Of a DNA stretch of 56,375 bases, positions 1 to 56,375 are shown piece after piece. The position numbers and the translations under genes are program-made. The DNA is from Chloroflexota bacterium. Lineage in GTDB: Bacteria > Chloroflexota > Limnocylindria > P2-11E. The notes under the pieces were generated by a model that searched no databases, was not told the DNA's origin, and was given only the letters and a program-made list of their open reading frames with translations. Where the stretch lies: positions 1 to 56,375 of the forward strand of contig VBIL01000037.1 of assembly GCA_005879975.1 (NCBI GenBank), given 5' to 3'. How positions within the stretch are numbered: position 1 is the first letter of the stretch; every line of letters begins with the position of its first letter.

Positions 1-796
1 CGAGCTCGAGCGAAGTCTTCGCGAGCGCGCTCTCGGTCTCCCGATAGAACTCCTCGCCCCAAGCCCCGAGTGACGATGCATCGTGATCCAGGAGCTCCTT
101 CTCGCGGAGCCACGTGTCCGTCGCGTCGCGCCCGATGGCGAAGCTTCCGCGGGCCGTGGGCCAGAGGTCGTGCTTGAGCCACGACGCGTATGCGGTCAGT
201 GCAGCGGCAGCGGCATCGGCGGCGGGGCGGAACGCGCGTTCCGCGGCGCGCTCGAGCGCCGTTCCTTTCGGGAGCATCGCCGGCGCCTCCACCCGCAGGA
301 ACGACGCGCCCGCCGGGACCGAGCGAAGCGCGATGTCGATCCATTCCCGGGGGACCAGCGCCGGATCGAGGTTCGCCTCCGCCGCTTCGATGATGGCCGG
401 GGCCTCGGCGAGACGTTCGGCGAGCGTCGCGACCCGCTCAGCGAGGGGGGCGTGCTCGCGGAGGAACGCGTAGTAGGCGCCGCGCGTGATCGTGTCCGAG
501 TAAAGCGTCGGCTGGCGGCGCCAGCGTGCGAACGGACGGAGTGCGCGCTCGCCGCGGAGCTCAGCGAGGATCAGGTCGCGGTCGACGCGCTCGAACGGCG
601 AGAGCTCGACGTCTTCGACGGCCTCAAAGCGCGCGAGCCAATCCTCGGAGAAGCGATCGCGCTCGCCAAAGCCATCGGCACTCAAATCACCGAGGCGATG
701 GTCGTGCTCGTGGATGCCAGCGATCGTGGCCGCGACCGGCTCGAGCGCGTAGCGCTGGTGGACGAAGTCGTAGGCGAGCTGGGCGAACGCCGTGAG
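1..796 (-). CDS. DUF885 family protein, C-terminally cut by window edge
   Basis: The minus-strand frame that opens right after the tatA stop reads as an uninterrupted DUF885 protein to the window edge. Recognisable features are the N-terminal segment with YALEPVAATIAGIHEHDHRL, then LSPFERVDRDLILAELRG, and later a WLREKELLDHDASSLGAWGEEFY stretch typical of this family. DUF885 proteins are putative zinc-peptidase-like proteins; the catalytic C-terminal part lies outside the window. Oddity: the homologous region starts immediately after the TAG with no ATG, GTG or TTG for about 36 codons. The first usable start (a TTG near 680) would remove conserved residues, so the true start is unresolved. 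Confidence 0.75.
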
Positions 797-1066
797 CTAG
801 AGCGCTTGGCCGCAGTTGGTGCAGAACTTCGAGTCGGCCCCGTTCGGTCGGCCGCAGTTGCGGCAGTAGACCGTGGTCCCGGGCGCGGCGGTTGCCGCGG
901 TCGCGGTCCCAGCGGTCTGCGTGGCCTTCTCGTTTGTGGATTCGTCGCGGAAGCTGCGCACACCCTTGCCGAGCTGGCCGAGCACGTCGGGGAGCTTCCC
1001 GGCGCCGAAGACGATCAGCACGACTGCCAGGATGAGGAGGAGCTCCGGACCACCGATATTGGGCAT
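797..1066 (-). CDS. tatA: TatA/E-type twin-arginine translocase subunit with C-terminal zinc ribbon
   Basis: An 89-residue protein. The N-terminus MPNIGGPELLLILAVVLIVF followed by GAGKLPDVLGQLGKGVRSFR is the standard TatA layout: a short membrane helix, a hinge, then an amphipathic helix. TatA oligomers form the conduit for export of folded proteins. Unusually, an Ala/Thr linker (about residues 45-65) leads to CRNCGRPNGADSKFCTNCG, a two-CxxC zinc ribbon at the very C-terminus. No tatC is visible nearby. It lies downstream of tadC with a 60-base gap and directly abuts the DUF885 frame. The assignment as a TatA-family protein is firm; the ribbon's role is unknown. Confidence 0.85.
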   Translation of the reverse strand: MPNIGGPELLLILAVVLIVFGAGKLPDVLGQLGKGVRSFRDESTNEKATQTAGTATAATAAPGTTVYCRNCGRPNGADSKFCTNCGQAL

Positions 1067-1126
1067 CGTGCACTCCCTCTCCCGCGCCCTGTCAGGCGCC
1101 TCGATTCCGTTCCAGTTTAGCCATGC

Positions 1127-1930
1127 TTAGACGAAGAGCCCGTCGAGGAGCCCGAGGAAGAGCGGGATGACGACGAGAAGCATGAGCGCAGGCAGGTAAC
1201 AGAGCACGAGAACCAGCATCAGCCGGCCTTCGACGCGGCCCGCCGCATCGAGGCTCCGCGCGCGCTCGGAGGCCCGCAAACGCTCCCGCTCGTCGCGGAG
1301 GACGGTTAGCGCTCCACGGCCCAGGTCGCGCGTACGCTCGAGCTCGACCGCGACGCGCGCGAGCGGCGTGAGCCCGGCCGCCGACCCCTCGCGGGCGAGG
1401 GCCCGAAAGAGCGGCGCTCCAAGCGCGTACGAGCGGGAAGCGGCGGCAATCGCGCCGTCAACCAGGACCGAGCCAACACCACGCTCGGCCACCGCGACGA
1501 GGGCGGTCTCGACGGGACGGCCGCTCGCGACAAGCGCCTCCGTCCATTCGACGAGCGCGACCAGGGCGCGTTCCGCATCCGCTCGACAGCGCGACGCCGC
1601 GCGCTCGACGTAGACGGTCGGGGTCACGAATCCCGCGTATGCCGCGGCGACGACGAACGCCGGGCCGATCGGGATGACCAGTCCGACGACCGCGACGAGC
1701 GCTGCCGCGAGAAGTGCGGCAACGACCTTCGCCCGAAGCAGGTCGATCTCACTCCAGCCGAGACCGCTCCGCGAGAGCTCGTGCGTGATCAGCAGGGACC
1801 GGAACCGCGACTCGGCGGCCGGCCGTGGCGACAGCAGCGCGAGGTGTCGGCGGACCATCGACGGTGGTCGGCTCGCGAGGACCGCAGCCATTCCCGCGCA
1901 CGTCGCGAGGAGCGCGCCGATGAGGATCAG
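1127..1930 (-). CDS. tadC: TadC-like type II secretion F-domain protein of Tad pilus
   Basis: Inner-membrane platform protein of the Tad/Flp pilus. It has hydrophobic segments near the N-terminus and middle (AALLAAALVAVVGLVIPIG), a cytoplasmic T2SSF domain, and a C-terminal helix with LVLCYLPALMLLVVIPLFLG. The first ATG is at 1891, but the same frame upstream encodes LILIGALLATCAG, a good membrane helix. A CTG at 1928-1930 would overlap the tadB stop as CTGA, mimicking the ATGA/GTGA/TTGA junctions of this operon. I therefore extend to the CTG, with the ATG at 1891 as the conservative alternative. It is the last pilus gene of the operon. Confidence 0.8.
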   Translation of the reverse strand: MILIGALLATCAGMAAVLASRPPSMVRRHLALLSPRPAAESRFRSLLITHELSRSGLGWSEIDLLRAKVVAALLAAALVAVVGLVIPIGPAFVVAAAYAGFVTPTVYVERAASRCRADAERALVALVEWTEALVASGRPVETALVAVAERGVGSVLVDGAIAAASRSYALGAPLFRALAREGSAAGLTPLARVAVELERTRDLGRGALTVLRDERERLRASERARSLDAAGRVEGRLMLVLVLCYLPALMLLVVIPLFLGLLDGLFV

Positions 1931-2763
1931 CGCAGCACCCCTTCTACCGCGCGACGGCTCGCGACGATACCGAGAAGCTCAAGTGCGATCGCGGCGGGCA
2001 CGAGGATGGTGCGGCCGAACGGCGCTGAGAGCGTGACGCCGAGCGATGGGACGGTGACCGCGAGATATGCCGCGATCCCCGGGACGAGCGCGGCGAGGAG
2101 CAGCACCTGCGATCGCAGACCGCTCGTCCGCGCGCGGACCTCTTCATCGAGACGCTCTTCAAACGCCAGCCGGTCCGTGACGGCGGCGACAAGTAGTCCG
2201 GCGCGATCTCCCGGCAGTCGCAGCGCGACCCCGATGGCGAGCGTTTCGAGGGCCATCCGCGCTCGGCGATCGCGCGTCGCCGCCGCGGAGGAGCGGAGCG
2301 CCTCGTCGAGCGGTGCGCCCAGATCGAAAGCGCGCAACGCGTCCACGAACGGCCGGCGCGCGAGGGGATCCTCGCTCGCGTCGACCGCGCGGCGCAGGGC
2401 CTCGGGCAGCGCACCACCCGAGCGGAGGACGGCCTCGGCCGCGCGCAGCAGACGCGTGGTCGCGACGCGTGCGCGTCTCGCGGCGGCGTCCGCGCGAAGA
2501 CGGATCACGACCGAGGGCGCGACCAACCCGGCGACCCCGGCGAGTGGGGGCAGGGCGAGTGCCGACGCAAGCAACAGCGCGACGAGGATGCACGCCGCGC
2601 GAATGCCCTCCCACTGCCAGAGCGGACGCCGCCAGCCGGCAGCCGTCAGAGTGCGCGCGTCCGGATGTTCCGACCGGGGCATGCGAAGGCCTTCGATCGG
2701 GGACACGAGCGCGCATGTGACGGCGAGCGCCACGGCCAGCGCTCCCGCGGCGGCGATGCTCAC
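1927..2763 (-). CDS. tadB: TadB-like type II secretion F-domain protein of Tad pilus
   Basis: A 278-residue membrane protein, the partner of tadC in the pilus platform that couples the ATPase to pilin polymerisation. It has an N-terminal helix (AAAGALAVALAVTCALVSPI), a second hydrophobic pair around residues 55-85, a T2SSF domain with ALRAFDLGAPLDEALR and MALETLAIGVALRLPGD, and two C-terminal helices (LLLAALVPGIAAYLAVTV and AIALELLGIVASRR). The ATG overlaps the tadA stop as ATGA, and the TGA stop overlaps the probable tadC start, so translation is probably coupled. Confidence 0.87.
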   Translation of the reverse strand: MSIAAAGALAVALAVTCALVSPIEGLRMPRSEHPDARTLTAAGWRRPLWQWEGIRAACILVALLLASALALPPLAGVAGLVAPSVVIRLRADAAARRARVATTRLLRAAEAVLRSGGALPEALRRAVDASEDPLARRPFVDALRAFDLGAPLDEALRSSAAATRDRRARMALETLAIGVALRLPGDRAGLLVAAVTDRLAFEERLDEEVRARTSGLRSQVLLLAALVPGIAAYLAVTVPSLGVTLSAPFGRTILVPAAIALELLGIVASRRAVEGVLR

Positions 2764-3902
2764 CGGAGGCGGCTTCGCAGGCGCACCGGCATCCGCACGT
2801 CGTGCTCGCCCGCGCGCCAGAGCGACGCGACGCCGCTCTCCTCGACCGCCGCGATCTCACGGATCGAGCGAGCACCGCAGCGGTCGCGCGCCACGTGCAC
2901 GATGATGTCGATCGCGTGCGCGACGTGGCGTGAGATCGCCATGTCGCCAAGCTCGCCGGCACGCGCGAGCAAGAGCTCGAGGCGGGCGAGCGCGCCGGCG
3001 GCCGAGCCTGCGTGAAGCGTCGTGAGCGAGCCCTCGTGACCGGTGCTGAGCGCCTCGAGGAGGGCCGAAGCCTCGCGGGGCGTTCGGACCTCGCCGACGA
3101 GGATCCGATCGGGACGCATGCGAAGCGCATTTGCGACCAGGTCGGCGATACCGATCGCGACGCCGTCCCGACCCGGCACGCATTCGAGATGAACAACGTG
3201 CGGGTGCGGCAGAACGAGCTCGTTCGTGTCCTCGATCACGACAAGGCGCTCCTCGCTCGGAATCGCCGCGGCGAGCGACCGCAGCAGCGTGCTCTTCCCC
3301 GATCCAGTCGCGCCGCTCACCAGGACGCTCGCTCGGGCGCGCACGCACTCATCGAGGAGGTCCGCCGCGGTCTCGTCGAGGCCATCCGCGGTCCACGACG
3401 GGCGCGGGCCGCGCAACGGCACCGACACGCTGCCGAACTTGCGAATGGATAGGCTCGGCCCGCCGATCGGCGCGATCACCGCATTGGCGCGGCTTCCGTC
3501 ACGCATTCGTGCGTCCACGAACGGCCGCTCGAGGGTCAACTCACGGCCAACGCTCGCCGCGATGCGATGCGCCAGTTCGGCGACATCGTCGGGTTCGCGG
3601 AACGCGACATCGACGCGCATCAGGCGACCACCACGCTCGACGAAGACATCGTTCGAGCCATTCACGAGCACATCCGTGATCTCGGGGTCGTCGAGGAGCG
3701 GCTGCAGCGGACCGAAGCCAAAGAGCTCCGCGCACAACGCGTCGAGGTCGCCGTCGGCGACCGGCGCTCGTGCGGCGGCACGGACGCGTTCACGAAGGAG
3801 CGCGCGCCGCGCGGGATCCGCGTACAGCGCGAGCAGGCCGGCCGGGTCTATGCCCGCCGCGACCTCGGCGCGTACGCGCGCGACCAGCGCGGGGTCGGTC
3901 AT
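2760..3902 (-). CDS. tadA: TadA/CpaF family pilus assembly ATPase
   Basis: A 380-residue secretion ATPase that powers Flp pilus assembly. An N-terminal domain contains FGFGPLQPLLDDPEITDVLVNG, typical of CpaF. The Walker A motif SGATGSGKSTLL sits near residues 196-207, the Asp box near VIEDTNELVLPHPHVV, Walker B near DRILVGEVRTPREA (about 265), and the His-box region near STGHEGSLTTLHA. The length suits the family, which lacks the long N-domain of PilB proteins. It overlaps tadZ upstream and tadB downstream by ATGA junctions. No key residue appears to be missing. Confidence 0.92.
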   Translation of the reverse strand: MTDPALVARVRAEVAAGIDPAGLLALYADPARRALLRERVRAAARAPVADGDLDALCAELFGFGPLQPLLDDPEITDVLVNGSNDVFVERGGRLMRVDVAFREPDDVAELAHRIAASVGRELTLERPFVDARMRDGSRANAVIAPIGGPSLSIRKFGSVSVPLRGPRPSWTADGLDETAADLLDECVRARASVLVSGATGSGKSTLLRSLAAAIPSEERLVVIEDTNELVLPHPHVVHLECVPGRDGVAIGIADLVANALRMRPDRILVGEVRTPREASALLEALSTGHEGSLTTLHAGSAAGALARLELLLARAGELGDMAISRHVAHAIDIIVHVARDRCGARSIREIAAVEESGVASLWRAGEHDVRMPVRLRSRLR

Positions 3903-4684
3903 GCCAGAGCGCGCAGGAGTGAGTCGATCGCACGCAGGGTCGCCGCTCGGGCTGCGAACGAGTCTTCGGCGAGATAGGTGTCCTGCGGGATCGCGGCGAG
4001 CAGCGGAAAACCGATCCGCTCGGCGATGCGCGCCGCATCTTCATCGGCGGCCATGACCACCACAAGTCCGACGGCGCACGGGGCGCGCTGCAGAAGTGGC
4101 GCCGCGCAGAACGCCGCCTGCAGCTGAGCCGAGCGCGTTCCGGTCACAAGGCACACTCGATCGAGCGTGGAGAGGATCGCGGGATCGAGCGCGTCAGCGC
4201 CGGCCCCGAGATCGAGGACCGTCGCACGTCCCGCCGAGCAGGTCCGCAGGAGCTCGTTTACGCGCTCGGCGTCGAAGGTCGCATGCAGCGACGGCGCGCC
4301 CGGAAGAAAGGGCACGGCGGACCAGCGCGAGACGAGCTCCTTCTCGCGACCCGGTTGTAGCAGGGCATCGGCGATGCTCGCCGCGGTCAAGCCGGCGCGA
4401 AGCGCGAGCGCCGGGGCCCAGCGGTCGAGGTCGACAAGGAGCGGCGGCTCGCCGCCGGCAGCGGAGCGATGGGCGGTGAGCGCGGCGACGGTCGTCGCGC
4501 CTGCGCCGGCCGCGAGTGACCAGAATGCGACGCGCTTTCCTCGGCGGAGCGCCGCCGGTCGCGCCGGGACGAGCGGCGCGAGCGGCTCCGCCCGTCCGGT
4601 CGCCTCACGCATCAGCGCCAGCGCGACCGCCGCGACCGGCGATGCATCCAGCATCGACCGGATGCGACTCAAGCGAATAGCCAT
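3899..4684 (-). CDS. TadZ/CpaE-like MinD-type protein with degenerate P-loop
   Basis: A 261-residue protein at the tadZ/cpaE position, directly upstream of the tadA ATPase. TadZ/CpaE proteins localise the pilus machine and have a MinD/ParA fold. Here the P-loop region reads WSLAAGAGATTVAALTA: the glycines and TT are kept but the signature lysines are replaced, so ATP hydrolysis is doubtful. Further MinD-like elements are LLVDLDRWAPALALRAGL and ATVLDLGAGADALDP. The start overlaps the preceding gene by 16 bases. Function is inferred from position and partial motif. Confidence 0.7.
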   Translation of the reverse strand: MAIRLSRIRSMLDASPVAAVALALMREATGRAEPLAPLVPARPAALRRGKRVAFWSLAAGAGATTVAALTAHRSAAGGEPPLLVDLDRWAPALALRAGLTAASIADALLQPGREKELVSRWSAVPFLPGAPSLHATFDAERVNELLRTCSAGRATVLDLGAGADALDPAILSTLDRVCLVTGTRSAQLQAAFCAAPLLQRAPCAVGLVVVMAADEDAARIAERIGFPLLAAIPQDTYLAEDSFAARAATLRAIDSLLRALA

Positions 4685-5223
4685 CGCGCGAGCTCGCCGT
4701 CTTTCGCGAACGCGCGATGTTCTGGCGGCGCGATGATCGCTCCCACGTCGAAGACGATCGGGCGCAAAGCCCGGCGCGCTTCGGCCGATCGCAGCACGTC
4801 ACGCGTGCTCCAGGCGCGACGCCGCCAGCCGATCCCCGCGTCTTCGCCTCGCAGAAGCGCCCGAACGAGAGCGCGGTCGGCGGGGCGTGGCCTTTGCCAC
4901 CGCCTGGCGAGTAGACGCCGTGTCTCCGAGCCGAGCGCGAGAGCGCGGACGTGCACGAGATCGAGCGCGAGCGCGGCCAACGGGAGGGGCGTAAGGTCGC
5001 GACCGATCGCCGCACGGGTCCCAGGCCGCGGGGCGAGCGCGCTGAGCACCGCCGTCGCGCGAACGCCGGCGAACGCGAGGAGCCGTTGGGCGCGGGCGAC
5101 CTGGGCGTCGTCCAGTTCGACGAAGGTCCCATCAGGCGTGCGCGCGAGGGTTGCCGTCCCGATGCTCGCGATCGCGCGATCGACGTCCCCTGCGGCGACA
5201 CGCTCACAGCGCAGGACAGCCAT
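4669..5223 (-). CDS. hypothetical protein of the Tad operon
   Basis: A 184-residue soluble protein, rich in Ala, Arg and Leu, with no membrane segment or signal peptide and no motif I recognise. Its ATG overlaps the cpaB stop by one base (TGATG) and its end overlaps the tadZ-like start by 16 bases, so it is co-translated with the pilus genes. The N-terminal ERVAAGDVDRAIASIGTATLARTP and C-terminal RPIVFDVGAIIAPPEHRAF parts look folded. It may be a lineage-specific pilus assembly or regulatory component; the function is unknown. Confidence 0.6.
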   Translation of the reverse strand: MAVLRCERVAAGDVDRAIASIGTATLARTPDGTFVELDDAQVARAQRLLAFAGVRATAVLSALAPRPGTRAAIGRDLTPLPLAALALDLVHVRALALGSETRRLLARRWQRPRPADRALVRALLRGEDAGIGWRRRAWSTRDVLRSAEARRALRPIVFDVGAIIAPPEHRAFAKDGELARWLFA

Positions 5224-5786
5224 CAGCGTGACCCGACGAGAGCGAGGATGAACGTGCTCGTCGCTATGCGGTCGGCGAACCGGATGTACGGTGCGCCGGT
5301 TTCGGCGCGAACGTCGAGCACCAGGGCGGCCTGCACGAGCAGCTCGGTGGCGCGGCCCGCGGGCGCGCGGCCACCCACGGGCACTGCGAGGACATCGACA
5401 CGCGCGCCGGGGACGAGCGCACCACCCACCGCCTGCGCCGCGCTCATCGGCAAGGCGACCCCGCGCATCCCTCGCGGCAGCGCAAGACCGGTGTGGAACG
5501 CGGCCGCGTCCTCCGCGAGCCCCGCGGAGAGCACGACCTGGCCGCGCCAGAGCGGAGCCCGTGGGATCTTGCCAAGGGCGGCGGAGACGTCGGCGACCGA
5601 TCCGGCCGGCACAGCATCCGGAGGAAGCGATGCGGTCCCAAGGTCATCGACCGTGAGCGGATGCGTCGCGTCGAGGTCGCGTGCCGCGACGATCACCGAG
5701 GAGCGCTGGGCGCCCGCGTAATAGAGGACACCGGCTAGCAGGCCGGATGCGACCGCGAGCCCGACCAGCGCGCGCTGTCCGATCAA
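5223..5786 (-). CDS. cpaB: CpaB-like Flp pilus assembly protein (SAF domain)
   Basis: About 187 residues. A single N-terminal anchor (ALVGLAVASGLLAGVLYYAG) is followed by a SAF domain with VIVAARDLDATHPLTVDDL, WRGQVVLSAGL and RGMRGVALPMSAAQAVGG, then GALVPGARVDVLAVP. This is the CpaB/RcpC arrangement; such proteins bind cell-wall glycan and organise the pilus export path. The open frame continues upstream to 5993, but that part is Arg-rich shadow of the preceding gene. The proposed TTG start at 5784-5786 overlaps the previous stop (TTGA) and puts the anchor at the N-terminus, as the family requires. Confidence 0.85.
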   Translation of the reverse strand: MIGQRALVGLAVASGLLAGVLYYAGAQRSSVIVAARDLDATHPLTVDDLGTASLPPDAVPAGSVADVSAALGKIPRAPLWRGQVVLSAGLAEDAAAFHTGLALPRGMRGVALPMSAAQAVGGALVPGARVDVLAVPVGGRAPAGRATELLVQAALVLDVRAETGAPYIRFADRIATSTFILALVGSR

Positions 5787-6733
5787 TCCTGCAGCGCCGG
5801 TGAGCGGACGCTCACCGCGATGTGAGCGTCGACCAGACGATGACCGGTCTCTGGCGTGTCGACCTCCAACCGAAAGACGAGCTCGTACGCGGAACCCGGG
5901 GGAGCAAGCCGCGCCCAGGACGTCCGGAATGGAGTGGCTCCGCCTCCCGACGTGCTCACCGCCTCGCCCCCGTCGCCCGAGGCGAGCGACCACGCTCGCA
6001 CCGCAACCTCACGATCGCCGGCAAAGGCGTGCAGCCAGATCGAGACGACTCGTCCGCGCAGGACCTCGATCCTCGTCAGCGGAACGCTCGCGGGTGCGAG
6101 CGACACACCCGGCCTAATGGGGAGCTGCGGCGGGTCGACGTCACGCGGTTCGCGCTCGGCGCCCTCGCCCGGCCCTTTACCGCCACAGCACGTTCCGGTC
6201 GGCAGCGGACCGGTCGCGGCCGGCGCCGCGACAGGCGCTGGGCCGGCGGAACTCGCGCCGGGCGCCGGCGTGTTCGCCCTCTGCCGCGCCAGCTCCGCGT
6301 CGTCCTGGAAGAAGACGACGCTCACGGGCACGAAGCCGTCATTCGTTAGCAGGTAGTTCTCGTAGTAGGTCCCCGCGACCGCTCGGCCGTCGGTGAGCGT
6401 GGCCCGGCCGTTGAACGCGGCACCGTCGAAAGTGCTCAGCGTTCCGGTACCGACCTCGTCGAGTACGCGCGCGTAGCTGCCCGTGGACTCGTGGATGGTC
6501 GTCGTGGTGTACGTCGTGAGCGGTCCGCTCACGGTGACGACGTCGGCGACGTACGTGTCGGTCACGTAATAGAGACCGGGCGGCGGCGCGATGAAGGGCG
6601 CCGGGTCCGCGGGCGGGGCAGACACGGGCGGCTCGGGTGATCCGCTCGCCTCGTCGTATGGATCCCAGGCGAGCGCGGGTGATGCTCCTGTTGCGAGCAG
6701 CGCGAGCGCGAAGGCAGCGGCGCGCAGGGTCAT
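5783..6733 (-). CDS. secreted hypothetical protein of the Tad operon
   Basis: A 316-residue protein with a clear signal peptide (MTLRAAAFALALLATGASPALA, cut before WDPYDE). A Pro-rich segment follows, then a Thr/Tyr-rich beta-like region (LTTYTTTTIHESTG), a Pro/Ala linker, a CC pair in TGTCCGGKG, and a C-terminal beta-rich domain. No family recognised. It sits between the tadG-like gene (ATGA overlap at 6730-6733) and cpaB (TTGA overlap), in the operon where diderm bacteria carry the rcpA/cpaC secretin, which is missing here. It may therefore be a wall-side or exit component of a monoderm pilus; this is inference from position only. Confidence 0.65.
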   Translation of the reverse strand: MTLRAAAFALALLATGASPALAWDPYDEASGSPEPPVSAPPADPAPFIAPPPGLYYVTDTYVADVVTVSGPLTTYTTTTIHESTGSYARVLDEVGTGTLSTFDGAAFNGRATLTDGRAVAGTYYENYLLTNDGFVPVSVVFFQDDAELARQRANTPAPGASSAGPAPVAAPAATGPLPTGTCCGGKGPGEGAEREPRDVDPPQLPIRPGVSLAPASVPLTRIEVLRGRVVSIWLHAFAGDREVAVRAWSLASGDGGEAVSTSGGGATPFRTSWARLAPPGSAYELVFRLEVDTPETGHRLVDAHIAVSVRSPALQD

Positions 6734-7215
6734 CGCGGCGAGCTCACGGCGAGAACGCCGATGGTCGTCACCGGGTGGAAGGCGAGCGCTCCGAAGACGG
6801 GTGTGCGCACCGGAACATCGGCGGCAAGGCGTACGGCAGGTCGTTGGTAACGGGCGCCGGTCCGCGCGTCGACTGATGGAGCTGATGGATACGCGGCGAT
6901 ATCCGCCATAGCGGCGATCTCCGACGACGACGCCGCGAGCAGCGCCTCCGACAGCTCGAGCTCGCGTTCGAAGTACTCGCGCGCCACGTCCGAGGCGTCG
7001 CCAGCGAGCCGGAGCGATCCGGTGCGCGACAGCTCGGCGTCGTCCTGATCGTTCACCGCCACGAGCGTCGCGAGGTCGGCGGCGGCGCGAACTCGCGCGG
7101 CCGCGACGCGGAGCGCGCCGAGCTGCAGCACGCCCGCGAGAACGGTCAAGAGCAGCGGCAGCAGGACAACCGTCGTGACGGCCGCGCTCGCATGGTCGTC
7201 GCGCAGCGCGTTCAC
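6730..7215 (-). CDS. TadG/Rv3654c-like pseudopilin-type protein
   Basis: A 161-residue protein with one N-terminal helix (AAVTTVVLLPLLLTVLAGVLQ) followed by RVAAARVRAAADLATLVAVND, the pattern of TadE/TadG-like and actinobacterial Rv3654c-type proteins, in which a hydrophobic helix precedes an Ala-rich amphipathic stretch. The remainder is an extracytoplasmic domain. The GTG start at 7213-7215 overlaps the tadE stop (GTGA) and the end overlaps the next ATG. These proteins are thought to be minor pilins or pilus-tip or wall components. The family call is moderately sure. Confidence 0.7.
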   Translation of the reverse strand: MNALRDDHASAAVTTVVLLPLLLTVLAGVLQLGALRVAAARVRAAADLATLVAVNDQDDAELSRTGSLRLAGDASDVAREYFERELELSEALLAASSSEIAAMADIAAYPSAPSVDARTGARYQRPAVRLAADVPVRTPVFGALAFHPVTTIGVLAVSSPR

Positions 7216-7607
7216 CGGTTCACCTCTCCGCGCGAGATCGCGCTCGAACGAATTGGGAGAGTCGTCGTGAAAAGGAATGGGATCGCGACACGGTATTCCG
7301 TGCTGACCGAAACGCTGACGGGCTCGCGCCAGCCAACGCGTGCCGGCGCGATCTCGATGGTGGCGACACCGGGATCGATCCCCGAGGCGCGGAGCTGTTC
7401 GGCGAGCAGACCACGAACCTCCGCGCCGTCGCCTCCGATCTCGCCGGCGTAGCGCGCGGCCTGGACGGTCGCGGCGTCCTGCGCGAGCCAGCGTTCGAGG
7501 GCAGCGCCGAACTCAAGGATGGAGAAGAGCAGCGGGACGAGGATCGCGATCATGAGCGTCATCTCGAGTGTCGCGAGGCCACGTTCCTCGCCGACGGCTT
7601 TCGTCAA
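7212..7607 (-). CDS. tadE: TadE-like minor pseudopilin
   Basis: About 131 residues. After a short leader, ERGLATLEMTLMIAILVPLL gives the Gly/Glu+5 type pilin-like cleavage motif and helix, followed by FSILEFGAALERWLAQDAAT, as in TadE. I place the start at the TTG at 7605-7607, which overlaps the pilin stop (TTGA), the same junction type as cpaB. The frame is open far upstream (to 8180) because the ACT-domain gene shares it; the intervening residues are Arg-rich and non-coding in character. TadE is a minor pilin processed by the Flp prepilin peptidase, which is not in this window. Confidence 0.82.
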   Translation of the reverse strand: MTKAVGEERGLATLEMTLMIAILVPLLFSILEFGAALERWLAQDAATVQAARYAGEIGGDGAEVRGLLAEQLRASGIDPGVATIEIAPARVGWREPVSVSVSTEYRVAIPFLFTTTLPIRSSAISRGEVNR

Positions 7608-8180
7608 CGCACCGCCTGCATCTGGCTCACGAGCGCCTGAAGACGCGCGACGAGTCCGTTGTTCCAGGCCGACACGCCGATGGCGAGGGTACCGAGGACG
7701 ATGGCCGCGCCGATCACGTACTCGATCGTCGCGAGGCCAGCGCGCTCGGTCACGAAACGATGCAGCGCCAACATGAACCCCTCCCGCTGGTGATGCGAGG
7801 AGGCTCTTTGCGGCGCGGGCATCTTTCACGCCCAAAGCGAGCGTTGTGCTCTTCTTCGACTGGCCGAGGACGTACGCGGACTCGATATTGACCTTGCCCT
7901 TGCCCAGCCGAGTCGCGGCGCGCGCGAGCGTGCCGGGGCGGTTCGCGAGGCGTACCTCGACGATCTTCCGGTCGCCTGAGATCCGGTACTTCTTCGCCTT
8001 GATGGCGCGACGTGCCTTTGCCGCGTCCTTGTCGTCCACGACGATGTGGACGGTCCCGGATCCGCCGCCGGTGGTCGCCGCGATGCTCCGCATGCTTATC
8101 CCGGCATCGCCTAGGGCACCTGCGAGGACGCCGAGCTGGCCGGCGCGGTTGGGCAGCTTGATCGTGAGTTCTACCGCCAT
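7212..8180 (-). CDS. tandem ACT-domain protein; frame has no stop before tadE
   Basis: The first about 130 residues (8180 down to about 7790) form two ACT regulatory modules: MAVELTIKLPNRAGQLGVLA, then IVEVRLANRPGTLARAATRL. ACT modules bind small ligands such as amino acids. A good site (GGGGAGGGAACC) precedes the ATG. A related ACT protein lies at 53660-54037 and stops at the equivalent point, but here no stop occurs: the frame runs through the pilin gene (in another frame, as Arg-rich text) into tadE and ends at 7212. A lost stop or missing intergenic segment near 7790 is more likely than a true ACT-TadE fusion. Only the N-terminal part is trusted as ACT protein. Confidence 0.6.
   Translation of the reverse strand: MAVELTIKLPNRAGQLGVLAGALGDAGISMRSIAATTGGGSGTVHIVVDDKDAAKARRAIKAKKYRISGDRKIVEVRLANRPGTLARAATRLGKGKVNIESAYVLGQSKKSTTLALGVKDARAAKSLLASPAGGVHVGAASFRDRARWPRDDRVRDRRGHRPRYPRHRRVGLEQRTRRASSGAREPDAGGALTKAVGEERGLATLEMTLMIAILVPLLFSILEFGAALERWLAQDAATVQAARYAGEIGGDGAEVRGLLAEQLRASGIDPGVATIEIAPARVGWREPVSVSVSTEYRVAIPFLFTTTLPIRSSAISRGEVNR
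7604..7774 (-). CDS. flp: Flp-type major pilin
   Basis: A 56-residue Flp pilin beginning MLALHRFVTERAGLATIEYV. The motif G-LATI-EY matches the Flp cleavage site (Gly followed five residues on by Glu-Tyr) and leads into the hydrophobic core IGAAIVLGTLAIGVSAWNNG and a short tail. The ATG at 7774 is preceded by a strong GGAGGGG ribosome binding site; the frame extends to 7822, but that start would lack one. It is the first pilus gene in the operon and the probable main fibre subunit. Confidence 0.88.
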   Translation of the reverse strand: MLALHRFVTERAGLATIEYVIGAAIVLGTLAIGVSAWNNGLVARLQALVSQMQAVR

Positions 8181-8231
8181 GAGGTTCCCTCCCCGTTGCG
8201 TTTTGGCGAAGGGAAGTTTAGGCGCCGGTCG

Positions 8232-8444
8232 TCAGAGCGCGATGCGGCCCCGGCGCGCGATTCGTCGCCTGGGCTCGACGCGGTCCGCCCAGTGCATCGC
8301 GCCGAAGACGGTCAGGAAGTAGCGGAGCCTCTTGCTGCGCTTGCGCCGCGCCTCGGCCTCGCTGTACGAATAGCCGTGCGGACGGAGTACATCACGGAAT
8401 CCCTCCACGGACGGGGCCTCCTCCCAGCTCATACGGAGGAGCAT
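8232..8444 (-). CDS. small hypothetical protein
   Basis: About 70 residues from the ATG at 8444 (the frame is open to 8474; a GGAAGGG lies upstream of 8444). It has an acidic-aromatic N-terminal part (MSWEEAPSVEGFRDVLRPHG) and a basic C-terminal part (EARRKRSKRLRYFLTVFGAM, ending in several arginines). No family recognised and no signal peptide. It sits between the TlpA gene and the ACT gene on the same strand, with short gaps on each side. Confidence 0.4.
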   Translation of the reverse strand: MLLRMSWEEAPSVEGFRDVLRPHGYSYSEAEARRKRSKRLRYFLTVFGAMHWADRVEPRRRIARRGRIAL

Positions 8445-8508
8445 GCGACCAGCGGACCCTTCCGACGACCGCACGCGACACGAATGGACTGTGACGCTCG
8501 AGACGTTC

Positions 8509-9120
8509 CTAGCGCGCTTTGCCGATGCCGGTCCTGATCTGGGCCTCGCTCAAAGGTCCTCCCAGCTCGAGATGGCGGATCACACCGTTCTTGTCCACGA
8601 AGAACGTGCTCGGCAGGCTGAGCACGCCGAAGCGGCGCGTCGTCTCGCCGTTCGTGTCAAGCACCGGCTGAAGCCGATCCAAACCGAGCTGCTCGAGGAA
8701 CGAGGTGACCTTGTCACCCGACTCCTGGAGATCCACCTCGAGGAACACAACATCCGGCTCAGTCGCGGCGACGCGCTGGAGGGCCGGCATTTCCTGGCGG
8801 CAGGGCTGACACCACGTGGCCCAGAAGTTGATCACGACCGTCTTCCCGCGGAAATCCGAGAGGCGCACGACCCGGCCGCCCTCCCCGTTCCATTCGAAGT
8901 TCGGAGCGTTCGCGGAGATCCTCCCGCCGGCACCTTCGCCCTCGATCTGCGACCGGACGATCCCGACCTCGGACGTCGCCGTCGGTGGTCGTGCGAAGGG
9001 GAGCGAAGGCCAAACGAGCGCGAGGAGCGACGCCAGCGCGATCGCACCGATGAGGATCGCGGCGAGCCACCGCGGCAACGCGGTCGGCTCACGATCCGGA
9101 CGTTCCACCGTGTCGACCAT
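8509..9120 (-). CDS. TlpA/ResA-like membrane-anchored thioredoxin
   Basis: A 203-residue thiol-disulfide oxidoreductase. It has one N-terminal anchor (WLAAILIGAIALASLLALVW), then an extracytoplasmic thioredoxin fold with GKTVVINFWATWCQPCRQEM (catalytic CxxC), VVFLEVDLQESGDKV and the cis-Pro loop SLPSTFFVDKNGVIRH. The ATG at 9120 lies 2 bases after the ccdA stop; the longer open frame upstream is ccdA shadow. It probably receives electrons from CcdA to reduce exported protein thiols or apocytochrome c. Confidence 0.88.
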   Translation of the reverse strand: MVDTVERPDREPTALPRWLAAILIGAIALASLLALVWPSLPFARPPTATSEVGIVRSQIEGEGAGGRISANAPNFEWNGEGGRVVRLSDFRGKTVVINFWATWCQPCRQEMPALQRVAATEPDVVFLEVDLQESGDKVTSFLEQLGLDRLQPVLDTNGETTRRFGVLSLPSTFFVDKNGVIRHLELGGPLSEAQIRTGIGKAR

Positions 9121-9122
9121 GT

Positions 9123-9812
9123 TCAACCGAACAGCGGCAGGAAGTTGAAGAACTGCGCCAATCTGGCGAACTGGCCCGACACCAGCACAAGACCCATGGC
9201 GATCACGAGGGTACCGCCCGCCAGATTCACCACACGGATATGCGACGCGAGCCAGCGCGCTATCCGGCGCGCCCAGCCGATGCCGCCCGCCAGCAACAGG
9301 AAGGGCACGCCGAGCCCGAGAGCGTACGCGAGGAGCAGGACCGCCCCCGAGGCCAGATCTTCGTTCAGGAGAAGCGTCAGGATGGCGCCGAGGTACGGCC
9401 CGACGCATGGAGTGAAACCGATCCCAAAGGCCAGGCCGATGAGAAAGCTCCGGGTGAGACCGGTGGTGCCGCCCTCGAGTCGGAGGTCGAGCTCGCGGGC
9501 CAAGAAGGGTATGCGGATCAGACCGACCATCTGCATTCCGAGGACGACCAGAAGAAGCCCGCCCGCGCGCTGAAGCCAGAAGACCATCTCGCCCGAGAGC
9601 GCGCCGACGAGCGCGACAGCGACCCAGAGGGTAGTGAAGAGCGCCGAAAAGCCGAACACGAACGCCAGCGCATGCGCGAGCGTACGCGCGCGCTGAGTCC
9701 CGGCGAGGGCCGCCTCGCCTGCCATGTCCACGAGGAAGGCCGGCACGAGCGGCAGCACGCACGGCGAGAGGAACGAGAGCATCCCCGCACCGAACGCGAT
9801 CGCGATGTTCAG
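9123..9812 (-). CDS. ccdA: CcdA-type cytochrome c biogenesis / thiol-electron transport protein
   Basis: A six-helix membrane protein that moves reducing power from cytoplasmic thioredoxin to the outside. Both transport cysteines are visible: FLSPCVLPLVPAF near the N-terminus and GIGFTPCVGPYLGAI in the second half. The first ATG is at 9782, but the residues just upstream in frame (LNIAIAFGAG) are the usual CcdA start, so translation probably begins near 9812. The codon there is CTG, only 4 bases after the stop of the GNAT remnant. It is followed at 2 bases by the TlpA partner. Confidence 0.87.
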   Translation of the reverse strand: MNIAIAFGAGMLSFLSPCVLPLVPAFLVDMAGEAALAGTQRARTLAHALAFVFGFSALFTTLWVAVALVGALSGEMVFWLQRAGGLLLVVLGMQMVGLIRIPFLARELDLRLEGGTTGLTRSFLIGLAFGIGFTPCVGPYLGAILTLLLNEDLASGAVLLLAYALGLGVPFLLLAGGIGWARRIARWLASHIRVVNLAGGTLVIAMGLVLVSGQFARLAQFFNFLPLFG

Positions 9813-9816
9813 GCGA

Positions 9817-10247
9817 TCAGCGTAGGCGTGAGGTCGCGTAGACGACCAGATCGAGACCGTAGAAACGGCCGGGGCCCTCGAGGGTCATCGCGCACTTCTC
9901 GGCCACGCGCCGTGAGCGGGCGTTGTCGGGGACGATGAGCGCGACGATCCGCAGGAGGCCGATCTCGCCGAACCCGTAGTCGACGAGCGCGCGGGCGGCC
10001 TCGGTCGCGTACCCCCTCCCCCACGCGCGCGGCGCGAGCTCATACGCGACCTCCACCTCCGGGCCCTTCCCCTCGACCGGAAACAGGCCGACCTGGCCGA
10101 GGAACTCGGCCGTCGCACGGAGCTCGAGCGCCCAGAGCCCGAGCCCGGGAGGCTGGCGCGCCGTGAACGCCATGGTGCGTCCGAGGCGCTGCGCCGTCTC
10201 CGGTACGGCCTGATGACGAGCCGCTCGGTCTCGAGAGGGATGGGCAT
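9817..10247 (-). pseudogene. RimJ-type GNAT acetyltransferase, internal deletion with frameshift
   Basis: The N-terminus MPIPLETERLVIRPYR is in one frame. From about 10200 a different frame continues as ETAQRLGRTMAFTARQPP, GLGLWALELRATAEFLGQVG, APRAWGRGYATEAARALVDY and VALIVPDNARSRRVAEK, the acetyl-CoA-binding core of RimJ-like GNATs. The normally intervening 25-30 residues (EDD...DPEV...) are missing and the frame is lost at that junction. The product would be non-functional unless the junction is an assembly error. It lies between the trans-sulfuration gene and ccdA. Confidence 0.75.
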
Positions 10248-10248
10248 G

Positions 10249-11397
10249 CTATCCGATCGCTTGTGCCAGGTCGTCGATGAGATCGTCGACGGTCTCGATG
10301 CCCACCGAGAGGCGCACGAGTCCCGCCGGCGGCGCGAGCTTGGTCCCCCGGACCGACCCGTGGGTCATCGCCAGGGGGATCTCGACGAGCGATTCAACGC
10401 CGCCGAGCGATTCGGCGAGCGCGAAGATCTTCGTCCGCGCTGCGACACGCTTGGCGAACGTCTCGCCCCCGCGCAGCTCGAACGAGAGCATCCCGCCAAA
10501 CGCGCGCATCTGGCGGCGGGCGAGCGCGTGCTGCGGATGCGTGGCGAGCCCTGGGTAATTGACGCGCGTGACCTTGGGATGCTCCGCGAGCCATTCCGCG
10601 ATGGCCTGCGCGTTCGCGGAGTGCCGGTCCATTCGCACGCCGAGCGTCTTCGCGCCGCGGAGCACGAGCCAGGCGTCGAACGGACCCGGGACGCCGCCGG
10701 CCGCGTTCTGCACGAACGCGAGGCGATCGCGAAGCTCCGCATCGTTCCCCGCGAGCGCACCACCGACGACGTCGGAGTGCCCGCCGAGGTATTTCGTCGT
10801 CGAGTGAAGGACGAGGTCCGCACCGAGCTTGATCGGCCGCTGCAGATAGGGGCTCGCGAAGGTGTTGTCCACGACCGCGAGCGCCCGCGCCTTCTGCGCG
10901 ATCTCGGCGAGTGCGGCGATATCGAGCACCTTGAGCAGCGGGTTCGAGGGCGTCTCGATCCAGACCAGCTTCGTACGTGAACGAACGGCGCGCCGGACGG
11001 CGTCCAGCTTGCGCATGTCCACCGCCGTCAGGTCGATGCCCGCGCGGTCGAACACCCGCGCGAAGAGGCGATACGTTCCGCCGTAGACATCGTCTCCCAT
11101 GACCACGTGATCGCCCTTCGAAAGGAGGTGCGCGACCGCGTCGGACGCGGCCATCCCCGACGCGAACGCGAGGCCCCAGCGCGCGCCTTCGAGCGCAGCG
11201 AGGCACGTCTCGAGCGCCGTACGCGTGGGATTGCCGGTGCGCCCGTATTCGTAGCCCTTGTTCTTGCCGACGGCTTCCTGCGCGAACGTGGACGTCTGAA
11301 AGATCGGGACAGTCACCGCCCCGGTCAGCCCTTCGGGATCTTGACCGGCGTGGATCGCAAGGGTCTCGAATCCGGGCTTGCGCGGGCTGCTCTTCAC
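10249..11397 (-). CDS. PLP-dependent trans-sulfuration enzyme (cystathionine gamma-synthase/lyase type)
   Basis: A 382-residue Cys/Met-metabolism PLP enzyme. The N-terminus FETLAIHAGQDPEGLTGAVT and the motif VPIFQTSTFAQ are diagnostic. The cofactor lysine lies in LHSTTKYLGGHSDVVGGALA, with VWIETPSNPLLKVLDIAALA and VVDNTFASPYLQ upstream of it. The C-terminal LVEIPLAMTHGSVRGTKLAP and VRLSVGIETVDDLIDDL complete the fold. It could be MetB (synthase) or MetC/cystathionine gamma-lyase; the nearby cystathionine beta-synthase favours reverse trans-sulfuration, but the sequence alone does not decide. GTG start; only 29 bases separate it from a divergent gene. Confidence 0.88.
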   Translation of the reverse strand: MKSSPRKPGFETLAIHAGQDPEGLTGAVTVPIFQTSTFAQEAVGKNKGYEYGRTGNPTRTALETCLAALEGARWGLAFASGMAASDAVAHLLSKGDHVVMGDDVYGGTYRLFARVFDRAGIDLTAVDMRKLDAVRRAVRSRTKLVWIETPSNPLLKVLDIAALAEIAQKARALAVVDNTFASPYLQRPIKLGADLVLHSTTKYLGGHSDVVGGALAGNDAELRDRLAFVQNAAGGVPGPFDAWLVLRGAKTLGVRMDRHSANAQAIAEWLAEHPKVTRVNYPGLATHPQHALARRQMRAFGGMLSFELRGGETFAKRVAARTKIFALAESLGGVESLVEIPLAMTHGSVRGTKLAPPAGLVRLSVGIETVDDLIDDLAQAIG

Positions 11398-11426
11398 GTC
11401 ACGGCCAGTATGCCGAGAATGCCGAT

Positions 11427-11894
11427 GTGAACCCGCTGCGCCTCCAGGCGCTCGCCCTCGGGGCCAGCCTCGCCCACGTTCTGGTCGATTTTCAGGTCGG
11501 TCTCTACGGCACGGGCGCGACCGTCAACGCCCTGCAAGCCGCGAACATCGTGGACTACGACGCGGTCTATGTCCTATGGGCGTGGGCGCTCGGCGCGGCG
11601 GCTGGGAGCCGCGGCGCGGTCGCCGCTCTTGTGGTGCTGGCAGGCGCATGGTCGGCGTTCGCCCAGGGCGTCGTCGGCTTCGTGGCATGCCCGCCACCGT
11701 GCGGAGGGGCGACCGGCATGCAGGACGCCGCGCACTTTCTAAGCCTGGTCTTCGGTGCCTGGGCGTCCATAGGGACCGCTCGCGCCTTTGGCGAGGGTGC
11801 GGGCCGCGTGAGCTGGTGGCCGACCGTATTCGCGGTCGCGCTCATCGTTACCGGCTTTGTTCTTGAAGGAATGACGTTCGCAACCACGCGCTGA
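11427..11894 (+). CDS. small multispan membrane protein, unknown
   Basis: A 155-residue protein with about four predicted helices: an amphipathic start (LRLQALALGASLAHVLVDFQ), AVYVLWAWALGAAAG, AVAALVVLAGAWSAFAQGVV, and a final WPTVFAVALIVTGFVLEGM. The loop FVACPPPCGGATGMQDAAHF holds two Cys separated by three Pro. No family recognised. It runs opposite to both neighbours, starting 29 bases from the divergent trans-sulfuration gene and ending 22 bases from the end of the CBS gene. Confidence 0.6.
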   Translation: MNPLRLQALALGASLAHVLVDFQVGLYGTGATVNALQAANIVDYDAVYVLWAWALGAAAGSRGAVAALVVLAGAWSAFAQGVVGFVACPPPCGGATGMQDAAHFLSLVFGAWASIGTARAFGEGAGRVSWWPTVFAVALIVTGFVLEGMTFATTR

Positions 11895-11916
11895 GCGTTT
11901 AGACCCGCGAGCCGAC

Positions 11917-13290
11917 CTACGAACGCCTCCGCCGGTGAGCGACGAACTCCAATAGATCCGCCTTCGTGATGATCGACACCGGTCGGTCGTCGCGCGCCGC
12001 AAGCAGGGCCGGAGCGCCGCTCGACAGCTCCTGGTACAGGCGCTCGACGTCATCGGTCGCCTGCACCACCGGGAATGGTGGATCCATGAGGCGCTCGACG
12101 CGCTCGTCGACGAGTGAGGGCTCGCGAAAGACGCGATCGAGCATCGTCTTTTCCTGAACGCTGCCGACGATGTCGGTCACTGTGCCCGCGGCGCCGTCGG
12201 CCGTGACCGGGATCTGCGAGATGCCGTAGCGCTGCATCGTGTCGATCGCCTGCCGCACGCTCTCGCTCTTCGATACGCAGATGAGCTCGGGTGTCCCGAC
12301 GCGGTCCTTCATCACGTCGCTCACGGTCGCGGGCACGACGAACCCGAGGAACCCGTTCTGCCGCATCCACTCGTCGTTGTAGATCTTCGAAAGATAGCTG
12401 CGGCCCGAGTCGGCGAATAGCACCAGCACCAGCGCGTGGCTGTCGAGGTCTTTCGCGATCTCGAGGGCCGCGAACATCGCGGTGCCCGACGATCCGCCGA
12501 CGAGGATCCCTTCCTCGCGCGTGAGCCGTCGCGCGGTCAGGAACGCGTCGCGATCCGCGACGCGCACCCAGCGGTCGACCAGCGTCGGGTCGAACGTGCC
12601 CGGGTAGAAGTCTTCCCCGATGCCCTCGGTCTTATACGGATGGATATCGCCGGTGTAGATCGAACCCGCGGGGTCGGCGCCCACGATCACGATGGCTTTG
12701 TTCTTTGCTTTCAGGTACCGCCCTGCCCCGGTGACCGTCCCGCCGGTCCCGACGCCCGCGACCAGATGGGTGATGCGTCCTTCGGTCTGCTCCCAGATCT
12801 CCGGGCCTGTCGTCCGGTAGTGCGCCTCGGGATTCATCGCGTTGTAGTACTGATTGGGCTGGAAGGCGCCCGGAATGTCGCGTGTGAGCCGGTCCGCGAC
12901 CTTGTAGTAAGACTCCGGCGACTCAGGCGGGACCGCGCTGGGGCACACCACGACCTCCGCCCCGTACGCCCTGAGGAGATCGCGCTTTTCCTGGCTTTGC
13001 TTATCGGCCATCGTGCAGATGAGGCGATATCCCTTGATCGCCGCGGCCATCGCGAGACCGACGCCGGTGTTGCCGCTCGTTGGCTCGACGATGACGCCTC
13101 CCGGACGCAGGAGGCCGCGGCGCTCAGCGTCTTCGATCATCAACATGCCGATACGGTCCTTGACCGAGCCGCCGGGATTCAGGTGTTCGAGCTTCGCGAC
13201 GATCGTGGGCCGAAGCCCCTTGCCGATGCGCGAAAGGCGCACGAGCGGTGTTCGGCCGACGAGCGCGAGGATGTCCGGCGCGATCGTCAC
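11917..13290 (-). CDS. cbs: cystathionine beta-synthase with C-terminal CBS pair
   Basis: A 457-residue protein. The N-terminal beta-family PLP domain has LNPGGSVKDRIGMLMIEDAE (Schiff-base Lys), VEPTSGNTGVGLAMAAAIKG and VAGVGTGGTVTGAGRYLK. From about residue 330 two CBS modules follow (VMKDRVGTPELICVSKSESV, then LMDPPFPVVQATDDVERLYQ), the usual AdoMet/nucleotide regulatory pair. It condenses serine or O-acetylserine with homocysteine or sulfide; a cysteine synthase role cannot be excluded. GTG start. It is consistent with the adjacent trans-sulfuration and threonine synthase genes. Confidence 0.9.
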   Translation of the reverse strand: MTIAPDILALVGRTPLVRLSRIGKGLRPTIVAKLEHLNPGGSVKDRIGMLMIEDAERRGLLRPGGVIVEPTSGNTGVGLAMAAAIKGYRLICTMADKQSQEKRDLLRAYGAEVVVCPSAVPPESPESYYKVADRLTRDIPGAFQPNQYYNAMNPEAHYRTTGPEIWEQTEGRITHLVAGVGTGGTVTGAGRYLKAKNKAIVIVGADPAGSIYTGDIHPYKTEGIGEDFYPGTFDPTLVDRWVRVADRDAFLTARRLTREEGILVGGSSGTAMFAALEIAKDLDSHALVLVLFADSGRSYLSKIYNDEWMRQNGFLGFVVPATVSDVMKDRVGTPELICVSKSESVRQAIDTMQRYGISQIPVTADGAAGTVTDIVGSVQEKTMLDRVFREPSLVDERVERLMDPPFPVVQATDDVERLYQELSSGAPALLAARDDRPVSIITKADLLEFVAHRRRRS

Positions 13291-13314
13291 GTGGTGATGT
13301 TAGTTCTCGGGCGG

Positions 13315-13794
13315 CTAGCGGCCGCGCCGTTCCACGAGGAGGTACAGGCCGACCACGATGAGGATCAAAGGGACGAAGTAAGGCTGCGCGTCCGCCGGGA
13401 CGAGGACCACATTGAGGAAGAGATCGGCGATCGCGACGACCGCGAGGATCGCCGCGATCGCGAGCAGAAGACGCCGTGCGGGCGCCAGCGCGAAGACGAC
13501 GAAGAGGCCAAGCGCGAGCGTCCCCAGGAACACCGGGCCTGCGGTCTCGGCGGGCAGGTCGAAAAGGCTCGGGAACACGAGGCCGAGACCGAAGCCGATG
13601 AGCACTCCCGCGGGCACGAGGTAGACGAACTGCTTCGAGCCAAGCCACCAAGCAGCGCCAAAAGCGAGTCCGAGAGCGACGAAGAGATACGCGCCCGCGT
13701 CCCGCACTCCGAGCGGAGGCAACAGGAAAGCCGCGCCGACTGCGAGAAGGACGGCGCCGCCGATGACCCCGCGAGGCGCTGCCGTCGATCGCAT
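13315..13794 (-). CDS. multispan membrane protein, unknown
   Basis: A 159-residue hydrophobic protein with paired helices: VIGGAVLLAVGAAFLLPPLG, YLFVALGLAFGAAWWLG, FVYLVPAGVLIGFGLGLVF, AGPVFLGTLALGLFVVFAL, LLLAIAAILAVVAIADLFLN and PYFVPLILIVVGLYLLVERR. It resembles the membrane part of LiaF/PspC-type proteins without their soluble domains; no firm family. It is 4 bases downstream of thrC on the same strand. Confidence 0.65.
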   Translation of the reverse strand: MRSTAAPRGVIGGAVLLAVGAAFLLPPLGVRDAGAYLFVALGLAFGAAWWLGSKQFVYLVPAGVLIGFGLGLVFPSLFDLPAETAGPVFLGTLALGLFVVFALAPARRLLLAIAAILAVVAIADLFLNVVLVPADAQPYFVPLILIVVGLYLLVERRGR

Positions 13795-13798
13795 GCGT

Positions 13799-15028
13799 CT
13801 AGTAAACCTGCCGTTCCTCGAACGGCAACGCTCCCTCGTCCAGCCGGCGAGGGCGTTCGCCCTGCAGCGACTCGGCGTACTTCAACCCGGTCCCCGTGTT
13901 GAAGACCACGACCTGTTCTCCATCGCGGATCCATCCCGCGCGGCGAAGCTTCGTCGCGCCGGCGAGTCCCGCGGCGCCTTCCGGACACACGAGCATGCCT
14001 TCCGTCTCGCCCGCGGTCCGCATCTGGGCGGCGATCTCCTCGTCGGTCACGGCGACGGCCGTCCCTTCGGACTCGCGCAGCGCCCGCAGCACGATGAAGT
14101 CCCCGAGCGCCTTCGGCACGCGGATCCCCGCGGCGAACGTCTGCGGATCGGGCCACGACTCGGACTCGCCGCGTCCATCGGTGAAGGCCTTCACGATCGG
14201 CGCGCAGCCGGTCGACTGGACGGCGACGAATCGCGTCTTCGCGTTGGCATCCAGCCAACCGATGGCACGCGCCTCCTGAAACGCCTTCCACATTCCTATC
14301 AACCCGACGCCACCACCGGTGGGGTAGACGATCACGTCCGGAAGCCGCCACTCGAGCTGGTGTGCGAGCTCGAAGCCCATGGTCTTCTTGCCTTCGATCC
14401 GATATGGCTCGCGCAGCGTGGACGCGTCGTACCAGCCGTACCGGGAGCAGGCACCGCGCACGACCTGCCCCGCCTGGGCGATCGATCCGGGCACGACGTA
14501 GACCTCGGCGCCATACGCCGAGGTCTCACGCACGATCACATCTGGAGTCGTGTCCGGCATTACGACGATGACGCGGAGATGGGCGCGGGCCCCGTATGCC
14601 GCCCAGGCCGCCCCGGCGTTTCCGGCCGTCGGAAGGGCCAATGTACGGACACCGAGCTCTTTCGCGCGGGTCACACCGATCGCCGCGCCGCGCGCCTTGA
14701 ACGTACCGGTGGGTAGAAGCCCCTCATCTTTCACCTTGAGGTTCGCGATGCCGAGCGCGGCGCCCAGGCGCGGTGCCTCGTTCAGCGGCGTCATCGGCTC
14801 ACCCAGCGACACTCGGTTGTCGTCGCTCGTCGGGAGCAGCTCGCGGTATTGCCAGAGGGTCTGCTCGCGCCAGGAGAAGCCGTGCTTTGGGAACGCCGCC
14901 TTCGCGCGAACGAGGTCGTAGCGAACGAAGAGCGGTCCGCCGTCGTTCTTGCAGACCTGCGCGATCTGATCGACGGGAAAGTCCTCCTGGCAACGCGAGC
15001 ACTCGAGATGGGTCGCGAAGGACGTCAA
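13799..15028 (-). CDS. thrC: threonine synthase
   Basis: A 409-residue PLP enzyme converting O-phosphohomoserine to threonine. An N-terminal zinc-finger-like segment (ECSRCQEDF...VCKNDGGPL) is typical of the longer bacterial/archaeal ThrC. The PLP lysine is in TGTFKARGAAIGVTRAKELG, the phosphate loop in GGGVGLIGMW, and PTAGNAGAAWAAYGA matches the fold II active site. The start overlaps the murA stop by 4 bases. It shares the sulfur/threonine amino-acid context with the CBS gene downstream. Confidence 0.9.
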   Translation of the reverse strand: MTSFATHLECSRCQEDFPVDQIAQVCKNDGGPLFVRYDLVRAKAAFPKHGFSWREQTLWQYRELLPTSDDNRVSLGEPMTPLNEAPRLGAALGIANLKVKDEGLLPTGTFKARGAAIGVTRAKELGVRTLALPTAGNAGAAWAAYGARAHLRVIVVMPDTTPDVIVRETSAYGAEVYVVPGSIAQAGQVVRGACSRYGWYDASTLREPYRIEGKKTMGFELAHQLEWRLPDVIVYPTGGGVGLIGMWKAFQEARAIGWLDANAKTRFVAVQSTGCAPIVKAFTDGRGESESWPDPQTFAAGIRVPKALGDFIVLRALRESEGTAVAVTDEEIAAQMRTAGETEGMLVCPEGAAGLAGATKLRRAGWIRDGEQVVVFNTGTGLKYAESLQGERPRRLDEGALPFEERQVY

Positions 15029-16302
15029 GCGGCGCGTTCGATCTTTGCGCCAAGCGCGCGCAGGCGGCTATCGAGATCCTCGTAGCCGCGGTCGATCTGT
15101 TCGACGTTATTCATCACGCTCGTGCCCTTCGCGCAGAGCGTCGCCGCAAGAAGGGCCATACCCGCACGGATATCCGGGCTGCGGAGGTCTGTGCCGTACA
15201 GCTGTGAAGGCCCGACAACCACGGCCCGATGCGGATCGCACAACACCAGGCGCGCCCCCATGCTCTCGAGCGATCCGACCCAGTACATGCGGCCGGGGAA
15301 CATCCACTCGTGGATGAGCACGGTGCCCTCGGCCTGCGTCGCGACCGCCGTGGCGACGCTGGTGAGGTCGGATGGGAAACCGGGCCAGATCTGCGACTGG
15401 ACTTTAGGAATGGCTCCGCCGATGTCGTGCTCGATCAGGAGCCTGTCGCTCGCCTTAACGATCAGATCCTCGGCACGGACCTCGGTCTCGACACCGAGCC
15501 GCTTGAACACCAACCGTGTCATCCGCAGGTGCTGCGGGACCGCGTTCTTGATCGTGATCTCGCCGTGAGTCATCGCGGCGGCGCCGATGAGCGAGCCGAC
15601 TTCCATGTGGTCGCTCAGGATCGTGTGCTCGATACCCCTCAGGCTATCGACGCCGTCGATGGTGATCATGTTCGTACCGATCCCGAGGATGCGCGCGCCC
15701 ATCTTCATAAGTACCAGGCCGAGCTGTTGCACATGGGGCTCGCTGGCAGCGTTTCGGATGACGGTACGACCTTTCGCGAGGACACCGGCCATGAGGGCGT
15801 TCTCGGTCGCCGTGACCGACGCCTCGTCAAGCAGGATCTCCGCTCCTTTGAGGCCATCGGTGTGGAGCCCGTATCCCGACTGACTCGCGTCGAGCTCGGC
15901 ACCGAGCGCACGCAGCGCCAGGAAGTGGGTGTCGTTACGACGTCTGCCGATGACATCGCCTCCGGGTAAACCGAGCTTCACTTTCTTGTAGCGGGCGAGC
16001 AGGGGTCCGGCGAAGAGCAGCGACGTCCGGATCTCGCCGGCAAGCTTGCCCGGGACTTCGGTGCTGCGAAGTGCGCCGGTCACGCGGACCGAGTGCGGAT
16101 CGAGCTCCTCGATCTGGGCACCGAGCGCGCTCAGTATCTCGAGCATCCCCCGGACATCGCGGATGCGCGGAACGTTCCGCAGCGTCACCGGATCGTCGGT
16201 CAGCAAGCTCGCGGCGATGAGGGGAAGCGCCTCGTTCTTGTTGCCAGCCGGTGTGATCTCGCCGCGCAGCGGCGTGCCGCCTTCGACGATGAAGCGCGCC
16301 AT
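15025..16302 (-). CDS. murA: UDP-N-acetylglucosamine 1-carboxyvinyltransferase, Asp-type active site
   Basis: A 425-residue enzyme of the first committed step of peptidoglycan synthesis. K22 and N23 in TPAGNKNEALPLIAASLL bind substrate. FAGPLLARYKKVKLGLPGG leads to D116-V-I-G, so the usual catalytic Cys of the loop (C115 in E. coli) is an Asp, as in mycobacterial and chlamydial MurA, which are known to be insensitive to fosfomycin. Other family segments are TATENALMAGVLAKG and WPGFPSDL. The ATG at 16302 is the only sensible start; thrC overlaps its end. Confidence 0.93.
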   Translation of the reverse strand: MARFIVEGGTPLRGEITPAGNKNEALPLIAASLLTDDPVTLRNVPRIRDVRGMLEILSALGAQIEELDPHSVRVTGALRSTEVPGKLAGEIRTSLLFAGPLLARYKKVKLGLPGGDVIGRRRNDTHFLALRALGAELDASQSGYGLHTDGLKGAEILLDEASVTATENALMAGVLAKGRTVIRNAASEPHVQQLGLVLMKMGARILGIGTNMITIDGVDSLRGIEHTILSDHMEVGSLIGAAAMTHGEITIKNAVPQHLRMTRLVFKRLGVETEVRAEDLIVKASDRLLIEHDIGGAIPKVQSQIWPGFPSDLTSVATAVATQAEGTVLIHEWMFPGRMYWVGSLESMGARLVLCDPHRAVVVGPSQLYGTDLRSPDIRAGMALLAATLCAKGTSVMNNVEQIDRGYEDLDSRLRALGAKIERAA

Positions 16303-16357
16303 CGGGCGAGAAGGGTAAGCGAACAGGAGGAGACCGGCCGCGAGCCGTTACTAGGAA

Positions 16358-16375
16358 CTTCTCAGCGCCTTCTCA
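16358..16375. promoter_or_regulatory. tandem CTTCTCA repeats, possible response-regulator box
   Basis: Two identical CTTCTCA heptamers begin at 16358 and 16369, exactly 11 bases (about one helical turn) apart, followed by a looser CTTCATG at 16382. Spacing of direct repeats by 11 bases is typical of OmpR/PhoB-family binding sites. They lie in the 150-base gap between divergent murA and the small exported protein, 75-100 bases upstream of the latter's ATG. Confidence 0.35.
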
Positions 16376-16455
16376 TGTCCACTTCATGCGCGCGACGAGC
16401 GCGGGCCCCACGGTGGGATCGGGCCCACCCAACGACAAAAGAAAGGAGACACGAC

Positions 16456-16710
16456 ATGGACATCAAAGGGGCGGTCATCGCGGCGCTCGCAGGAGGTTCG
16501 ATGCTGGCAGGCGTGGCGATCGGAGCCACGTTCAGCGCGGGCTCGGCAGTGAATGCCGCGACGACCCCGACGAGCAGCAACGTCCGGAGCGACACCCCGA
16601 CGGCATCGCCGGGGGTCTTCGTTTCGAACGAGGATCCGGCTCACGAGGCGACCGAGAGCGCCGAACGCGAAGCGCAGGAGAACGCGGGCCAGCGCCCGAC
16701 GGTCCCCTAA
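16456..16710 (+). CDS. small exported hypothetical protein
   Basis: An 84-residue protein with an N-terminal hydrophobic export signal (AVIAALAGGSMLAGVAIGAT, then SAGSAVNAA) and a low-complexity, acidic, Ser/Thr/Pro/Glu-rich tail (AHEATESAEREAQENAG). A strong AAGGAG lies 8 bases before the ATG. The open frame extends upstream to 16093 but that is murA shadow. No known family; probably a surface or wall-proximal protein. It has its own intergenic promoter region with the CTTCTCA repeats. Confidence 0.65.
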   Translation: MDIKGAVIAALAGGSMLAGVAIGATFSAGSAVNAATTPTSSNVRSDTPTASPGVFVSNEDPAHEATESAEREAQENAGQRPTVP

Positions 16711-16734
16711 CGCGACGGTCGGGGTCGCGCCAGG

Positions 16735-18178
16735 CTAATAGCCGAGTGCGATCCCGACCTTGGTCCCGTCGGTCCCGCCGCGCAGACCGCCGGCCTCGAT
16801 CATGATCGCGGCCGGTCGCGCAAAGAAGGTCGCCAGGACATCCTCGACCTTGACCTCGACCTCGTGTCCCATCTTCGCGAGCTCGGCACGCACGTGTTCG
16901 GGTATCCGCGAATCGACCTGCAGGCTCTCGCCCTCGTCGTGAACACGCGGCCGGCTGGTCGCCTCTTGCGGGCCGTCGCCGTAGTCCAATGCATTGACGA
17001 TGGTCTGGACCACCGCGGTCATGATCTTCCGTCCGCCAGGTGCTCCGCACACGAGGAAGGGACGGTCCCCGCGCAGCACGAGAGTCGGCGCACCCGCCCA
17101 GAGCACGCGCTTACCCGGCGCGATCGAATTCGGCCGGTCCGGACGTGGATCGAACCAGTACGTGCCATTGGTGATCAGCATTCCCGTGCCGCGCGCCATC
17201 ACGGCGGAGCCGAAACCGCCCCCGAGCGTCGCGGTGAGCGACACGAGCATCCGATCGCCGTCCACCGCGTTCACGTGAGTCGTGTTCGGCAGGTCGGCCA
17301 TCGCGGAAAGGCGCTCGACGAACGCCGTGCGTGACGCCACAGCGATCCGGTGGAGGCTCTCGGCGCCGAGCTGGGGCCAGCGGCGCAGGTCATCGCGCCC
17401 AAGGATGGCCAGCGTTCGTGCGACTGTCGGACCGCCGGTCAGGCCTGGAAGCGTGAGCACTTGATGGCCGCGATAGTCGAGCGCAAGCGGCGCGAGCTCG
17501 GCCGCCTCGTACGTCGAAAAATCCTCGCGCGTCAGGATCCCTCCCCAGATCCGGCTGCACGAGACGCTCGGGAGGCTCGAACCCGGTCGGAGGCCGATAC
17601 GGCGCGCCGCCCTCGCGGTAGTAGACGCGCTTCGCCTCCGCGTTCTTGTGCAGTCGCGACGCGAATGCCCCGAAGATGAGCGTGCTGTACCAATCGATGA
17701 GGAAGCCCTCTTTGGCGAGACGGATCGCCGGTTCGAAGAGGCGAGCCCAAGGGAGCTTGCCCAAGCGGCGATGAGCGAGCTCATATGCCGCCACCGCGCC
17801 CGGCACGCTCACCGACAAGGGACCCTCGGCGTTCGCGTCGTCTTTCACCGCGGGCCATCCGTACATGCCGGCGCGCGCATCCCCACCGCGGAGCTCGAAC
17901 ATGTCCTCGCGCGACGCGATCGGCGCGCGAGTTGAGCCGTCGAACGCGCTCGTCTTGCCGTCCCGCCAGATCACCAGGCCCGCGATGCCGCCGAGCCCGC
18001 TCCCGATCGGCGAGGTCACGCCGAGCGCGAAGGCCGTCGCCAGCGCGGCGTCGAGGGCGTTCCCGCCCTGACGCAACATTTCGACGCCCGCCTCGGCAGG
18101 AAGCGGGTCGGCCGTGACCATGCCTTTGCTCGCGGCGGCCTCGGTCTTAGTGAAAAGCCACTCGCTCCGCGTGCCCAC
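16735..18178 (-). pseudogene. ggt: gamma-glutamyltransferase, internal deletion with frameshift
   Basis: The first part (from GTG/ATG at 18178) reads MVTADPLPAEAGVEMLRQGG, GNALDAALATAFALGV, LSVSVPGAVAAYELAHRRLG and ends in frame with PPERLVQPDL. At about 17548 the homology jumps to another frame, GGILTREDFSTYEAAELAPL, and continues through the mature small-subunit start NTTHVNAVDGDRMLVSLTAT (catalytic Thr) and GTGMLITNGTYWFDP to the end. About 30-35 residues normally found between PDL(A) and GGILTRED are absent and the frame changes. Intact enzyme would be an exported, self-cleaving glutathione hydrolase. Broken gene or assembly error. Confidence 0.8.
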
Positions 18179-18193
18179 TGTGCTTTTCTCGCG

Positions 18194-18487
18194 CTAGGAG
18201 AGCTGTTTCGTGACCCGGACGGCCTCGTCCGAGGTGAAAGCGCGCATCGTGCGGCTGCGGCCGTTGCCCGCCAGGCCGTACTCAAGAGCATTGCGAAGCG
18301 CGACGTCGTCGTTCGGTGCCTCGGTGATCGCGACCGCGTCGTACTCGCCGAATGTCAAGTAGACGTCGACGAGCTTTCCGCCGGCGCGCTCGAGCCGCTC
18401 CCGGCTCGCCGCGACACGCTTGTCCCAGTCCTTGATCGTCTTGATGCCTTGCTCGGTGAAGCTGATGAGCGTGATGTAACGGGCCAC
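18194..18487 (-). CDS. GYD-domain protein
   Basis: A 97-residue single-domain protein: ARYITLISFTEQGIKTIKDW, then GGKLVDVYLTFGEYDAVAI and a C-terminal TMRAFTSDEAVRVTKQL. This matches the small GYD (ferredoxin-fold) family of unknown function. The GTG at 18487 is the family start; the longer open frame is Arg-rich shadow. It is divergent from the HAD hydrolase with 61 bases between. Confidence 0.75.
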   Translation of the reverse strand: MARYITLISFTEQGIKTIKDWDKRVAASRERLERAGGKLVDVYLTFGEYDAVAITEAPNDDVALRNALEYGLAGNGRSRTMRAFTSDEAVRVTKQLS

Positions 18488-18548
18488 GTCTGTTTTCTTG
18501 CCTCCCCTGCGAACGCGCGCGGAGTCTATTCGCCCGTAGGCTAATCGC

Positions 18549-19163
18549 ATGCGGTATGCGGCGGTCGGCTTCGACCTCCTCACCGCGCTGCTCGACACGT
18601 GGTCGCTCTGGTCGGAGATCGCCGGCGGCCGCGAGCTCGGCATGCGCTGGCACGCGGCCTCACAGGAGCTCCTCCGCGGAAAACGCTATCGGCCTTTCGA
18701 GGAGATCGTGCGTGAAGCCGCGTCGGGAGTCGGACTCGACGCGAAACGTCCGGCGGAGCTCTTGCGGCGCTGGGGCCGCGACTTCGAGCCCTGGCCTGAT
18801 GTGCCGCCGGTTCTCGAGCGCCTCGATGGCAGCCGTCGATTCATTGTCACGAACTGCTCCCGCAAGCTCGGCCGGCTGGCCGCGTTTCGCGCTGGGCGCT
18901 TCGAGCTTGTCGTGACCGCTGAAGAGGCCGGCGCATACAAGCCCGATCCGCTTCCTTATCGGATGGCGCTTGATCGACTCGGCCTCGACCCGGTGGAGGT
19001 TCTCTTCGTCGCCGGCTCCGCCCACGACGTCGGCGGGGCTGCACGCGTCGGAATGGACGTGTACTGGGCGAATCGCGGAGGCGCGCCCGCGCCGACCGAC
19101 GGCGCCGCGCTCCGCGAGGAGCCCGACCTGCGTGGATTGCTCGAGACGCTGGGCGCATCGTGA
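18549..19163 (+). CDS. HAD-superfamily hydrolase
   Basis: A 204-residue haloacid-dehalogenase-like protein. The nucleophile Asp is in VGFDLLTALLDTW (motif I), the Ser/Thr motif in RRFIVTNCSRKLG, Lys/Asp in GAYKPDPLPYRMALDRLGL, and motif IV in EVLFVAGSAHDVGGAARVGM. Note that motif I has FDLLTAL in place of FDxxGTL. Similar to 2-haloacid dehalogenase/phosphatase types; substrate unknown. Its stop overlaps the GTG of the nuclease gene (GTGA), so the two are probably co-expressed. Confidence 0.8.
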   Translation: MRYAAVGFDLLTALLDTWSLWSEIAGGRELGMRWHAASQELLRGKRYRPFEEIVREAASGVGLDAKRPAELLRRWGRDFEPWPDVPPVLERLDGSRRFIVTNCSRKLGRLAAFRAGRFELVVTAEEAGAYKPDPLPYRMALDRLGLDPVEVLFVAGSAHDVGGAARVGMDVYWANRGGAPAPTDGAALREEPDLRGLLETLGAS

Positions 19164-20983
19164 TCGGTCGCGCGGCCCTCACCCAACGCGACGACGGAAC
19201 CGTCGTCGACCCGCGCAGCGATGTGGACTGGCTGGAGTGGGTGCCCGCCGGCGAGGTGCGCAACTGGTGCGACGGGGACTTGCTCGTCGACTGGCTCGCG
19301 GAGTACGGCGAACAGCACGGTTTCCGTCGTGACGATCGGCTGCCCGGTTACGACCGAGTCTTCGATCTGCCGCGTTTCCTCATGGAGCAGGGGCGCCGCT
19401 TCGAGCAGGCTCTCCTCGTCGATCTCCAGGGGCGCTGGCCTGTGACGCGAATCGCGACGCGTCCGGATGAGGCCCGCTCTCTCGCGGCGGCAGAAGCGAC
19501 ATGGGACGCGATGAAGGACGGTGCGCCGGTGATCGCGTCGGCAGTGTTGCGGGATCCGGAGCGGCGCACTTTCGGGGTGGCGGACCTGCTGGTCCGGTCC
19601 GACATCCTGGGTGAGCTCTGCCCTGACGCGTTCGTCGGGGATCAGCTGGAGCTTCCAGTGGCCGCGATGCGGCACGGGCGTCACTACCGCGTGGTCGACG
19701 TCAAGTTCTCAACGCTGCACCTGCTGAAGGACGGCGGGCTCGGCGCGACTGACATCGACGTGATGGCCCAGGCCTGGATATATAACGAGGCGCTCGGACG
19801 AGTACAGGGATTTGTGCCACCGGCCGCCTACGTGGCGGGCCGCGCGTGGAGGCAGGGTGCCGCCCGGGGCGATCGGTGCTGGGAACGGCTCGCGCGCGTG
19901 CCTTCGGACGCGTACGTGCGCTCCCGCGACGAGGACCTCGCGAGCATCGTTGCCCGCGCCTGCGCATGGATCCGCCGCCTGCGGACCGAGGGCGCCGAGT
20001 GGCGCGTGCTGCCGATCCCATCGGTGCCCGAGCTCTGGCCGAACATGAAGGCGAACGGCGACTTCCCCTGGCACACCGCAAAGGCCGAGATCGCCATCAA
20101 GCTGGCGGATCTAACGATCCTGCCGCGCATCAACGCTGAGCTTCGCGGCGCCGCGCACGCGACGGGCGTGACGCGATGGGATGACGCGCGCACGTCGGCG
20201 GTCCTCTTCGGTCTGGATGGCGAGCACGCGCGAACGCTGGACGCGGTGATCGCGGTGAACCGCGACGGCGGCGAGCCCGTGCGGCCAGCCCGCGTCAGCG
20301 CCGACGGGGAGCGCTGGCGGATCCCGCCCGCCGCCGAGGCCTTCGTGGACTTCGAGTTCGTGCACGACCTCGATGACGACTTTCGCTCGTTCCCGCGAAA
20401 GGGAGGTCAGTCACTCATCTTCCAGATCGGGTGCGGAACGTATCGCGATCGCCAGTGGTCCTTCGACCAGTTCACGGTCGATGACCTCGGTGTGGAGGCG
20501 GAAGGACGCATGATCGACGAATGGCTCACTCACCTCGCGGCACTCGCCGCCAGCGCGGGACTGGCATCGGCGAGCGACGTGCGACTCGTCCACTGGTCGC
20601 TCGCTGAGGAGTCCAGCTTCGAGCGCGCGTACGAGTCGGCGCGATCTCGTCACCCGGACCGGGAATGGCCGGCGCTCCAGTGGTACGACCTCCTCGGCCG
20701 CGTCTTCCGTGCGGAGCCTGTCGTCGTCAGAGGCGCGTTCTCGTTCGGACTGAAGGCGATCGCGCGCGCGTTGCGCGCGCACGGGCTCATCTCCACGGAA
20801 TGGGGCGATGGTCTCGCCGACGGCGCGGGCGCGATGGCCGGCGCGTGGTCCGCCGCCGCGGATGCGCGCGCTCGCGGCCGGAGTCTCAAGGAGTCGCCGG
20901 TCATGCGCGAGATCGCCGCCTACAACGAGGTCGACTGCCGCGTGATGGCGGAGATCCTCGATCACCTCCGGCGCTCGCACTAG
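19160..20983 (+). CDS. two-domain nuclease: RecB-like PD-(D/E)XK plus RNase H-like DEDD exonuclease
   Basis: A 607-residue protein. The N-terminal half has a Cas4/RecB-type nuclease core: QGRRFEQALL (about residue 80), TFGVADLLVR (D142) and YRVVDVKFST (D180, K182). The C-terminal half resembles YprB/TM0106-associated RNase H-like domains: EAFVDFEFV (DxE, about 396-398), then SLIFQIGCG and a terminal YNEVDCRVMAEIL. The middle has a helical NMKANGDFPWHTAKAEIAIK segment. I see no helicase motifs and no Cas4 Cys cluster. It is translationally coupled to the HAD gene and followed by an ABC exporter. The substrate is unknown; a DNA repair or defence role is only inference. Confidence 0.7.
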   Translation: MIGRAALTQRDDGTVVDPRSDVDWLEWVPAGEVRNWCDGDLLVDWLAEYGEQHGFRRDDRLPGYDRVFDLPRFLMEQGRRFEQALLVDLQGRWPVTRIATRPDEARSLAAAEATWDAMKDGAPVIASAVLRDPERRTFGVADLLVRSDILGELCPDAFVGDQLELPVAAMRHGRHYRVVDVKFSTLHLLKDGGLGATDIDVMAQAWIYNEALGRVQGFVPPAAYVAGRAWRQGAARGDRCWERLARVPSDAYVRSRDEDLASIVARACAWIRRLRTEGAEWRVLPIPSVPELWPNMKANGDFPWHTAKAEIAIKLADLTILPRINAELRGAAHATGVTRWDDARTSAVLFGLDGEHARTLDAVIAVNRDGGEPVRPARVSADGERWRIPPAAEAFVDFEFVHDLDDDFRSFPRKGGQSLIFQIGCGTYRDRQWSFDQFTVDDLGVEAEGRMIDEWLTHLAALAASAGLASASDVRLVHWSLAEESSFERAYESARSRHPDREWPALQWYDLLGRVFRAEPVVVRGAFSFGLKAIARALRAHGLISTEWGDGLADGAGAMAGAWSAAADARARGRSLKESPVMREIAAYNEVDCRVMAEILDHLRRSH

Positions 20984-20998
20984 ACCTAGTCTTCCGCG

Positions 20999-21805
20999 GT
21001 GCTCCCGCTCTCTCTCCGGACGGATCTGGAGATCGCGCGCCGCGGGTACCAAAGATATGCCGCGTATCCCCTGGCGACCGCCGCCGGCGCCTTCACGAAC
21101 ATCATCTTCGGCCTCATGCGCGGATCGGTGCTGCTCGCGCTTTTCGCCGACCGCCAGCGGATCGGCGCCTACGACGCCGCCGCGACGATCACCTACGTCT
21201 GGCTCACCCAGGGCCTGCTGAACATAGTGGCCATCTGGGGGTGGCAGGAGCTCGCGCTCCGCGTGCGCACCGGCGACATCGCGACGGACCTCATCCGCCC
21301 GATCCACCCGATCCGCGCTCTGCTCGCCGCCGAGTACGGTCGCGCGACCTACCAGCTCGTCTTCCGCGGCATTCCGCCGGTCGCTGTTGGCGTGGTCGCG
21401 TTCCACGCCGCGCTGCCATCCGATGCGCTGGTATGGCTGGCGTTCTTCGCGAGCCTCGTGCTCGCGGTGGCCGTCAGCTTCGCCTTCAGGATGCTCTACA
21501 ACCTCGCCGCGTTCTGGACCACGGACACGCGAGGCACGATGATCCTCGCCCTCGTTGTCATGACCGTCTTCTCGGGATTCACCATCCCGATCCAGTTCTT
21601 CCCACCGTGGCTCGCGGCCATCGCGTACGCCACGCCCTTCCCGGCGATGGTCCAGACACCGGTCGACATCTTCGTCGGCGCGACCGCTGGCCCGCCGGTC
21701 CTGGTCGCGCTTGCGGGACAGCTTGCTTGGGCTCTCGCGATGCTTGCGGCGTCGTACGGGCTGTTCGCGCTCGGCACGCGCCGCCTGGTCGTACAGGGTG
21801 GCTGA
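20999..21805 (+). CDS. ABC-2 type exporter permease (first)
   Basis: A 268-residue, six-helix ABC-2 family permease: FTNIIFGLMRGSVLLALFAD, WLTQGLLNIVAIWGWQELAL, GDIATDLIRPIHPIRALLAA, FFASLVLAVAVSFAFRMLYN and VVMTVFSGFTIPIQFFPPWL. The motif GDIATDLIRP is typical of the paired ABC-2 permeases of this exporter group. GTG start. Followed by a second permease (8-base overlap) and an ATPase, making a complete exporter of unknown substrate. Confidence 0.85.
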   Translation: MLPLSLRTDLEIARRGYQRYAAYPLATAAGAFTNIIFGLMRGSVLLALFADRQRIGAYDAAATITYVWLTQGLLNIVAIWGWQELALRVRTGDIATDLIRPIHPIRALLAAEYGRATYQLVFRGIPPVAVGVVAFHAALPSDALVWLAFFASLVLAVAVSFAFRMLYNLAAFWTTDTRGTMILALVVMTVFSGFTIPIQFFPPWLAAIAYATPFPAMVQTPVDIFVGATAGPPVLVALAGQLAWALAMLAASYGLFALGTRRLVVQGG

Positions 21806-22610
21806 GCTCAGCGATCTCCTCGCGCTCTATCGCCGGCTCATCGCGGCGCGGCTGCGCGCCCAGCTTCAGTACCGCACATCGTTCGCTCTCGACAGCACCG
21901 GCATGCTGCTCATTTCCTTCATCGATTTCCTGGCGATCCTCGTTATCTTCGCGAACGTGCCGCAGCTGGCCGGCTGGACGCTGCCCGAGGTCGCGCTGCT
22001 CTTCGCGATCACCGGGCTCACGTTCGCGTTCACCGACCTCGCGATCGGTCACCTCGACCTGTTCCCGCAACTCATCCGCGACGGGAACTTCGATCTTCTG
22101 CTCATCCGGCCGCGGGGCACGCTGTTCCAGCTCCTGACGGCCGACTTCCAGGTGCGCCGCCTGGGCAAGGCGATCGGTGCGCTCGCGGTGCTGGCGTACG
22201 CGCTCGCGAACCTGCGCATCGATTGGGACCCGGGCCGCATCGCGATGCTCCTGTTCATCGTGCCCAGCGGGGTCGTCATCTTCGCCTCGATCTGGGTGGC
22301 GACGATCTGCATCGCGTTCTGGTCGGTCGACGCGCGCGAGGTTTCGAACGCCTTCACATACGGCGGCCAGTTCCTCGGCCAGTTCCCGATCAATCTCTAC
22401 GACCGGTGGCTCCGGCGCTTCCTCGCTTATGTCGTCCCGATCGCGTTCGTCGCGTACTTCCCCGCCCTCTACATCCTCGACAAGCCCGATCCCATCGGTC
22501 TGCCCGAGTGGCTTCGCTTCGCCTCGCCGCTGGTCGCTGTCGCCGCCACCTTCGTGGCGAGCGCGGTGTGGCGCATCGGCGTTCGCCACTACCAGAGCGC
22601 CGGCGGATGA
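21798..22610 (+). CDS. ABC-2 type exporter permease (second)
   Basis: About 270 residues with six helices. GMLLISFIDFLAILVIFANV and LFAITGLTFAFTDLAIGHLD come first, then GNFDLLLIRPRGTLFQLLTA, the same loop motif as in its neighbour, and LLFIVPSGVVIFASIWVATI. The GTG at 21798 overlaps the previous stop by 8 bases; the longer open frame upstream is shadow. The last codons overlap the ATPase ATG (ATGA). It forms a heterodimeric permease with the preceding gene. Confidence 0.85.
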   Translation: MAELSDLLALYRRLIAARLRAQLQYRTSFALDSTGMLLISFIDFLAILVIFANVPQLAGWTLPEVALLFAITGLTFAFTDLAIGHLDLFPQLIRDGNFDLLLIRPRGTLFQLLTADFQVRRLGKAIGALAVLAYALANLRIDWDPGRIAMLLFIVPSGVVIFASIWVATICIAFWSVDAREVSNAFTYGGQFLGQFPINLYDRWLRRFLAYVVPIAFVAYFPALYILDKPDPIGLPEWLRFASPLVAVAATFVASAVWRIGVRHYQSAGG

Positions 22611-23569
22611 GCGTGCCGGCGATCGAGCTCGAGCATGTCGGAAAAGACTTCGTGGTGCGGCGCGCCGTCGGTCGCTTCCGCCGCAAGACCGACGTGGTGA
22701 GTGCCGTCACGGACCTGTCGTTTTCGGTCGAGCGGGGCAGTCTCGTCGGCTACATCGGACCGAACGGGGCAGGCAAGTCCACGACGGTCAAGATGCTCAC
22801 CGGGATCCTCGTCCCGTCCCGCGGCCGGATCTCCGTGGCGGGTCTCGTCCCGACCAGGCAGCGGACGCAGCTCGCGCAGCGCATCGGGGTGATGTTCGGC
22901 CAGCGCGTGCAGCTATGGTGGGACCTTCCGCTTATCGAATCATTCGAGCTTCTCCGCTATATCTACCGCATCCCGCCGCGGACCTACGAGCGCAATCTCT
23001 CGACCTTCCGACGGCTGCTCGACCTCGATGAGTTTCTCCGGACGCCGGTGCGTCAGCTCTCCCTCGGCCAGCGTGTGCGCGGGGAGATCACCGGCGCGAT
23101 GCTCCACGACCCGGAGATCGTCTTTCTCGACGAGCCCACCATCGGGCTCGACGTCGTCGCGCGGCAGCGGGTCCGCGAATTCCTGCTCAGCGCGAACCGC
23201 GAGCGCGGGATGACCGTGCTCCTCACCTCACACGACCTCACCGACATCGAGAGGCTCTGCTCGCGGATCCTGATCATCGATCGTGGCCGCCTCATCTTCG
23301 ACGGCGACATCGACACGCTCAAGGCGCGCTATGGGAAGGAGCGCGTACTCGTCGTCGATCTCGAGGAGCCGGGCCCCGCGCTCCAACTGGATGGAGCGCG
23401 GGTGATCCGAATCGAGGGACCGCGGCAATGGATCGCCTTCGACGGCGAGCGCTTGAGCGCGGCGCAGCTGACCGCGGCGGCCGCGGCACAGGCGCCGCTC
23501 CGCGATCTCACCGTGCAGGAGCCCGAGATCGAGGACGTGGTTCGCCGGATCTACCAGGAGCGTGCGTAA
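22607..23569 (+). CDS. ABC exporter ATP-binding protein
   Basis: A 320-residue ATPase of the daunorubicin/multidrug-like exporter type. Walker A is YIGPNGAGKSTTVKMLTG, the Q-loop GVMFGQRVQLWW, the signature RQLSLGQRVRGE, Walker B EIVFLDEPTIGLD and the H-loop VLLTSHDL. A C-terminal extension of about 80 residues (VVDLEEPGPALQLDG onward) is usual for this subfamily. The ATG overlaps the permease stop. A strong terminator follows at once. Confidence 0.92.
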   Translation: MSVPAIELEHVGKDFVVRRAVGRFRRKTDVVSAVTDLSFSVERGSLVGYIGPNGAGKSTTVKMLTGILVPSRGRISVAGLVPTRQRTQLAQRIGVMFGQRVQLWWDLPLIESFELLRYIYRIPPRTYERNLSTFRRLLDLDEFLRTPVRQLSLGQRVRGEITGAMLHDPEIVFLDEPTIGLDVVARQRVREFLLSANRERGMTVLLTSHDLTDIERLCSRILIIDRGRLIFDGDIDTLKARYGKERVLVVDLEEPGPALQLDGARVIRIEGPRQWIAFDGERLSAAQLTAAAAAQAPLRDLTVQEPEIEDVVRRIYQERA

Positions 23570-23597
23570 AAGGGGGGGCGGCTGACGCCGCCCCCTT
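23570..23597. terminator. bidirectional intrinsic terminator between convergent genes
   Basis: A G-run hairpin AAGGGGGGGCGGC with loop TGA(C) and arm GCCGCCCCCTT sits right after the ATPase stop and just before the stop of the convergent NHL gene, serving both strands (A-run on one side, TTCGATCGTCT on the other). Confidence 0.8.
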
Positions 23598-23604
23598 CGA
23601 TCGT

Positions 23605-24573
23605 CTAGCGGCCGCCGGGTGCGCCTGGGAACGGAATGCCCAGCGCCGAGATCTTGCCGCCGTTCGGCGCGGTGCCCAAGGCGAGGTTCGCGATGTACAG
23701 GCCGCGCTCGTGGAAGATCGGGCTCGCGGGGAAGTCGAGCGGATCGTCGCCCGGATTGTGTCCGTAGCGGGCGATCAACGCACCGCTCGGGGACAGCACC
23801 TGGATCTCGTTCGCCTGATTGGCGCACACATAGAGGTTTCCCTTGACGTCGAACTGGATGCCGTCGGCGCCGTCGAGCGCACCCGGGCCGAGCGTCGCGC
23901 CGTCGGCAAAGATCGAGATCGCGCCGGCGCTGCCGTCATCGTTCACCGCGATACGCAGGATCCGATCTCTGGAAGTGTTCGCGACATAGAGGAAGCCCTG
24001 CGTCCGGTCGAAGGCGACGCCGTTCGCGCCGAAGCCCGGGCAGAACGGTGGGCACATTGGAAGGAGCAACGGGTCAGCCTTCCAAAGCATCTTTCCGCCG
24101 CCGTCGGGGCTGACGGTGTAGATGGCGCCGGCGAACGAGTCCGACACGTACAGGGTGCCGTGGTGATCGCGGGCGATCGCGTTCGGCGCGCCGAAACCGG
24201 TGGCCAGCTCGGTGACCGCGCCGTTTTCAGGATCGACCCTGATGAGGCGCCCGCCGCTGAAGCCAGGATTGTTGTCGGCGACGTAAATCCCCTCGCTCGG
24301 GACGAACAGCTCGCCGAGCAGCGCGTGGTTCGCGGCGACCGGGATGACGCGGACCTGCCGGCCGCTGAGCGTGTACACGCAGATGTTCCCGGAGAGACCG
24401 GCGGCGTAGAGCAGCCCGTTCGACGAGGCGGTGATCCCCTCGGGGTTGTGACACGACGCGTTGTTTGCGTCGGCGATCGTCTTCACCACGCCTTGTTGGG
24501 GTTGCGCGGCGAGCACCGGTTGTGCGGATGCGAGCGTGAGAGCCGCGATCAATGGGAACAGCCAACGATGCAT
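23605..24573 (-). CDS. secreted NHL/SMP-30-like beta-propeller protein
   Basis: A 322-residue protein with a signal peptide (MHRWLFPLIAALTLASAQ, cut near VLA-AQPQ) and repeating propeller strands: NPEGITASSNGLLYAAGLSG, VPSEGIYVADNNPGFSGG, APNAIARDHHGTLYVSDSFA, ANGVAFDRTQGFLYVANTSR and ADGIQFDVKGNLYVCANQAN. This looks like a six-bladed NHL/SMP-30-type propeller, often lactonase-like or scaffold. The ATG at 24573 has GGAGGAAG just upstream; the open frame beyond is shadow. Convergent with the ABC exporter across the terminator. Confidence 0.8.
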   Translation of the reverse strand: MHRWLFPLIAALTLASAQPVLAAQPQQGVVKTIADANNASCHNPEGITASSNGLLYAAGLSGNICVYTLSGRQVRVIPVAANHALLGELFVPSEGIYVADNNPGFSGGRLIRVDPENGAVTELATGFGAPNAIARDHHGTLYVSDSFAGAIYTVSPDGGGKMLWKADPLLLPMCPPFCPGFGANGVAFDRTQGFLYVANTSRDRILRIAVNDDGSAGAISIFADGATLGPGALDGADGIQFDVKGNLYVCANQANEIQVLSPSGALIARYGHNPGDDPLDFPASPIFHERGLYIANLALGTAPNGGKISALGIPFPGAPGGR

Positions 24574-24610
24574 GGACTTCCTCCCCGCCACCGTAATGGC
24601 CGGGGAGATG

Positions 24611-25642
24611 CTAAGCCCGAACGAGCGGGAAGACTTCCTGGCCGATCCGGTCCATCTCCTCGCGCTGGGGACTGCACTGCAGGAGAAGCAGGTCGACGCC
24701 GATGCGCTCGAGCTCACGCACGCGCTCGGCGACCTGGTCGGGCGTGCCGACCAGACCGGTGCGCAGGCCTCGGTTGGACACGCTGTAGTCCTCAAGAGAC
24801 ACCTCGGTCTCGAGCTGCGAGCCTTTGATGAAATCGAGGTAGCTCGCATAGCCGCGTGCGGACGCGCGCACGTCCGTGATGCGCGCGAGCTCCTTCTTCA
24901 CCTCGGCCTCACCTTGACGGACGATCGCGTACCCGGCGACCCCGAATCGGAGCGGCGGGAGCTCGGGATGCTTCGCACGCCGCGCCCGCATGTCGCCGAT
25001 TTTCGCGCTCAGCACCTCGGGTGGGTCGCCGTGCATCAGATACGCGTCGCACTCACGCGCGATGAGATCCTTCGCCGCCGGTGACTCGCCGCCAGCGTAG
25101 AGGACGGGCCACGGTCTTTGAACGGGCTTGGGAGCGAGCCGTGCGTTCTTGATCGTGTAGTAGCGGCCCTCGAGGGAGAACTCGTCGTTCGTCCACATCC
25201 CTTTGAGCACTGCCAGGAACTCAGCGGTCCTCGCATAGCGCTCGTCATGTGCCACCCAGGTGCCGCCGTACTGGTCGCTCTCCGCCTGCCACCAGGCGCT
25301 CACGACATTCAGCGTGAAGCGGCCACCGGAGATGTGATCGATCGTCGCCGTTTCCTTCGCCACTAGCGCGGGCAGGCGGAAGTTCGGGCGGACCGCGGTC
25401 ATGAGCTCGAGCCGCTTCGTGAGCGGCGCCAGTGCCGCCGCTGTCGTCCACGCCTCGAGGCAGTCGGCCTCGGGGCCTTTGATGTCGTTCAGGTTGAGTT
25501 CGGCGACGAGCGTGACGTCCCAGCCGGTCACGTCCGCGTGCTGCGCGAGCTCGCGCTGGTATTCGAAGGTCGCGGGCATGCCCTCATCCTCGACGTTGCG
25601 CAGCCAGCCACCGAACACCGGCATCCAGAAGCCGAAGCGCAT
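24611..25642 (-). CDS. LLM-class flavin-dependent monooxygenase (SfnG/SsuD-like)
   Basis: A 343-residue luciferase-like enzyme. It starts at the TIM-barrel strand MRFGFWMPVFGGWL and continues with TGWDVTLVAELNLND, VAKETATIDHISGGRFTLNV, SAWWQAESDQYGGTW, NARLAPKPVQRPWPVLYAGG and GLVGTPDQVAERVRELERIG. The closest style is dimethylsulfone/alkanesulfonate monooxygenases, which use FMNH2 to desulfonate organosulfur compounds. That fits the sulfur-metabolism neighbours, but the substrate is inferred. Confidence 0.85.
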   Translation of the reverse strand: MRFGFWMPVFGGWLRNVEDEGMPATFEYQRELAQHADVTGWDVTLVAELNLNDIKGPEADCLEAWTTAAALAPLTKRLELMTAVRPNFRLPALVAKETATIDHISGGRFTLNVVSAWWQAESDQYGGTWVAHDERYARTAEFLAVLKGMWTNDEFSLEGRYYTIKNARLAPKPVQRPWPVLYAGGESPAAKDLIARECDAYLMHGDPPEVLSAKIGDMRARRAKHPELPPLRFGVAGYAIVRQGEAEVKKELARITDVRASARGYASYLDFIKGSQLETEVSLEDYSVSNRGLRTGLVGTPDQVAERVRELERIGVDLLLLQCSPQREEMDRIGQEVFPLVRA

Positions 25643-25654
25643 CGGACTAAGCGG

Positions 25655-26428
25655 TCATTTGCGGAGCGAGTAGGCGACGACCCAGCCGCTGGCCAACTGG
25701 TCTCCAGCGAGGTTCACCTCGTACCAGTCATAGCCGTCGGCTCCGAGCGGTCCGTCGCGGATGATCACTCGGGCGCCGTTGTCGAGCGTCCGGCGGATCG
25801 GGAATCCCAAACCGGCGCTCGCCCGCATGTTCGCCGAGTCCGCATATGGATTGCATACCGCCATCGCGTCGCCTGCGCGGAGCGGCTCGGTCCCCACCGG
25901 TCGCTTGGGGAAGGCCCCCGCAGGCGCGTACCAGTCAAGGATGTCGACGCCGGACGCGGTCTGGCCTCCGGTCACGGCGACACGGATCACCGAATGGTCT
26001 GTGCACTCCGCGCGGAGACCGCACGCCACCGCGGGGGTGTACGCGCCGGCCAGGCCATCGGCTTCTCCCTCGACGTACGCAAGAACCAGGTACATCCCCG
26101 GCTCGATGGCGCCGATCGTGTACGGGCTTAGCGCGCCTCCGGGAAGCCGCGGGGTGTGCAGTATGCGGAAGACCTTCGGGTCGTCGACCCGCATCGCGAT
26201 CAGCGCGAGGGGCGGGCTGCCTTCGGAGGGATATCCGAACTTCCCGTTGATCCCGCCGAGCGAGATCTGGCGAATCGCGGGGCACGCCGCGGCGGGACCG
26301 CCGCTCGGGGCGGGGACGCTCGCGGTCGCGGCAGGCTCGGAGCGGGACGGCGACGGCGTCGTCGGGCTCGGCGCCGCCGTGCAGGCGAGGGCCAACGTGA
26401 GAATGAAGACGGCGATGCGACCTGGCAT
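25655..26428 (-). CDS. lipoprotein, unknown
   Basis: About 257 residues from the ATG at 26428 (MPGRIAVFILTLALACTAAP); the lipobox LALAC is followed by a Pro/Ser/Ala-rich linker. The mature part has QISLGGINGKFGYPSEGSPP, a beta-rich region with an acidic-free GMYLVLAYVEGEADG strand, and a C-terminal SH3-like segment (ARVIIRDGPLGADGYDWYEV then LASGWVVAYSLRK). SH3-like modules often bind cell-wall or protein ligands. It lies between the LLM and ATP-grasp genes on the same strand. Function unknown. Confidence 0.65.
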   Translation of the reverse strand: MPGRIAVFILTLALACTAAPSPTTPSPSRSEPAATASVPAPSGGPAAACPAIRQISLGGINGKFGYPSEGSPPLALIAMRVDDPKVFRILHTPRLPGGALSPYTIGAIEPGMYLVLAYVEGEADGLAGAYTPAVACGLRAECTDHSVIRVAVTGGQTASGVDILDWYAPAGAFPKRPVGTEPLRAGDAMAVCNPYADSANMRASAGLGFPIRRTLDNGARVIIRDGPLGADGYDWYEVNLAGDQLASGWVVAYSLRK

Positions 26429-26442
26429 GCGCAGAGTTTGCT

Positions 26443-27482
26443 CTAGCACGCGCAATAGTATTTTCCGGCCGGTCCCTCGTTCAGGATGAGCTGGGCGAAC
26501 GGGCCCGGATCATCGGGGTCCCACACCGCGTTCACGATCTCGCCGGTCGCCGGGAAAAGCGGCCTGGTCTTCGCGAGCAACGCGTAGTCACGCTCGTAGA
26601 TCCAGCGCATCCCATCGCGCAAATCCCCGGCGCGCTCGCCCTGGCCGATCGCTTCGGTGTACGCCAGCCACGGCAGATCTACGCCGCTGGCGATCGGAAG
26701 ACCGATCCACTTCCACACCCGCGGGTTCACATCGAGGAGCAGATGCTCCTCGCGCGCGGGATCCCAAATGAACTCAACCTCGCTGATCCATACTGCTCAA
26801 GCTTCCGGCCCACGAATCCCCCGCGCACCTCGCCGTCAGGCGCGATGAACGAGCAGAACGAATAGAACCCGCCAGGAGGCACGTCGACGATCTCCTGCGC
26901 CACGCAGGCAAGATCGGAGGCCTCGCGCGCGAAACGGAGAAGCTCGGCGGCGTTCTCTGCCCGGAACACCTTCACGCCGAAGCGGTCGTAGAAACGACGC
27001 TGCTCGGCCGGCTTGACGATCGCCGGATAGCGAATCTCGCGGGAGGTGGCCTTCGGATCGTTCAGCGTGAACGTCTTGGGGATCGGAATGCCGAGGTGAT
27101 GAGCGTCTGCGTACAGCCGGCGCTTGTCGAGGACCGCGTCGATCACGGACAGCTCGCTGAAAGGGATGCGGTAGCAGGCCTCCAGCTGGGAGCGGTAGCG
27201 GGCGACCGCCATCACCCACTCATCGTTCGTGGGAAACAGGACCGCACCCTCGCCGAAGCGCTCGGCGTTGTCGAGCAGGTACTGCACGAGGCCCTTCTCA
27301 TCCTCGAGAGGATTCGGACAGGTATGCCGCTCCCTCACGGCGCGCGACGCTTGCCCGAGGCCGCGGGGGTCCGGATCGAGCGCAATCACCTCGACGCCAT
27401 GCGCGGCGAGCGAGCGCGCGACGGCCAGTCCCGTGATATGGCAGTTCATGACGAGAGCGCGTGCGGTGCTAGACGCGGTCAA
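26443..27482 (-). pseudogene. ATP-grasp ligase-like gene, internal deletion with frameshift
   Basis: The first part reads ARALVMNCHITGLAVARSLA, VIALDPDPRGLGQASRAVRE, EGAVLFPTNDEWVMAVARYR, KTFTLNDPKATSREIRYPAI and VKPAEQRRFYDRFG, up to GFVGRKLEQY (about 26793). Homology then resumes in another frame with ISEVEFIWDPAREEHLLLDV, then NPRVWKWIGLPIASGVDLPW, to the end at 26443. Roughly 30-35 residues that normally join these blocks are absent. ATP-grasp proteins of this style form C-N bonds or modify carbohydrates or peptides. As written the gene is dead. It overlaps the trans-sulfuration gene by 14 bases. Confidence 0.78.
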
Positions 27483-28668
27483 GGGCGCGATCGAGGTCGA
27501 GCGTGATGTCGGTCACGTCTTCGATCCCCACGGAGATGCGCAGGAACCCATCCGTGATGCCGAGGCGTTTTCGCTCTTCGGCCGCCAACCGACGATGCGA
27601 TGAGATCGGCGGATAGAGCACCTCGGTGAAGAGATCGCCGATCGTCGTCGCGGAGGCGGCGAGCTCGAGGGCATCGAGGAACCGGAACGCGGCCTCCTTC
27701 GTGTCCTCGCGCAGCGCGAACGAGACGACGCCTCCGTAAAGGCCACCGAACTGCCGGGTCGCGAGGGCATGCTGGGGATGGTCCGGCAGGCCCGGATAGC
27801 GGACGCGCGCGATCTTCGGGTGTACCGCGAGATGCCGCGCGACAGTCAGAGCGCTCTCGCATTGCCGGCGCACGCGAAGTGCGAGCGTGCGCATGCCGCG
27901 GATCGTGAGCCAGGCTTCGTGCGGTGGCATGTATCCACCATCGAGGATCGTGCGATCGCGCATCGCGCGCTGGAGCTCCTGCGACCCGCCGACGACGCCG
28001 CCCATCACGTCGCCGTGACCGTTGATGTACTTGGTGAGCGAGTGGATCACCATCGTCGCGCCCAGCGTGGCCGGCCCGACGAGCACTGGGGTCGCGAAGG
28101 TCGCGTCGACCGCGAGTGCGGCCCCGTTCTGGGTCGCGAGCCGCGCGAGCGTCACGATGTCGTTCACGCGCAGCAGCGGATTCGCGATGGCTTCGGCGTA
28201 CAGGAGCGCAGTGGGTCGTGCAGCGAGGGCGGTCTCCACCGCCTCGTGATCGGTCGTGTCCACGAAGGAGATGTCAGCGGCTCGCTCGCGCGACCAGCGC
28301 TCGAAGAGCGCGCGCGTCTGCCCGTAACAGTCCTCCTGGGCGACGACCCGGCCTCCGCGGGAGATCGCGCACGCGTCCACCGCCGCGGCGATCGCCGCCA
28401 TTCCTGTGACGAAGCACGTCGCCGCAGCGACGCCGTCGAGCTCCGCGAGGGCGACTTCGAGCGCCGCCGTGGTCGGGTTCCCGTACCGGCCGTACACATA
28501 GCCGGGGCGTTCATTGCCGAAGACCGCGTCCTGCTCGGCCGCTGAGCCGTAATCAAATGCGACGCTCTGCACGAGTGGCGGCACCACCGGCTCGCCGTCG
28601 CCCGAGGGGAGCGAGCGAGCAGCGCGCACCACGCGCGTGCCCGCTCCCAGCTCCCTTCGGTCCATCAA
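27469..28668 (-). CDS. PLP-dependent trans-sulfuration enzyme (second copy)
   Basis: A 399-residue Cys/Met PLP enzyme: FDYGSAAEQDAVFGNERPGY, YGRYGNPTTAALEVALAELD, TCFVTGMAAIAAAVDA, LYAEAIANPLLRVNDIVTLA and AVDATFATPVLVGPATLGA. The cofactor Lys is in IHSLTKYINGHGDVMGGVVG. It differs clearly from the copy at 10249-11397, in line with a methionine gamma-lyase or O-acetylhomoserine sulfhydrylase branch; the exact reaction is not decided by sequence. It heads a minus-strand group containing the ATP-grasp remnant, lipoprotein, LLM enzyme and NHL protein. Confidence 0.87.
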   Translation of the reverse strand: MMDRRELGAGTRVVRAARSLPSGDGEPVVPPLVQSVAFDYGSAAEQDAVFGNERPGYVYGRYGNPTTAALEVALAELDGVAAATCFVTGMAAIAAAVDACAISRGGRVVAQEDCYGQTRALFERWSRERAADISFVDTTDHEAVETALAARPTALLYAEAIANPLLRVNDIVTLARLATQNGAALAVDATFATPVLVGPATLGATMVIHSLTKYINGHGDVMGGVVGGSQELQRAMRDRTILDGGYMPPHEAWLTIRGMRTLALRVRRQCESALTVARHLAVHPKIARVRYPGLPDHPQHALATRQFGGLYGGVVSFALREDTKEAAFRFLDALELAASATTIGDLFTEVLYPPISSHRRLAAEERKRLGITDGFLRISVGIEDVTDITLDLDRALDRV

Positions 28669-28687
28669 GGGTCCAAAGGTACGCTGG

Positions 28688-29014
28688 TTATTCGGCGGGA
28701 GTGGTCGCCTCTTTCGCCTCTTCTGCGGGCGCCGACTCGAGACTCTTCGCGCGCTCGATGAGGTCAGCGACTTTCTGGCCGCCCTTGCGACCGATCCGCT
28801 CGAAGTGGCCGGCTCCGTACTTGGCGGTCACCGCGCGGCCGCCCTTCTTGCCGATCCGACCGAAGAACTCGGGCCCGTACTTGTTGGCCGTGCTCGAGCC
28901 GCCCTTCTTGCCGATCTTCTCGTAGAACTCCGGGCCGTACTTCTCGCTGACCAACCGGCCACCCATCCGGCCGGCTTCGGCGACCGTCATGCCGCCTCCT
29001 GTTTTCCGTGCCAT
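28688..29014 (-). CDS. KGG-repeat stress-type protein
   Basis: A 108-residue protein starting MARKTGGGMTVAEAGRMGG. It contains three clean repeats of about 20 residues, YGPEFYEKIGKKGG, YGPEFFGRIGKKGG and YGAGHFERIGRKGG, plus a degenerate first copy ending GRMGG. The GKKGG element matches the KGG motif of general-stress proteins such as YciG. The C-terminal LIERAKSLESAPAEEAKEAT tail is acidic. AAGGAG lies 7 bases before the ATG at 29014. The upstream open frame to 29218 is not supported. Role: probably stress or DNA/RNA-associated, by family. Confidence 0.8.
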   Translation of the reverse strand: MARKTGGGMTVAEAGRMGGRLVSEKYGPEFYEKIGKKGGSSTANKYGPEFFGRIGKKGGRAVTAKYGAGHFERIGRKGGQKVADLIERAKSLESAPAEEAKEATTPAE

Positions 29015-29192
29015 GGCCTGCTCCTTTTCCGAGTGACAGATGTACGGGCAGGTGTCATGCCGAGTAGGCGCCCGGGCGGGGATATCCGGTAACAGTTGCG
29101 CAACGATGCGTCTCTCGCGACCCAATGAGGCTATGGGTACCTCCGTTTCGCGGTAAACGCCGGGTGAAACGGATCCGCGTAGAGTCCCGCGC

Positions 29193-29780
29193 GTGGAAGG
29201 GCCACCTCCTCGGATCAAACCCCGAAGCTTGGACGACTACCTCGAGCAGCTATCGAGAGGCGTCTTTCAAGCCGGCATCAGCTGGCGCGTCGTCGAGGTG
29301 AAGTGGGCGGGGATCAGAGCCGCGTTCCACCGGTTCAGGGTCGAACGTGTCGCACGGATGAGCGACCGCGAGATCGACGAAGTCGCGCAGGACGAACGGG
29401 TGATCCGGAGCCGCCCGAAGATCGCCGCCGTCGTGCACAACGCGCGCACGCTGCTCGACCTCGAGCGTGCGGGCGGCTTCAAGCGCCATCTTGGTTCGTT
29501 TCACGAGTACGAGGAGTTGGCGACCGATCTCAAGAAGCGGTTCAAGTTCGTCGGCGACAGCGGCGCGTACCACTTCCTCTACACCGTGAGCCACCCGGTG
29601 CCGGACTGGCACGACTGGGCGAAGGCGCACGGGATCATGTGGGGCGCGAAGACTAAGCGGCCGGCGCGATCTCCAGGTCGATCGGCTCCTCGCGGACGAA
29701 AAGCGTCACGACCGTCGCCGCGAGCGCCGCGGCCGCGAAGCAAAACGCGCCAAGGGACCAAAAGCCGAGCCCGTCGATAA
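29193..29780 (+). CDS. DNA-3-methyladenine glycosylase I-like protein; natural stop missing
   Basis: Residues 1 to about 150 form an HhH glycosylase of the Tag type: LDDYLEQLSRGVFQAGISWR, VEVKWAGIRAAFHRFRVERV, KIAAVVHNARTLLDLERAGG and KKRFKFVGDSGAYHFLYTVS. After about 29650 the frame continues as Arg/Ser/Pro-rich text antisense to the end of the MFS gene, with no stop until 29780. The real C-terminus is likely near GIMWGAK (29650), and a shift of frame there would give TAA at once. Tag removes 3-methyladenine from DNA; here the reading end looks disturbed. GTG start. Confidence 0.7.
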   Translation: MEGPPPRIKPRSLDDYLEQLSRGVFQAGISWRVVEVKWAGIRAAFHRFRVERVARMSDREIDEVAQDERVIRSRPKIAAVVHNARTLLDLERAGGFKRHLGSFHEYEELATDLKKRFKFVGDSGAYHFLYTVSHPVPDWHDWAKAHGIMWGAKTKRPARSPGRSAPRGRKASRPSPRAPRPRSKTRQGTKSRARR

Positions 29781-30840
29781 GGATGCCCCCAACTGCGGCG
29801 CCGGCCACGATGCTCGCGCTGGTGACGGAAGCCGATAGTGCGAGGAGTGTTCCCCGGGCTTCGGGAACCTGTTCGGTGAGCAGCGTCGTGTTGGACGCGA
29901 AACGCGCGCCGATCACCGCGGAGAGCGCGAGGTTCAGAAGGGCGGTCGGGACGAGCGGCGGCGTGAGATTCGTCTGAAACAGGAGGAGCGCGCCCGAGAC
30001 GAGGACGCTGCCGGCGACCACGGGTTTGTGTCCGATGCGCGCACCGAGCCTTCCGCCGAGCTGACTTCCGACGAGCACCCCGAGGCCCTGCGTCAGCGCG
30101 AAGGTTGAAGCGAGTCCCTGCGACAGCCCAAAGCTCTGCTCGAAGAAGACGACGATGTACGTCGCCCACGTGAACCAGTAGAGAGCGCCGAGAAGGCTCG
30201 ACGCGATCGCGCCGAGCGCCGAGCGGTTTGTGACGATCGAGTGGTACAGCTCGCGCACGCGCGCGCTGTTGAGCGGTGTCTGCGCGGGACGCAGCTTCCA
30301 GAAAATCAGCCCTGCGGCCGCGATCGAAAGGACACCGACGATCGCCACCGACACGCGCCAGCTCGTCCCCTCGGCAACGATCCCCGCGAGCGGGATCCCG
30401 ATCACGGAGGCCATCGTGTTGAGGCCGATCACCGTCGACATCGCCGTCCCGCGTTCCCGATAGGGCACGTTGTCGCCGACGGTGGCGGTGACGTTTGGCC
30501 AGATCACCGACGAGCCGATGCCGGCGATCATCCGCGTCGCCACCAGCACCGGAAAGCTCGTCGCGAATGCCGACAGCACCGTGAAGACGCCCATGATCAG
30601 CGACCCCGCGACGAGAAAGCGCTTGCGCCCGAATCGGTCCGAGTACGGACCCGTAAGGACCGCCACGAGGATGCCCGGGGCGCCGTAGGCCGCGACGACC
30701 AGACCCGCCGTCCCCGTGGTGATCCCGAACTCGCCGCCGATCTGCGTCAACACGGGTGCGAATACCACGCCGACGTACACGGCGGCGAATGTCAGGAAGC
30801 CGAGCAGCCCGAGGAGGGCCCGGCGCTCGCCCGGGCTCAA
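29653..30840 (-). CDS. MFS transporter
   Basis: A 395-residue, 12-helix major facilitator protein. The loop 2-3 motif is SDRFGRKRFLVAGSLIMG, with GTAGLVVAAYGAPGILVAVL before it, VLVATRMIAGIGSSVIW after it, and VIGIPLAGIVAEGTSWR near mid-protein. The TTG start at 30838-30840 overlaps the M20 peptidase stop (TTGA) and gives LSPGERRALLGLLGFLTFAA as N-terminus; the upstream frame is antisense shadow. Drug/metabolite efflux type, substrate unknown. It may export or import the product of the peptidase it is coupled to. Confidence 0.83.
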   Translation of the reverse strand: MSPGERRALLGLLGFLTFAAVYVGVVFAPVLTQIGGEFGITTGTAGLVVAAYGAPGILVAVLTGPYSDRFGRKRFLVAGSLIMGVFTVLSAFATSFPVLVATRMIAGIGSSVIWPNVTATVGDNVPYRERGTAMSTVIGLNTMASVIGIPLAGIVAEGTSWRVSVAIVGVLSIAAAGLIFWKLRPAQTPLNSARVRELYHSIVTNRSALGAIASSLLGALYWFTWATYIVVFFEQSFGLSQGLASTFALTQGLGVLVGSQLGGRLGARIGHKPVVAGSVLVSGALLLFQTNLTPPLVPTALLNLALSAVIGARFASNTTLLTEQVPEARGTLLALSASVTSASIVAGAAVGGILIDGLGFWSLGAFCFAAAALAATVVTLFVREEPIDLEIAPAA

Positions 30841-32202
30841 GCGACCGGGCGACCGGCGAAGGCGTGCAGGAAGCGACCGAAGGCGCGGATATGGTCGAAG
30901 TAGTCGACGATCGCGATGTTCTCGTTGGGTGCATGGTTCGCCGACGCCGCGTTGCCCGAGCCGAATCCTGCGGCCGGAATGCCGAGCTTGTCGCACACCT
31001 GCGCCATCGGCCCGGATCCGGCGAGCAGCGGGTAGACCACCGGCTCCGTGCCGTAGGTCGCGCGGCACGCATCGACGGCGGCGCGCGCGGTGATCGAGTC
31101 CGTGGGCCAGCGCGAGGGCGGCTCGCCGTGTCCGGGAACGATCTCGACGTCGCCGAAGCCGCGCCCGTCGAGGTGCGCTCGGAGCAACGTGGTCACCGTC
31201 TCCGGGGTGAGGTCGGGCACGAGCCGGAAGTCGATCTTCGCGCTCGCCACCGCCGGCAGCACGGTCTTGGATCCGGCGCCGGTATAGCCCGACACGATCC
31301 CGCAGATCGTGCAGGTGGGCTCGAAGAAGTGTTTCGTCTTGAGCTCGACCCCGGAGAGGCCGCGCACGAAGCGCTTGATGCCGTGGATGCGCAGCATGCC
31401 GGGCTCGTCGAAGGGAAGCCGCTCGAGCGCCTGTAGCTCCGCCGCGGTCGGCGGCCGCACCCGGTCCATGAAGCCGTCGATCGTGATCTCGTCCCGTTCG
31501 TTCTTGAGCGACGCGAGCGCCCAGACCAGGCGCCAGGCCGGATTGGGAACGATCGTCGCGAGCGAGGAGTGCGCGTCCTTGCTTGCTGCGCGGACGCGGA
31601 GCTGCACGTACGCGATCCCCTTAAGCCCGCACGAGATCGTGGGTCGGCCGGCGGCGTCCTTGTACCCCGCCTCCCAGATGCAGCCGTCGGCCTTGAGCCG
31701 GTCGCCGAACCGCTCGACGAACGCCGCGAGGTGGGCCGAGCCGCTTTCCTCTTCGCCCTCGTAGAGGACGCGAACGCGCAGCGGCAGGTCCCCCATCGTC
31801 GCGCGGTACGCCTCGATCGCCTGCAGCCGAGCCATGAGGTTGCCCTTGTTGTCGGAGACGCCGCGCCCGAAGAGGTAACCGTCGCGCTCGGTCGGATCGA
31901 AGGGTGGCGTCTCCCACTCGTCGAGCGGATCGGGAGGCTGCACGTCGTAGTGGGTTGTAGACGAGGACCGTACGCGGACCCTGCCCCGTCTCGCCCACGA
32001 TCGTCGGCGGTCCGCCATCCACGCTGAGCGCGGTGGCGTCGACTCCCGCCCGACGCGTCCGCTCGAGCACGATCCGCGCCGTGTCGGCCACGCCGATGCC
32101 CTGCGCTGAGACGGTCGGCTGTCGGATCAGGGCCTTGAGCTCGTCGATGTACTCGGGCACCCGGTCGCGCACGTACGCGTCGAACTCCGCGAAGCCCATC
32201 AC
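30837..32202 (-). pseudogene. M20 family metallopeptidase with one-base frameshift
   Basis: The N-terminal part MMGFAEFDAYVRDRV...LIRQPTVSAQGIGVA ends in VLVYN. The next base triplet continues in a new frame as HYDVQPPDPLDEWETPPFDP, GYLFGRGVSDNKGNLMARLQ, YEGEEESGSAHLAAF and LLAGSGPMAQVCDKLGIP. The metal ligands (H in HYDVQ, D in GVSDNKG, E in EGEEESG) are all present once the frame is corrected. The break is a single extra C in the CCC at 31952-31954, so this may be a sequencing error in a homopolymer rather than a dead gene. The family covers dipeptidases and desuccinylase-like enzymes. Confidence 0.85.
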
Positions 32203-32218
32203 GCGATGCAGGCTATCG

Positions 32219-32518
32219 CTAGGTCGGGACCGTCGTCGTTCGAGTCTTGCTCTTGCCGAGCTCGCAGCGCGGCGAGACGGGCGTCACCTCGATCCATCGT
32301 TTCTGGCAGAGGTAGTGAACGATGCCATCGACGTCTTCGAGCGTTTCACGGCGATAGACCTTCGCGCGCGGGATCATGTACATGCAATCACCGCAGTTCA
32401 CCGGAAGGGCCGGCCGCGGACGATTGGCGGCGCGCGCGACGGCGAGCGCGAAGATCAGGCTGCCGATCGCGAACGCGGCGACGATCACGACGATGAGAAC
32501 GATCCCAAAAGTACCCAT
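32219..32518 (-). CDS. single-span membrane protein with Cys pair, unknown
   Basis: A 99-residue protein: an N-terminal membrane helix (TFGIVLIVVIVAAFAIGSLI), then a soluble tail with VNCGDCMYMIPRAKVYRRET, a CxxC that could bind metal or form a disulfide, plus two later Cys (YLCQKRW and SPRCELGK). No family recognised. It ends 17 bases before the M20 gene start and is divergent from the small lipoprotein (50 bases between starts). Confidence 0.55.
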   Translation of the reverse strand: MGTFGIVLIVVIVAAFAIGSLIFALAVARAANRPRPALPVNCGDCMYMIPRAKVYRRETLEDVDGIVHYLCQKRWIEVTPVSPRCELGKSKTRTTTVPT

Positions 32519-32568
32519 ATCCGCCGTGGCCTCCCGTGCGTAATGAACGGTACAGGAGGAGATCGTTG

Positions 32569-32739
32569 ATGACCGCTCGTGCGCTCCTGCTCATCGGCGT
32601 GCTCGTGACGGGCCTTCTCGCGGCCTGCGGCGGCGCGGGATCCGGTGGAGCGGGCGGGACCGGCGCTCCGGCGAGGTTCACGCCGATCCCCGCGAGCGGC
32701 ACCCCCGCGCCGTCGGACCCATACGATTACGGGTATTAG
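32569..32739 (+). CDS. small lipoprotein
   Basis: A 56-residue protein: MTARALLLIGVLVTGLLAAC with lipobox LLAAC, then a Gly/Ala/Pro linker (GGAGSGGAGGTG) and a short Pro/Asp/Tyr end (SDPYDYGY). AGGAGGAG lies just before the ATG. A similar tiny lipoprotein with the same style of tail follows the LLM gene at 33673-33792, so the two bracket that gene. No known family. Confidence 0.6.
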   Translation: MTARALLLIGVLVTGLLAACGGAGSGGAGGTGAPARFTPIPASGTPAPSDPYDYGY

Positions 32740-33673
32740 GTTCGGCATACACATTGGCCATCTCGGCGGCCCGCTCGATGAGATGCGACGATTGTGGCGA
32801 TTCGCGGACGAGCGCGGGTTCGACTGGTTCTCGCTATCGGATCATTTTCAGGAGACGCCACCACAAGGTGGGGACATCGACTGCTTCGAGTCGATCGCCA
32901 CGCTGTCTGCCGCGGCCCTGGAGACGACGAAGGTCCGGGTCGGTTGCCTCGTCTTCTGCGTCGGCTACCGGCACCCCGGCGTTCTCGCGAAGGCGATGAG
33001 CACCGTCGATCACCTATCCAAAGGACGTGCTGACTGCGGCCTGGGTGCGGGGTGGGACGAGGTCGAGTTCGCGTCGTACGGCATCCCGTTTCCATCCATC
33101 GGCGAGCGCGAGGATCAGTTGGAGGAGTACGCCGAGGTCCTCCGTCTCCTGTTTGATCGTCGTCGCGCCGACTTCAGCGGCACGCACTACAAATTCGTAG
33201 ACGCCCCGAACAACCCCAAGCCTCTCCAAAAGCGGCTGCCTATCTGGATCGGAGGCGCCGGAGAGAAACGGACTCTTCGAACCGCCGCTCGCTTCGCCGA
33301 CGGCTGGAACGCGCCGTATCTCGCGCCGGCGGAGTGGAAGCGCAAGAGCGAGGTACTGGACGCGTGGTGCGTCAAGGTGGGCCGCGATCCCGAGTCGATC
33401 GCGCGGACCATCAACGTCGGGTTCTACATGGGCGCCGACGACGCGGGAGCAAAGCGTCACGAGGAGCGGTACCAACGGCACTGGTCGAAGGACACGCACG
33501 GAGTTACGGGATTCCTGCGCGGCAGGTCGCGCGCGGCCGCGGACGTGGTGGCGTCATACGCAGATGCGGGCGCCCACCGCGTGAACATCGCTCTACGCGA
33601 GGGACCGTACGACTGGGATGCTCTCGAAGCGTTCGTCGACGACGTGATGCCGCAGTTCAAGGAGGCTTCCTGA
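32735..33673 (+). CDS. LLM-class flavin-dependent oxidoreductase (F420-type)
   Basis: The enzyme begins IRFGIHIGHLGGPLDEMRRL, the usual first barrel strand, followed by GFDWFSLSDHFQETPPQGG, ECFESIATLSA-like and VRVGCLVFCVGYRHPGVLAK. Further motifs are STVDHLSKGRADCGLGAGWD, EEYAEVLRLLFDRRRADFSG and LPIWIGGAGEKRTLRTAARF. This resembles F420-dependent LLM oxidoreductases. The first codon of the homologous region is ATT at 32735, overlapping the previous TAG; the first ATG (32783) would remove the first strand. The stop overlaps the next ATG by one base (TGATG). Confidence 0.8.
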   Translation: MRFGIHIGHLGGPLDEMRRLWRFADERGFDWFSLSDHFQETPPQGGDIDCFESIATLSAAALETTKVRVGCLVFCVGYRHPGVLAKAMSTVDHLSKGRADCGLGAGWDEVEFASYGIPFPSIGEREDQLEEYAEVLRLLFDRRRADFSGTHYKFVDAPNNPKPLQKRLPIWIGGAGEKRTLRTAARFADGWNAPYLAPAEWKRKSEVLDAWCVKVGRDPESIARTINVGFYMGADDAGAKRHEERYQRHWSKDTHGVTGFLRGRSRAAADVVASYADAGAHRVNIALREGPYDWDALEAFVDDVMPQFKEAS

Positions 33674-33792
33674 TGCATCGGATCATCGTCGCGCTCTTTC
33701 TGCTCGCAGCTCTGATGACGCTCGGCGGCACGGCCTGCGGTTACGGTGGTGGCGGTGGACAAGGCTCTCCCGCGCCGAGCGTCGGGTACTAG
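33673..33792 (+). CDS. very small lipoprotein
   Basis: A 39-residue protein: MHRIIVALFLLAALMTLGG followed by TACGYGGGGG, with lipobox-like GGTAC and tail SPAPSVGY. The start overlaps the LLM stop (TGATG), so it is co-translated. Its similarity in plan to the lipoprotein before the LLM gene suggests paralogues. It might be a cell-surface peptide; function unknown. Confidence 0.5.
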   Translation: MHRIIVALFLLAALMTLGGTACGYGGGGGQGSPAPSVGY

Positions 33793-34183
33793 CGAGACCC
33801 CGCGCCTTCGTATCGCACCGTTCACGCACGAGGGCTCGCGGGGAAACTGGATCGTCCGCTGGCGCGTCCGCAACGACGGCACGCGCAGGCTTCGGCTCAT
33901 CTCCGCGACGCAGCCTCATGCGCAGTTTCGAACGCCAGAGAAGGCGCTCGAACAGGAGGTCGCGGCCGGTGCGGAAGGTGATATCGCTTTGCCGGTGCGG
34001 TTCGCCGAGACGCCTGGCAGCCTCGTCGAGAATCCTTTCCTGATCCTCCGCGTCGCGGACGGCGATGTGGTGTGGCGTGTCCTCGCACGCGTGAGCGTGA
34101 CCGCAGGCCCGGGCGGCGAGCCGATCGCCGGCAACACCATATCGATCACGACCCACCGCGTCGGAGCCGTCTCGCGGGACTAG
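33746..34183 (+). CDS. hypothetical beta-rich protein, start uncertain
   Basis: The convincing coding part begins at about 33805: PRLRIAPFTHEGSRGNWIVR, WRVRNDGTRRLRLISATQPH, EVAAGAEGDIALPVRFAET, NPFLILRVADGDVVWRVLAR and VGAVSRD. This looks like an Ig/beta-sandwich domain. No usable start lies between the preceding lipoprotein stop (33792) and this region; the only in-frame starts are GTGs inside the lipoprotein gene (33746). No membrane segment or signal is visible. Function unknown. Confidence 0.5.
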   Translation: MVAVDKALPRRASGTSETPRLRIAPFTHEGSRGNWIVRWRVRNDGTRRLRLISATQPHAQFRTPEKALEQEVAAGAEGDIALPVRFAETPGSLVENPFLILRVADGDVVWRVLARVSVTAGPGGEPIAGNTISITTHRVGAVSRD

Positions 34184-34192
34184 GCTTTCATC

Positions 34193-34408
34193 GTGGAAGA
34201 GAACGACCGCTACGTCATGCAGCGGATGAAGGGCTGACGCGGCAACTGAAGCCAAGGCTTCGAAGAGACCACGGGTATGGTCTCCAACGTGCTCGAGGTG
34301 GACCAGGACGACCTGGTCAAGCAGCTCAAGACCTTCAAGAAGAAATACGCCGAGGATGCGGAGTACAAGAAGCTGCGCGCGACCCTGCCGAAGGACTGGC
34401 CCTTCTAG
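34193..34408 (+). pseudogene. small gene with two in-frame TGA codons
   Basis: Reading one frame from GTG 34193: MEENDRYVMQRMKG, then TGA, RGN, TGA, then SQGFEETTGMVSNVLEVDQ and KKYAEDAEYKKLRATLPKDW to the TAG at 34408. The second part has clear coding character; its first ATG is at 34277 (43 residues if translated alone). The frame stays constant across both TGAs, so the gene is either decayed, has compensating indels, or is recoded. It is convergent with the next gene, stop codons overlapping at CTAG. Confidence 0.5.
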
Positions 34409-35196
34409 ACCTGCGCGAGCCGCTCCTTGGGCAACCGCACTTCGGGGTGCCGTAGCGCGAGCCGTCCGGTCTTCCCGCTCCAGTAGACGTCGCGCTGGCC
34501 GGTCATCGCCTGCACGTGGCCGTCCCACTCGAAGTTGAACGCCTCGACGCCAAGATGCACCGCGCGCCGGCATTTCTCGCGAACCTCGTCCGTCGTCGCG
34601 TACTCACGAATCGCGGCGATCTGACGATCTCCGTGACCGGTGTCCTGCTCCGCATGAAGCTCGTACGTCGCCGCGGCGCGCCGCGAGAAGCCGTAATGGC
34701 CGGTGAGCTCCTTGTACACACGCGCGGCCGCGCCATCGGGACCACCGTGCATCGCCTCGACGAATGCCAGGAGCGAGATTCCTTCGAGCGCTGAGCGATT
34801 CTGACAACCCGAGCGGATCATCTCGATCGCGGCGAGAGTGCCGGGGGCGGGATCGGCCTGGTCGGCCTGGTCGCGAGCGATGCCCGCTTCGTCAAGCATC
34901 TGCAGCATGATGTCGACGTGGGTCTTCTCGCCCCCTAGCTCCTCCATGAAGTTCTCCATCACGATGTCCATGAGCGCGTAGTTCCGCTCGCTCGCGACAT
35001 TCGTGACGATGTACCCGAAGAAGATCGGATTGGTACGCACGCGCAGGTAGTGCTGGATCTCGCCAAGAGCGATCTGCTCGCGGGTCCACCGGTGTTCGAC
35101 AATGCCCTTGAACCACGGGTGGTCCGGCATGAAGAGCTCGCGGGCGACGCTCCAGAGCTCGTCGATGAATTTCTCGTTCGCCACCAGGAGCCTCAC
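34405..35196 (-). CDS. heme-oxygenase-fold iron protein (TenA/PqqC/HDO-like)
   Basis: About 263 residues. An all-helical protein with HPWFKGIVEHRWTREQIALG, EIQHYLRVRTNPIFFGYIVT, ALMDIVMENFMEELGGEKTH and ELHAEQDTGHGDRQIAAIRE. Glu and His residues placed like this occur in TenA/THI-4, PqqC and the diiron-oxidase (HDO) group of heme-oxygenase-fold proteins. The GTG at 35196 is the first start after the homologous region opens; the long upstream frame is shadow. A palindromic operator-like site lies 26 bases upstream. Substrate unknown. Confidence 0.72.
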   Translation of the reverse strand: MRLLVANEKFIDELWSVARELFMPDHPWFKGIVEHRWTREQIALGEIQHYLRVRTNPIFFGYIVTNVASERNYALMDIVMENFMEELGGEKTHVDIMLQMLDEAGIARDQADQADPAPGTLAAIEMIRSGCQNRSALEGISLLAFVEAMHGGPDGAAARVYKELTGHYGFSRRAAATYELHAEQDTGHGDRQIAAIREYATTDEVREKCRRAVHLGVEAFNFEWDGHVQAMTGQRDVYWSGKTGRLALRHPEVRLPKERLAQV

Positions 35197-35221
35197 TCTA
35201 CGCGCGATCTCCGCGCGAAGG

Positions 35222-35241
35222 TCCGTATCAACCGATACGGA
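35222..35241. promoter_or_regulatory. 20-bp inverted repeat, probable operator
   Basis: TCCGTATCAACCGATACGGA: two 8-bp arms around AACC with no mismatch. It lies in the intergenic region between the divergent heme-oxygenase-fold gene (start 35196) and the secreted HExxH protein (start 35312), a place where one repressor dimer could control both. Confidence 0.5.
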
Positions 35242-35311
35242 ACAGCCGGTCGTACTGCCTCTACTGGGGGGTCGTTGGCGGCACCGGTAAACCCGAGCAT
35301 TTCGGCCGGCG

Positions 35312-36694
35312 ATGAAGTCATCCTTCACCCGCGCCTTCTCGCTCGCGGCCATCGCGCTCGTCTTCTCCGCCTGCGTGCCCGCAGGCCTGGCCTCGACGGG
35401 GATCGCGATCGATCCGCAGACCGTTGTCATCGCGATCACGGAGGAAACGGAGCTGGCCGCCGTGCTGAGCGGGGGTGCGCCGTTCGGCCAAGGGACGGTG
35501 CGCTGGTCGGTCGACCCGATCGAGCTTGGCACCGTCGACGCCGGAGGCCGCTTCACGGCCGGACCGCGCAGCGGGAGCGGATCGGTCACGGCAAGCCTCG
35601 GAACGCTCTCGGCGACCGCTCATATCACCGTCAGTTGTCCGACTTCGCGTTTCGTCCGGGGGATCACCTTCAACGTGTGGTGCACCGATTCGGCCGATGT
35701 CTATGTGGACGCTCGTGTCTCGGGAGATGACGCCGCGGCGGTGGCGGCCCTCGCCGAGTCGGACACGGCCGCTGTGCAGAAGGACCTCGCCCGGTCGTTC
35801 CACACGCGCGCTCTCATCTACGTCTTCGCCGACACCTCGTCCTACCTGCCGGGCGTCCGTCACATCTTCGGCGAACGAACGGGGGCGACCGCGATGGAAA
35901 CGGACGCTTTCTTCGCGCCGTGGGTGGACGCGATCGCGGTGGACTGGCACCAGATGTCGCGCGACGTCCCCATCACCGGGCTCCGTCACGAGCTGACCCA
36001 TCGCCTGGTATGGCAGATCACCGGGTCCCGGACGTCGCGGGCCGAGCTGGATGGACTGCAGAAAGCGCCGGCTCCGGACGTGCCCGCATGGCTCGACGAA
36101 GGCCTCGCTCACGTCGAGGAGAGCACGCTCGCCGGCGCCGGATGGATTGCCGTGCAAGATCGGACCTTCGCCGCGGCCCTCTCGGGCAGCTCGCGGCTGA
36201 CCCTCCGCGATCTGGCGGATCTCCCGAAGTGGAACGCGCGCACCGGGACAGACGGCTACTACCAATACCTCGTCGCGGCTGAGGCGGTCCGATTGCTTCA
36301 GGCCGACCTGGGACAGGAGGGCATCGTCACGATCCTCGAACGGATCCGCGACGGTGCCTCATTCAGCGACGCCTATCGCGTCGTCGCAGGATCTTCGTTC
36401 GACGGGTTCACAGCGGCGTTTGCCGAGCGAATGCGTGCAGCCGTCACCCCATACCCGGGGATCGCGTCCGCGCCCCGCGGAAGGCAGTCGGTCATCATGG
36501 TCTACGGCTTCACGCCGGGGTCGCTTGTCACGTTTTCGGTGAGCGGGCCCGCCGCGCTCACGTCGGTCGAGCACATGGACGAATACGGCAACGCAATGCT
36601 GATCCTGGGAAGCGGATATCCGGCCGGAAGTTACAGCGTCGGCGTCCTTGGCGGTGACGGCAAGGTGCGGCCCATGTACACGTTCACCAAGTGA
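35312..36694 (+). CDS. lipoprotein with HExxH peptidase-like domain
   Basis: A 460-residue protein. The signal MKSSFTRAFSLAAIALVFSA precedes Cys 21 (lipobox FSAC). Residues about 35-110 form an Ig-like (BIG2-type) domain (ELGTVDAGGRFTAGPRSGSG, then VTASLGTLSATAHITV). A gluzincin-like catalytic region follows, with GLRHELTHRLVWQI (HExxH), WLDEGLAHVEESTLAG (third ligand Glu) and a helical tail as in peptidase MA/M1-like families. A C-terminal beta domain ends at the TAA/TGA near 36694. Probably a surface metallopeptidase. Confidence 0.72.
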   Translation: MKSSFTRAFSLAAIALVFSACVPAGLASTGIAIDPQTVVIAITEETELAAVLSGGAPFGQGTVRWSVDPIELGTVDAGGRFTAGPRSGSGSVTASLGTLSATAHITVSCPTSRFVRGITFNVWCTDSADVYVDARVSGDDAAAVAALAESDTAAVQKDLARSFHTRALIYVFADTSSYLPGVRHIFGERTGATAMETDAFFAPWVDAIAVDWHQMSRDVPITGLRHELTHRLVWQITGSRTSRAELDGLQKAPAPDVPAWLDEGLAHVEESTLAGAGWIAVQDRTFAAALSGSSRLTLRDLADLPKWNARTGTDGYYQYLVAAEAVRLLQADLGQEGIVTILERIRDGASFSDAYRVVAGSSFDGFTAAFAERMRAAVTPYPGIASAPRGRQSVIMVYGFTPGSLVTFSVSGPAALTSVEHMDEYGNAMLILGSGYPAGSYSVGVLGGDGKVRPMYTFTK

Positions 36695-36729
36695 GTCGCT
36701 AGCCGAAGTCGTCGCTAGGCTTACTGATC

Positions 36730-37956
36730 GTGGAACCCGGCCTGTACGTGACCTTCTTTACGCAAGGCACCTCGTTCGAGAACGACCTGCCGCCCGTCGG
36801 TCCCCTCGAGCATCTCGTCATCGTCGATCGACGGATCGTGGCCGACCGCAAGTCGGTCCACCACACCGATCGCTCGGGCGGCGGTAACCGATGGATCCAG
36901 GCGGAGCTCGAGCTGCAGCGGGCGATGGGCAATGAGCCGGGCGGCGCGCGCCATCCCGACATCCGTGTGGGGGCCCCGGGTGGTGTGTACCTTCGATTCG
37001 CATCGTTCGGCGATGTGCCGGAACCGAATGCCGTACCCGAGCTCGGGCCCTTCGCCATCGTTGTCCTTGGCCGAAACGGGCTCGAAGCGGACGGAGAGCT
37101 GATCGCGACGCGGACGGGGACCAAGCGCACGCTGTGGGAGCTCACGAGGGCCGCAGGCAAGAAGCTCGAAGGGGTCGTTCGGCCGGACATCGCGTTTCGG
37201 AGCTCGACGACCGTCTATCACCCGAAGGTTCGTGCGGCGCAACCGCGTCCCGGGATCGTAAGCCGCATCGCGCGGCCCCCGGCCAATCCGCCGATTCCGG
37301 CACCGACCGTCGCGAGGCCCGTGGAGCGAGGGCTGGCCCCTCCGGTCGCGCCGACGGGCATCGATGAGCCAACCGGAACCCTGTTGAATCGGATCACCGC
37401 CACCCCCCGCGTTGAGGAGCGTCGGTCCGTCCAAAGAGACGAGGACTCGAGCTGGCGGGAGATCCTGTGGCGCGCTCGGTTCGTGATCACCGCGGTGCTC
37501 GTTGCCGCCGTCGTCGTATTCGGGTTCACGTCGCTCCGGACGTCCCTCACGACCCCGTCGACGAACGTCGTCGGCCTCGGCAAGGTGATCAGTGGGCCGC
37601 GCTGGGATTACCAGGTGGACAACGTCTCGCGTGCGCCGACGGCCGGAAGGGCTCGCCCCCAAGGGGTGTACCTGGTCGTCCGCGTCGCCGCCACGAATCG
37701 TGGCTCCGCCGGCGCGCGGATCGTGCCCAGGGACTTCGTCGTGGTCGACGCGAGCGGCGGAGAACACACGGCCTTGCCCGAGACGGACCCCGCCTATTTC
37801 AGCGACCAAAACACCAATTCGCCCTATGTTTGGACGAACTCGTACCCGGTCGGGCGGGCAGCGCCCCTGACGCTCATCTTCGACGTCAGCCCTTCGCTCA
37901 AGGGTCTACAGCTGGTGGCCGCAGAGGTGCCCGGGACGCGCGTCCGCCTCGATTGA
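36730..37956 (+). CDS. membrane protein with C-terminal DUF4352-like domain
   Basis: A 408-residue protein. A soluble N-terminal region (EPGLYVTFFTQGTSFENDLP, GGVYLRFASFGDVPEPNAVP) is followed by a Pro-rich linker, one membrane helix (FVITAVLVAAVVVFGFTSL, about residue 250) and an outer beta domain (GVYLVVRVAATNRGSAGARI, VPRDFVVVDASGGEHTALPE), which resembles the DUF4352/telomere-repeat-factor-like fold. GTG start. Independent promoter likely, 36 bases after the preceding gene. Confidence 0.68.
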   Translation: MEPGLYVTFFTQGTSFENDLPPVGPLEHLVIVDRRIVADRKSVHHTDRSGGGNRWIQAELELQRAMGNEPGGARHPDIRVGAPGGVYLRFASFGDVPEPNAVPELGPFAIVVLGRNGLEADGELIATRTGTKRTLWELTRAAGKKLEGVVRPDIAFRSSTTVYHPKVRAAQPRPGIVSRIARPPANPPIPAPTVARPVERGLAPPVAPTGIDEPTGTLLNRITATPRVEERRSVQRDEDSSWREILWRARFVITAVLVAAVVVFGFTSLRTSLTTPSTNVVGLGKVISGPRWDYQVDNVSRAPTAGRARPQGVYLVVRVAATNRGSAGARIVPRDFVVVDASGGEHTALPETDPAYFSDQNTNSPYVWTNSYPVGRAAPLTLIFDVSPSLKGLQLVAAEVPGTRVRLD

Positions 37957-38001
37957 GCGGAGGAGGCGCGAGACTCGCGCCTCCCCCTCGTCACACGTAC
38001 C

Positions 38002-40005
38002 TCAGTTCGCGAACTTGAACACGTTGGGCTGTAGTGTGACGCCGGTGTTCAGCTTCACGATCTCCGCGAGCGTGTGCCGGAAGTCCACGCCGAAGACCTG
38101 ATCGATAAGTCGCAGGCCTGGGTCGTTCTGATAGAAGAAGCGGTCGCCGTCGCGGATGGCCGCGAACTGCTTCTTCCACATCGCGAGCTGGAGCTCGCCG
38201 AACACCGTCCCGTTGACGTGGCGCTCGGAGACCATTCCGACGAACGCGTCGAGGCGGTCGACGTTGCCATAGATCGCCTTGAGTCGCGCGGCGACGGTCG
38301 AGCGCCGTACGCCGGTGACGACCTCTTCATCGGCCGCGTTGGTGCCGGGAGTGACGATGTTCCCGCTCGCGTCGCGGAGCTCGACGAAGTCAAGGATGTT
38401 CGGATCGTTGATCGGATCCCGCGGGTTGATCGCGGGATCGCTGGGGAATCGCTGGCTGCCCTCGCCGGTCACCGCGATGAACGATGTCTTTGGCGCGAGG
38501 CCATACGCGCGGCGCAGGTCGTTGTATAGAGGGATGCCATGATCGCGGCCACGCGCGATGTCTATCGCGCCAAGGTCGCTCACGCCGCTGAAGCAGTCGG
38601 GATTCACGATCGGCACGCCGCACACCGTCGGGTCGGGAACACCCGGCTTTGGGACTTGGAAGAGCACGCTGCGGAGCGCGTTGTCGATCTGCTCGTCGTT
38701 CTCGTATTGGCGCTGGCTGAGGCTCTGGAAGACCGGACCGAGTCCGAGATTCTGGAGAAGATCGGGGTTGCCGAACGCCGCCGCGAGTGGGATCTCGAGA
38801 TTGACTTGGTCACCGTCGGGCTCCACAACGACCTGCTGTGCCGCGAAAGCGGCGAGCTGCGCGTCGGTGTAAGTGCCGGCGGGAACGCTCGTGTCGAACT
38901 CGCCGTGGATCATGCTGTGCGCCCGGTAGCCGACGACCGCGAACTCGTTCGACAGGCCAGGGTTCACGGACGGGTCGTAGCCGTCGTACGGCTTCAGCCG
39001 AACCCCGAGCGCGGGCAGGAACTGGGTGTAGGTGATGTATTGGATCTCCGCACCGACCACTCGGCGCGCGATCTGGAATTTTTGCTCCGCCGAGAGGTAC
39101 TTGGGCAATTTGGCGACGATGCGGTTGTGTTCGCGCGCGAAGAGGGTGTGCAACGAGGTCAGGGCGATGTTCTCGTTGGCGCGCACATCGCCGGCGACCA
39201 CAGCGCGGTTCGGTGTCCCGACGAGCGGACCCATGAGATCCATGGCGGGCGCTTTGGAGGGATCGCCGCGGGCGGTCACCCGCGGCAGGAAGCCGTCCTT
39301 GGTGAGCAGGAGCCGGGCACTCTTGCTCGACCCCTCGTTATCGCCGGGGCCGTCGTTCGACATTTGGTCGGCGCGAGCGTCGTTGTTCGACCTGTCGTGG
39401 TCGATAGCCTCGTCGTTCGACCCGTTGTTGTCGAGCGGCCCTGCTCGCAGCCAGTCCAGGCGGGTCGCGTCGACGCCGTAGACGTTGGACGCGTCGATGA
39501 AGCTGCTGAGCGTGTTGATCTGCTGGCGGGCCGAGCTTACGCCCGTGCCGGGAGCCGCTGGGGTACGCGAGAAGGCGATCGCGCCGAAGTCGTTCCTGAA
39601 CTCCTCCAGCGGGTCCGCCGAGTCGAAACGGATGGCCGCGTTCTCCGCGGGCCGTTCATCCCTCAGACCGAAATCGTGATCGAGGAACTGCCCCCAGACC
39701 CAGCCCCACTGGGTGACGCCGTCCTTCGAGAAGATGTTCTGTCCGACATCGTTGAAGATCCGGTTGCTCACATAGCGGATTGATGGCCCGCCCACCATGG
39801 CCGAGATCCCGTCGGCGTAATTGGTGGGTGCAACTCGAAGGTAAAGTGTGTTCGCGCGACCCCACTCGGAATGACGAAGATTATTGCCACTCCCGTCGAG
39901 CGTTCGGAACGCGAATGAGGCCGCGTCGCCAGGGGTCGTGGTGACCGCGAGCACGACTATGGTGAGCGCGAGAGCGAAGACGCCCGAAACTCTCAGATCG
40001 CGCAT
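38002..40005 (-). CDS. secreted animal-type heme peroxidase
   Basis: A 667-residue protein. Signal peptide MRDLRVSGVFALALTIVVLA with a cut near GDAA. The catalytic distal His is in WGWVWGQFLDHDFGLR, and the Arg/His pair and proximal region in NEFAVVGYRAHSMIHGEFD. IALTSLHTLFAREHNRIVAK, ALDIARGRDHG-type DIARGRDHGIPLYNDLRRAY and VGMVSERHVNGTVFGELQL also match the peroxidase-cyclooxygenase superfamily. A GGACGGAGG site precedes the ATG. A tandem Asn/Asp-rich insert (about residues 190-220) is unusual. It would oxidise halides or organics outside the cell. Confidence 0.9.
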   Translation of the reverse strand: MRDLRVSGVFALALTIVVLAVTTTPGDAASFAFRTLDGSGNNLRHSEWGRANTLYLRVAPTNYADGISAMVGGPSIRYVSNRIFNDVGQNIFSKDGVTQWGWVWGQFLDHDFGLRDERPAENAAIRFDSADPLEEFRNDFGAIAFSRTPAAPGTGVSSARQQINTLSSFIDASNVYGVDATRLDWLRAGPLDNNGSNDEAIDHDRSNNDARADQMSNDGPGDNEGSSKSARLLLTKDGFLPRVTARGDPSKAPAMDLMGPLVGTPNRAVVAGDVRANENIALTSLHTLFAREHNRIVAKLPKYLSAEQKFQIARRVVGAEIQYITYTQFLPALGVRLKPYDGYDPSVNPGLSNEFAVVGYRAHSMIHGEFDTSVPAGTYTDAQLAAFAAQQVVVEPDGDQVNLEIPLAAAFGNPDLLQNLGLGPVFQSLSQRQYENDEQIDNALRSVLFQVPKPGVPDPTVCGVPIVNPDCFSGVSDLGAIDIARGRDHGIPLYNDLRRAYGLAPKTSFIAVTGEGSQRFPSDPAINPRDPINDPNILDFVELRDASGNIVTPGTNAADEEVVTGVRRSTVAARLKAIYGNVDRLDAFVGMVSERHVNGTVFGELQLAMWKKQFAAIRDGDRFFYQNDPGLRLIDQVFGVDFRHTLAEIVKLNTGVTLQPNVFKFAN

Positions 40006-40187
40006 ACGAACCTCCGTCCCTTCTCCCCTCGATCAAGGGTTCGGACGGATCACACGCTCACCCGACGAAGCGCCCCGACGCTGGCGCCGCTTCCCTCCCT
40101 TTGGTGGGTGAGCGGCTAACCCAGCCGAACTTCTATGCAATCAACGCGCGGTCATGAAAGCCACGTTATCGACGAGAGATAAGAGTT

Positions 40188-40219
40188 CGGGGTCAGAGGA
40201 TTAAGAAACACGGGGTCAG
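40188..40219 (+). repeat. direct CGGGGTCAG repeats beside tRNA
   Basis: CGGGGTCAG occurs at 40188-40196 and again at 40211-40219, each followed by a similar purine-rich stretch (AGGATTAAG / GTGACTGAAG), 23 bases apart, just downstream of the tRNA-Arg 3' end. The 230-base stretch 40006-40235 otherwise holds only the upstream region of the peroxidase gene and no ORF. Origin unknown. Confidence 0.4.
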
Positions 40220-40235
40220 GTGACTGAAGTACCGG

Positions 40236-40309
40236 CGGGCCGTGCGCGGCTCGAACGCGCCCACTCCTACTTAGAAGGTAGGTGCTCTATCCAACTGAGC
40301 TAACGGCCC
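40236..40309 (-). tRNA. tRNA-Arg (anticodon TCT)
   Basis: On the minus strand GGGCCGT pairs with ACGGCCC as acceptor stem. GCTCAGTTGGATAGAGC forms the D arm, CCTAC-CTTCTAA-GTAGG the anticodon arm with anticodon TCT, and GCGCG-TTCGAGC-CGCGC the T arm. The discriminator is G; no CCA is encoded directly after it. 74 bases. The gene codes for arginine AGA decoding. Confidence 0.93.
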
Positions 40310-40353
40310 ATTCAGAAAGGGAGTCTACAGGCCGACGTGCTAGACATTCGCGC

Positions 40354-40885
40354 ATGCTCCGCCAGCTCGACCACGTCGTTATGGTGGTCCGCGACCTCGC
40401 AGCGGCGATGGACGACTACCGGCGGCGCGGATTCACCGTCACTCCGGGCGGCGAGCACGCTGACGGCCTCACCCACAACGCGCTGATCCCGTTCGCGGAC
40501 GGAAGCTATCTCGAGCTCGTCGCTCCTCTCCGACGACCTGGCCGCGGACACCGCCGCGCTCGGCGAGCTCGTTGCGCACCCTCCGGCACAGGGCGGGCGG
40601 ACCCGTCCCGACGGGACGCCGCTCAAGTGGCGGACGGCGATACTCGTGCCTCCGCTCCCCTTCCTCATCGAGGACCTCACCCCACGCGATCTCCGCGTCC
40701 CGGGTGGCGCACAGATGCAGCACGCCAACGGGGCGACCGGCCTTGAGCTCGTCGCGATCGGCGCGCAAGACGTCGCCGAGACCGAATGGGGATACGCGAA
40801 GCTTCGCGAACGTGGCGCGCCTACGATCGAGCTCCGGCCAGCGGAGACGGATGGCCCGAAGGACATCCGTTTCAAGGTCAGCTAG
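40354..40885 (+). pseudogene. VOC/glyoxalase-like protein, internal deletion with frameshift
   Basis: The N-terminus MLRQLDHVVMVVRDLAAAMD, then HADGLTHNALIPFADGSYLE and LVAPL, is in one frame. From about 40530 the homology continues in another frame: LSDDLAADTAALGELVAHPP, GGRTRPDGTPLKWRTAILVP, PLPFLIEDLTPRDLRVPGG to the stop at 40885. In homologues I recall, about 25-30 residues (GHRWW-type block) lie between these parts. The deletion leaves the frame broken. The family covers small metal-dependent vicinal-oxygen-chelate enzymes. Confidence 0.72.
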
Positions 40886-42267
40886 CGGGGCGAGTGGATC
40901 GGCCGCCCAAGAGCTGAGAGCGACGCCTCGCGGAACGCTTCGGCGAGCGTCGGGTGCGCGTGGATCGTCGCCGCTACATCTTCAACGGTCGCCTCGAGCC
41001 GCATCGCGAGCGTGGCCTCGGCGATGAGCTCGCTCGCCTGCGGCCCGACGATATGCACACCGATGATGCGCTGATCCTTGCCCGCGGTGACGATCTTCGT
41101 CAGACCGTCGCTCTCGCCGAGAGCGAGAGCACGGCCCGATCCGCGGAAGCTGTAGCGCGCGACCTTGGTCTCGGCTCCGTACTTCTCCTTGGCCTGCGCC
41201 TCGGTCAGGCCGACCTGCGCCACCTCCGGGTGCGTGTACACGACGTTCGGCACGACGTCGTAATCCATGGCGACGTCCGCGCCCAGGATGGTGTCGACAG
41301 CGACCTCGCCCTGCGTCGACGCGACGTGGGCGAGCTTTGCGGCGCGCGGATCACCGATGCAATCGCCGATCGCCCAGACGCCGGGGATGTTCGTTCGCAT
41401 CCGCTCATCGACGGTGATCCCGAGCCGATTGGTCACCAGGCCCGCCTGCTCGACGCCGGAGAGGTTCGCGACGCGGCCGGCGCCGAGGAGGACCTGATCC
41501 CCCTCGAACGTCTCCTGCTTCCCCTCGATCTCGGCGGCGACCGTGACGCGCGGACCGTCTCGGCGAACCTCGGTCACCTTCGCGTTCGGACGGATCTTCA
41601 CGCCGCGGGACTCGAGGGAGCGCACGAGGGTCCTGACCACATCGGCGTCCGCGTACGCGATCGGCTGCGGAAGCATCTCGAGCACGGTCACGTCGGAGCC
41701 GATCTCGGCGAAGAATGTCCCTAGCTCCAACCCAATGGCGCCGCCGCCGATCACGATCAGACGCTTCGGGACCTCGGTCAGGGCGAGGGCGCTCACGTTA
41801 TCGAGGGGCTTCGCCTCGGCGAGGCCCTTGATCGGCGGCATCCCGACCTTCGAGCCCGTCGCGACGATCACGGCCTTCGCGTCGATGGTCTCCTGGCCGA
41901 CGCGCAGCTGCGTCGGCGAGATGAGCGTTCCTTCGCCCTTGATCAGGTCGGCCTTACGGCCTTTGAGGAGCACTTCAACGCCGGAGACCAGCTGCGCAAC
42001 GACCCGGTCCTTACGCGCGACGGCCGCGGCGAGCTCGAAGCGCGCCCCTTCGACGTGTATCCCGTGCTCCTCGCCGTGCGTCGCGAGCCAGTACGCGTGG
42101 CTCGAGTCGAGAAGGGCTTTCGATGGGATGCAGCCGACGGTCACACAGATCCCACCGACGCGGTCGCGCTCGACGAGCGCGACCTTCGCGCCCTTCACTG
42201 CCGCGTGTAACGCGGCGACATAACCGCCGGGGCCACCGCCCAAGATCGCGATGTCGTACGCCGCCAC
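40882..42267 (-). CDS. lpdA: dihydrolipoamide dehydrogenase
   Basis: A 461-residue flavoprotein disulfide reductase, the E3 of 2-oxoacid dehydrogenase complexes. It has FAD motif AILGGGPGGYVAALHAA, redox pair GGICVTVGCIPSKALLD (CxxxxC), NAD motif IVIGGGAIGLELGTFFAEIG, GVWAIGDCIGDPRAAKLA and the C-terminal catalytic His region IHAHPTLAEAFREASLSALG. GTG start. The active-site loop has CVTVGC rather than the common CLNVGC, a mild variant. No E1/E2 genes are visible in the window. Confidence 0.92.
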   Translation of the reverse strand: MAAYDIAILGGGPGGYVAALHAAVKGAKVALVERDRVGGICVTVGCIPSKALLDSSHAYWLATHGEEHGIHVEGARFELAAAVARKDRVVAQLVSGVEVLLKGRKADLIKGEGTLISPTQLRVGQETIDAKAVIVATGSKVGMPPIKGLAEAKPLDNVSALALTEVPKRLIVIGGGAIGLELGTFFAEIGSDVTVLEMLPQPIAYADADVVRTLVRSLESRGVKIRPNAKVTEVRRDGPRVTVAAEIEGKQETFEGDQVLLGAGRVANLSGVEQAGLVTNRLGITVDERMRTNIPGVWAIGDCIGDPRAAKLAHVASTQGEVAVDTILGADVAMDYDVVPNVVYTHPEVAQVGLTEAQAKEKYGAETKVARYSFRGSGRALALGESDGLTKIVTAGKDQRIIGVHIVGPQASELIAEATLAMRLEATVEDVAATIHAHPTLAEAFREASLSALGRPIHSPR

Positions 42268-42572
42268 TAGGAAAAGAGCCTAGGGTCTTCGGACGCGTCA
42301 CGCTCCAGCGGATGATCGAAATAGCCGTACCTCGCGCGGTACCAGAGATAGAGCGGGAGGAACGCGAGGCCGAGTCGCTCGTATTGCGCGACATGCCGAA
42401 GCTCATGTCGCCAGGTCGCCGGTGTCGGCTCGACATTCGAGACAATGACATGCCCGAAGGTGATCGCGCCGAACCCACGACGCGTCAGGATGAGATTTGC
42501 GAGACCGCGGTCGCTCACATAGAGGAAGCAGCCGTCGCGCCGGCGCGGCCACGCGATCGAGAGCAGACCCAC
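42267..42572 (-). CDS. small HExxH-motif protein, unknown
   Basis: A 101-residue protein with RHELRHVAQYERLG (HExxH) following ILTRRGFGAITFGHVIVSNV, then a hydrophobic LAFLPLYLWYRARYGYFDHP. The motif and size recall small minimal metallopeptidase-like proteins with unknown activity. The GTG start shares one base with the lpd start. The same frame remains open upstream to the HMA lipoprotein stop and reads plausibly (LRRLFVAHHADPIGHL), but without a start codon, so the N-terminus may be longer. Confidence 0.5.
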   Translation of the reverse strand: MGLLSIAWPRRRDGCFLYVSDRGLANLILTRRGFGAITFGHVIVSNVEPTPATWRHELRHVAQYERLGLAFLPLYLWYRARYGYFDHPLERDASEDPRLFS

Positions 42573-42629
42573 CAGATGGCCGATGGGATCGGCATGATGC
42601 GCGACGAAAAGCCGGCGGAGTGTGATGGC

Positions 42630-42953
42630 CTACGGGATGGTCGCGACGACCTCGTCGACCGCCGCGAGCACCCGCTCGCGCGTCGTGAAGGACGAGTCGA
42701 AGTGCAGCGTCAGGAGCTTCTCTTTGCGATTCACGTCGACCGAGGCCACACCCGGGATGCTCTTGCAGCCGGCAATGATGTGCTCCGCGCAGCTCTGGCA
42801 GATGAGCTCGAGCACATTCACAGCGACCTCGTCGTTCGCAGCACTCGCGAGGACTTGCACCGGCGGGAGATCCCGGGCAGCGGTCCGCGGCGCGGGAGCG
42901 CAGGCGCCGAGCATCAGCCCCAAGGCGAGGACCAAGCGTAGGCCCGAGCGCAC
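42630..42953 (-). CDS. lipoprotein with heavy-metal-associated (HMA) fold
   Basis: A 107-residue protein. Signal LRLVLALGLMLGACAPAP with lipobox LGAC. The mature part is an HMA-like ferredoxin fold with LELICQSCAEHIIAGCKSIP (CxxC metal site), GVASVDVNRKEKLLTLHFDS and a final helix RERVLAAVDEVVATIP. Probably binds Cu or another soft metal at the membrane surface. It faces away from the CsbD gene on the same strand. Confidence 0.78.
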   Translation of the reverse strand: MRSGLRLVLALGLMLGACAPAPRTAARDLPPVQVLASAANDEVAVNVLELICQSCAEHIIAGCKSIPGVASVDVNRKEKLLTLHFDSSFTTRERVLAAVDEVVATIP

Positions 42954-42996
42954 GCTGACATTGTGCGCCCGGGCCTCTCGTCGCTAGGGAGCAGGG

Positions 42997-43179
42997 TTAG
43001 CGATCGGCGCGCTCTTCGCGAAGCTCTTCCTTGACCTCGCCGAGGCCTTCCTTGAGCTTGCCCTTGGCCTGGTCGACCTTGCCGCCGATCTCGGTCGACT
43101 TATCGCCGCCGAGCTTGCCGGCCTCTTCCTTGACCTTACCTTTGCCCTGTTCCCACTTGCCTTCGATCTTGTCGTCCAT
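42997..43179 (-). CDS. CsbD-family stress protein
   Basis: A 60-residue protein with MDDKIEGKWEQGKGKVKEEA, GKLGGDKSTEIGGKVDQAKG and KLKEGLGEVKEEL: the Lys/Glu/Gly helical pattern of CsbD, a stress-responsive protein of unknown mechanism. AAGGAGG lies 6 bases before the ATG at 43179; the longer frame to 43242 is not needed. A short imperfect inverted repeat (CTTGT...ACAAG) at 43200-43220 may be regulatory. Confidence 0.82.
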   Translation of the reverse strand: MDDKIEGKWEQGKGKVKEEAGKLGGDKSTEIGGKVDQAKGKLKEGLGEVKEELREERADR

Positions 43180-43339
43180 TCGTACCTCCTTGAACTCCCA
43201 CTTGTCGGTGGGCCGAACAAGAAGGCGCAAATCCGGTGCCACCAGCCACCTGGCGTTATAGACCGCGTTTCGCGGCCATCACGGATGTGTATCGAACAAG
43301 CAATTTGACCGACGCGGCGGCTCGCCTATCGTCCGCCGG

Positions 43340-44356
43340 ATGATCGCTGGGGACACGGACACCATCAGCGCGCGGCTGCCCGATAAGTACCGTGCACGGC
43401 CGTTTGAAGATCGCGACCGCGAGCCGCTGGTCGAGGAGCACAACACGGACGCGCATCCGATGGAATACCAGGACGCCGAAGAGTGGCGCATGTGGGAGCG
43501 CATGGCGCCGGACCCGACGCAGATCCGGATCGTCGTCGAAGGTCCGAGCGCCCTAGCCGCGACGGCGCACGTGGGAGCGGGCGCGCTCATGCGGCACCCC
43601 GACAATGCCCAGAACGGCGGCGTGAGCGTCTTCCGCGCCGACCGCGGCAAGGGGATCGGTTCGGCCTTGCTCGGCGCGATCGAAGATGAGGCGCGTCGGC
43701 GGAGCGCGCCGCGGCTGCTCGCAGGTGCCAGCGCCGCGCATCCCTTCGCGCTTGAATGGGCCCGAAAGCGCGGATACCGCGAGATCGGCCGCCGGATCGA
43801 GTCCTATGTCGAGCTCGCCACGTTCGAGCCGGCGCCATTCGCGGCGCGCGTGGCCCAGGTCAGGGCGTCGGGCCTTCAGCTTCGGACATTCGCGGAGGTG
43901 CTCGAGGGCCGGAGCGACGAGGACCGTGAAGCGTTCTTCCGCGCGGTGTATGAAGCTCAGCATCCGATCTGGGAGGACGTCCCGTGGGCCACCCGGACGG
44001 AGCCCTGGACGTACGAGCAATTCCGTCACATGACATTCGGCACAGGACAGCTGATCGCCGACGCCTCAGTCATCGCGTACGACGGCGAGCGGATCGCGGG
44101 CTTCACCACCACCGGGAGGCGTCAGAGCAAAGACGCGTACACGTGGATCACCGGCACCACTCGCGAGTACCGCGGTCGCGGACTCGCGACCGCCATGAAG
44201 GTGGATGCTCTGTCACGGGCGAAGGCCAAGGGCCTGCGCGCGATGCTGACGACAAACGACGAACCGAACGTGGCCATGCGCGGGATCAACGCCAAGCTCG
44301 GCTACCAGATGCTCCCGGCGCACGTGCAGCTGGAGAAGACGCTCTCGCGCTCGTGA
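43340..44356 (+). CDS. tandem GNAT acetyltransferase
   Basis: A 338-residue protein with two GNAT modules. The first has the acetyl-CoA loop SVFRADRGKGIGSALLGAIE (about 100), then FALEWARKRGYREIGRRIES. The second has GTTREYRGRGLATAMKVDAL and AMLTTNDEPNVAMRGINAKL. Both glycine-rich Q/R-x-x-G-x-G/A loops are intact. The stop overlaps the MFS start (GTGA). Substrate unknown; may modify antibiotic-like molecules, given the coupled transporter. Confidence 0.82.
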   Translation: MIAGDTDTISARLPDKYRARPFEDRDREPLVEEHNTDAHPMEYQDAEEWRMWERMAPDPTQIRIVVEGPSALAATAHVGAGALMRHPDNAQNGGVSVFRADRGKGIGSALLGAIEDEARRRSAPRLLAGASAAHPFALEWARKRGYREIGRRIESYVELATFEPAPFAARVAQVRASGLQLRTFAEVLEGRSDEDREAFFRAVYEAQHPIWEDVPWATRTEPWTYEQFRHMTFGTGQLIADASVIAYDGERIAGFTTTGRRQSKDAYTWITGTTREYRGRGLATAMKVDALSRAKAKGLRAMLTTNDEPNVAMRGINAKLGYQMLPAHVQLEKTLSRS

Positions 44357-45555
44357 TCGGGCGCCTCGCGGCGCTGCGCTCGCTCCCAGCTCCGCTCGCC
44401 ATCCTCGCGGGCATGACCTTCGTCTCGAGCCTGGGGATCTCGATGATGCTCCCCCTCCTTCCGCTCTATGGGCTCGCGCTCGGTGCGACGCCGGTGCAGC
44501 TCGGGCTCATGACGAGCGCCTTCGCAATCGCGAACGCGGTGTCGCAGTTCGGGACGGGGTTCCTGAACGATCGCTTCGGCCCGCGCACATTCATCGCGGC
44601 GGGGATCGCGACGTACGGCGCCGCGAACGCCCTGATCGCCGCGGCACCGAGCGCGGGCGCGCTCATCGCCTTTCGCGCGGTCGCCGGATTCGGTGCCGGC
44701 GCGAACCTGGTGTCGGCCCGGCTCTACATCGCCCACGTCTCCGACCGCGCCCGCCTCTCTTTCGCGAACAGCATCATCTCGGCGGCGAGCTCCGCGGGCA
44801 ATGTCGCCGGTCCCGCGATCGGTGGGCTGCTCGCGGCGGCGTTCACCTTGCGCGCCCCGTTCCTGGCTGTCGCGGCCACCAGCGCAGTCGCGTTCGTCGC
44901 CGCGCTCTTCCTGCCTCGGCCGGTCGTCGCAGAGTCGCGCGAGCAGGCGCATGCGGAGAGCGGGGCATTCATCGATCGGCAGGTGCTCGTGCTGCTCGTT
45001 TCGAACTTCCTGATCAGCACCGCGTTCGGTGGGTGGATCACGAGTTACGCGCCGTACGCGACCGAGCGCCTGGGCTGGACCACCTTCGAGGTCGGGATCC
45101 TCTTCACGCTCTTCGCCGTCGGCGACATCACGCTCGGCCCCTGGCTCGGACGACTCGCCGACCGGACCGGCCGCAAGCGCATCGCCGTCGCGGCGGGATT
45201 GCCGGTGGCGCTCTTCGGCATCGCGCTCGTCGCCGGCTTTCCGCGGCCCGCTCTCTACGCGACGGCATACCTCGCCGGAGCCGGCCTCACGGCGTTCTTC
45301 TCGTCCTGGTACGCGCTTCTCACGCTCGCGGTGCCGGCGGTCCGCCGCGGTCGCGTCTTCGGTGTGGTCAGCGCGATCGGCAACGTGGGGACCGTCGCGG
45401 GCGCCCTTGGGGCGGCCGCGATCTGGCAGAACGTCGACCTCGGCCTGGCACTGCTCCTCGCGTCGATGACCGCGCTGGCCGCGAGCCTGACGCTAAGCCT
45501 CCTGCCTGGCGAACGGGAACCGGCCGGAAACACACTCGCACCGGCCTCGCTCTAG
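44353..45555 (+). CDS. MFS transporter
   Basis: A 400-residue, 12-helix protein. N-terminal motif FVSSLGISMMLPLLPLYGLA, loop GTGFLNDRFGPRTFIAAGIA, and the second half with LGRLADRTGRKRIAVAAGLP. GTG start at 44353 overlapping the GNAT stop; the earlier open frame is shadow. Efflux-type major facilitator, likely for a compound acetylated by its neighbour (inference). Confidence 0.85.
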   Translation: MIGRLAALRSLPAPLAILAGMTFVSSLGISMMLPLLPLYGLALGATPVQLGLMTSAFAIANAVSQFGTGFLNDRFGPRTFIAAGIATYGAANALIAAAPSAGALIAFRAVAGFGAGANLVSARLYIAHVSDRARLSFANSIISAASSAGNVAGPAIGGLLAAAFTLRAPFLAVAATSAVAFVAALFLPRPVVAESREQAHAESGAFIDRQVLVLLVSNFLISTAFGGWITSYAPYATERLGWTTFEVGILFTLFAVGDITLGPWLGRLADRTGRKRIAVAAGLPVALFGIALVAGFPRPALYATAYLAGAGLTAFFSSWYALLTLAVPAVRRGRVFGVVSAIGNVGTVAGALGAAAIWQNVDLGLALLLASMTALAASLTLSLLPGEREPAGNTLAPASL

Positions 45556-45565
45556 CCTGCTGGTC

Positions 45566-45757
45566 GTGGCTAGCGAGGATCCCGTCGGATCGATGCTCAT
45601 CCTCGGCTCAGCGGTCTGCGTCCTCGCCGCGATGTACGTCGTCTGCTACACGTTCTTCATGGCGAACTGGGAAGGCTGGGAGTCATGGCATGCCCGAACC
45701 GGACTCGACGCCGACCGTGCCGAAGAGGAACGCTCAAAGAGACGCGGGCTGAAATAG
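45566..45757 (+). CDS. small membrane protein, unknown
   Basis: A 63-residue protein with one strongly hydrophobic helix (SMLILGSAVCVLAAMYVVCY) and a charged C-terminal tail (DADRAEEERSKRRGLK). GTG start; follows the MFS gene by 10 bases and ends at the terminator. It could be a small companion of the transporter; no family recognised. Confidence 0.5.
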   Translation: MASEDPVGSMLILGSAVCVLAAMYVVCYTFFMANWEGWESWHARTGLDADRAEEERSKRRGLK

Positions 45758-45761
45758 AAAA

Positions 45762-45785
45762 AGAGGGAGGCTGAAGCCTCCCTCT
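45762..45785. terminator. bidirectional intrinsic terminator
   Basis: AGAGGGAGGCT-GA-AGCCTCCCTCT, an 11-bp perfect stem with a 2-base loop between convergent small membrane protein and MHS transporter genes, flanked by an A-run (GAAAAA) upstream. Confidence 0.85.
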
Positions 45786-45804
45786 CTTCGTATTCGCGAA
45801 TGAC

Positions 45805-47307
45805 TCAGTCCGCGGGTGTCGCTTCGGTCACCATGCCGCGCTCTTCGCCACCGACCTCCGACCAGATCTTGACGTTCTTCGGCTCGTGGAGGAACAGCGT
45901 GCCGACGACCACCGACATGACCGCGACGGTGATCACGTACGCCAGTCCGAGATAGATGTTGCCGTTGATGTCCCCGGTCGTATTCAGGTTGCGCAGGTCG
46001 AAGAGGCCGAGCCACGGGACGTAGCGCTTCTCGTCCGGGATGGTGGCGCCGACGAGACCCGTGTAGGTCAGCGGCAGCAGGCCGCCGAACCAGCCGTTCC
46101 CGAAGTGGTACGGGATGGAGAGCGAGGTGTAGCGGACCTTCGCGCGGAAGTACTCCACGAGGAACGCCGCGATGGGCCCGTAGACCATCGTCACGAAGAT
46201 CACCTGGATCCAGATCAGGAACACCATGACCGGGACGTTCGGGTCCGACTTCGTGATCAGGCCTGTTGCGTCGCGCGTGACGTTCGCCGCATCCACCATC
46301 GCGTGGTAGATCGGGATGTATGTGATGGCCGCGATGAGGCAGCCGCCCAGGATGATGACCTTTCGGCCGATGCGGTCGGAGAGCCAGCCGAAAACGAGGA
46401 AGAACGGTGTTCCGAGGGCCACCGCCCACAGCATGATCGGGTATGCCTGCTGGAACGAGAACTTGAGGTACGTGCCCATGAAGAAGTTCGCTTGGAACTG
46501 GCCCTGGTACCAGACCACACCCTGACCCGCCGTGAGGCCGATCAGGACGAGCAGGATCGTGCCGACCTTGCGGCCGCTGAAGCTCTCTGAAGCCCAGTTG
46601 CCCGCGCCGGTGACCACTTTCTTCTGCTCCTTGAGGCGCGCGAAGAGCGGCGTCTCGCGGAGACGGATGCGGATGAAGAGCGCGATCACGACGAGGACGG
46701 CCGAGATCCAGAAGGGATAGCGCCAGCCCTGCGCCGCGAAATCGGCGGCGGTCATCGTGTTGCGGAAGTACAGGATGATCGCGAGCGCGAAGAAGAAGCC
46801 GAGCGTCGCGGTCGTCTGGATCCACGACGTGTACAGACCACGTTTGTTGTCGGGCGCGTGCTCGGCCACGTAGATGGCCGCGCCGCCGTACTCGCCGCCA
46901 AGCGCCAGCCCCTGGATGATCCGAAGCAGCACGAGGAGCGCCGGGGCCGCGAGGCCGATCTGCGCGTACGTGGGGATCAGCCCCATGAGGACGGTGGCGA
47001 GTCCCATTGCCGTGATCGTGACGAGGAAGGTGTATTTCCGGCCGATGATGTCGCCGAGCGCGCCGAAAACGACGGCTCCGAACGGCCGGACGAGGAAGCC
47101 CGCGGCGTACGTCGCGAATCCCGCGAGCTGCACCGCCGTCGGGTTGTCACCGGGGAAGAAGAGCGGCGACAGGAACGGAGTGAGCGTCGCGTACAGGTAG
47201 AAGTCGTACCACTCGACGATCGTCCCGGCGGACGCGGCGGAGATGACGAAGGGCAAGCCGTACGTTGGTCTGGTCGCCACGCGTGTGGCGGCGGTCGTCG
47301 TTGCCAA
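45805..47307 (-). CDS. MHS-family MFS transporter (carboxylate:H+ symporter-like)
   Basis: About 500 residues. The typical MHS pattern is visible: SAGTIVEWYDFYLYATLTPF (helix 1 with the EWYDFY motif), GDIIGRKYTFLVTITAMGLA, LRIIQGLALGGEYGGAAIYV and the C-terminal half with GWLSDRIGRKVIILGG. MHS carriers import osmolytes, citrate, shikimate or short carboxylates with H+. The TTG at 47307 has a strong GGAGGGGG site 5 bases before it; the frame further upstream to 47376 is weaker. Lies downstream of acs, so its cargo is probably acetate or a similar acid (inference). Confidence 0.85.
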   Translation of the reverse strand: MATTTAATRVATRPTYGLPFVISAASAGTIVEWYDFYLYATLTPFLSPLFFPGDNPTAVQLAGFATYAAGFLVRPFGAVVFGALGDIIGRKYTFLVTITAMGLATVLMGLIPTYAQIGLAAPALLVLLRIIQGLALGGEYGGAAIYVAEHAPDNKRGLYTSWIQTTATLGFFFALAIILYFRNTMTAADFAAQGWRYPFWISAVLVVIALFIRIRLRETPLFARLKEQKKVVTGAGNWASESFSGRKVGTILLVLIGLTAGQGVVWYQGQFQANFFMGTYLKFSFQQAYPIMLWAVALGTPFFLVFGWLSDRIGRKVIILGGCLIAAITYIPIYHAMVDAANVTRDATGLITKSDPNVPVMVFLIWIQVIFVTMVYGPIAAFLVEYFRAKVRYTSLSIPYHFGNGWFGGLLPLTYTGLVGATIPDEKRYVPWLGLFDLRNLNTTGDINGNIYLGLAYVITVAVMSVVVGTLFLHEPKNVKIWSEVGGEERGMVTEATPAD

Positions 47308-47437
47308 GGTCCCCCTCCTTGCGTTGAGCTTCGAAAGACGAGTCGATCCGTCAGTGCTCGCTTGCTTGGCCGTCACCTCCCACCAGCTTCGCTACTGGCA
47401 ACGGATAGCGCGCTTGTGTAGGGCTTTCTTTCCGCAT

Positions 47438-47449
47438 CGTCAATTGACG
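47438..47449. promoter_or_regulatory. CGTCAATTGACG palindrome between acs and MHS gene
   Basis: A perfect 12-bp palindrome, AT-rich in its centre, in the 160-base gap after the acs stop and before the transporter start. It could be an operator for carboxylate regulation, or part of a stem-loop terminator for acs; no T-run follows clearly. Confidence 0.35.
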
Positions 47450-47469
47450 TTTGCGCGTAACGAGAAGCG

Positions 47470-49434
<1,965 letters not shown>

Positions 49435-49446
49435 CCGCGTCCTCCC

Positions 49447-49956
49447 CTAGAGGGCGCTCGGCCTGCGCCGGTCGAGCGCGGTTAGATGCGCCTTGTAATG
49501 GTTTGGCAGCATGAGCAGCCAGCCAAAACAATTCAAATCGCCGTAATAAGGATGCCTGGCGGTGGCCTTGGCGTCAGGCTCGGCGGGGAACTCGGCGAGG
49601 AGGCGCGCGCAGGTGGCGGCGGCCTTTTCGGCCAGGGTGGAGATCCCTGCCCTCGAGACAGCCGAGGCCGCGGGCCGGGGCTGCCCGGTCTGACCGGCGG
49701 GGGCCGCCTGCGCGAGGCGGAGGCCGATGAGCGCGACGCCCCGCTCGACGATGAGCAGGTGGGTCGCCACCTGACCGAGCCCCCAGTCGTCATCCGACCC
49801 CCGGACGAGGTCTTCCTCGGACGCCGCGGCGACCCTACCGAGGAGTCGATCCCGCTCGACGGTCGTCGCGTCGACGAGCAGGCGGATGGTCTCCCGGAGC
49901 CACTCGGGTCGGTCTGGCGGGTCATCCACGACCCTAAGCGTCACGGTGACGATCAT
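49447..49956 (-). CDS. DinB-like four-helix protein
   Basis: About 169 residues from ATG 49956 (MIVTVTLRVVDDPPDRPEW). DinB/YfiT-type helices: ETIRLLVDATTVERDRLLGR, GSDDDWGLGQVATHLLIVER and LNCFGWLLMLPNHYKAHLTA. The His residues of ATHLL and NHYKAH suit the metal triad of DinB proteins (thiol-transferase-like). The open frame reaches 49995 but the ATG at 49956 avoids shadow sequence. First gene of a possible DinB-acs-MHS operon. Confidence 0.72.
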   Translation of the reverse strand: MIVTVTLRVVDDPPDRPEWLRETIRLLVDATTVERDRLLGRVAAASEEDLVRGSDDDWGLGQVATHLLIVERGVALIGLRLAQAAPAGQTGQPRPAASAVSRAGISTLAEKAAATCARLLAEFPAEPDAKATARHPYYGDLNCFGWLLMLPNHYKAHLTALDRRRPSAL

Positions 49957-49971
49957 GAACCGTTGGGGGTC

Positions 49972-49991
49972 CGAGGGGGCTTGCCCCCTCG
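49972..49991. promoter_or_regulatory. GC-rich hairpin in divergent DinB/HU intergenic region
   Basis: CGAGGGGGC-TT-GCCCCCTCG, a 9-bp perfect stem with a 2-base loop. It lies 16 bases upstream of the DinB ATG, on the HU side of a divergent gap of about 100 bases. It could be an operator or a leader hairpin; it is not followed by a T-run. Confidence 0.4.
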
Positions 49992-50060
49992 ACATCTTGT
50001 GCGTTCGTGCAGAATGCGGCGCGAATCAACAAAGGCCCATAGGCCGCACTGGAGGGATAC

Positions 50061-50351
50061 GTGGCTGGGATCTCAAAGTCTGAGACCTTGAATCGGCTGT
50101 CCGAGAAGACCGGTCTAACCAAGAAGCAGGTCGGGCAATTCCTCGACGAGCTAGCTGCCCTCGCGTACAAGGAAGCCCGCAGCGGGTTCACCATCCCCGG
50201 CGTTGGCAAGCTCGTCATCGTCGACCGCAAGGCCCGCATGGGGCGCAACCCCGCGACCGGTCAGCCGATCTCAATCCCGGCGAAGCGCGTGCTCAAGTTC
50301 CGCATCGCCAAGCAGGCCAAGGACTCGGTTCTCGCGAAGCGCGGCAAGTAA
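50061..50351 (+). CDS. HU-family nucleoid protein
   Basis: A 96-residue HU/IHF-type protein: [58 protein letters not shown] and [20 protein letters not shown], with the arm motif [10 protein letters not shown]. It binds and bends DNA without strong sequence preference. GTG start with GGAGGGA 8 bases before. Followed directly by a terminator. Confidence 0.92.
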
Positions 50352-50368
50352 CGCACTAGCACTCTTCC

Positions 50369-50413
50369 GAGCGAGGCCCGTCGGCAGAGCGAGGCGGGCC
50401 TCGCTCTCGTTTC
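50369..50413 (+). terminator. intrinsic terminator after HU gene
   Basis: GAGCGAGGCCCG pairs with CGGGCCTCGCTC across a 14-base loop, followed by TCGTTTCG. Strong stem 18 bases after the HU stop. Confidence 0.75.
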
Positions 50414-50427
50414 GTGCGGGGCACGTA

Positions 50428-50711
50428 ATGCGGCGGATCGCGGTCATCGGCAACGGCGGCGGCGGCAAGTCGACGCTTTGCCGCGCACTCGGCGATCGCC
50501 TCGGCCTTCCGGTGCGAGAGGTCGATGCGGTGCCGTGGTTTCCGGATGGCGGCGCGCTCCCCTCGATGAGACGGCGCGCATCCTTGAGGCGTGGGCGGCC
50601 GCGCCGCCAACGCTTCTGCTCTTTCGTACGCTCAAGCGAGTGAACGCGATGCGAGCGGAGCTGCTCGAGCTTGTGAGCAGGGGCGACCGCGCGGCAGGGC
50701 TAGCTCGCTGA
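50428..50711 (+). pseudogene. topology-modulation-type P-loop kinase, shortened and frameshifted
   Basis: The start MRRIAVIGNGGGGKSTLCRA (Walker A GNGGGGKST) and LGDRLGLPVREVDAVPW is in frame from ATG 50428. At about 50535-50545 the frame must shift for the homologous continuation GWRRAPLDETARILEAWAA, and the last block PPTLLLFRTLKRVNAMRAEL follows at once, though related kinases have some 60 residues between these blocks. The stop TGA overlaps the ligase ATG (TGATG). Both a one-base loss and a larger in-frame deletion are needed to explain it. Dead gene or assembly error. Confidence 0.7.
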
Positions 50712-51742
50712 TGCCGGGACCGAACGTCCCCTTCCCGCCGATGGAGGCCCTCCTCGTCGAGACGCTGCCGACGGGCGAGCGCTGGCAGTACGAGCCGAAG
50801 TGGGACGGATTCCGCGGAGTCCTCGAGAACGATGGGGGTGAGCTGGCGCTCTGGAGCCGCAACGGACGACCGCTCCTCCGTTATTTCCCGGAGCTGCGTC
50901 CGCTCGGAGACCTCCTGCCACCTCACTCCGCGCTCGACGGCGAGATCGTGATCGACCGTGAGGGCAAGCTCGACTTCGACGCGATGCAGATGCGCCTGCA
51001 TCCGGCGGAGTCACGCGTCCGGAAGCTCTCAGTGGAGACGCCGGCGCGCTACATCGTGTTCGACATCCTGCTCTGGAACGGCGAGCCGTTGCACGAGCGT
51101 CGGCTCGCTGAGCGACGCGTCGAGCTCGAGAAGCGCGCGAAGGGGTTCTCGCTCTCGCCGATCTCGAAGGATGCGGCGGTGGCGCGCCAGTGGCTCGAGC
51201 GGCTCGAGATCATCGGGCTCGATGGCGTGATCGCAAAGCGCCTCGACCTTGCCTACAAGCCCGGATCGCGCGAGGCCGTGTCGAAGGTCAAGCATCACCG
51301 CACGGTGGACTGCGTCATCGTCGGCTATCGCACCAGCGGTAGGGGGATCGCGAGCCTGCTCCTCGGTTTGTATCGCGACGATGGCACGCTCGACTTCGTC
51401 GGACACACCTCGGGAATCCCGCAGGCGCTGCAGGCTCAGCTGCAGACATTGCTTCCGCCGCTCCTCGAAGTAAGTCACGCGGGCGAGGAGTGGGGCCGCA
51501 CGCCGGGCGGGGGCTCGCGCTGGTCTCAGGGGAAGGATCTGCCCTGGCACGAGGTGCGCTCCGAGCTGGTCTGCGAGGTTCGCTTCGACAAGATGGAGGA
51601 CGAGCGCTTCCGTCACGGAACGCGCTTCCTGCGCTTTCGGCCGGACAAGGATCCCGAGCAGTGCACCTGGGAGCAGGTCCGGCCGACGCCCAAGCCGGGC
51701 GATCCGAAGCTCTCGGATCTCCTGGCCGGCCGCATCGCCTAA
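50711..51742 (+). CDS. ATP-dependent DNA ligase (LigD/LigC-type)
   Basis: A 343-residue ligase. The AMP-binding lysine K30 is in WQYEPKWDGFRGVLE (motif I). Others are LPPHSALDGEIVIDREGKLD, PARYIVFDILLWNGEPLHER, LDGVIAKRLDLAYKPGSREA (motif IV) and VSKVKHHRTVDCVIVG (motif V), followed by the OB-fold and a C-terminal WEQVRPTPKPGDPKL. This is the stand-alone ligase arm of bacterial NHEJ. The open frame begins earlier, but the ATG at 50711 fits the family. A polymerase partner lies nearby on the other strand. Confidence 0.9.
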   Translation: MPGPNVPFPPMEALLVETLPTGERWQYEPKWDGFRGVLENDGGELALWSRNGRPLLRYFPELRPLGDLLPPHSALDGEIVIDREGKLDFDAMQMRLHPAESRVRKLSVETPARYIVFDILLWNGEPLHERRLAERRVELEKRAKGFSLSPISKDAAVARQWLERLEIIGLDGVIAKRLDLAYKPGSREAVSKVKHHRTVDCVIVGYRTSGRGIASLLLGLYRDDGTLDFVGHTSGIPQALQAQLQTLLPPLLEVSHAGEEWGRTPGGGSRWSQGKDLPWHEVRSELVCEVRFDKMEDERFRHGTRFLRFRPDKDPEQCTWEQVRPTPKPGDPKLSDLLAGRIA

Positions 51743-51813
51743 GTAATCAATCCGGATAGTCCTAGTACGGCCTGACGTGCACGGTCGCGCCGTCGACGGC
51801 GTTCTTCAGCGCA

Positions 51814-51831
51814 GGACCGACATTTCGGTCC
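51814..51831 (+). promoter_or_regulatory. leader hairpin before the Cys-repeat gene
   Basis: GGACCGA-CATT-TCGGTCC, a 7-bp perfect stem, directly followed by GGTGGGAAGGAGC, the ribosome binding region. The stem could affect translation of the secreted protein. No riboswitch class recognised. Confidence 0.4.
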
Positions 51832-51852
51832 GGTGGGAAGGAGCGCTCTTAG

Positions 51853-52641
51853 ATGCTTTCGCGATCGTCTCTCCTGCGCTATGCCCTCGTCGCGGCGATT
51901 TCCGCCATGTCGGCCATGGCGCTAGTTGGAACAGCCGTCTACGCGCACAACGACGGGTTCAACGAGCGGATCGTCGCCTGCTTCGATTCCCGTGACCCCG
52001 ACAGCGAGCAATGCCGCGCCGCCCTTGAGGTGAGCCCGGTGGACGCGGACTTCTTCACGCGCCTCGCGGCCAATGTGCAGATGCCGCAGCCCAAGCCCGA
52101 GCCCAAGCCCGACCTCTATGCACTGCTCAAGGCGTGCGCCGCGACCAAGAACTTCGATAGCGACGAATGCGCCCGCGTGATCGACGCGAGCGGTCTCTCA
52201 CCCGCTGACTTCAAGGCGAAGTTCGCGGCGAAGCTCGGCTGCTTCAGCACCAGCAACAACGACGAAAAGAACCCGTGCCCAGTGAAGAAGCCGGAGTGCG
52301 CCAGCGCCACCAATCACGATGAGACCAACCCCTGCGCGAATCGGACCACCAAGCCCGACTGCGCCAGCACCAGCAACAACGACGAGACGAACCCGTGCGC
52401 GAAGACGACGACGAAGCCCGACTGCGCGAGCGCGAGCAATCAGGACGAGGTCAATCCCTGCGCTACGAAGCCATCGGTCGTGACGACCGCCGCTCTGAAG
52501 GAGTGCCTCACGCTCCGCGGCACGATGCACGGTCTGTCCGCGGGCGAGCTGATCGCCAAGGGCGAGCGCCTCAACACGGTATGCCGTCAGGCCTGGGCCG
52601 AGTCACGCCTCAGCGCCGGCGAGTTCTGGTCTAAGCACTAG
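51853..52641 (+). CDS. secreted Cys-repeat protein, unknown
   Basis: A 262-residue protein. An N-terminal export signal (LVAAISAMSAMALVGTAVYA) precedes a helical mature part with two similar Cys modules (ACFDSRDPDSEQCRAALEVS and ACAATKNFDSDECARVIDAS). Next come four tandem copies of a 20-23-residue repeat, C-x-S-x-[ST]-N-x-D-E-x-N-P-C (for example CASTSNNDETNPC), then a Cys-bearing tail. The regular Asn/Asp and Cys pattern suggests disulfide-linked Ca-binding-like loops; not recognised as a known family. ATG at 51853 with AAGGAG upstream. Confidence 0.7.
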   Translation: MLSRSSLLRYALVAAISAMSAMALVGTAVYAHNDGFNERIVACFDSRDPDSEQCRAALEVSPVDADFFTRLAANVQMPQPKPEPKPDLYALLKACAATKNFDSDECARVIDASGLSPADFKAKFAAKLGCFSTSNNDEKNPCPVKKPECASATNHDETNPCANRTTKPDCASTSNNDETNPCAKTTTKPDCASASNQDEVNPCATKPSVVTTAALKECLTLRGTMHGLSAGELIAKGERLNTVCRQAWAESRLSAGEFWSKH

Positions 52642-52656
52642 CCCCCATACCCCCGA

Positions 52657-52692
52657 AACGCGGCCCGAGTCAGCGATGACTTGGGCCGCGTT
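52657..52692. terminator. 16-bp stem terminator overlapping the end of the convergent polymerase gene
   Basis: AACGCGGCCCGAGTCA-GCGA-TGACTTGGGCCGCGTT (one G-T pair) sits 16 bases after the stop of the Cys-repeat gene. It includes the last codons and stop (52670-52672) of the polymerase gene on the opposite strand. Confidence 0.75.
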
Positions 52693-53656
52693 GCTGTCCG
52701 GCACCCTTGCCGTACTGCGCTCGCCAGTCCACCGGAGGCCCCTTGCGCGGGCTGCGCTTTGGGAGCGTGCGTTTCACCTTCAATACGTCGAAGAGCGGGT
52801 CGAGACTCACCGCCTTCTCCCACATCCCCGCCGTGAGGTCGCCGACCTTCGCGATCCGGTCGCGCATCGTGACCATCGTGAAGTCACCCGGCTCTACATC
52901 GGGTACCTCGTCCCAACGCAGCGGCGCCGACGCGCGCGCGTCGGCGACCGGACGGATCGAATACGCCGAGGCGATCGTGCGGTCGAACGCGTTCTGTCCA
53001 TAGTCGACGAAGACGCCAGGGCGGCCGGCGACCTTCCACTGCGTCGTCGCGATCGATGGCACGAGCTTCACGATCTCCTTGGCCATGGCACGCGCGATCT
53101 CCCGCACGAGCGGGAACTCGAGCTCAGGGACGATCGGCACGAGAATGTGCATGCCGGTGACGCCGCTCGTTTTCGGGTAGCTCGCGACGCCGAGCTGGTC
53201 CAGGACCTGCTTCGTGGCCACGGCGATTTCGCGCACGTGCGACCAGGGGTTGCCTTCCGAGGGATCGAGGTCGATGAGCAGGTAGTCCGGTTTGTTCACG
53301 TCGGGAACGCGCGAGTGCCAGGTGTGCAGCTCGATGCATCCGAGGTTCGCGATCCAGGCGAGCCCGGCGGCGTCGGTCACGACCGGAAAATCCGCTTCGT
53401 TGCCCGACGGATAGTTGATGTGGACGGTCTCGAGCCACTCAGGATGCGGATTGGGCACCCGCTTCTGGTAGAAGAAGTCGCCGTCGACGCCATTGGGGTG
53501 CCGCTTCATCTGCATCGGCCGGCGAGCGACGTGATGGAGCACGGCGTCGGCGACGTCGACGTAGTACTGGACGAGGTCTCCTTTGGTCAGCCCGGACTGG
53601 GGAAAGAAGACCTTCTCGGGGTTGGTGACCTTGACCTCGTGCCCCGCGACCTCCAC
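52670..53656 (-). CDS. LigD-type polymerase/primase domain protein (NHEJ)
   Basis: A 328-residue archaeo-eukaryotic primase-type polymerase. Motifs are KVTNPEKVFFPQSGLTKGDL, PMQMKRHPNGVDGDFFYQKR, LLIDLDPSEGNPWSHVREIA (catalytic D-x-D), KTSGVTGMHILVPIVPELEF and RTIASAYSIRPVADARASAP. This is the domain that fills gaps and adds nucleotides at breaks in bacterial NHEJ; it is often fused to ligase and nuclease in LigD, here alone. The ligase partner is at 50711. Ku is not in the window. Ends inside the terminator hairpin. Confidence 0.9.
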   Translation of the reverse strand: MEVAGHEVKVTNPEKVFFPQSGLTKGDLVQYYVDVADAVLHHVARRPMQMKRHPNGVDGDFFYQKRVPNPHPEWLETVHINYPSGNEADFPVVTDAAGLAWIANLGCIELHTWHSRVPDVNKPDYLLIDLDPSEGNPWSHVREIAVATKQVLDQLGVASYPKTSGVTGMHILVPIVPELEFPLVREIARAMAKEIVKLVPSIATTQWKVAGRPGVFVDYGQNAFDRTIASAYSIRPVADARASAPLRWDEVPDVEPGDFTMVTMRDRIAKVGDLTAGMWEKAVSLDPLFDVLKVKRTLPKRSPRKGPPVDWRAQYGKGAGQQRGPSHR

Positions 53657-53659
53657 GCG

Positions 53660-54037
53660 CTAGACGCGACGAGCGGCCGCCAGGTCGTCGACGGCCACGA
53701 TCAGCTCCTTATCACCGGCGCGCTCGCCAGCGGTGTACAGAGCAGTGATGTTCACGCCCGCCTCGGCGAGCCGGCGCGCGTAGCGGCCAAGCTCGCCGGG
53801 CTCGTCGCCGAGTGACACGGACAGCACCTCGCGCTTCGCGGTGACCTTCCACCCGCCGACCTTCAGCGCGGCGAGAGCGCGGTCTTCATTGTCGACGACG
53901 AAGTGGAGATGCCCGCGGCCATTCTGCGAGAACGCCGCGGCCGCTTTGATGTTCACGCGCGCCTGGCCAAAGAGCTCCCCGATCTCCGCGATGACGCCAG
54001 GGCGGTCCTCGGTCTCCACGACGATCTCCGTAGGCAC
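53660..54037 (-). CDS. tandem ACT-domain protein
   Basis: A 125-residue protein with two ACT modules: TEIVVETEDRPGVIAEIGEL with VNIKAAAAFSQNGRGHLHFV, then VLSVSLGDEPGELGRYARRL with VNITALYTAGERAGDKELIV. A small ligand-binding regulator; no enzyme domain. It ends 3 bases from the polymerase start. It is a paralogue of the ACT protein at the head of the pilus operon and provides its expected length. Confidence 0.82.
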   Translation of the reverse strand: MPTEIVVETEDRPGVIAEIGELFGQARVNIKAAAAFSQNGRGHLHFVVDNEDRALAALKVGGWKVTAKREVLSVSLGDEPGELGRYARRLAEAGVNITALYTAGERAGDKELIVAVDDLAAARRV

Positions 54038-54061
54038 GGGCCCACTCTAGCCTTCACTTTC

Positions 54062-54460
54062 CTAGCGGCCGGTGAAGACCGTCCGCTCGTCGACGAAACA
54101 GAGCAGGTTGTCGAACGGATCCGACGCGTAGAAGCTTCGTTCGCCCCAGGGGCGCGCCACGATGTCGCCTGCCTTGGCGCCGTGGACCATCCCCGTCGAG
54201 AGTGCCCCGAGCTCGCGGGCCCGCGCGTGAACGCCCTCGAGGTCGGAGACGGCGAAGTACAGGTAGTCCGGCGTCGGTCGCGCCGATTCGCCGCCCGGTG
54301 TTGGATCAACCAGCGCGAGGATGACATCGCCGCAGTCGAAGTAATGCCGGGAACCGGGAATGCGCCGCCCCTGAGTGCCGAGGAGCGTGCCGTAGAAGTC
54401 GGCGGCGTGATCGAGATCGGAGACCTGAAGGATGACCCGGAAGAGCTGCGGTGCGCCCAC
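54062..54460 (-). CDS. VOC-family protein
   Basis: A 132-residue single VOC unit with LFRVILQVSDLDHAADFYGT, LLGTQGRRIPGSRHYFDCGD, DYLYFAVSDLEGVHARAREL and WGERSFYASDPFDNLLCFVD. The C-terminal SDPFDNLLCFV and the N-terminal paired beta-alpha-beta-beta-beta units match glyoxalase/dioxygenase-like proteins. The GTG at 54458-54460 overlaps the malic enzyme stop (TAG-TG). Substrate unknown. Confidence 0.82.
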   Translation of the reverse strand: MGAPQLFRVILQVSDLDHAADFYGTLLGTQGRRIPGSRHYFDCGDVILALVDPTPGGESARPTPDYLYFAVSDLEGVHARARELGALSTGMVHGAKAGDIVARPWGERSFYASDPFDNLLCFVDERTVFTGR

Positions 54461-56088
54461 TAGACGAGGCTCCGATAGCTCGGGACATAGGCGATCGTGC
54501 GAATCCACGCTTCGAGATCACCCAACGGCCGCTCGATGGTCGCCAGGCCCCGGTCGAATATCACCTCTGCCACTTTGGCGGCCGCGCGCAGCTCGGTGTC
54601 GAGGATCGCCGATACCGGCGGATAGATCAGCCCGATGCCGATGTCCGTCGGCGTGACCTTCTCGGCCACGCCGCGCGCGGCGGCTATGAACATCTCATCG
54701 GTGACGCGGCGTGCGCCCGTGGCGAAGACGGCCATCCCCATCGCGGGAAAGATATACACGTTGTTGCCCTGGCCCGGAACGAAGGTCCGGTCGCCGATGC
54801 GCACGGGCGGGAACGGGCTGCCGCTCGCGAATATCGCGCGTCCCTCGGACCACGCATACGCCTGCTCGGCGGTGCATTCGGATCGCGATGTCGGGTTCGA
54901 ATACGGAAAGATCATCGGTCGTTCGTTGACTCGCGACATCGCCTCGATCACGCGGCGGTCGAATGCCCCGCCGACAGTGGAGAGCCCGATGATCCCCGTC
55001 GGTCGCAAGACTTCGATCGCCGTCGCGAAGTCGGCGATCGGCGCATGCCTTTGCGCGAACGGCCGCTGGTACTCGTGCATCTGGGTTCGGTCCGCGGTGA
55101 TCAGACCCTGGCGGTCGAAGAGCCAGATCCGCGAGCGTGCCTCGTCCGTGGACACACCTTCCGCGGACATCGCCTTCACGAGCAGCTCCGCCACACCGAT
55201 CGCCGCGGATCCCGCGCCCAGGAACAGGAACCGCTGCCGCGCGAGCGGAGCGCCGGTGATCCGCAGCGCGCCGAGAAGACCGGCGAGCGCGACCGCCGCC
55301 GTGCCCTGGATGTCGTCGTTGAAGCAGCAGACGCGGTCGCGGTAGCGCTCGAGCAGGCGGATCGCGTCGTTGCCCGCCCAGTCCTCGAACTGGATCAGCG
55401 TTCGCGGGAACTCCGCGTCCACCGCGGCCACGAACTCGTCGACGAACGCATCGAGCTCATCGTCGGCAGGGCGCGTCTGCTTGATCCCGAGGTAAAGCGG
55501 GTCGGTCAGGAGCGTCTCGTTGTTGGTCCCGGCGTCGATGAGCACCGGGAGCGTGAACTTCGGGGGCACACCACCGGCCGCGGTGTACAGGGCGAGTTTG
55601 CCGATCGGGATGCCCATGCCATTCGCACCGAGGTCGCCGAGACCGAGGATCCGCTCGCCGCTCGTCACGACGATGCAGCGGACATCGCGTTCCGGCCAGT
55701 TGCCCAAGATCTCGCGCACCCTGCCTTTGCGCTTTATCGACAGGTAGAGGCCACGCGGCCGCCGGATGATGTGGCCGAACTTCTGGCAGGCCTCGCCCAC
55801 GGTCGGCGTGTACACGATGGGCAGGAAGCGCGCCGGATCGGACATGAGCACGCGGTAGAAGAGCGTCTCGTCGGTGTCCTGAAGCTGCGACAGATAGATG
55901 TACCGCTCGAGATCGGTCGTCTTGCCATCGAGCTGCGCGAGCGCGCGACGCAGCTGCGTGTCGAGGTCGTCGATGCCCTCCGGCAATAAGCCGACCAGGC
56001 CGAGCGCCTCGCGTTCCTGTTCGCTGAATGCCGTCGACTTGTTCCGGCGCGGGTCGTGGAGCAGATCGGCCCCGCGCGGCGTCGTCAT
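54460..56088 (-). CDS. NAD-type malic enzyme
   Basis: A 542-residue enzyme of the long (MaeA-like) malic family. N-terminal RYIYLSQLQDTDETLFYRVL and LPIVYTPTVGEACQKFGHII carry the catalytic Tyr. YDRVC-type IQFEDWAGNDAIRLLERYRD and FNDDIQGTAAVALAGLLGAL form the metal/NAD site, then LFLGAGSAAIGVAELLVKAM and PLSNPTSR-like IFPYSNPTSRSECTAEQAYA. It converts malate to pyruvate and CO2. Divergent from a TauE gene with only about 21 bases between starts. Confidence 0.9.
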   Translation of the reverse strand: MTTPRGADLLHDPRRNKSTAFSEQEREALGLVGLLPEGIDDLDTQLRRALAQLDGKTTDLERYIYLSQLQDTDETLFYRVLMSDPARFLPIVYTPTVGEACQKFGHIIRRPRGLYLSIKRKGRVREILGNWPERDVRCIVVTSGERILGLGDLGANGMGIPIGKLALYTAAGGVPPKFTLPVLIDAGTNNETLLTDPLYLGIKQTRPADDELDAFVDEFVAAVDAEFPRTLIQFEDWAGNDAIRLLERYRDRVCCFNDDIQGTAAVALAGLLGALRITGAPLARQRFLFLGAGSAAIGVAELLVKAMSAEGVSTDEARSRIWLFDRQGLITADRTQMHEYQRPFAQRHAPIADFATAIEVLRPTGIIGLSTVGGAFDRRVIEAMSRVNERPMIFPYSNPTSRSECTAEQAYAWSEGRAIFASGSPFPPVRIGDRTFVPGQGNNVYIFPAMGMAVFATGARRVTDEMFIAAARGVAEKVTPTDIGIGLIYPPVSAILDTELRAAAKVAEVIFDRGLATIERPLGDLEAWIRTIAYVPSYRSLV

Positions 56089-56109
56089 CGGAGGTGGAGG
56101 ATAGTCGGA

Positions 56110-56375
56110 GTGGAATCATTCACCGCGATCGCCGTTGTCGCCGCGGTCATCGCGGGCGCGATCGCATCGGTCGCGGGATTCGGGATCGGCAGCGTCCTCA
56201 CGCCGGTGCTTTCCACGCAGCTCGACGTACGCCTCGCGATCGCCGCGGTATCGCTGCCCCACCTGGCTGGCACCTTCGTCCGCTTCCTGCTCGTGCGCGC
56301 GCACATTGATCGGGACAAGCTGCTTGGGTTCGGAGCGGCGAGCGCGGTCGGAGGCCTTACCGGTGCGGCGCTGCA
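56110..56375 (+). CDS. TauE/SafE-type permease, cut by window edge
   Basis: The first 88 residues: FTAIAVVAAVIAGAIASVAG with FGIGSVLTPVLSTQLDVRLA, then IAAVSLPHLAGTFVRFLLVR and LLGFGAASAVGGLTGAALQ. The Gly-rich GFGIGSVLTPVL loop and the helix pair are the TauE/SafE repeat that exports sulfite or organic sulfonates. Starts with GTG at 56110; the 3' end is outside the window. Confidence 0.75.
   Translation, partial: MESFTAIAVVAAVIAGAIASVAGFGIGSVLTPVLSTQLDVRLAIAAVSLPHLAGTFVRFLLVRAHIDRDKLLGFGAASAVGGLTGAAL

Follow-up and report, generated by a model that had tools for sequence, protein, structure and literature searches.

The 322-residue open reading frame that joins an ACT-domain gene to a tadE-like gene on the contig analysed here is very probably artefactual and due to a local assembly error, its cause lying in the assembly rather than in the cell. 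The contig, hereafter the window, is 56,375 nt long and belongs to a draft genome that totals 2.66 Mb over 210 contigs and is 82.7% complete (window, G000:C47). In the true arrangement, which would be that found in relatives, the ACT gene would stop after about 131 aa; a leader of about 100 nt would come next, bearing a promoter-like element as well as a hairpin that covers the ribosome site of flp, and flp, tadE and the remainder of the tad operon would follow. The assembly would have dropped about 89 nt at 7794-7805, removing the end of the ACT gene together with its stop codon and bringing ACT in frame with tadE. The missing segment is of more value than the fusion itself, and the comparison with relatives also exposes a conserved promoter-like element that is absent from the assembled window.

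The open frame extends over 7212..8180 on the reverse strand and has an ATG start. The ACT frame stays open through the flp region and terminates with tadE, and on this point the ORF listing agrees with the earlier note. The N-terminal part of the frame matches PF01842 in two stretches with 49.6 bits against a cut-off of 27, which identifies it as an ACT domain. Flp (ERAGLATIEYVIGAAIVLG) is encoded in another frame than ACT and is, with its 56 aa, a prepilin as defined in the available part of PMC4322843, i.e., by a G/XXXXEY site ahead of a hydrophobic stretch and a length of 50-80 aa; flp orthologues are present in all ten same-genus loci, and profile searches gave no Pfam or NCBIfam match for the protein. 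The arginine-rich centre of the fused frame, which had been called non-native, turns out to be the flp gene translated out of frame. The tadE-like protein reaches 17.6 bits with PF07811, under the cut-off of 22.9, in a gene order that is the same as in the relatives. The ACT paralogue, which had been said to stop at the equivalent position, has its stop at 53660 and a length of 123 aa, close to that position. The features concerned are collected in the table.

Table. Features of the ACT-tad region and further genes with losses in the window
Feature	Position	Strand	Remarks
cpaB/rcpC	5223..5993	(-)	private in-frame loss of 84 nt at about 5278-5286; 28 residues shorter
TadE/G-like pseudopilin, next tad operon gene	6730..7215	(-)	PF13400 20.5 bits, under cut-off 22.3
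tadE-like minor pilin	7212..7607	(-)	TTG start assigned at 7607; TTGA overlap with flp stop; ACT frame
flp, Tad/Flp major prepilin, 56 aa	7604..7774	(-)	ATG at 7774; G/LATIEY processing site
predicted hairpin covering the flp Shine-Dalgarno sequence, retained	7778..7806	(-)	RNAfold of 26 leaders
junction, about 89 nt missing (ACT end, stop, promoter-like element)	7794..7805	(-)	versus the relatives compared
ACT-domain gene, native part	7806..8180	(-)	last few codons and stop absent; two ACT stretches
GNAT acetyltransferase gene	9817..10361	(-)	two frames; private loss of 88 nt at 10200
gamma-glutamyltranspeptidase gene	16738..18193	(-)	two frames; loss of 92 nt at 17544, versus G004 only
ATP-grasp-like gene, 388 aa	26446..27512	(-)	two frames; loss of 97 nt at 26789, versus G004 only

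With respect to the relatives, some part of the frame was matched in 91 of the 101 genomes searched (the own genome included; one genome per species), and the comparison was based on the 15 loci in which ACT, flp and tadE are adjacent, ten from the same genus and five from genus g7. In all 15 the ACT gene stops at 125-131 aa, and the distance from ACT residue 128 to flp is 93-111 nt as compared with 22 nt in the window. Three of them (L007, L012 and L017) likewise have tadE in the ACT frame, and in these, as in the other twelve, the ACT stop precedes tadE. Nine named records from Chloroflexi metagenome genomes, which are at least in part identical to the contigs of the 15 relatives so that the two sets are not independent, have 1043-1052 nt where the window has 966; a tenth match among the named records is an archaeon and covers the ACT part only. 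Relative to the closest relative, G004, the missing segment amounts to 89 nt, with equally good breakpoints across 7794-7804. It comprises the last ACT codons (ending in KALGRR in most same-genus relatives), the ACT stop and, in addition, a conserved dyad that has a further box downstream of it. The suspicion that a stop and a promoter segment are missing near 7790 is thereby supported as to the stop and as to a promoter-like element, a putative promoter. A 156-nt query from G004 gave only matches of up to 36 nt in the own genome (best E 0.008), a weak test for the segment being present elsewhere, in which the window's own flanks were likewise unlisted.

An assembly error is the likely cause because the same contig carries several similar losses, which the earlier note had missed. 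When compared to G004, the window is without eight blocks of 84, 89, 88, 92, 68, 97, 80 and 63 nt, and in the reverse direction G004 is without one block of 90 nt. In an anchored comparison, three of these losses are private to the window: at 7805 there are 79-89 extra nt in all nine named relatives, at 5283 there are 81-84 extra nt in all eight that have both anchors, and at 10200 there are exactly 88 extra nt in all six that have both anchors. Differences of 0 were found at the control points 3000 (1/1), 4400 (8/8), 7000 (9/9) and 8300 (6/6), and a fifth control point, 6200, is variable (-24 to +45 nt in eight relatives). The losses at 17544, 26450, 26789 and 40522 were compared with G004 only, no other relative having been found, and for the one at 50354 there is, beyond G004, just a 50-nt match in one genome. 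Outside the window, comM on another contig of the own genome has lost about 110 nt versus G004, its ChlI match spanning 47 of 121 positions while that of seven relatives is full; this is one of three further own loci compared with G004, and the other two have no such loss. Single losses of like size are occasionally seen in relatives too, for example 85 nt in G002 and the block mentioned above in G004.

Losses that are private at 5283, 7805 and 10200 and by which conserved genes are split or shortened are what local assembly errors in short-read metagenomes would be expected to leave. The available part of PMC7111523 defines such an error by a point without exact read support and describes how a wrong consensus at single points leads to incomplete or incorrect protein-coding genes, as in the window, but that part describes no typical loss of about 90 nt. 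Grassland soil samples were, according to the available part of PMC6784897, assembled mainly with IDBA-UD with k up to 200. The split GNAT, gamma-glutamyltranspeptidase and ATP-grasp-like genes are probably assembly errors as well, and it would be wrong to take such disrupted genes of the contig for pseudogenes. Some of the length differences between the window and G004 are natural, given that there are other gaps of 16-42 nt and of 251-1264 nt, the larger ones on both sides; the 42-nt gap at 9096, seen in just two of the eight named relatives with both anchors, looks natural too. At 18878-19908 of the window, overlapping matches to G004 with net differences of 352 and 329 nt point to a repeat, either collapsed in the window or expanded in G004.

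The error might also have taken a special form, in which scaffold gaps were stripped of their runs of N and the joins are such stripped gaps and not wrong overlaps. This is rather the less expected form of an assembly error. In its favour, four of the six junctions examined (of the eight blocks) have no microhomology, which speaks for an assembly error in general too, and N runs of 9-61 nt have been kept in some loci of related genomes; against it, the window itself contains no N. Evidence against an assembly error of either form is that the matches flanking the 26450 block overlap by 8 nt and that two junctions allow some microhomology.

It is improbable that the lineage has truly lost the ACT stop and the flp promoter through a deletion of 89 bp. 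In that case the tad operon would rely on ACT for its transcription, and ribosomes coming off ACT would cross the start of flp, with an ACT-TadE fusion as a conceivable product. Such a deletion would be compatible with the intactness of flp, of its Shine-Dalgarno hairpin and of tadE, and with a microhomology of up to 3 nt at the 7805 junction (also present at 40522); however, it would call for separate losses of 84-110 nt in cpaB, the GNAT gene, the gamma-glutamyltranspeptidase gene, the ATP-grasp-like gene and comM. That the frame encodes a functional fusion, with an ACT ligand sensor tethered to a pilus subunit, can be dismissed almost entirely, since although 322 codons are open, its centre is flp out of frame and homologous ACT-TadE proteins of the same length, which the earlier note had named as the observation that would speak against its reading, are found in none of the 15 relatives and none of the nine named records; a real ACT-TadE protein or family was therefore rejected, and the fusion should not be entered in databases as a protein.

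Returning to the segment lost through the presumed assembly error, its conserved element is bipartite and reads GGTAC-N4-GTACCGrCC-N6-TCCYATNCG. The dyad GGTAC-N4-GTACC occurs two to five times per genome in 11 genomes, and with 36 sites versus 22 for a reversed control in these genomes it is only moderately enriched. A longer pattern, GTAC-N4-GTAC-N12-YYATNSS, which was derived from sites already observed, is matched 28 times across 15 of the 28 family genomes, the reversed control not once; when one mismatch is allowed, the 11 genomes of the genus yield 63 matches versus 17 for the control, and many of the 63 show no sign of function. By a weight matrix that was built from these 28 sites and so inevitably scores them high, no position of the window exceeds 8.7, and the maximum within the 4-kb tad locus is 1.0. 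In the loci collected, which are enriched for targets as many were retrieved through the pattern itself, 64 distinct sites score at least 12 on both strands, ten matrices with permuted columns giving 0-5 on one strand, and at least 11 of the 64 are either reverse readings of the dyad or sites upstream of other genes. GTAC-N4-GTAC may resemble cyanobacterial LexA boxes, MerR operators or ECF promoters. Since the palindrome is also found upstream of flp in four loci without a convincing ACT match (L020, L022, L023 and L027) as well as upstream of three other gene families, a promoter or operator role fits better than that of an ACT terminator.

With a target defined by a weight-matrix score of at least 14, the element precedes flp in all ten same-genus relatives and in eight of 15 further loci (14 of the family and one of the order), and there is none at flp of L013, L014, L016, L019, L021 and L025. 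The second target is comM, with the element at all eight genes that have their start, i.e., in eight of 11 genus genomes including the own one, and with no comM match among the matches listed for the other three. The third is a gene for an HNH protein: the element is present at seven of the nine closest genes, the remaining two having a dyad one base shorter or being cut by a contig end, and at none of 21 more distant loci. The fourth, encoding a secreted hydrolase, has it at 18 of 23 genes; of the other five, one is truncated where its contig ends, another scores 8.6 and three, from genus g8, have no element. The own genome keeps the element at its HNH, hydrolase and comM genes (G000:C194:11473, G000:C108:13218-13248 and G000:C180 at about 22,940, respectively), the flp copy being the only one missing from the assembly.

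The start codon lies exactly 32 nt past the element in all six HNH and all eight hydrolase genes examined, two of the hydrolases having an additional start codon at 30 nt; in comM the start is at 33 nt in G022, and the comM frame of G007 first offers a start at 14 nt. This fixed spacing in two unrelated gene families argues for the element being a promoter, or an operator at a promoter. As to the identity of the products, a target in G022 matches the YifB/ComM AAA ATPase (TIGR00368, 526.9 bits versus a cut-off of 362.4), and dprA (PF02481) comes after a comM fragment in G009. The HNH protein, a two-unit HNH/endonuclease-VII-like nuclease, matches PHROG 2255 (E 3.9e-66) and no Pfam family above the cut-off; its similarity to PDB entries of phage coat proteins (E 0.0002) was attributed to chance. 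The hydrolase is weakly PGAP1-like, under the cut-off. Weaker versions of the element, with scores of 15.5 and 16.4, were observed 49 nt (L143, G008:C59) and 47 nt (L144, G006:C203) before the same 149-aa gene (MQVSQVAYDRF...), a possible fifth target.

We tentatively propose that the element might define a small DNA-uptake regulon in this uncultured family of soil Chloroflexota, in which the Tad pilus would be an uptake pilus and which would be run by a sigma factor or an activator; its members would be the Tad/Flp operon, comM (with dprA following in one genome), the HNH/endonuclease-VII-like nuclease and the secreted alpha/beta-hydrolase-like protein. Because ComM and DprA handle incoming DNA in transformable bacteria, and because Flp pili are needed for transformation in Micrococcus luteus, this is a fair, if unproven, hypothesis and the regulon a candidate one. 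The available part of PMC4322843 reports that the Flp/Tad pilus of M. luteus is required for natural transformation and that tagged pilin is made under competence-inducing conditions, and in both organisms an Flp prepilin with a G/XXXXEY site is encoded beside tad genes; M. luteus, however, belongs to another phylum, and the link to uptake rests here only on the element shared with comM. Against such a regulon stand the hydrolase and the nuclease, which have no known part in uptake, the fact that no regulator was found, and comEC, where no convincing element was seen in 11 loci reaching only 1.5 kb to each side, the three matches with up to two substitutions lying in or near the Competence domain. 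A limited literature search brought up no account of such a regulon from Chloroflexota. Both the control of the Tad pilus and a possible DNA-uptake programme in these uncultured bacteria are testable from existing genomes and transcriptomes.

The predicted hairpin over the flp ribosome site may in addition limit the translation of the pilin. In single-sequence RNAfold predictions, made with no pairing control, 23 of 26 leaders, that of the window included, have at least four of the five Shine-Dalgarno bases paired, and the folds have a z of -2 or below in 16 of the 26, the window's own z being -1.25. Searches of 12 loci for a known RNA family upstream of flp gave no Rfam match up to an E of 1. 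Across the leaders of L001 and L003-L027 the hairpin recurs with a varying stem sequence.
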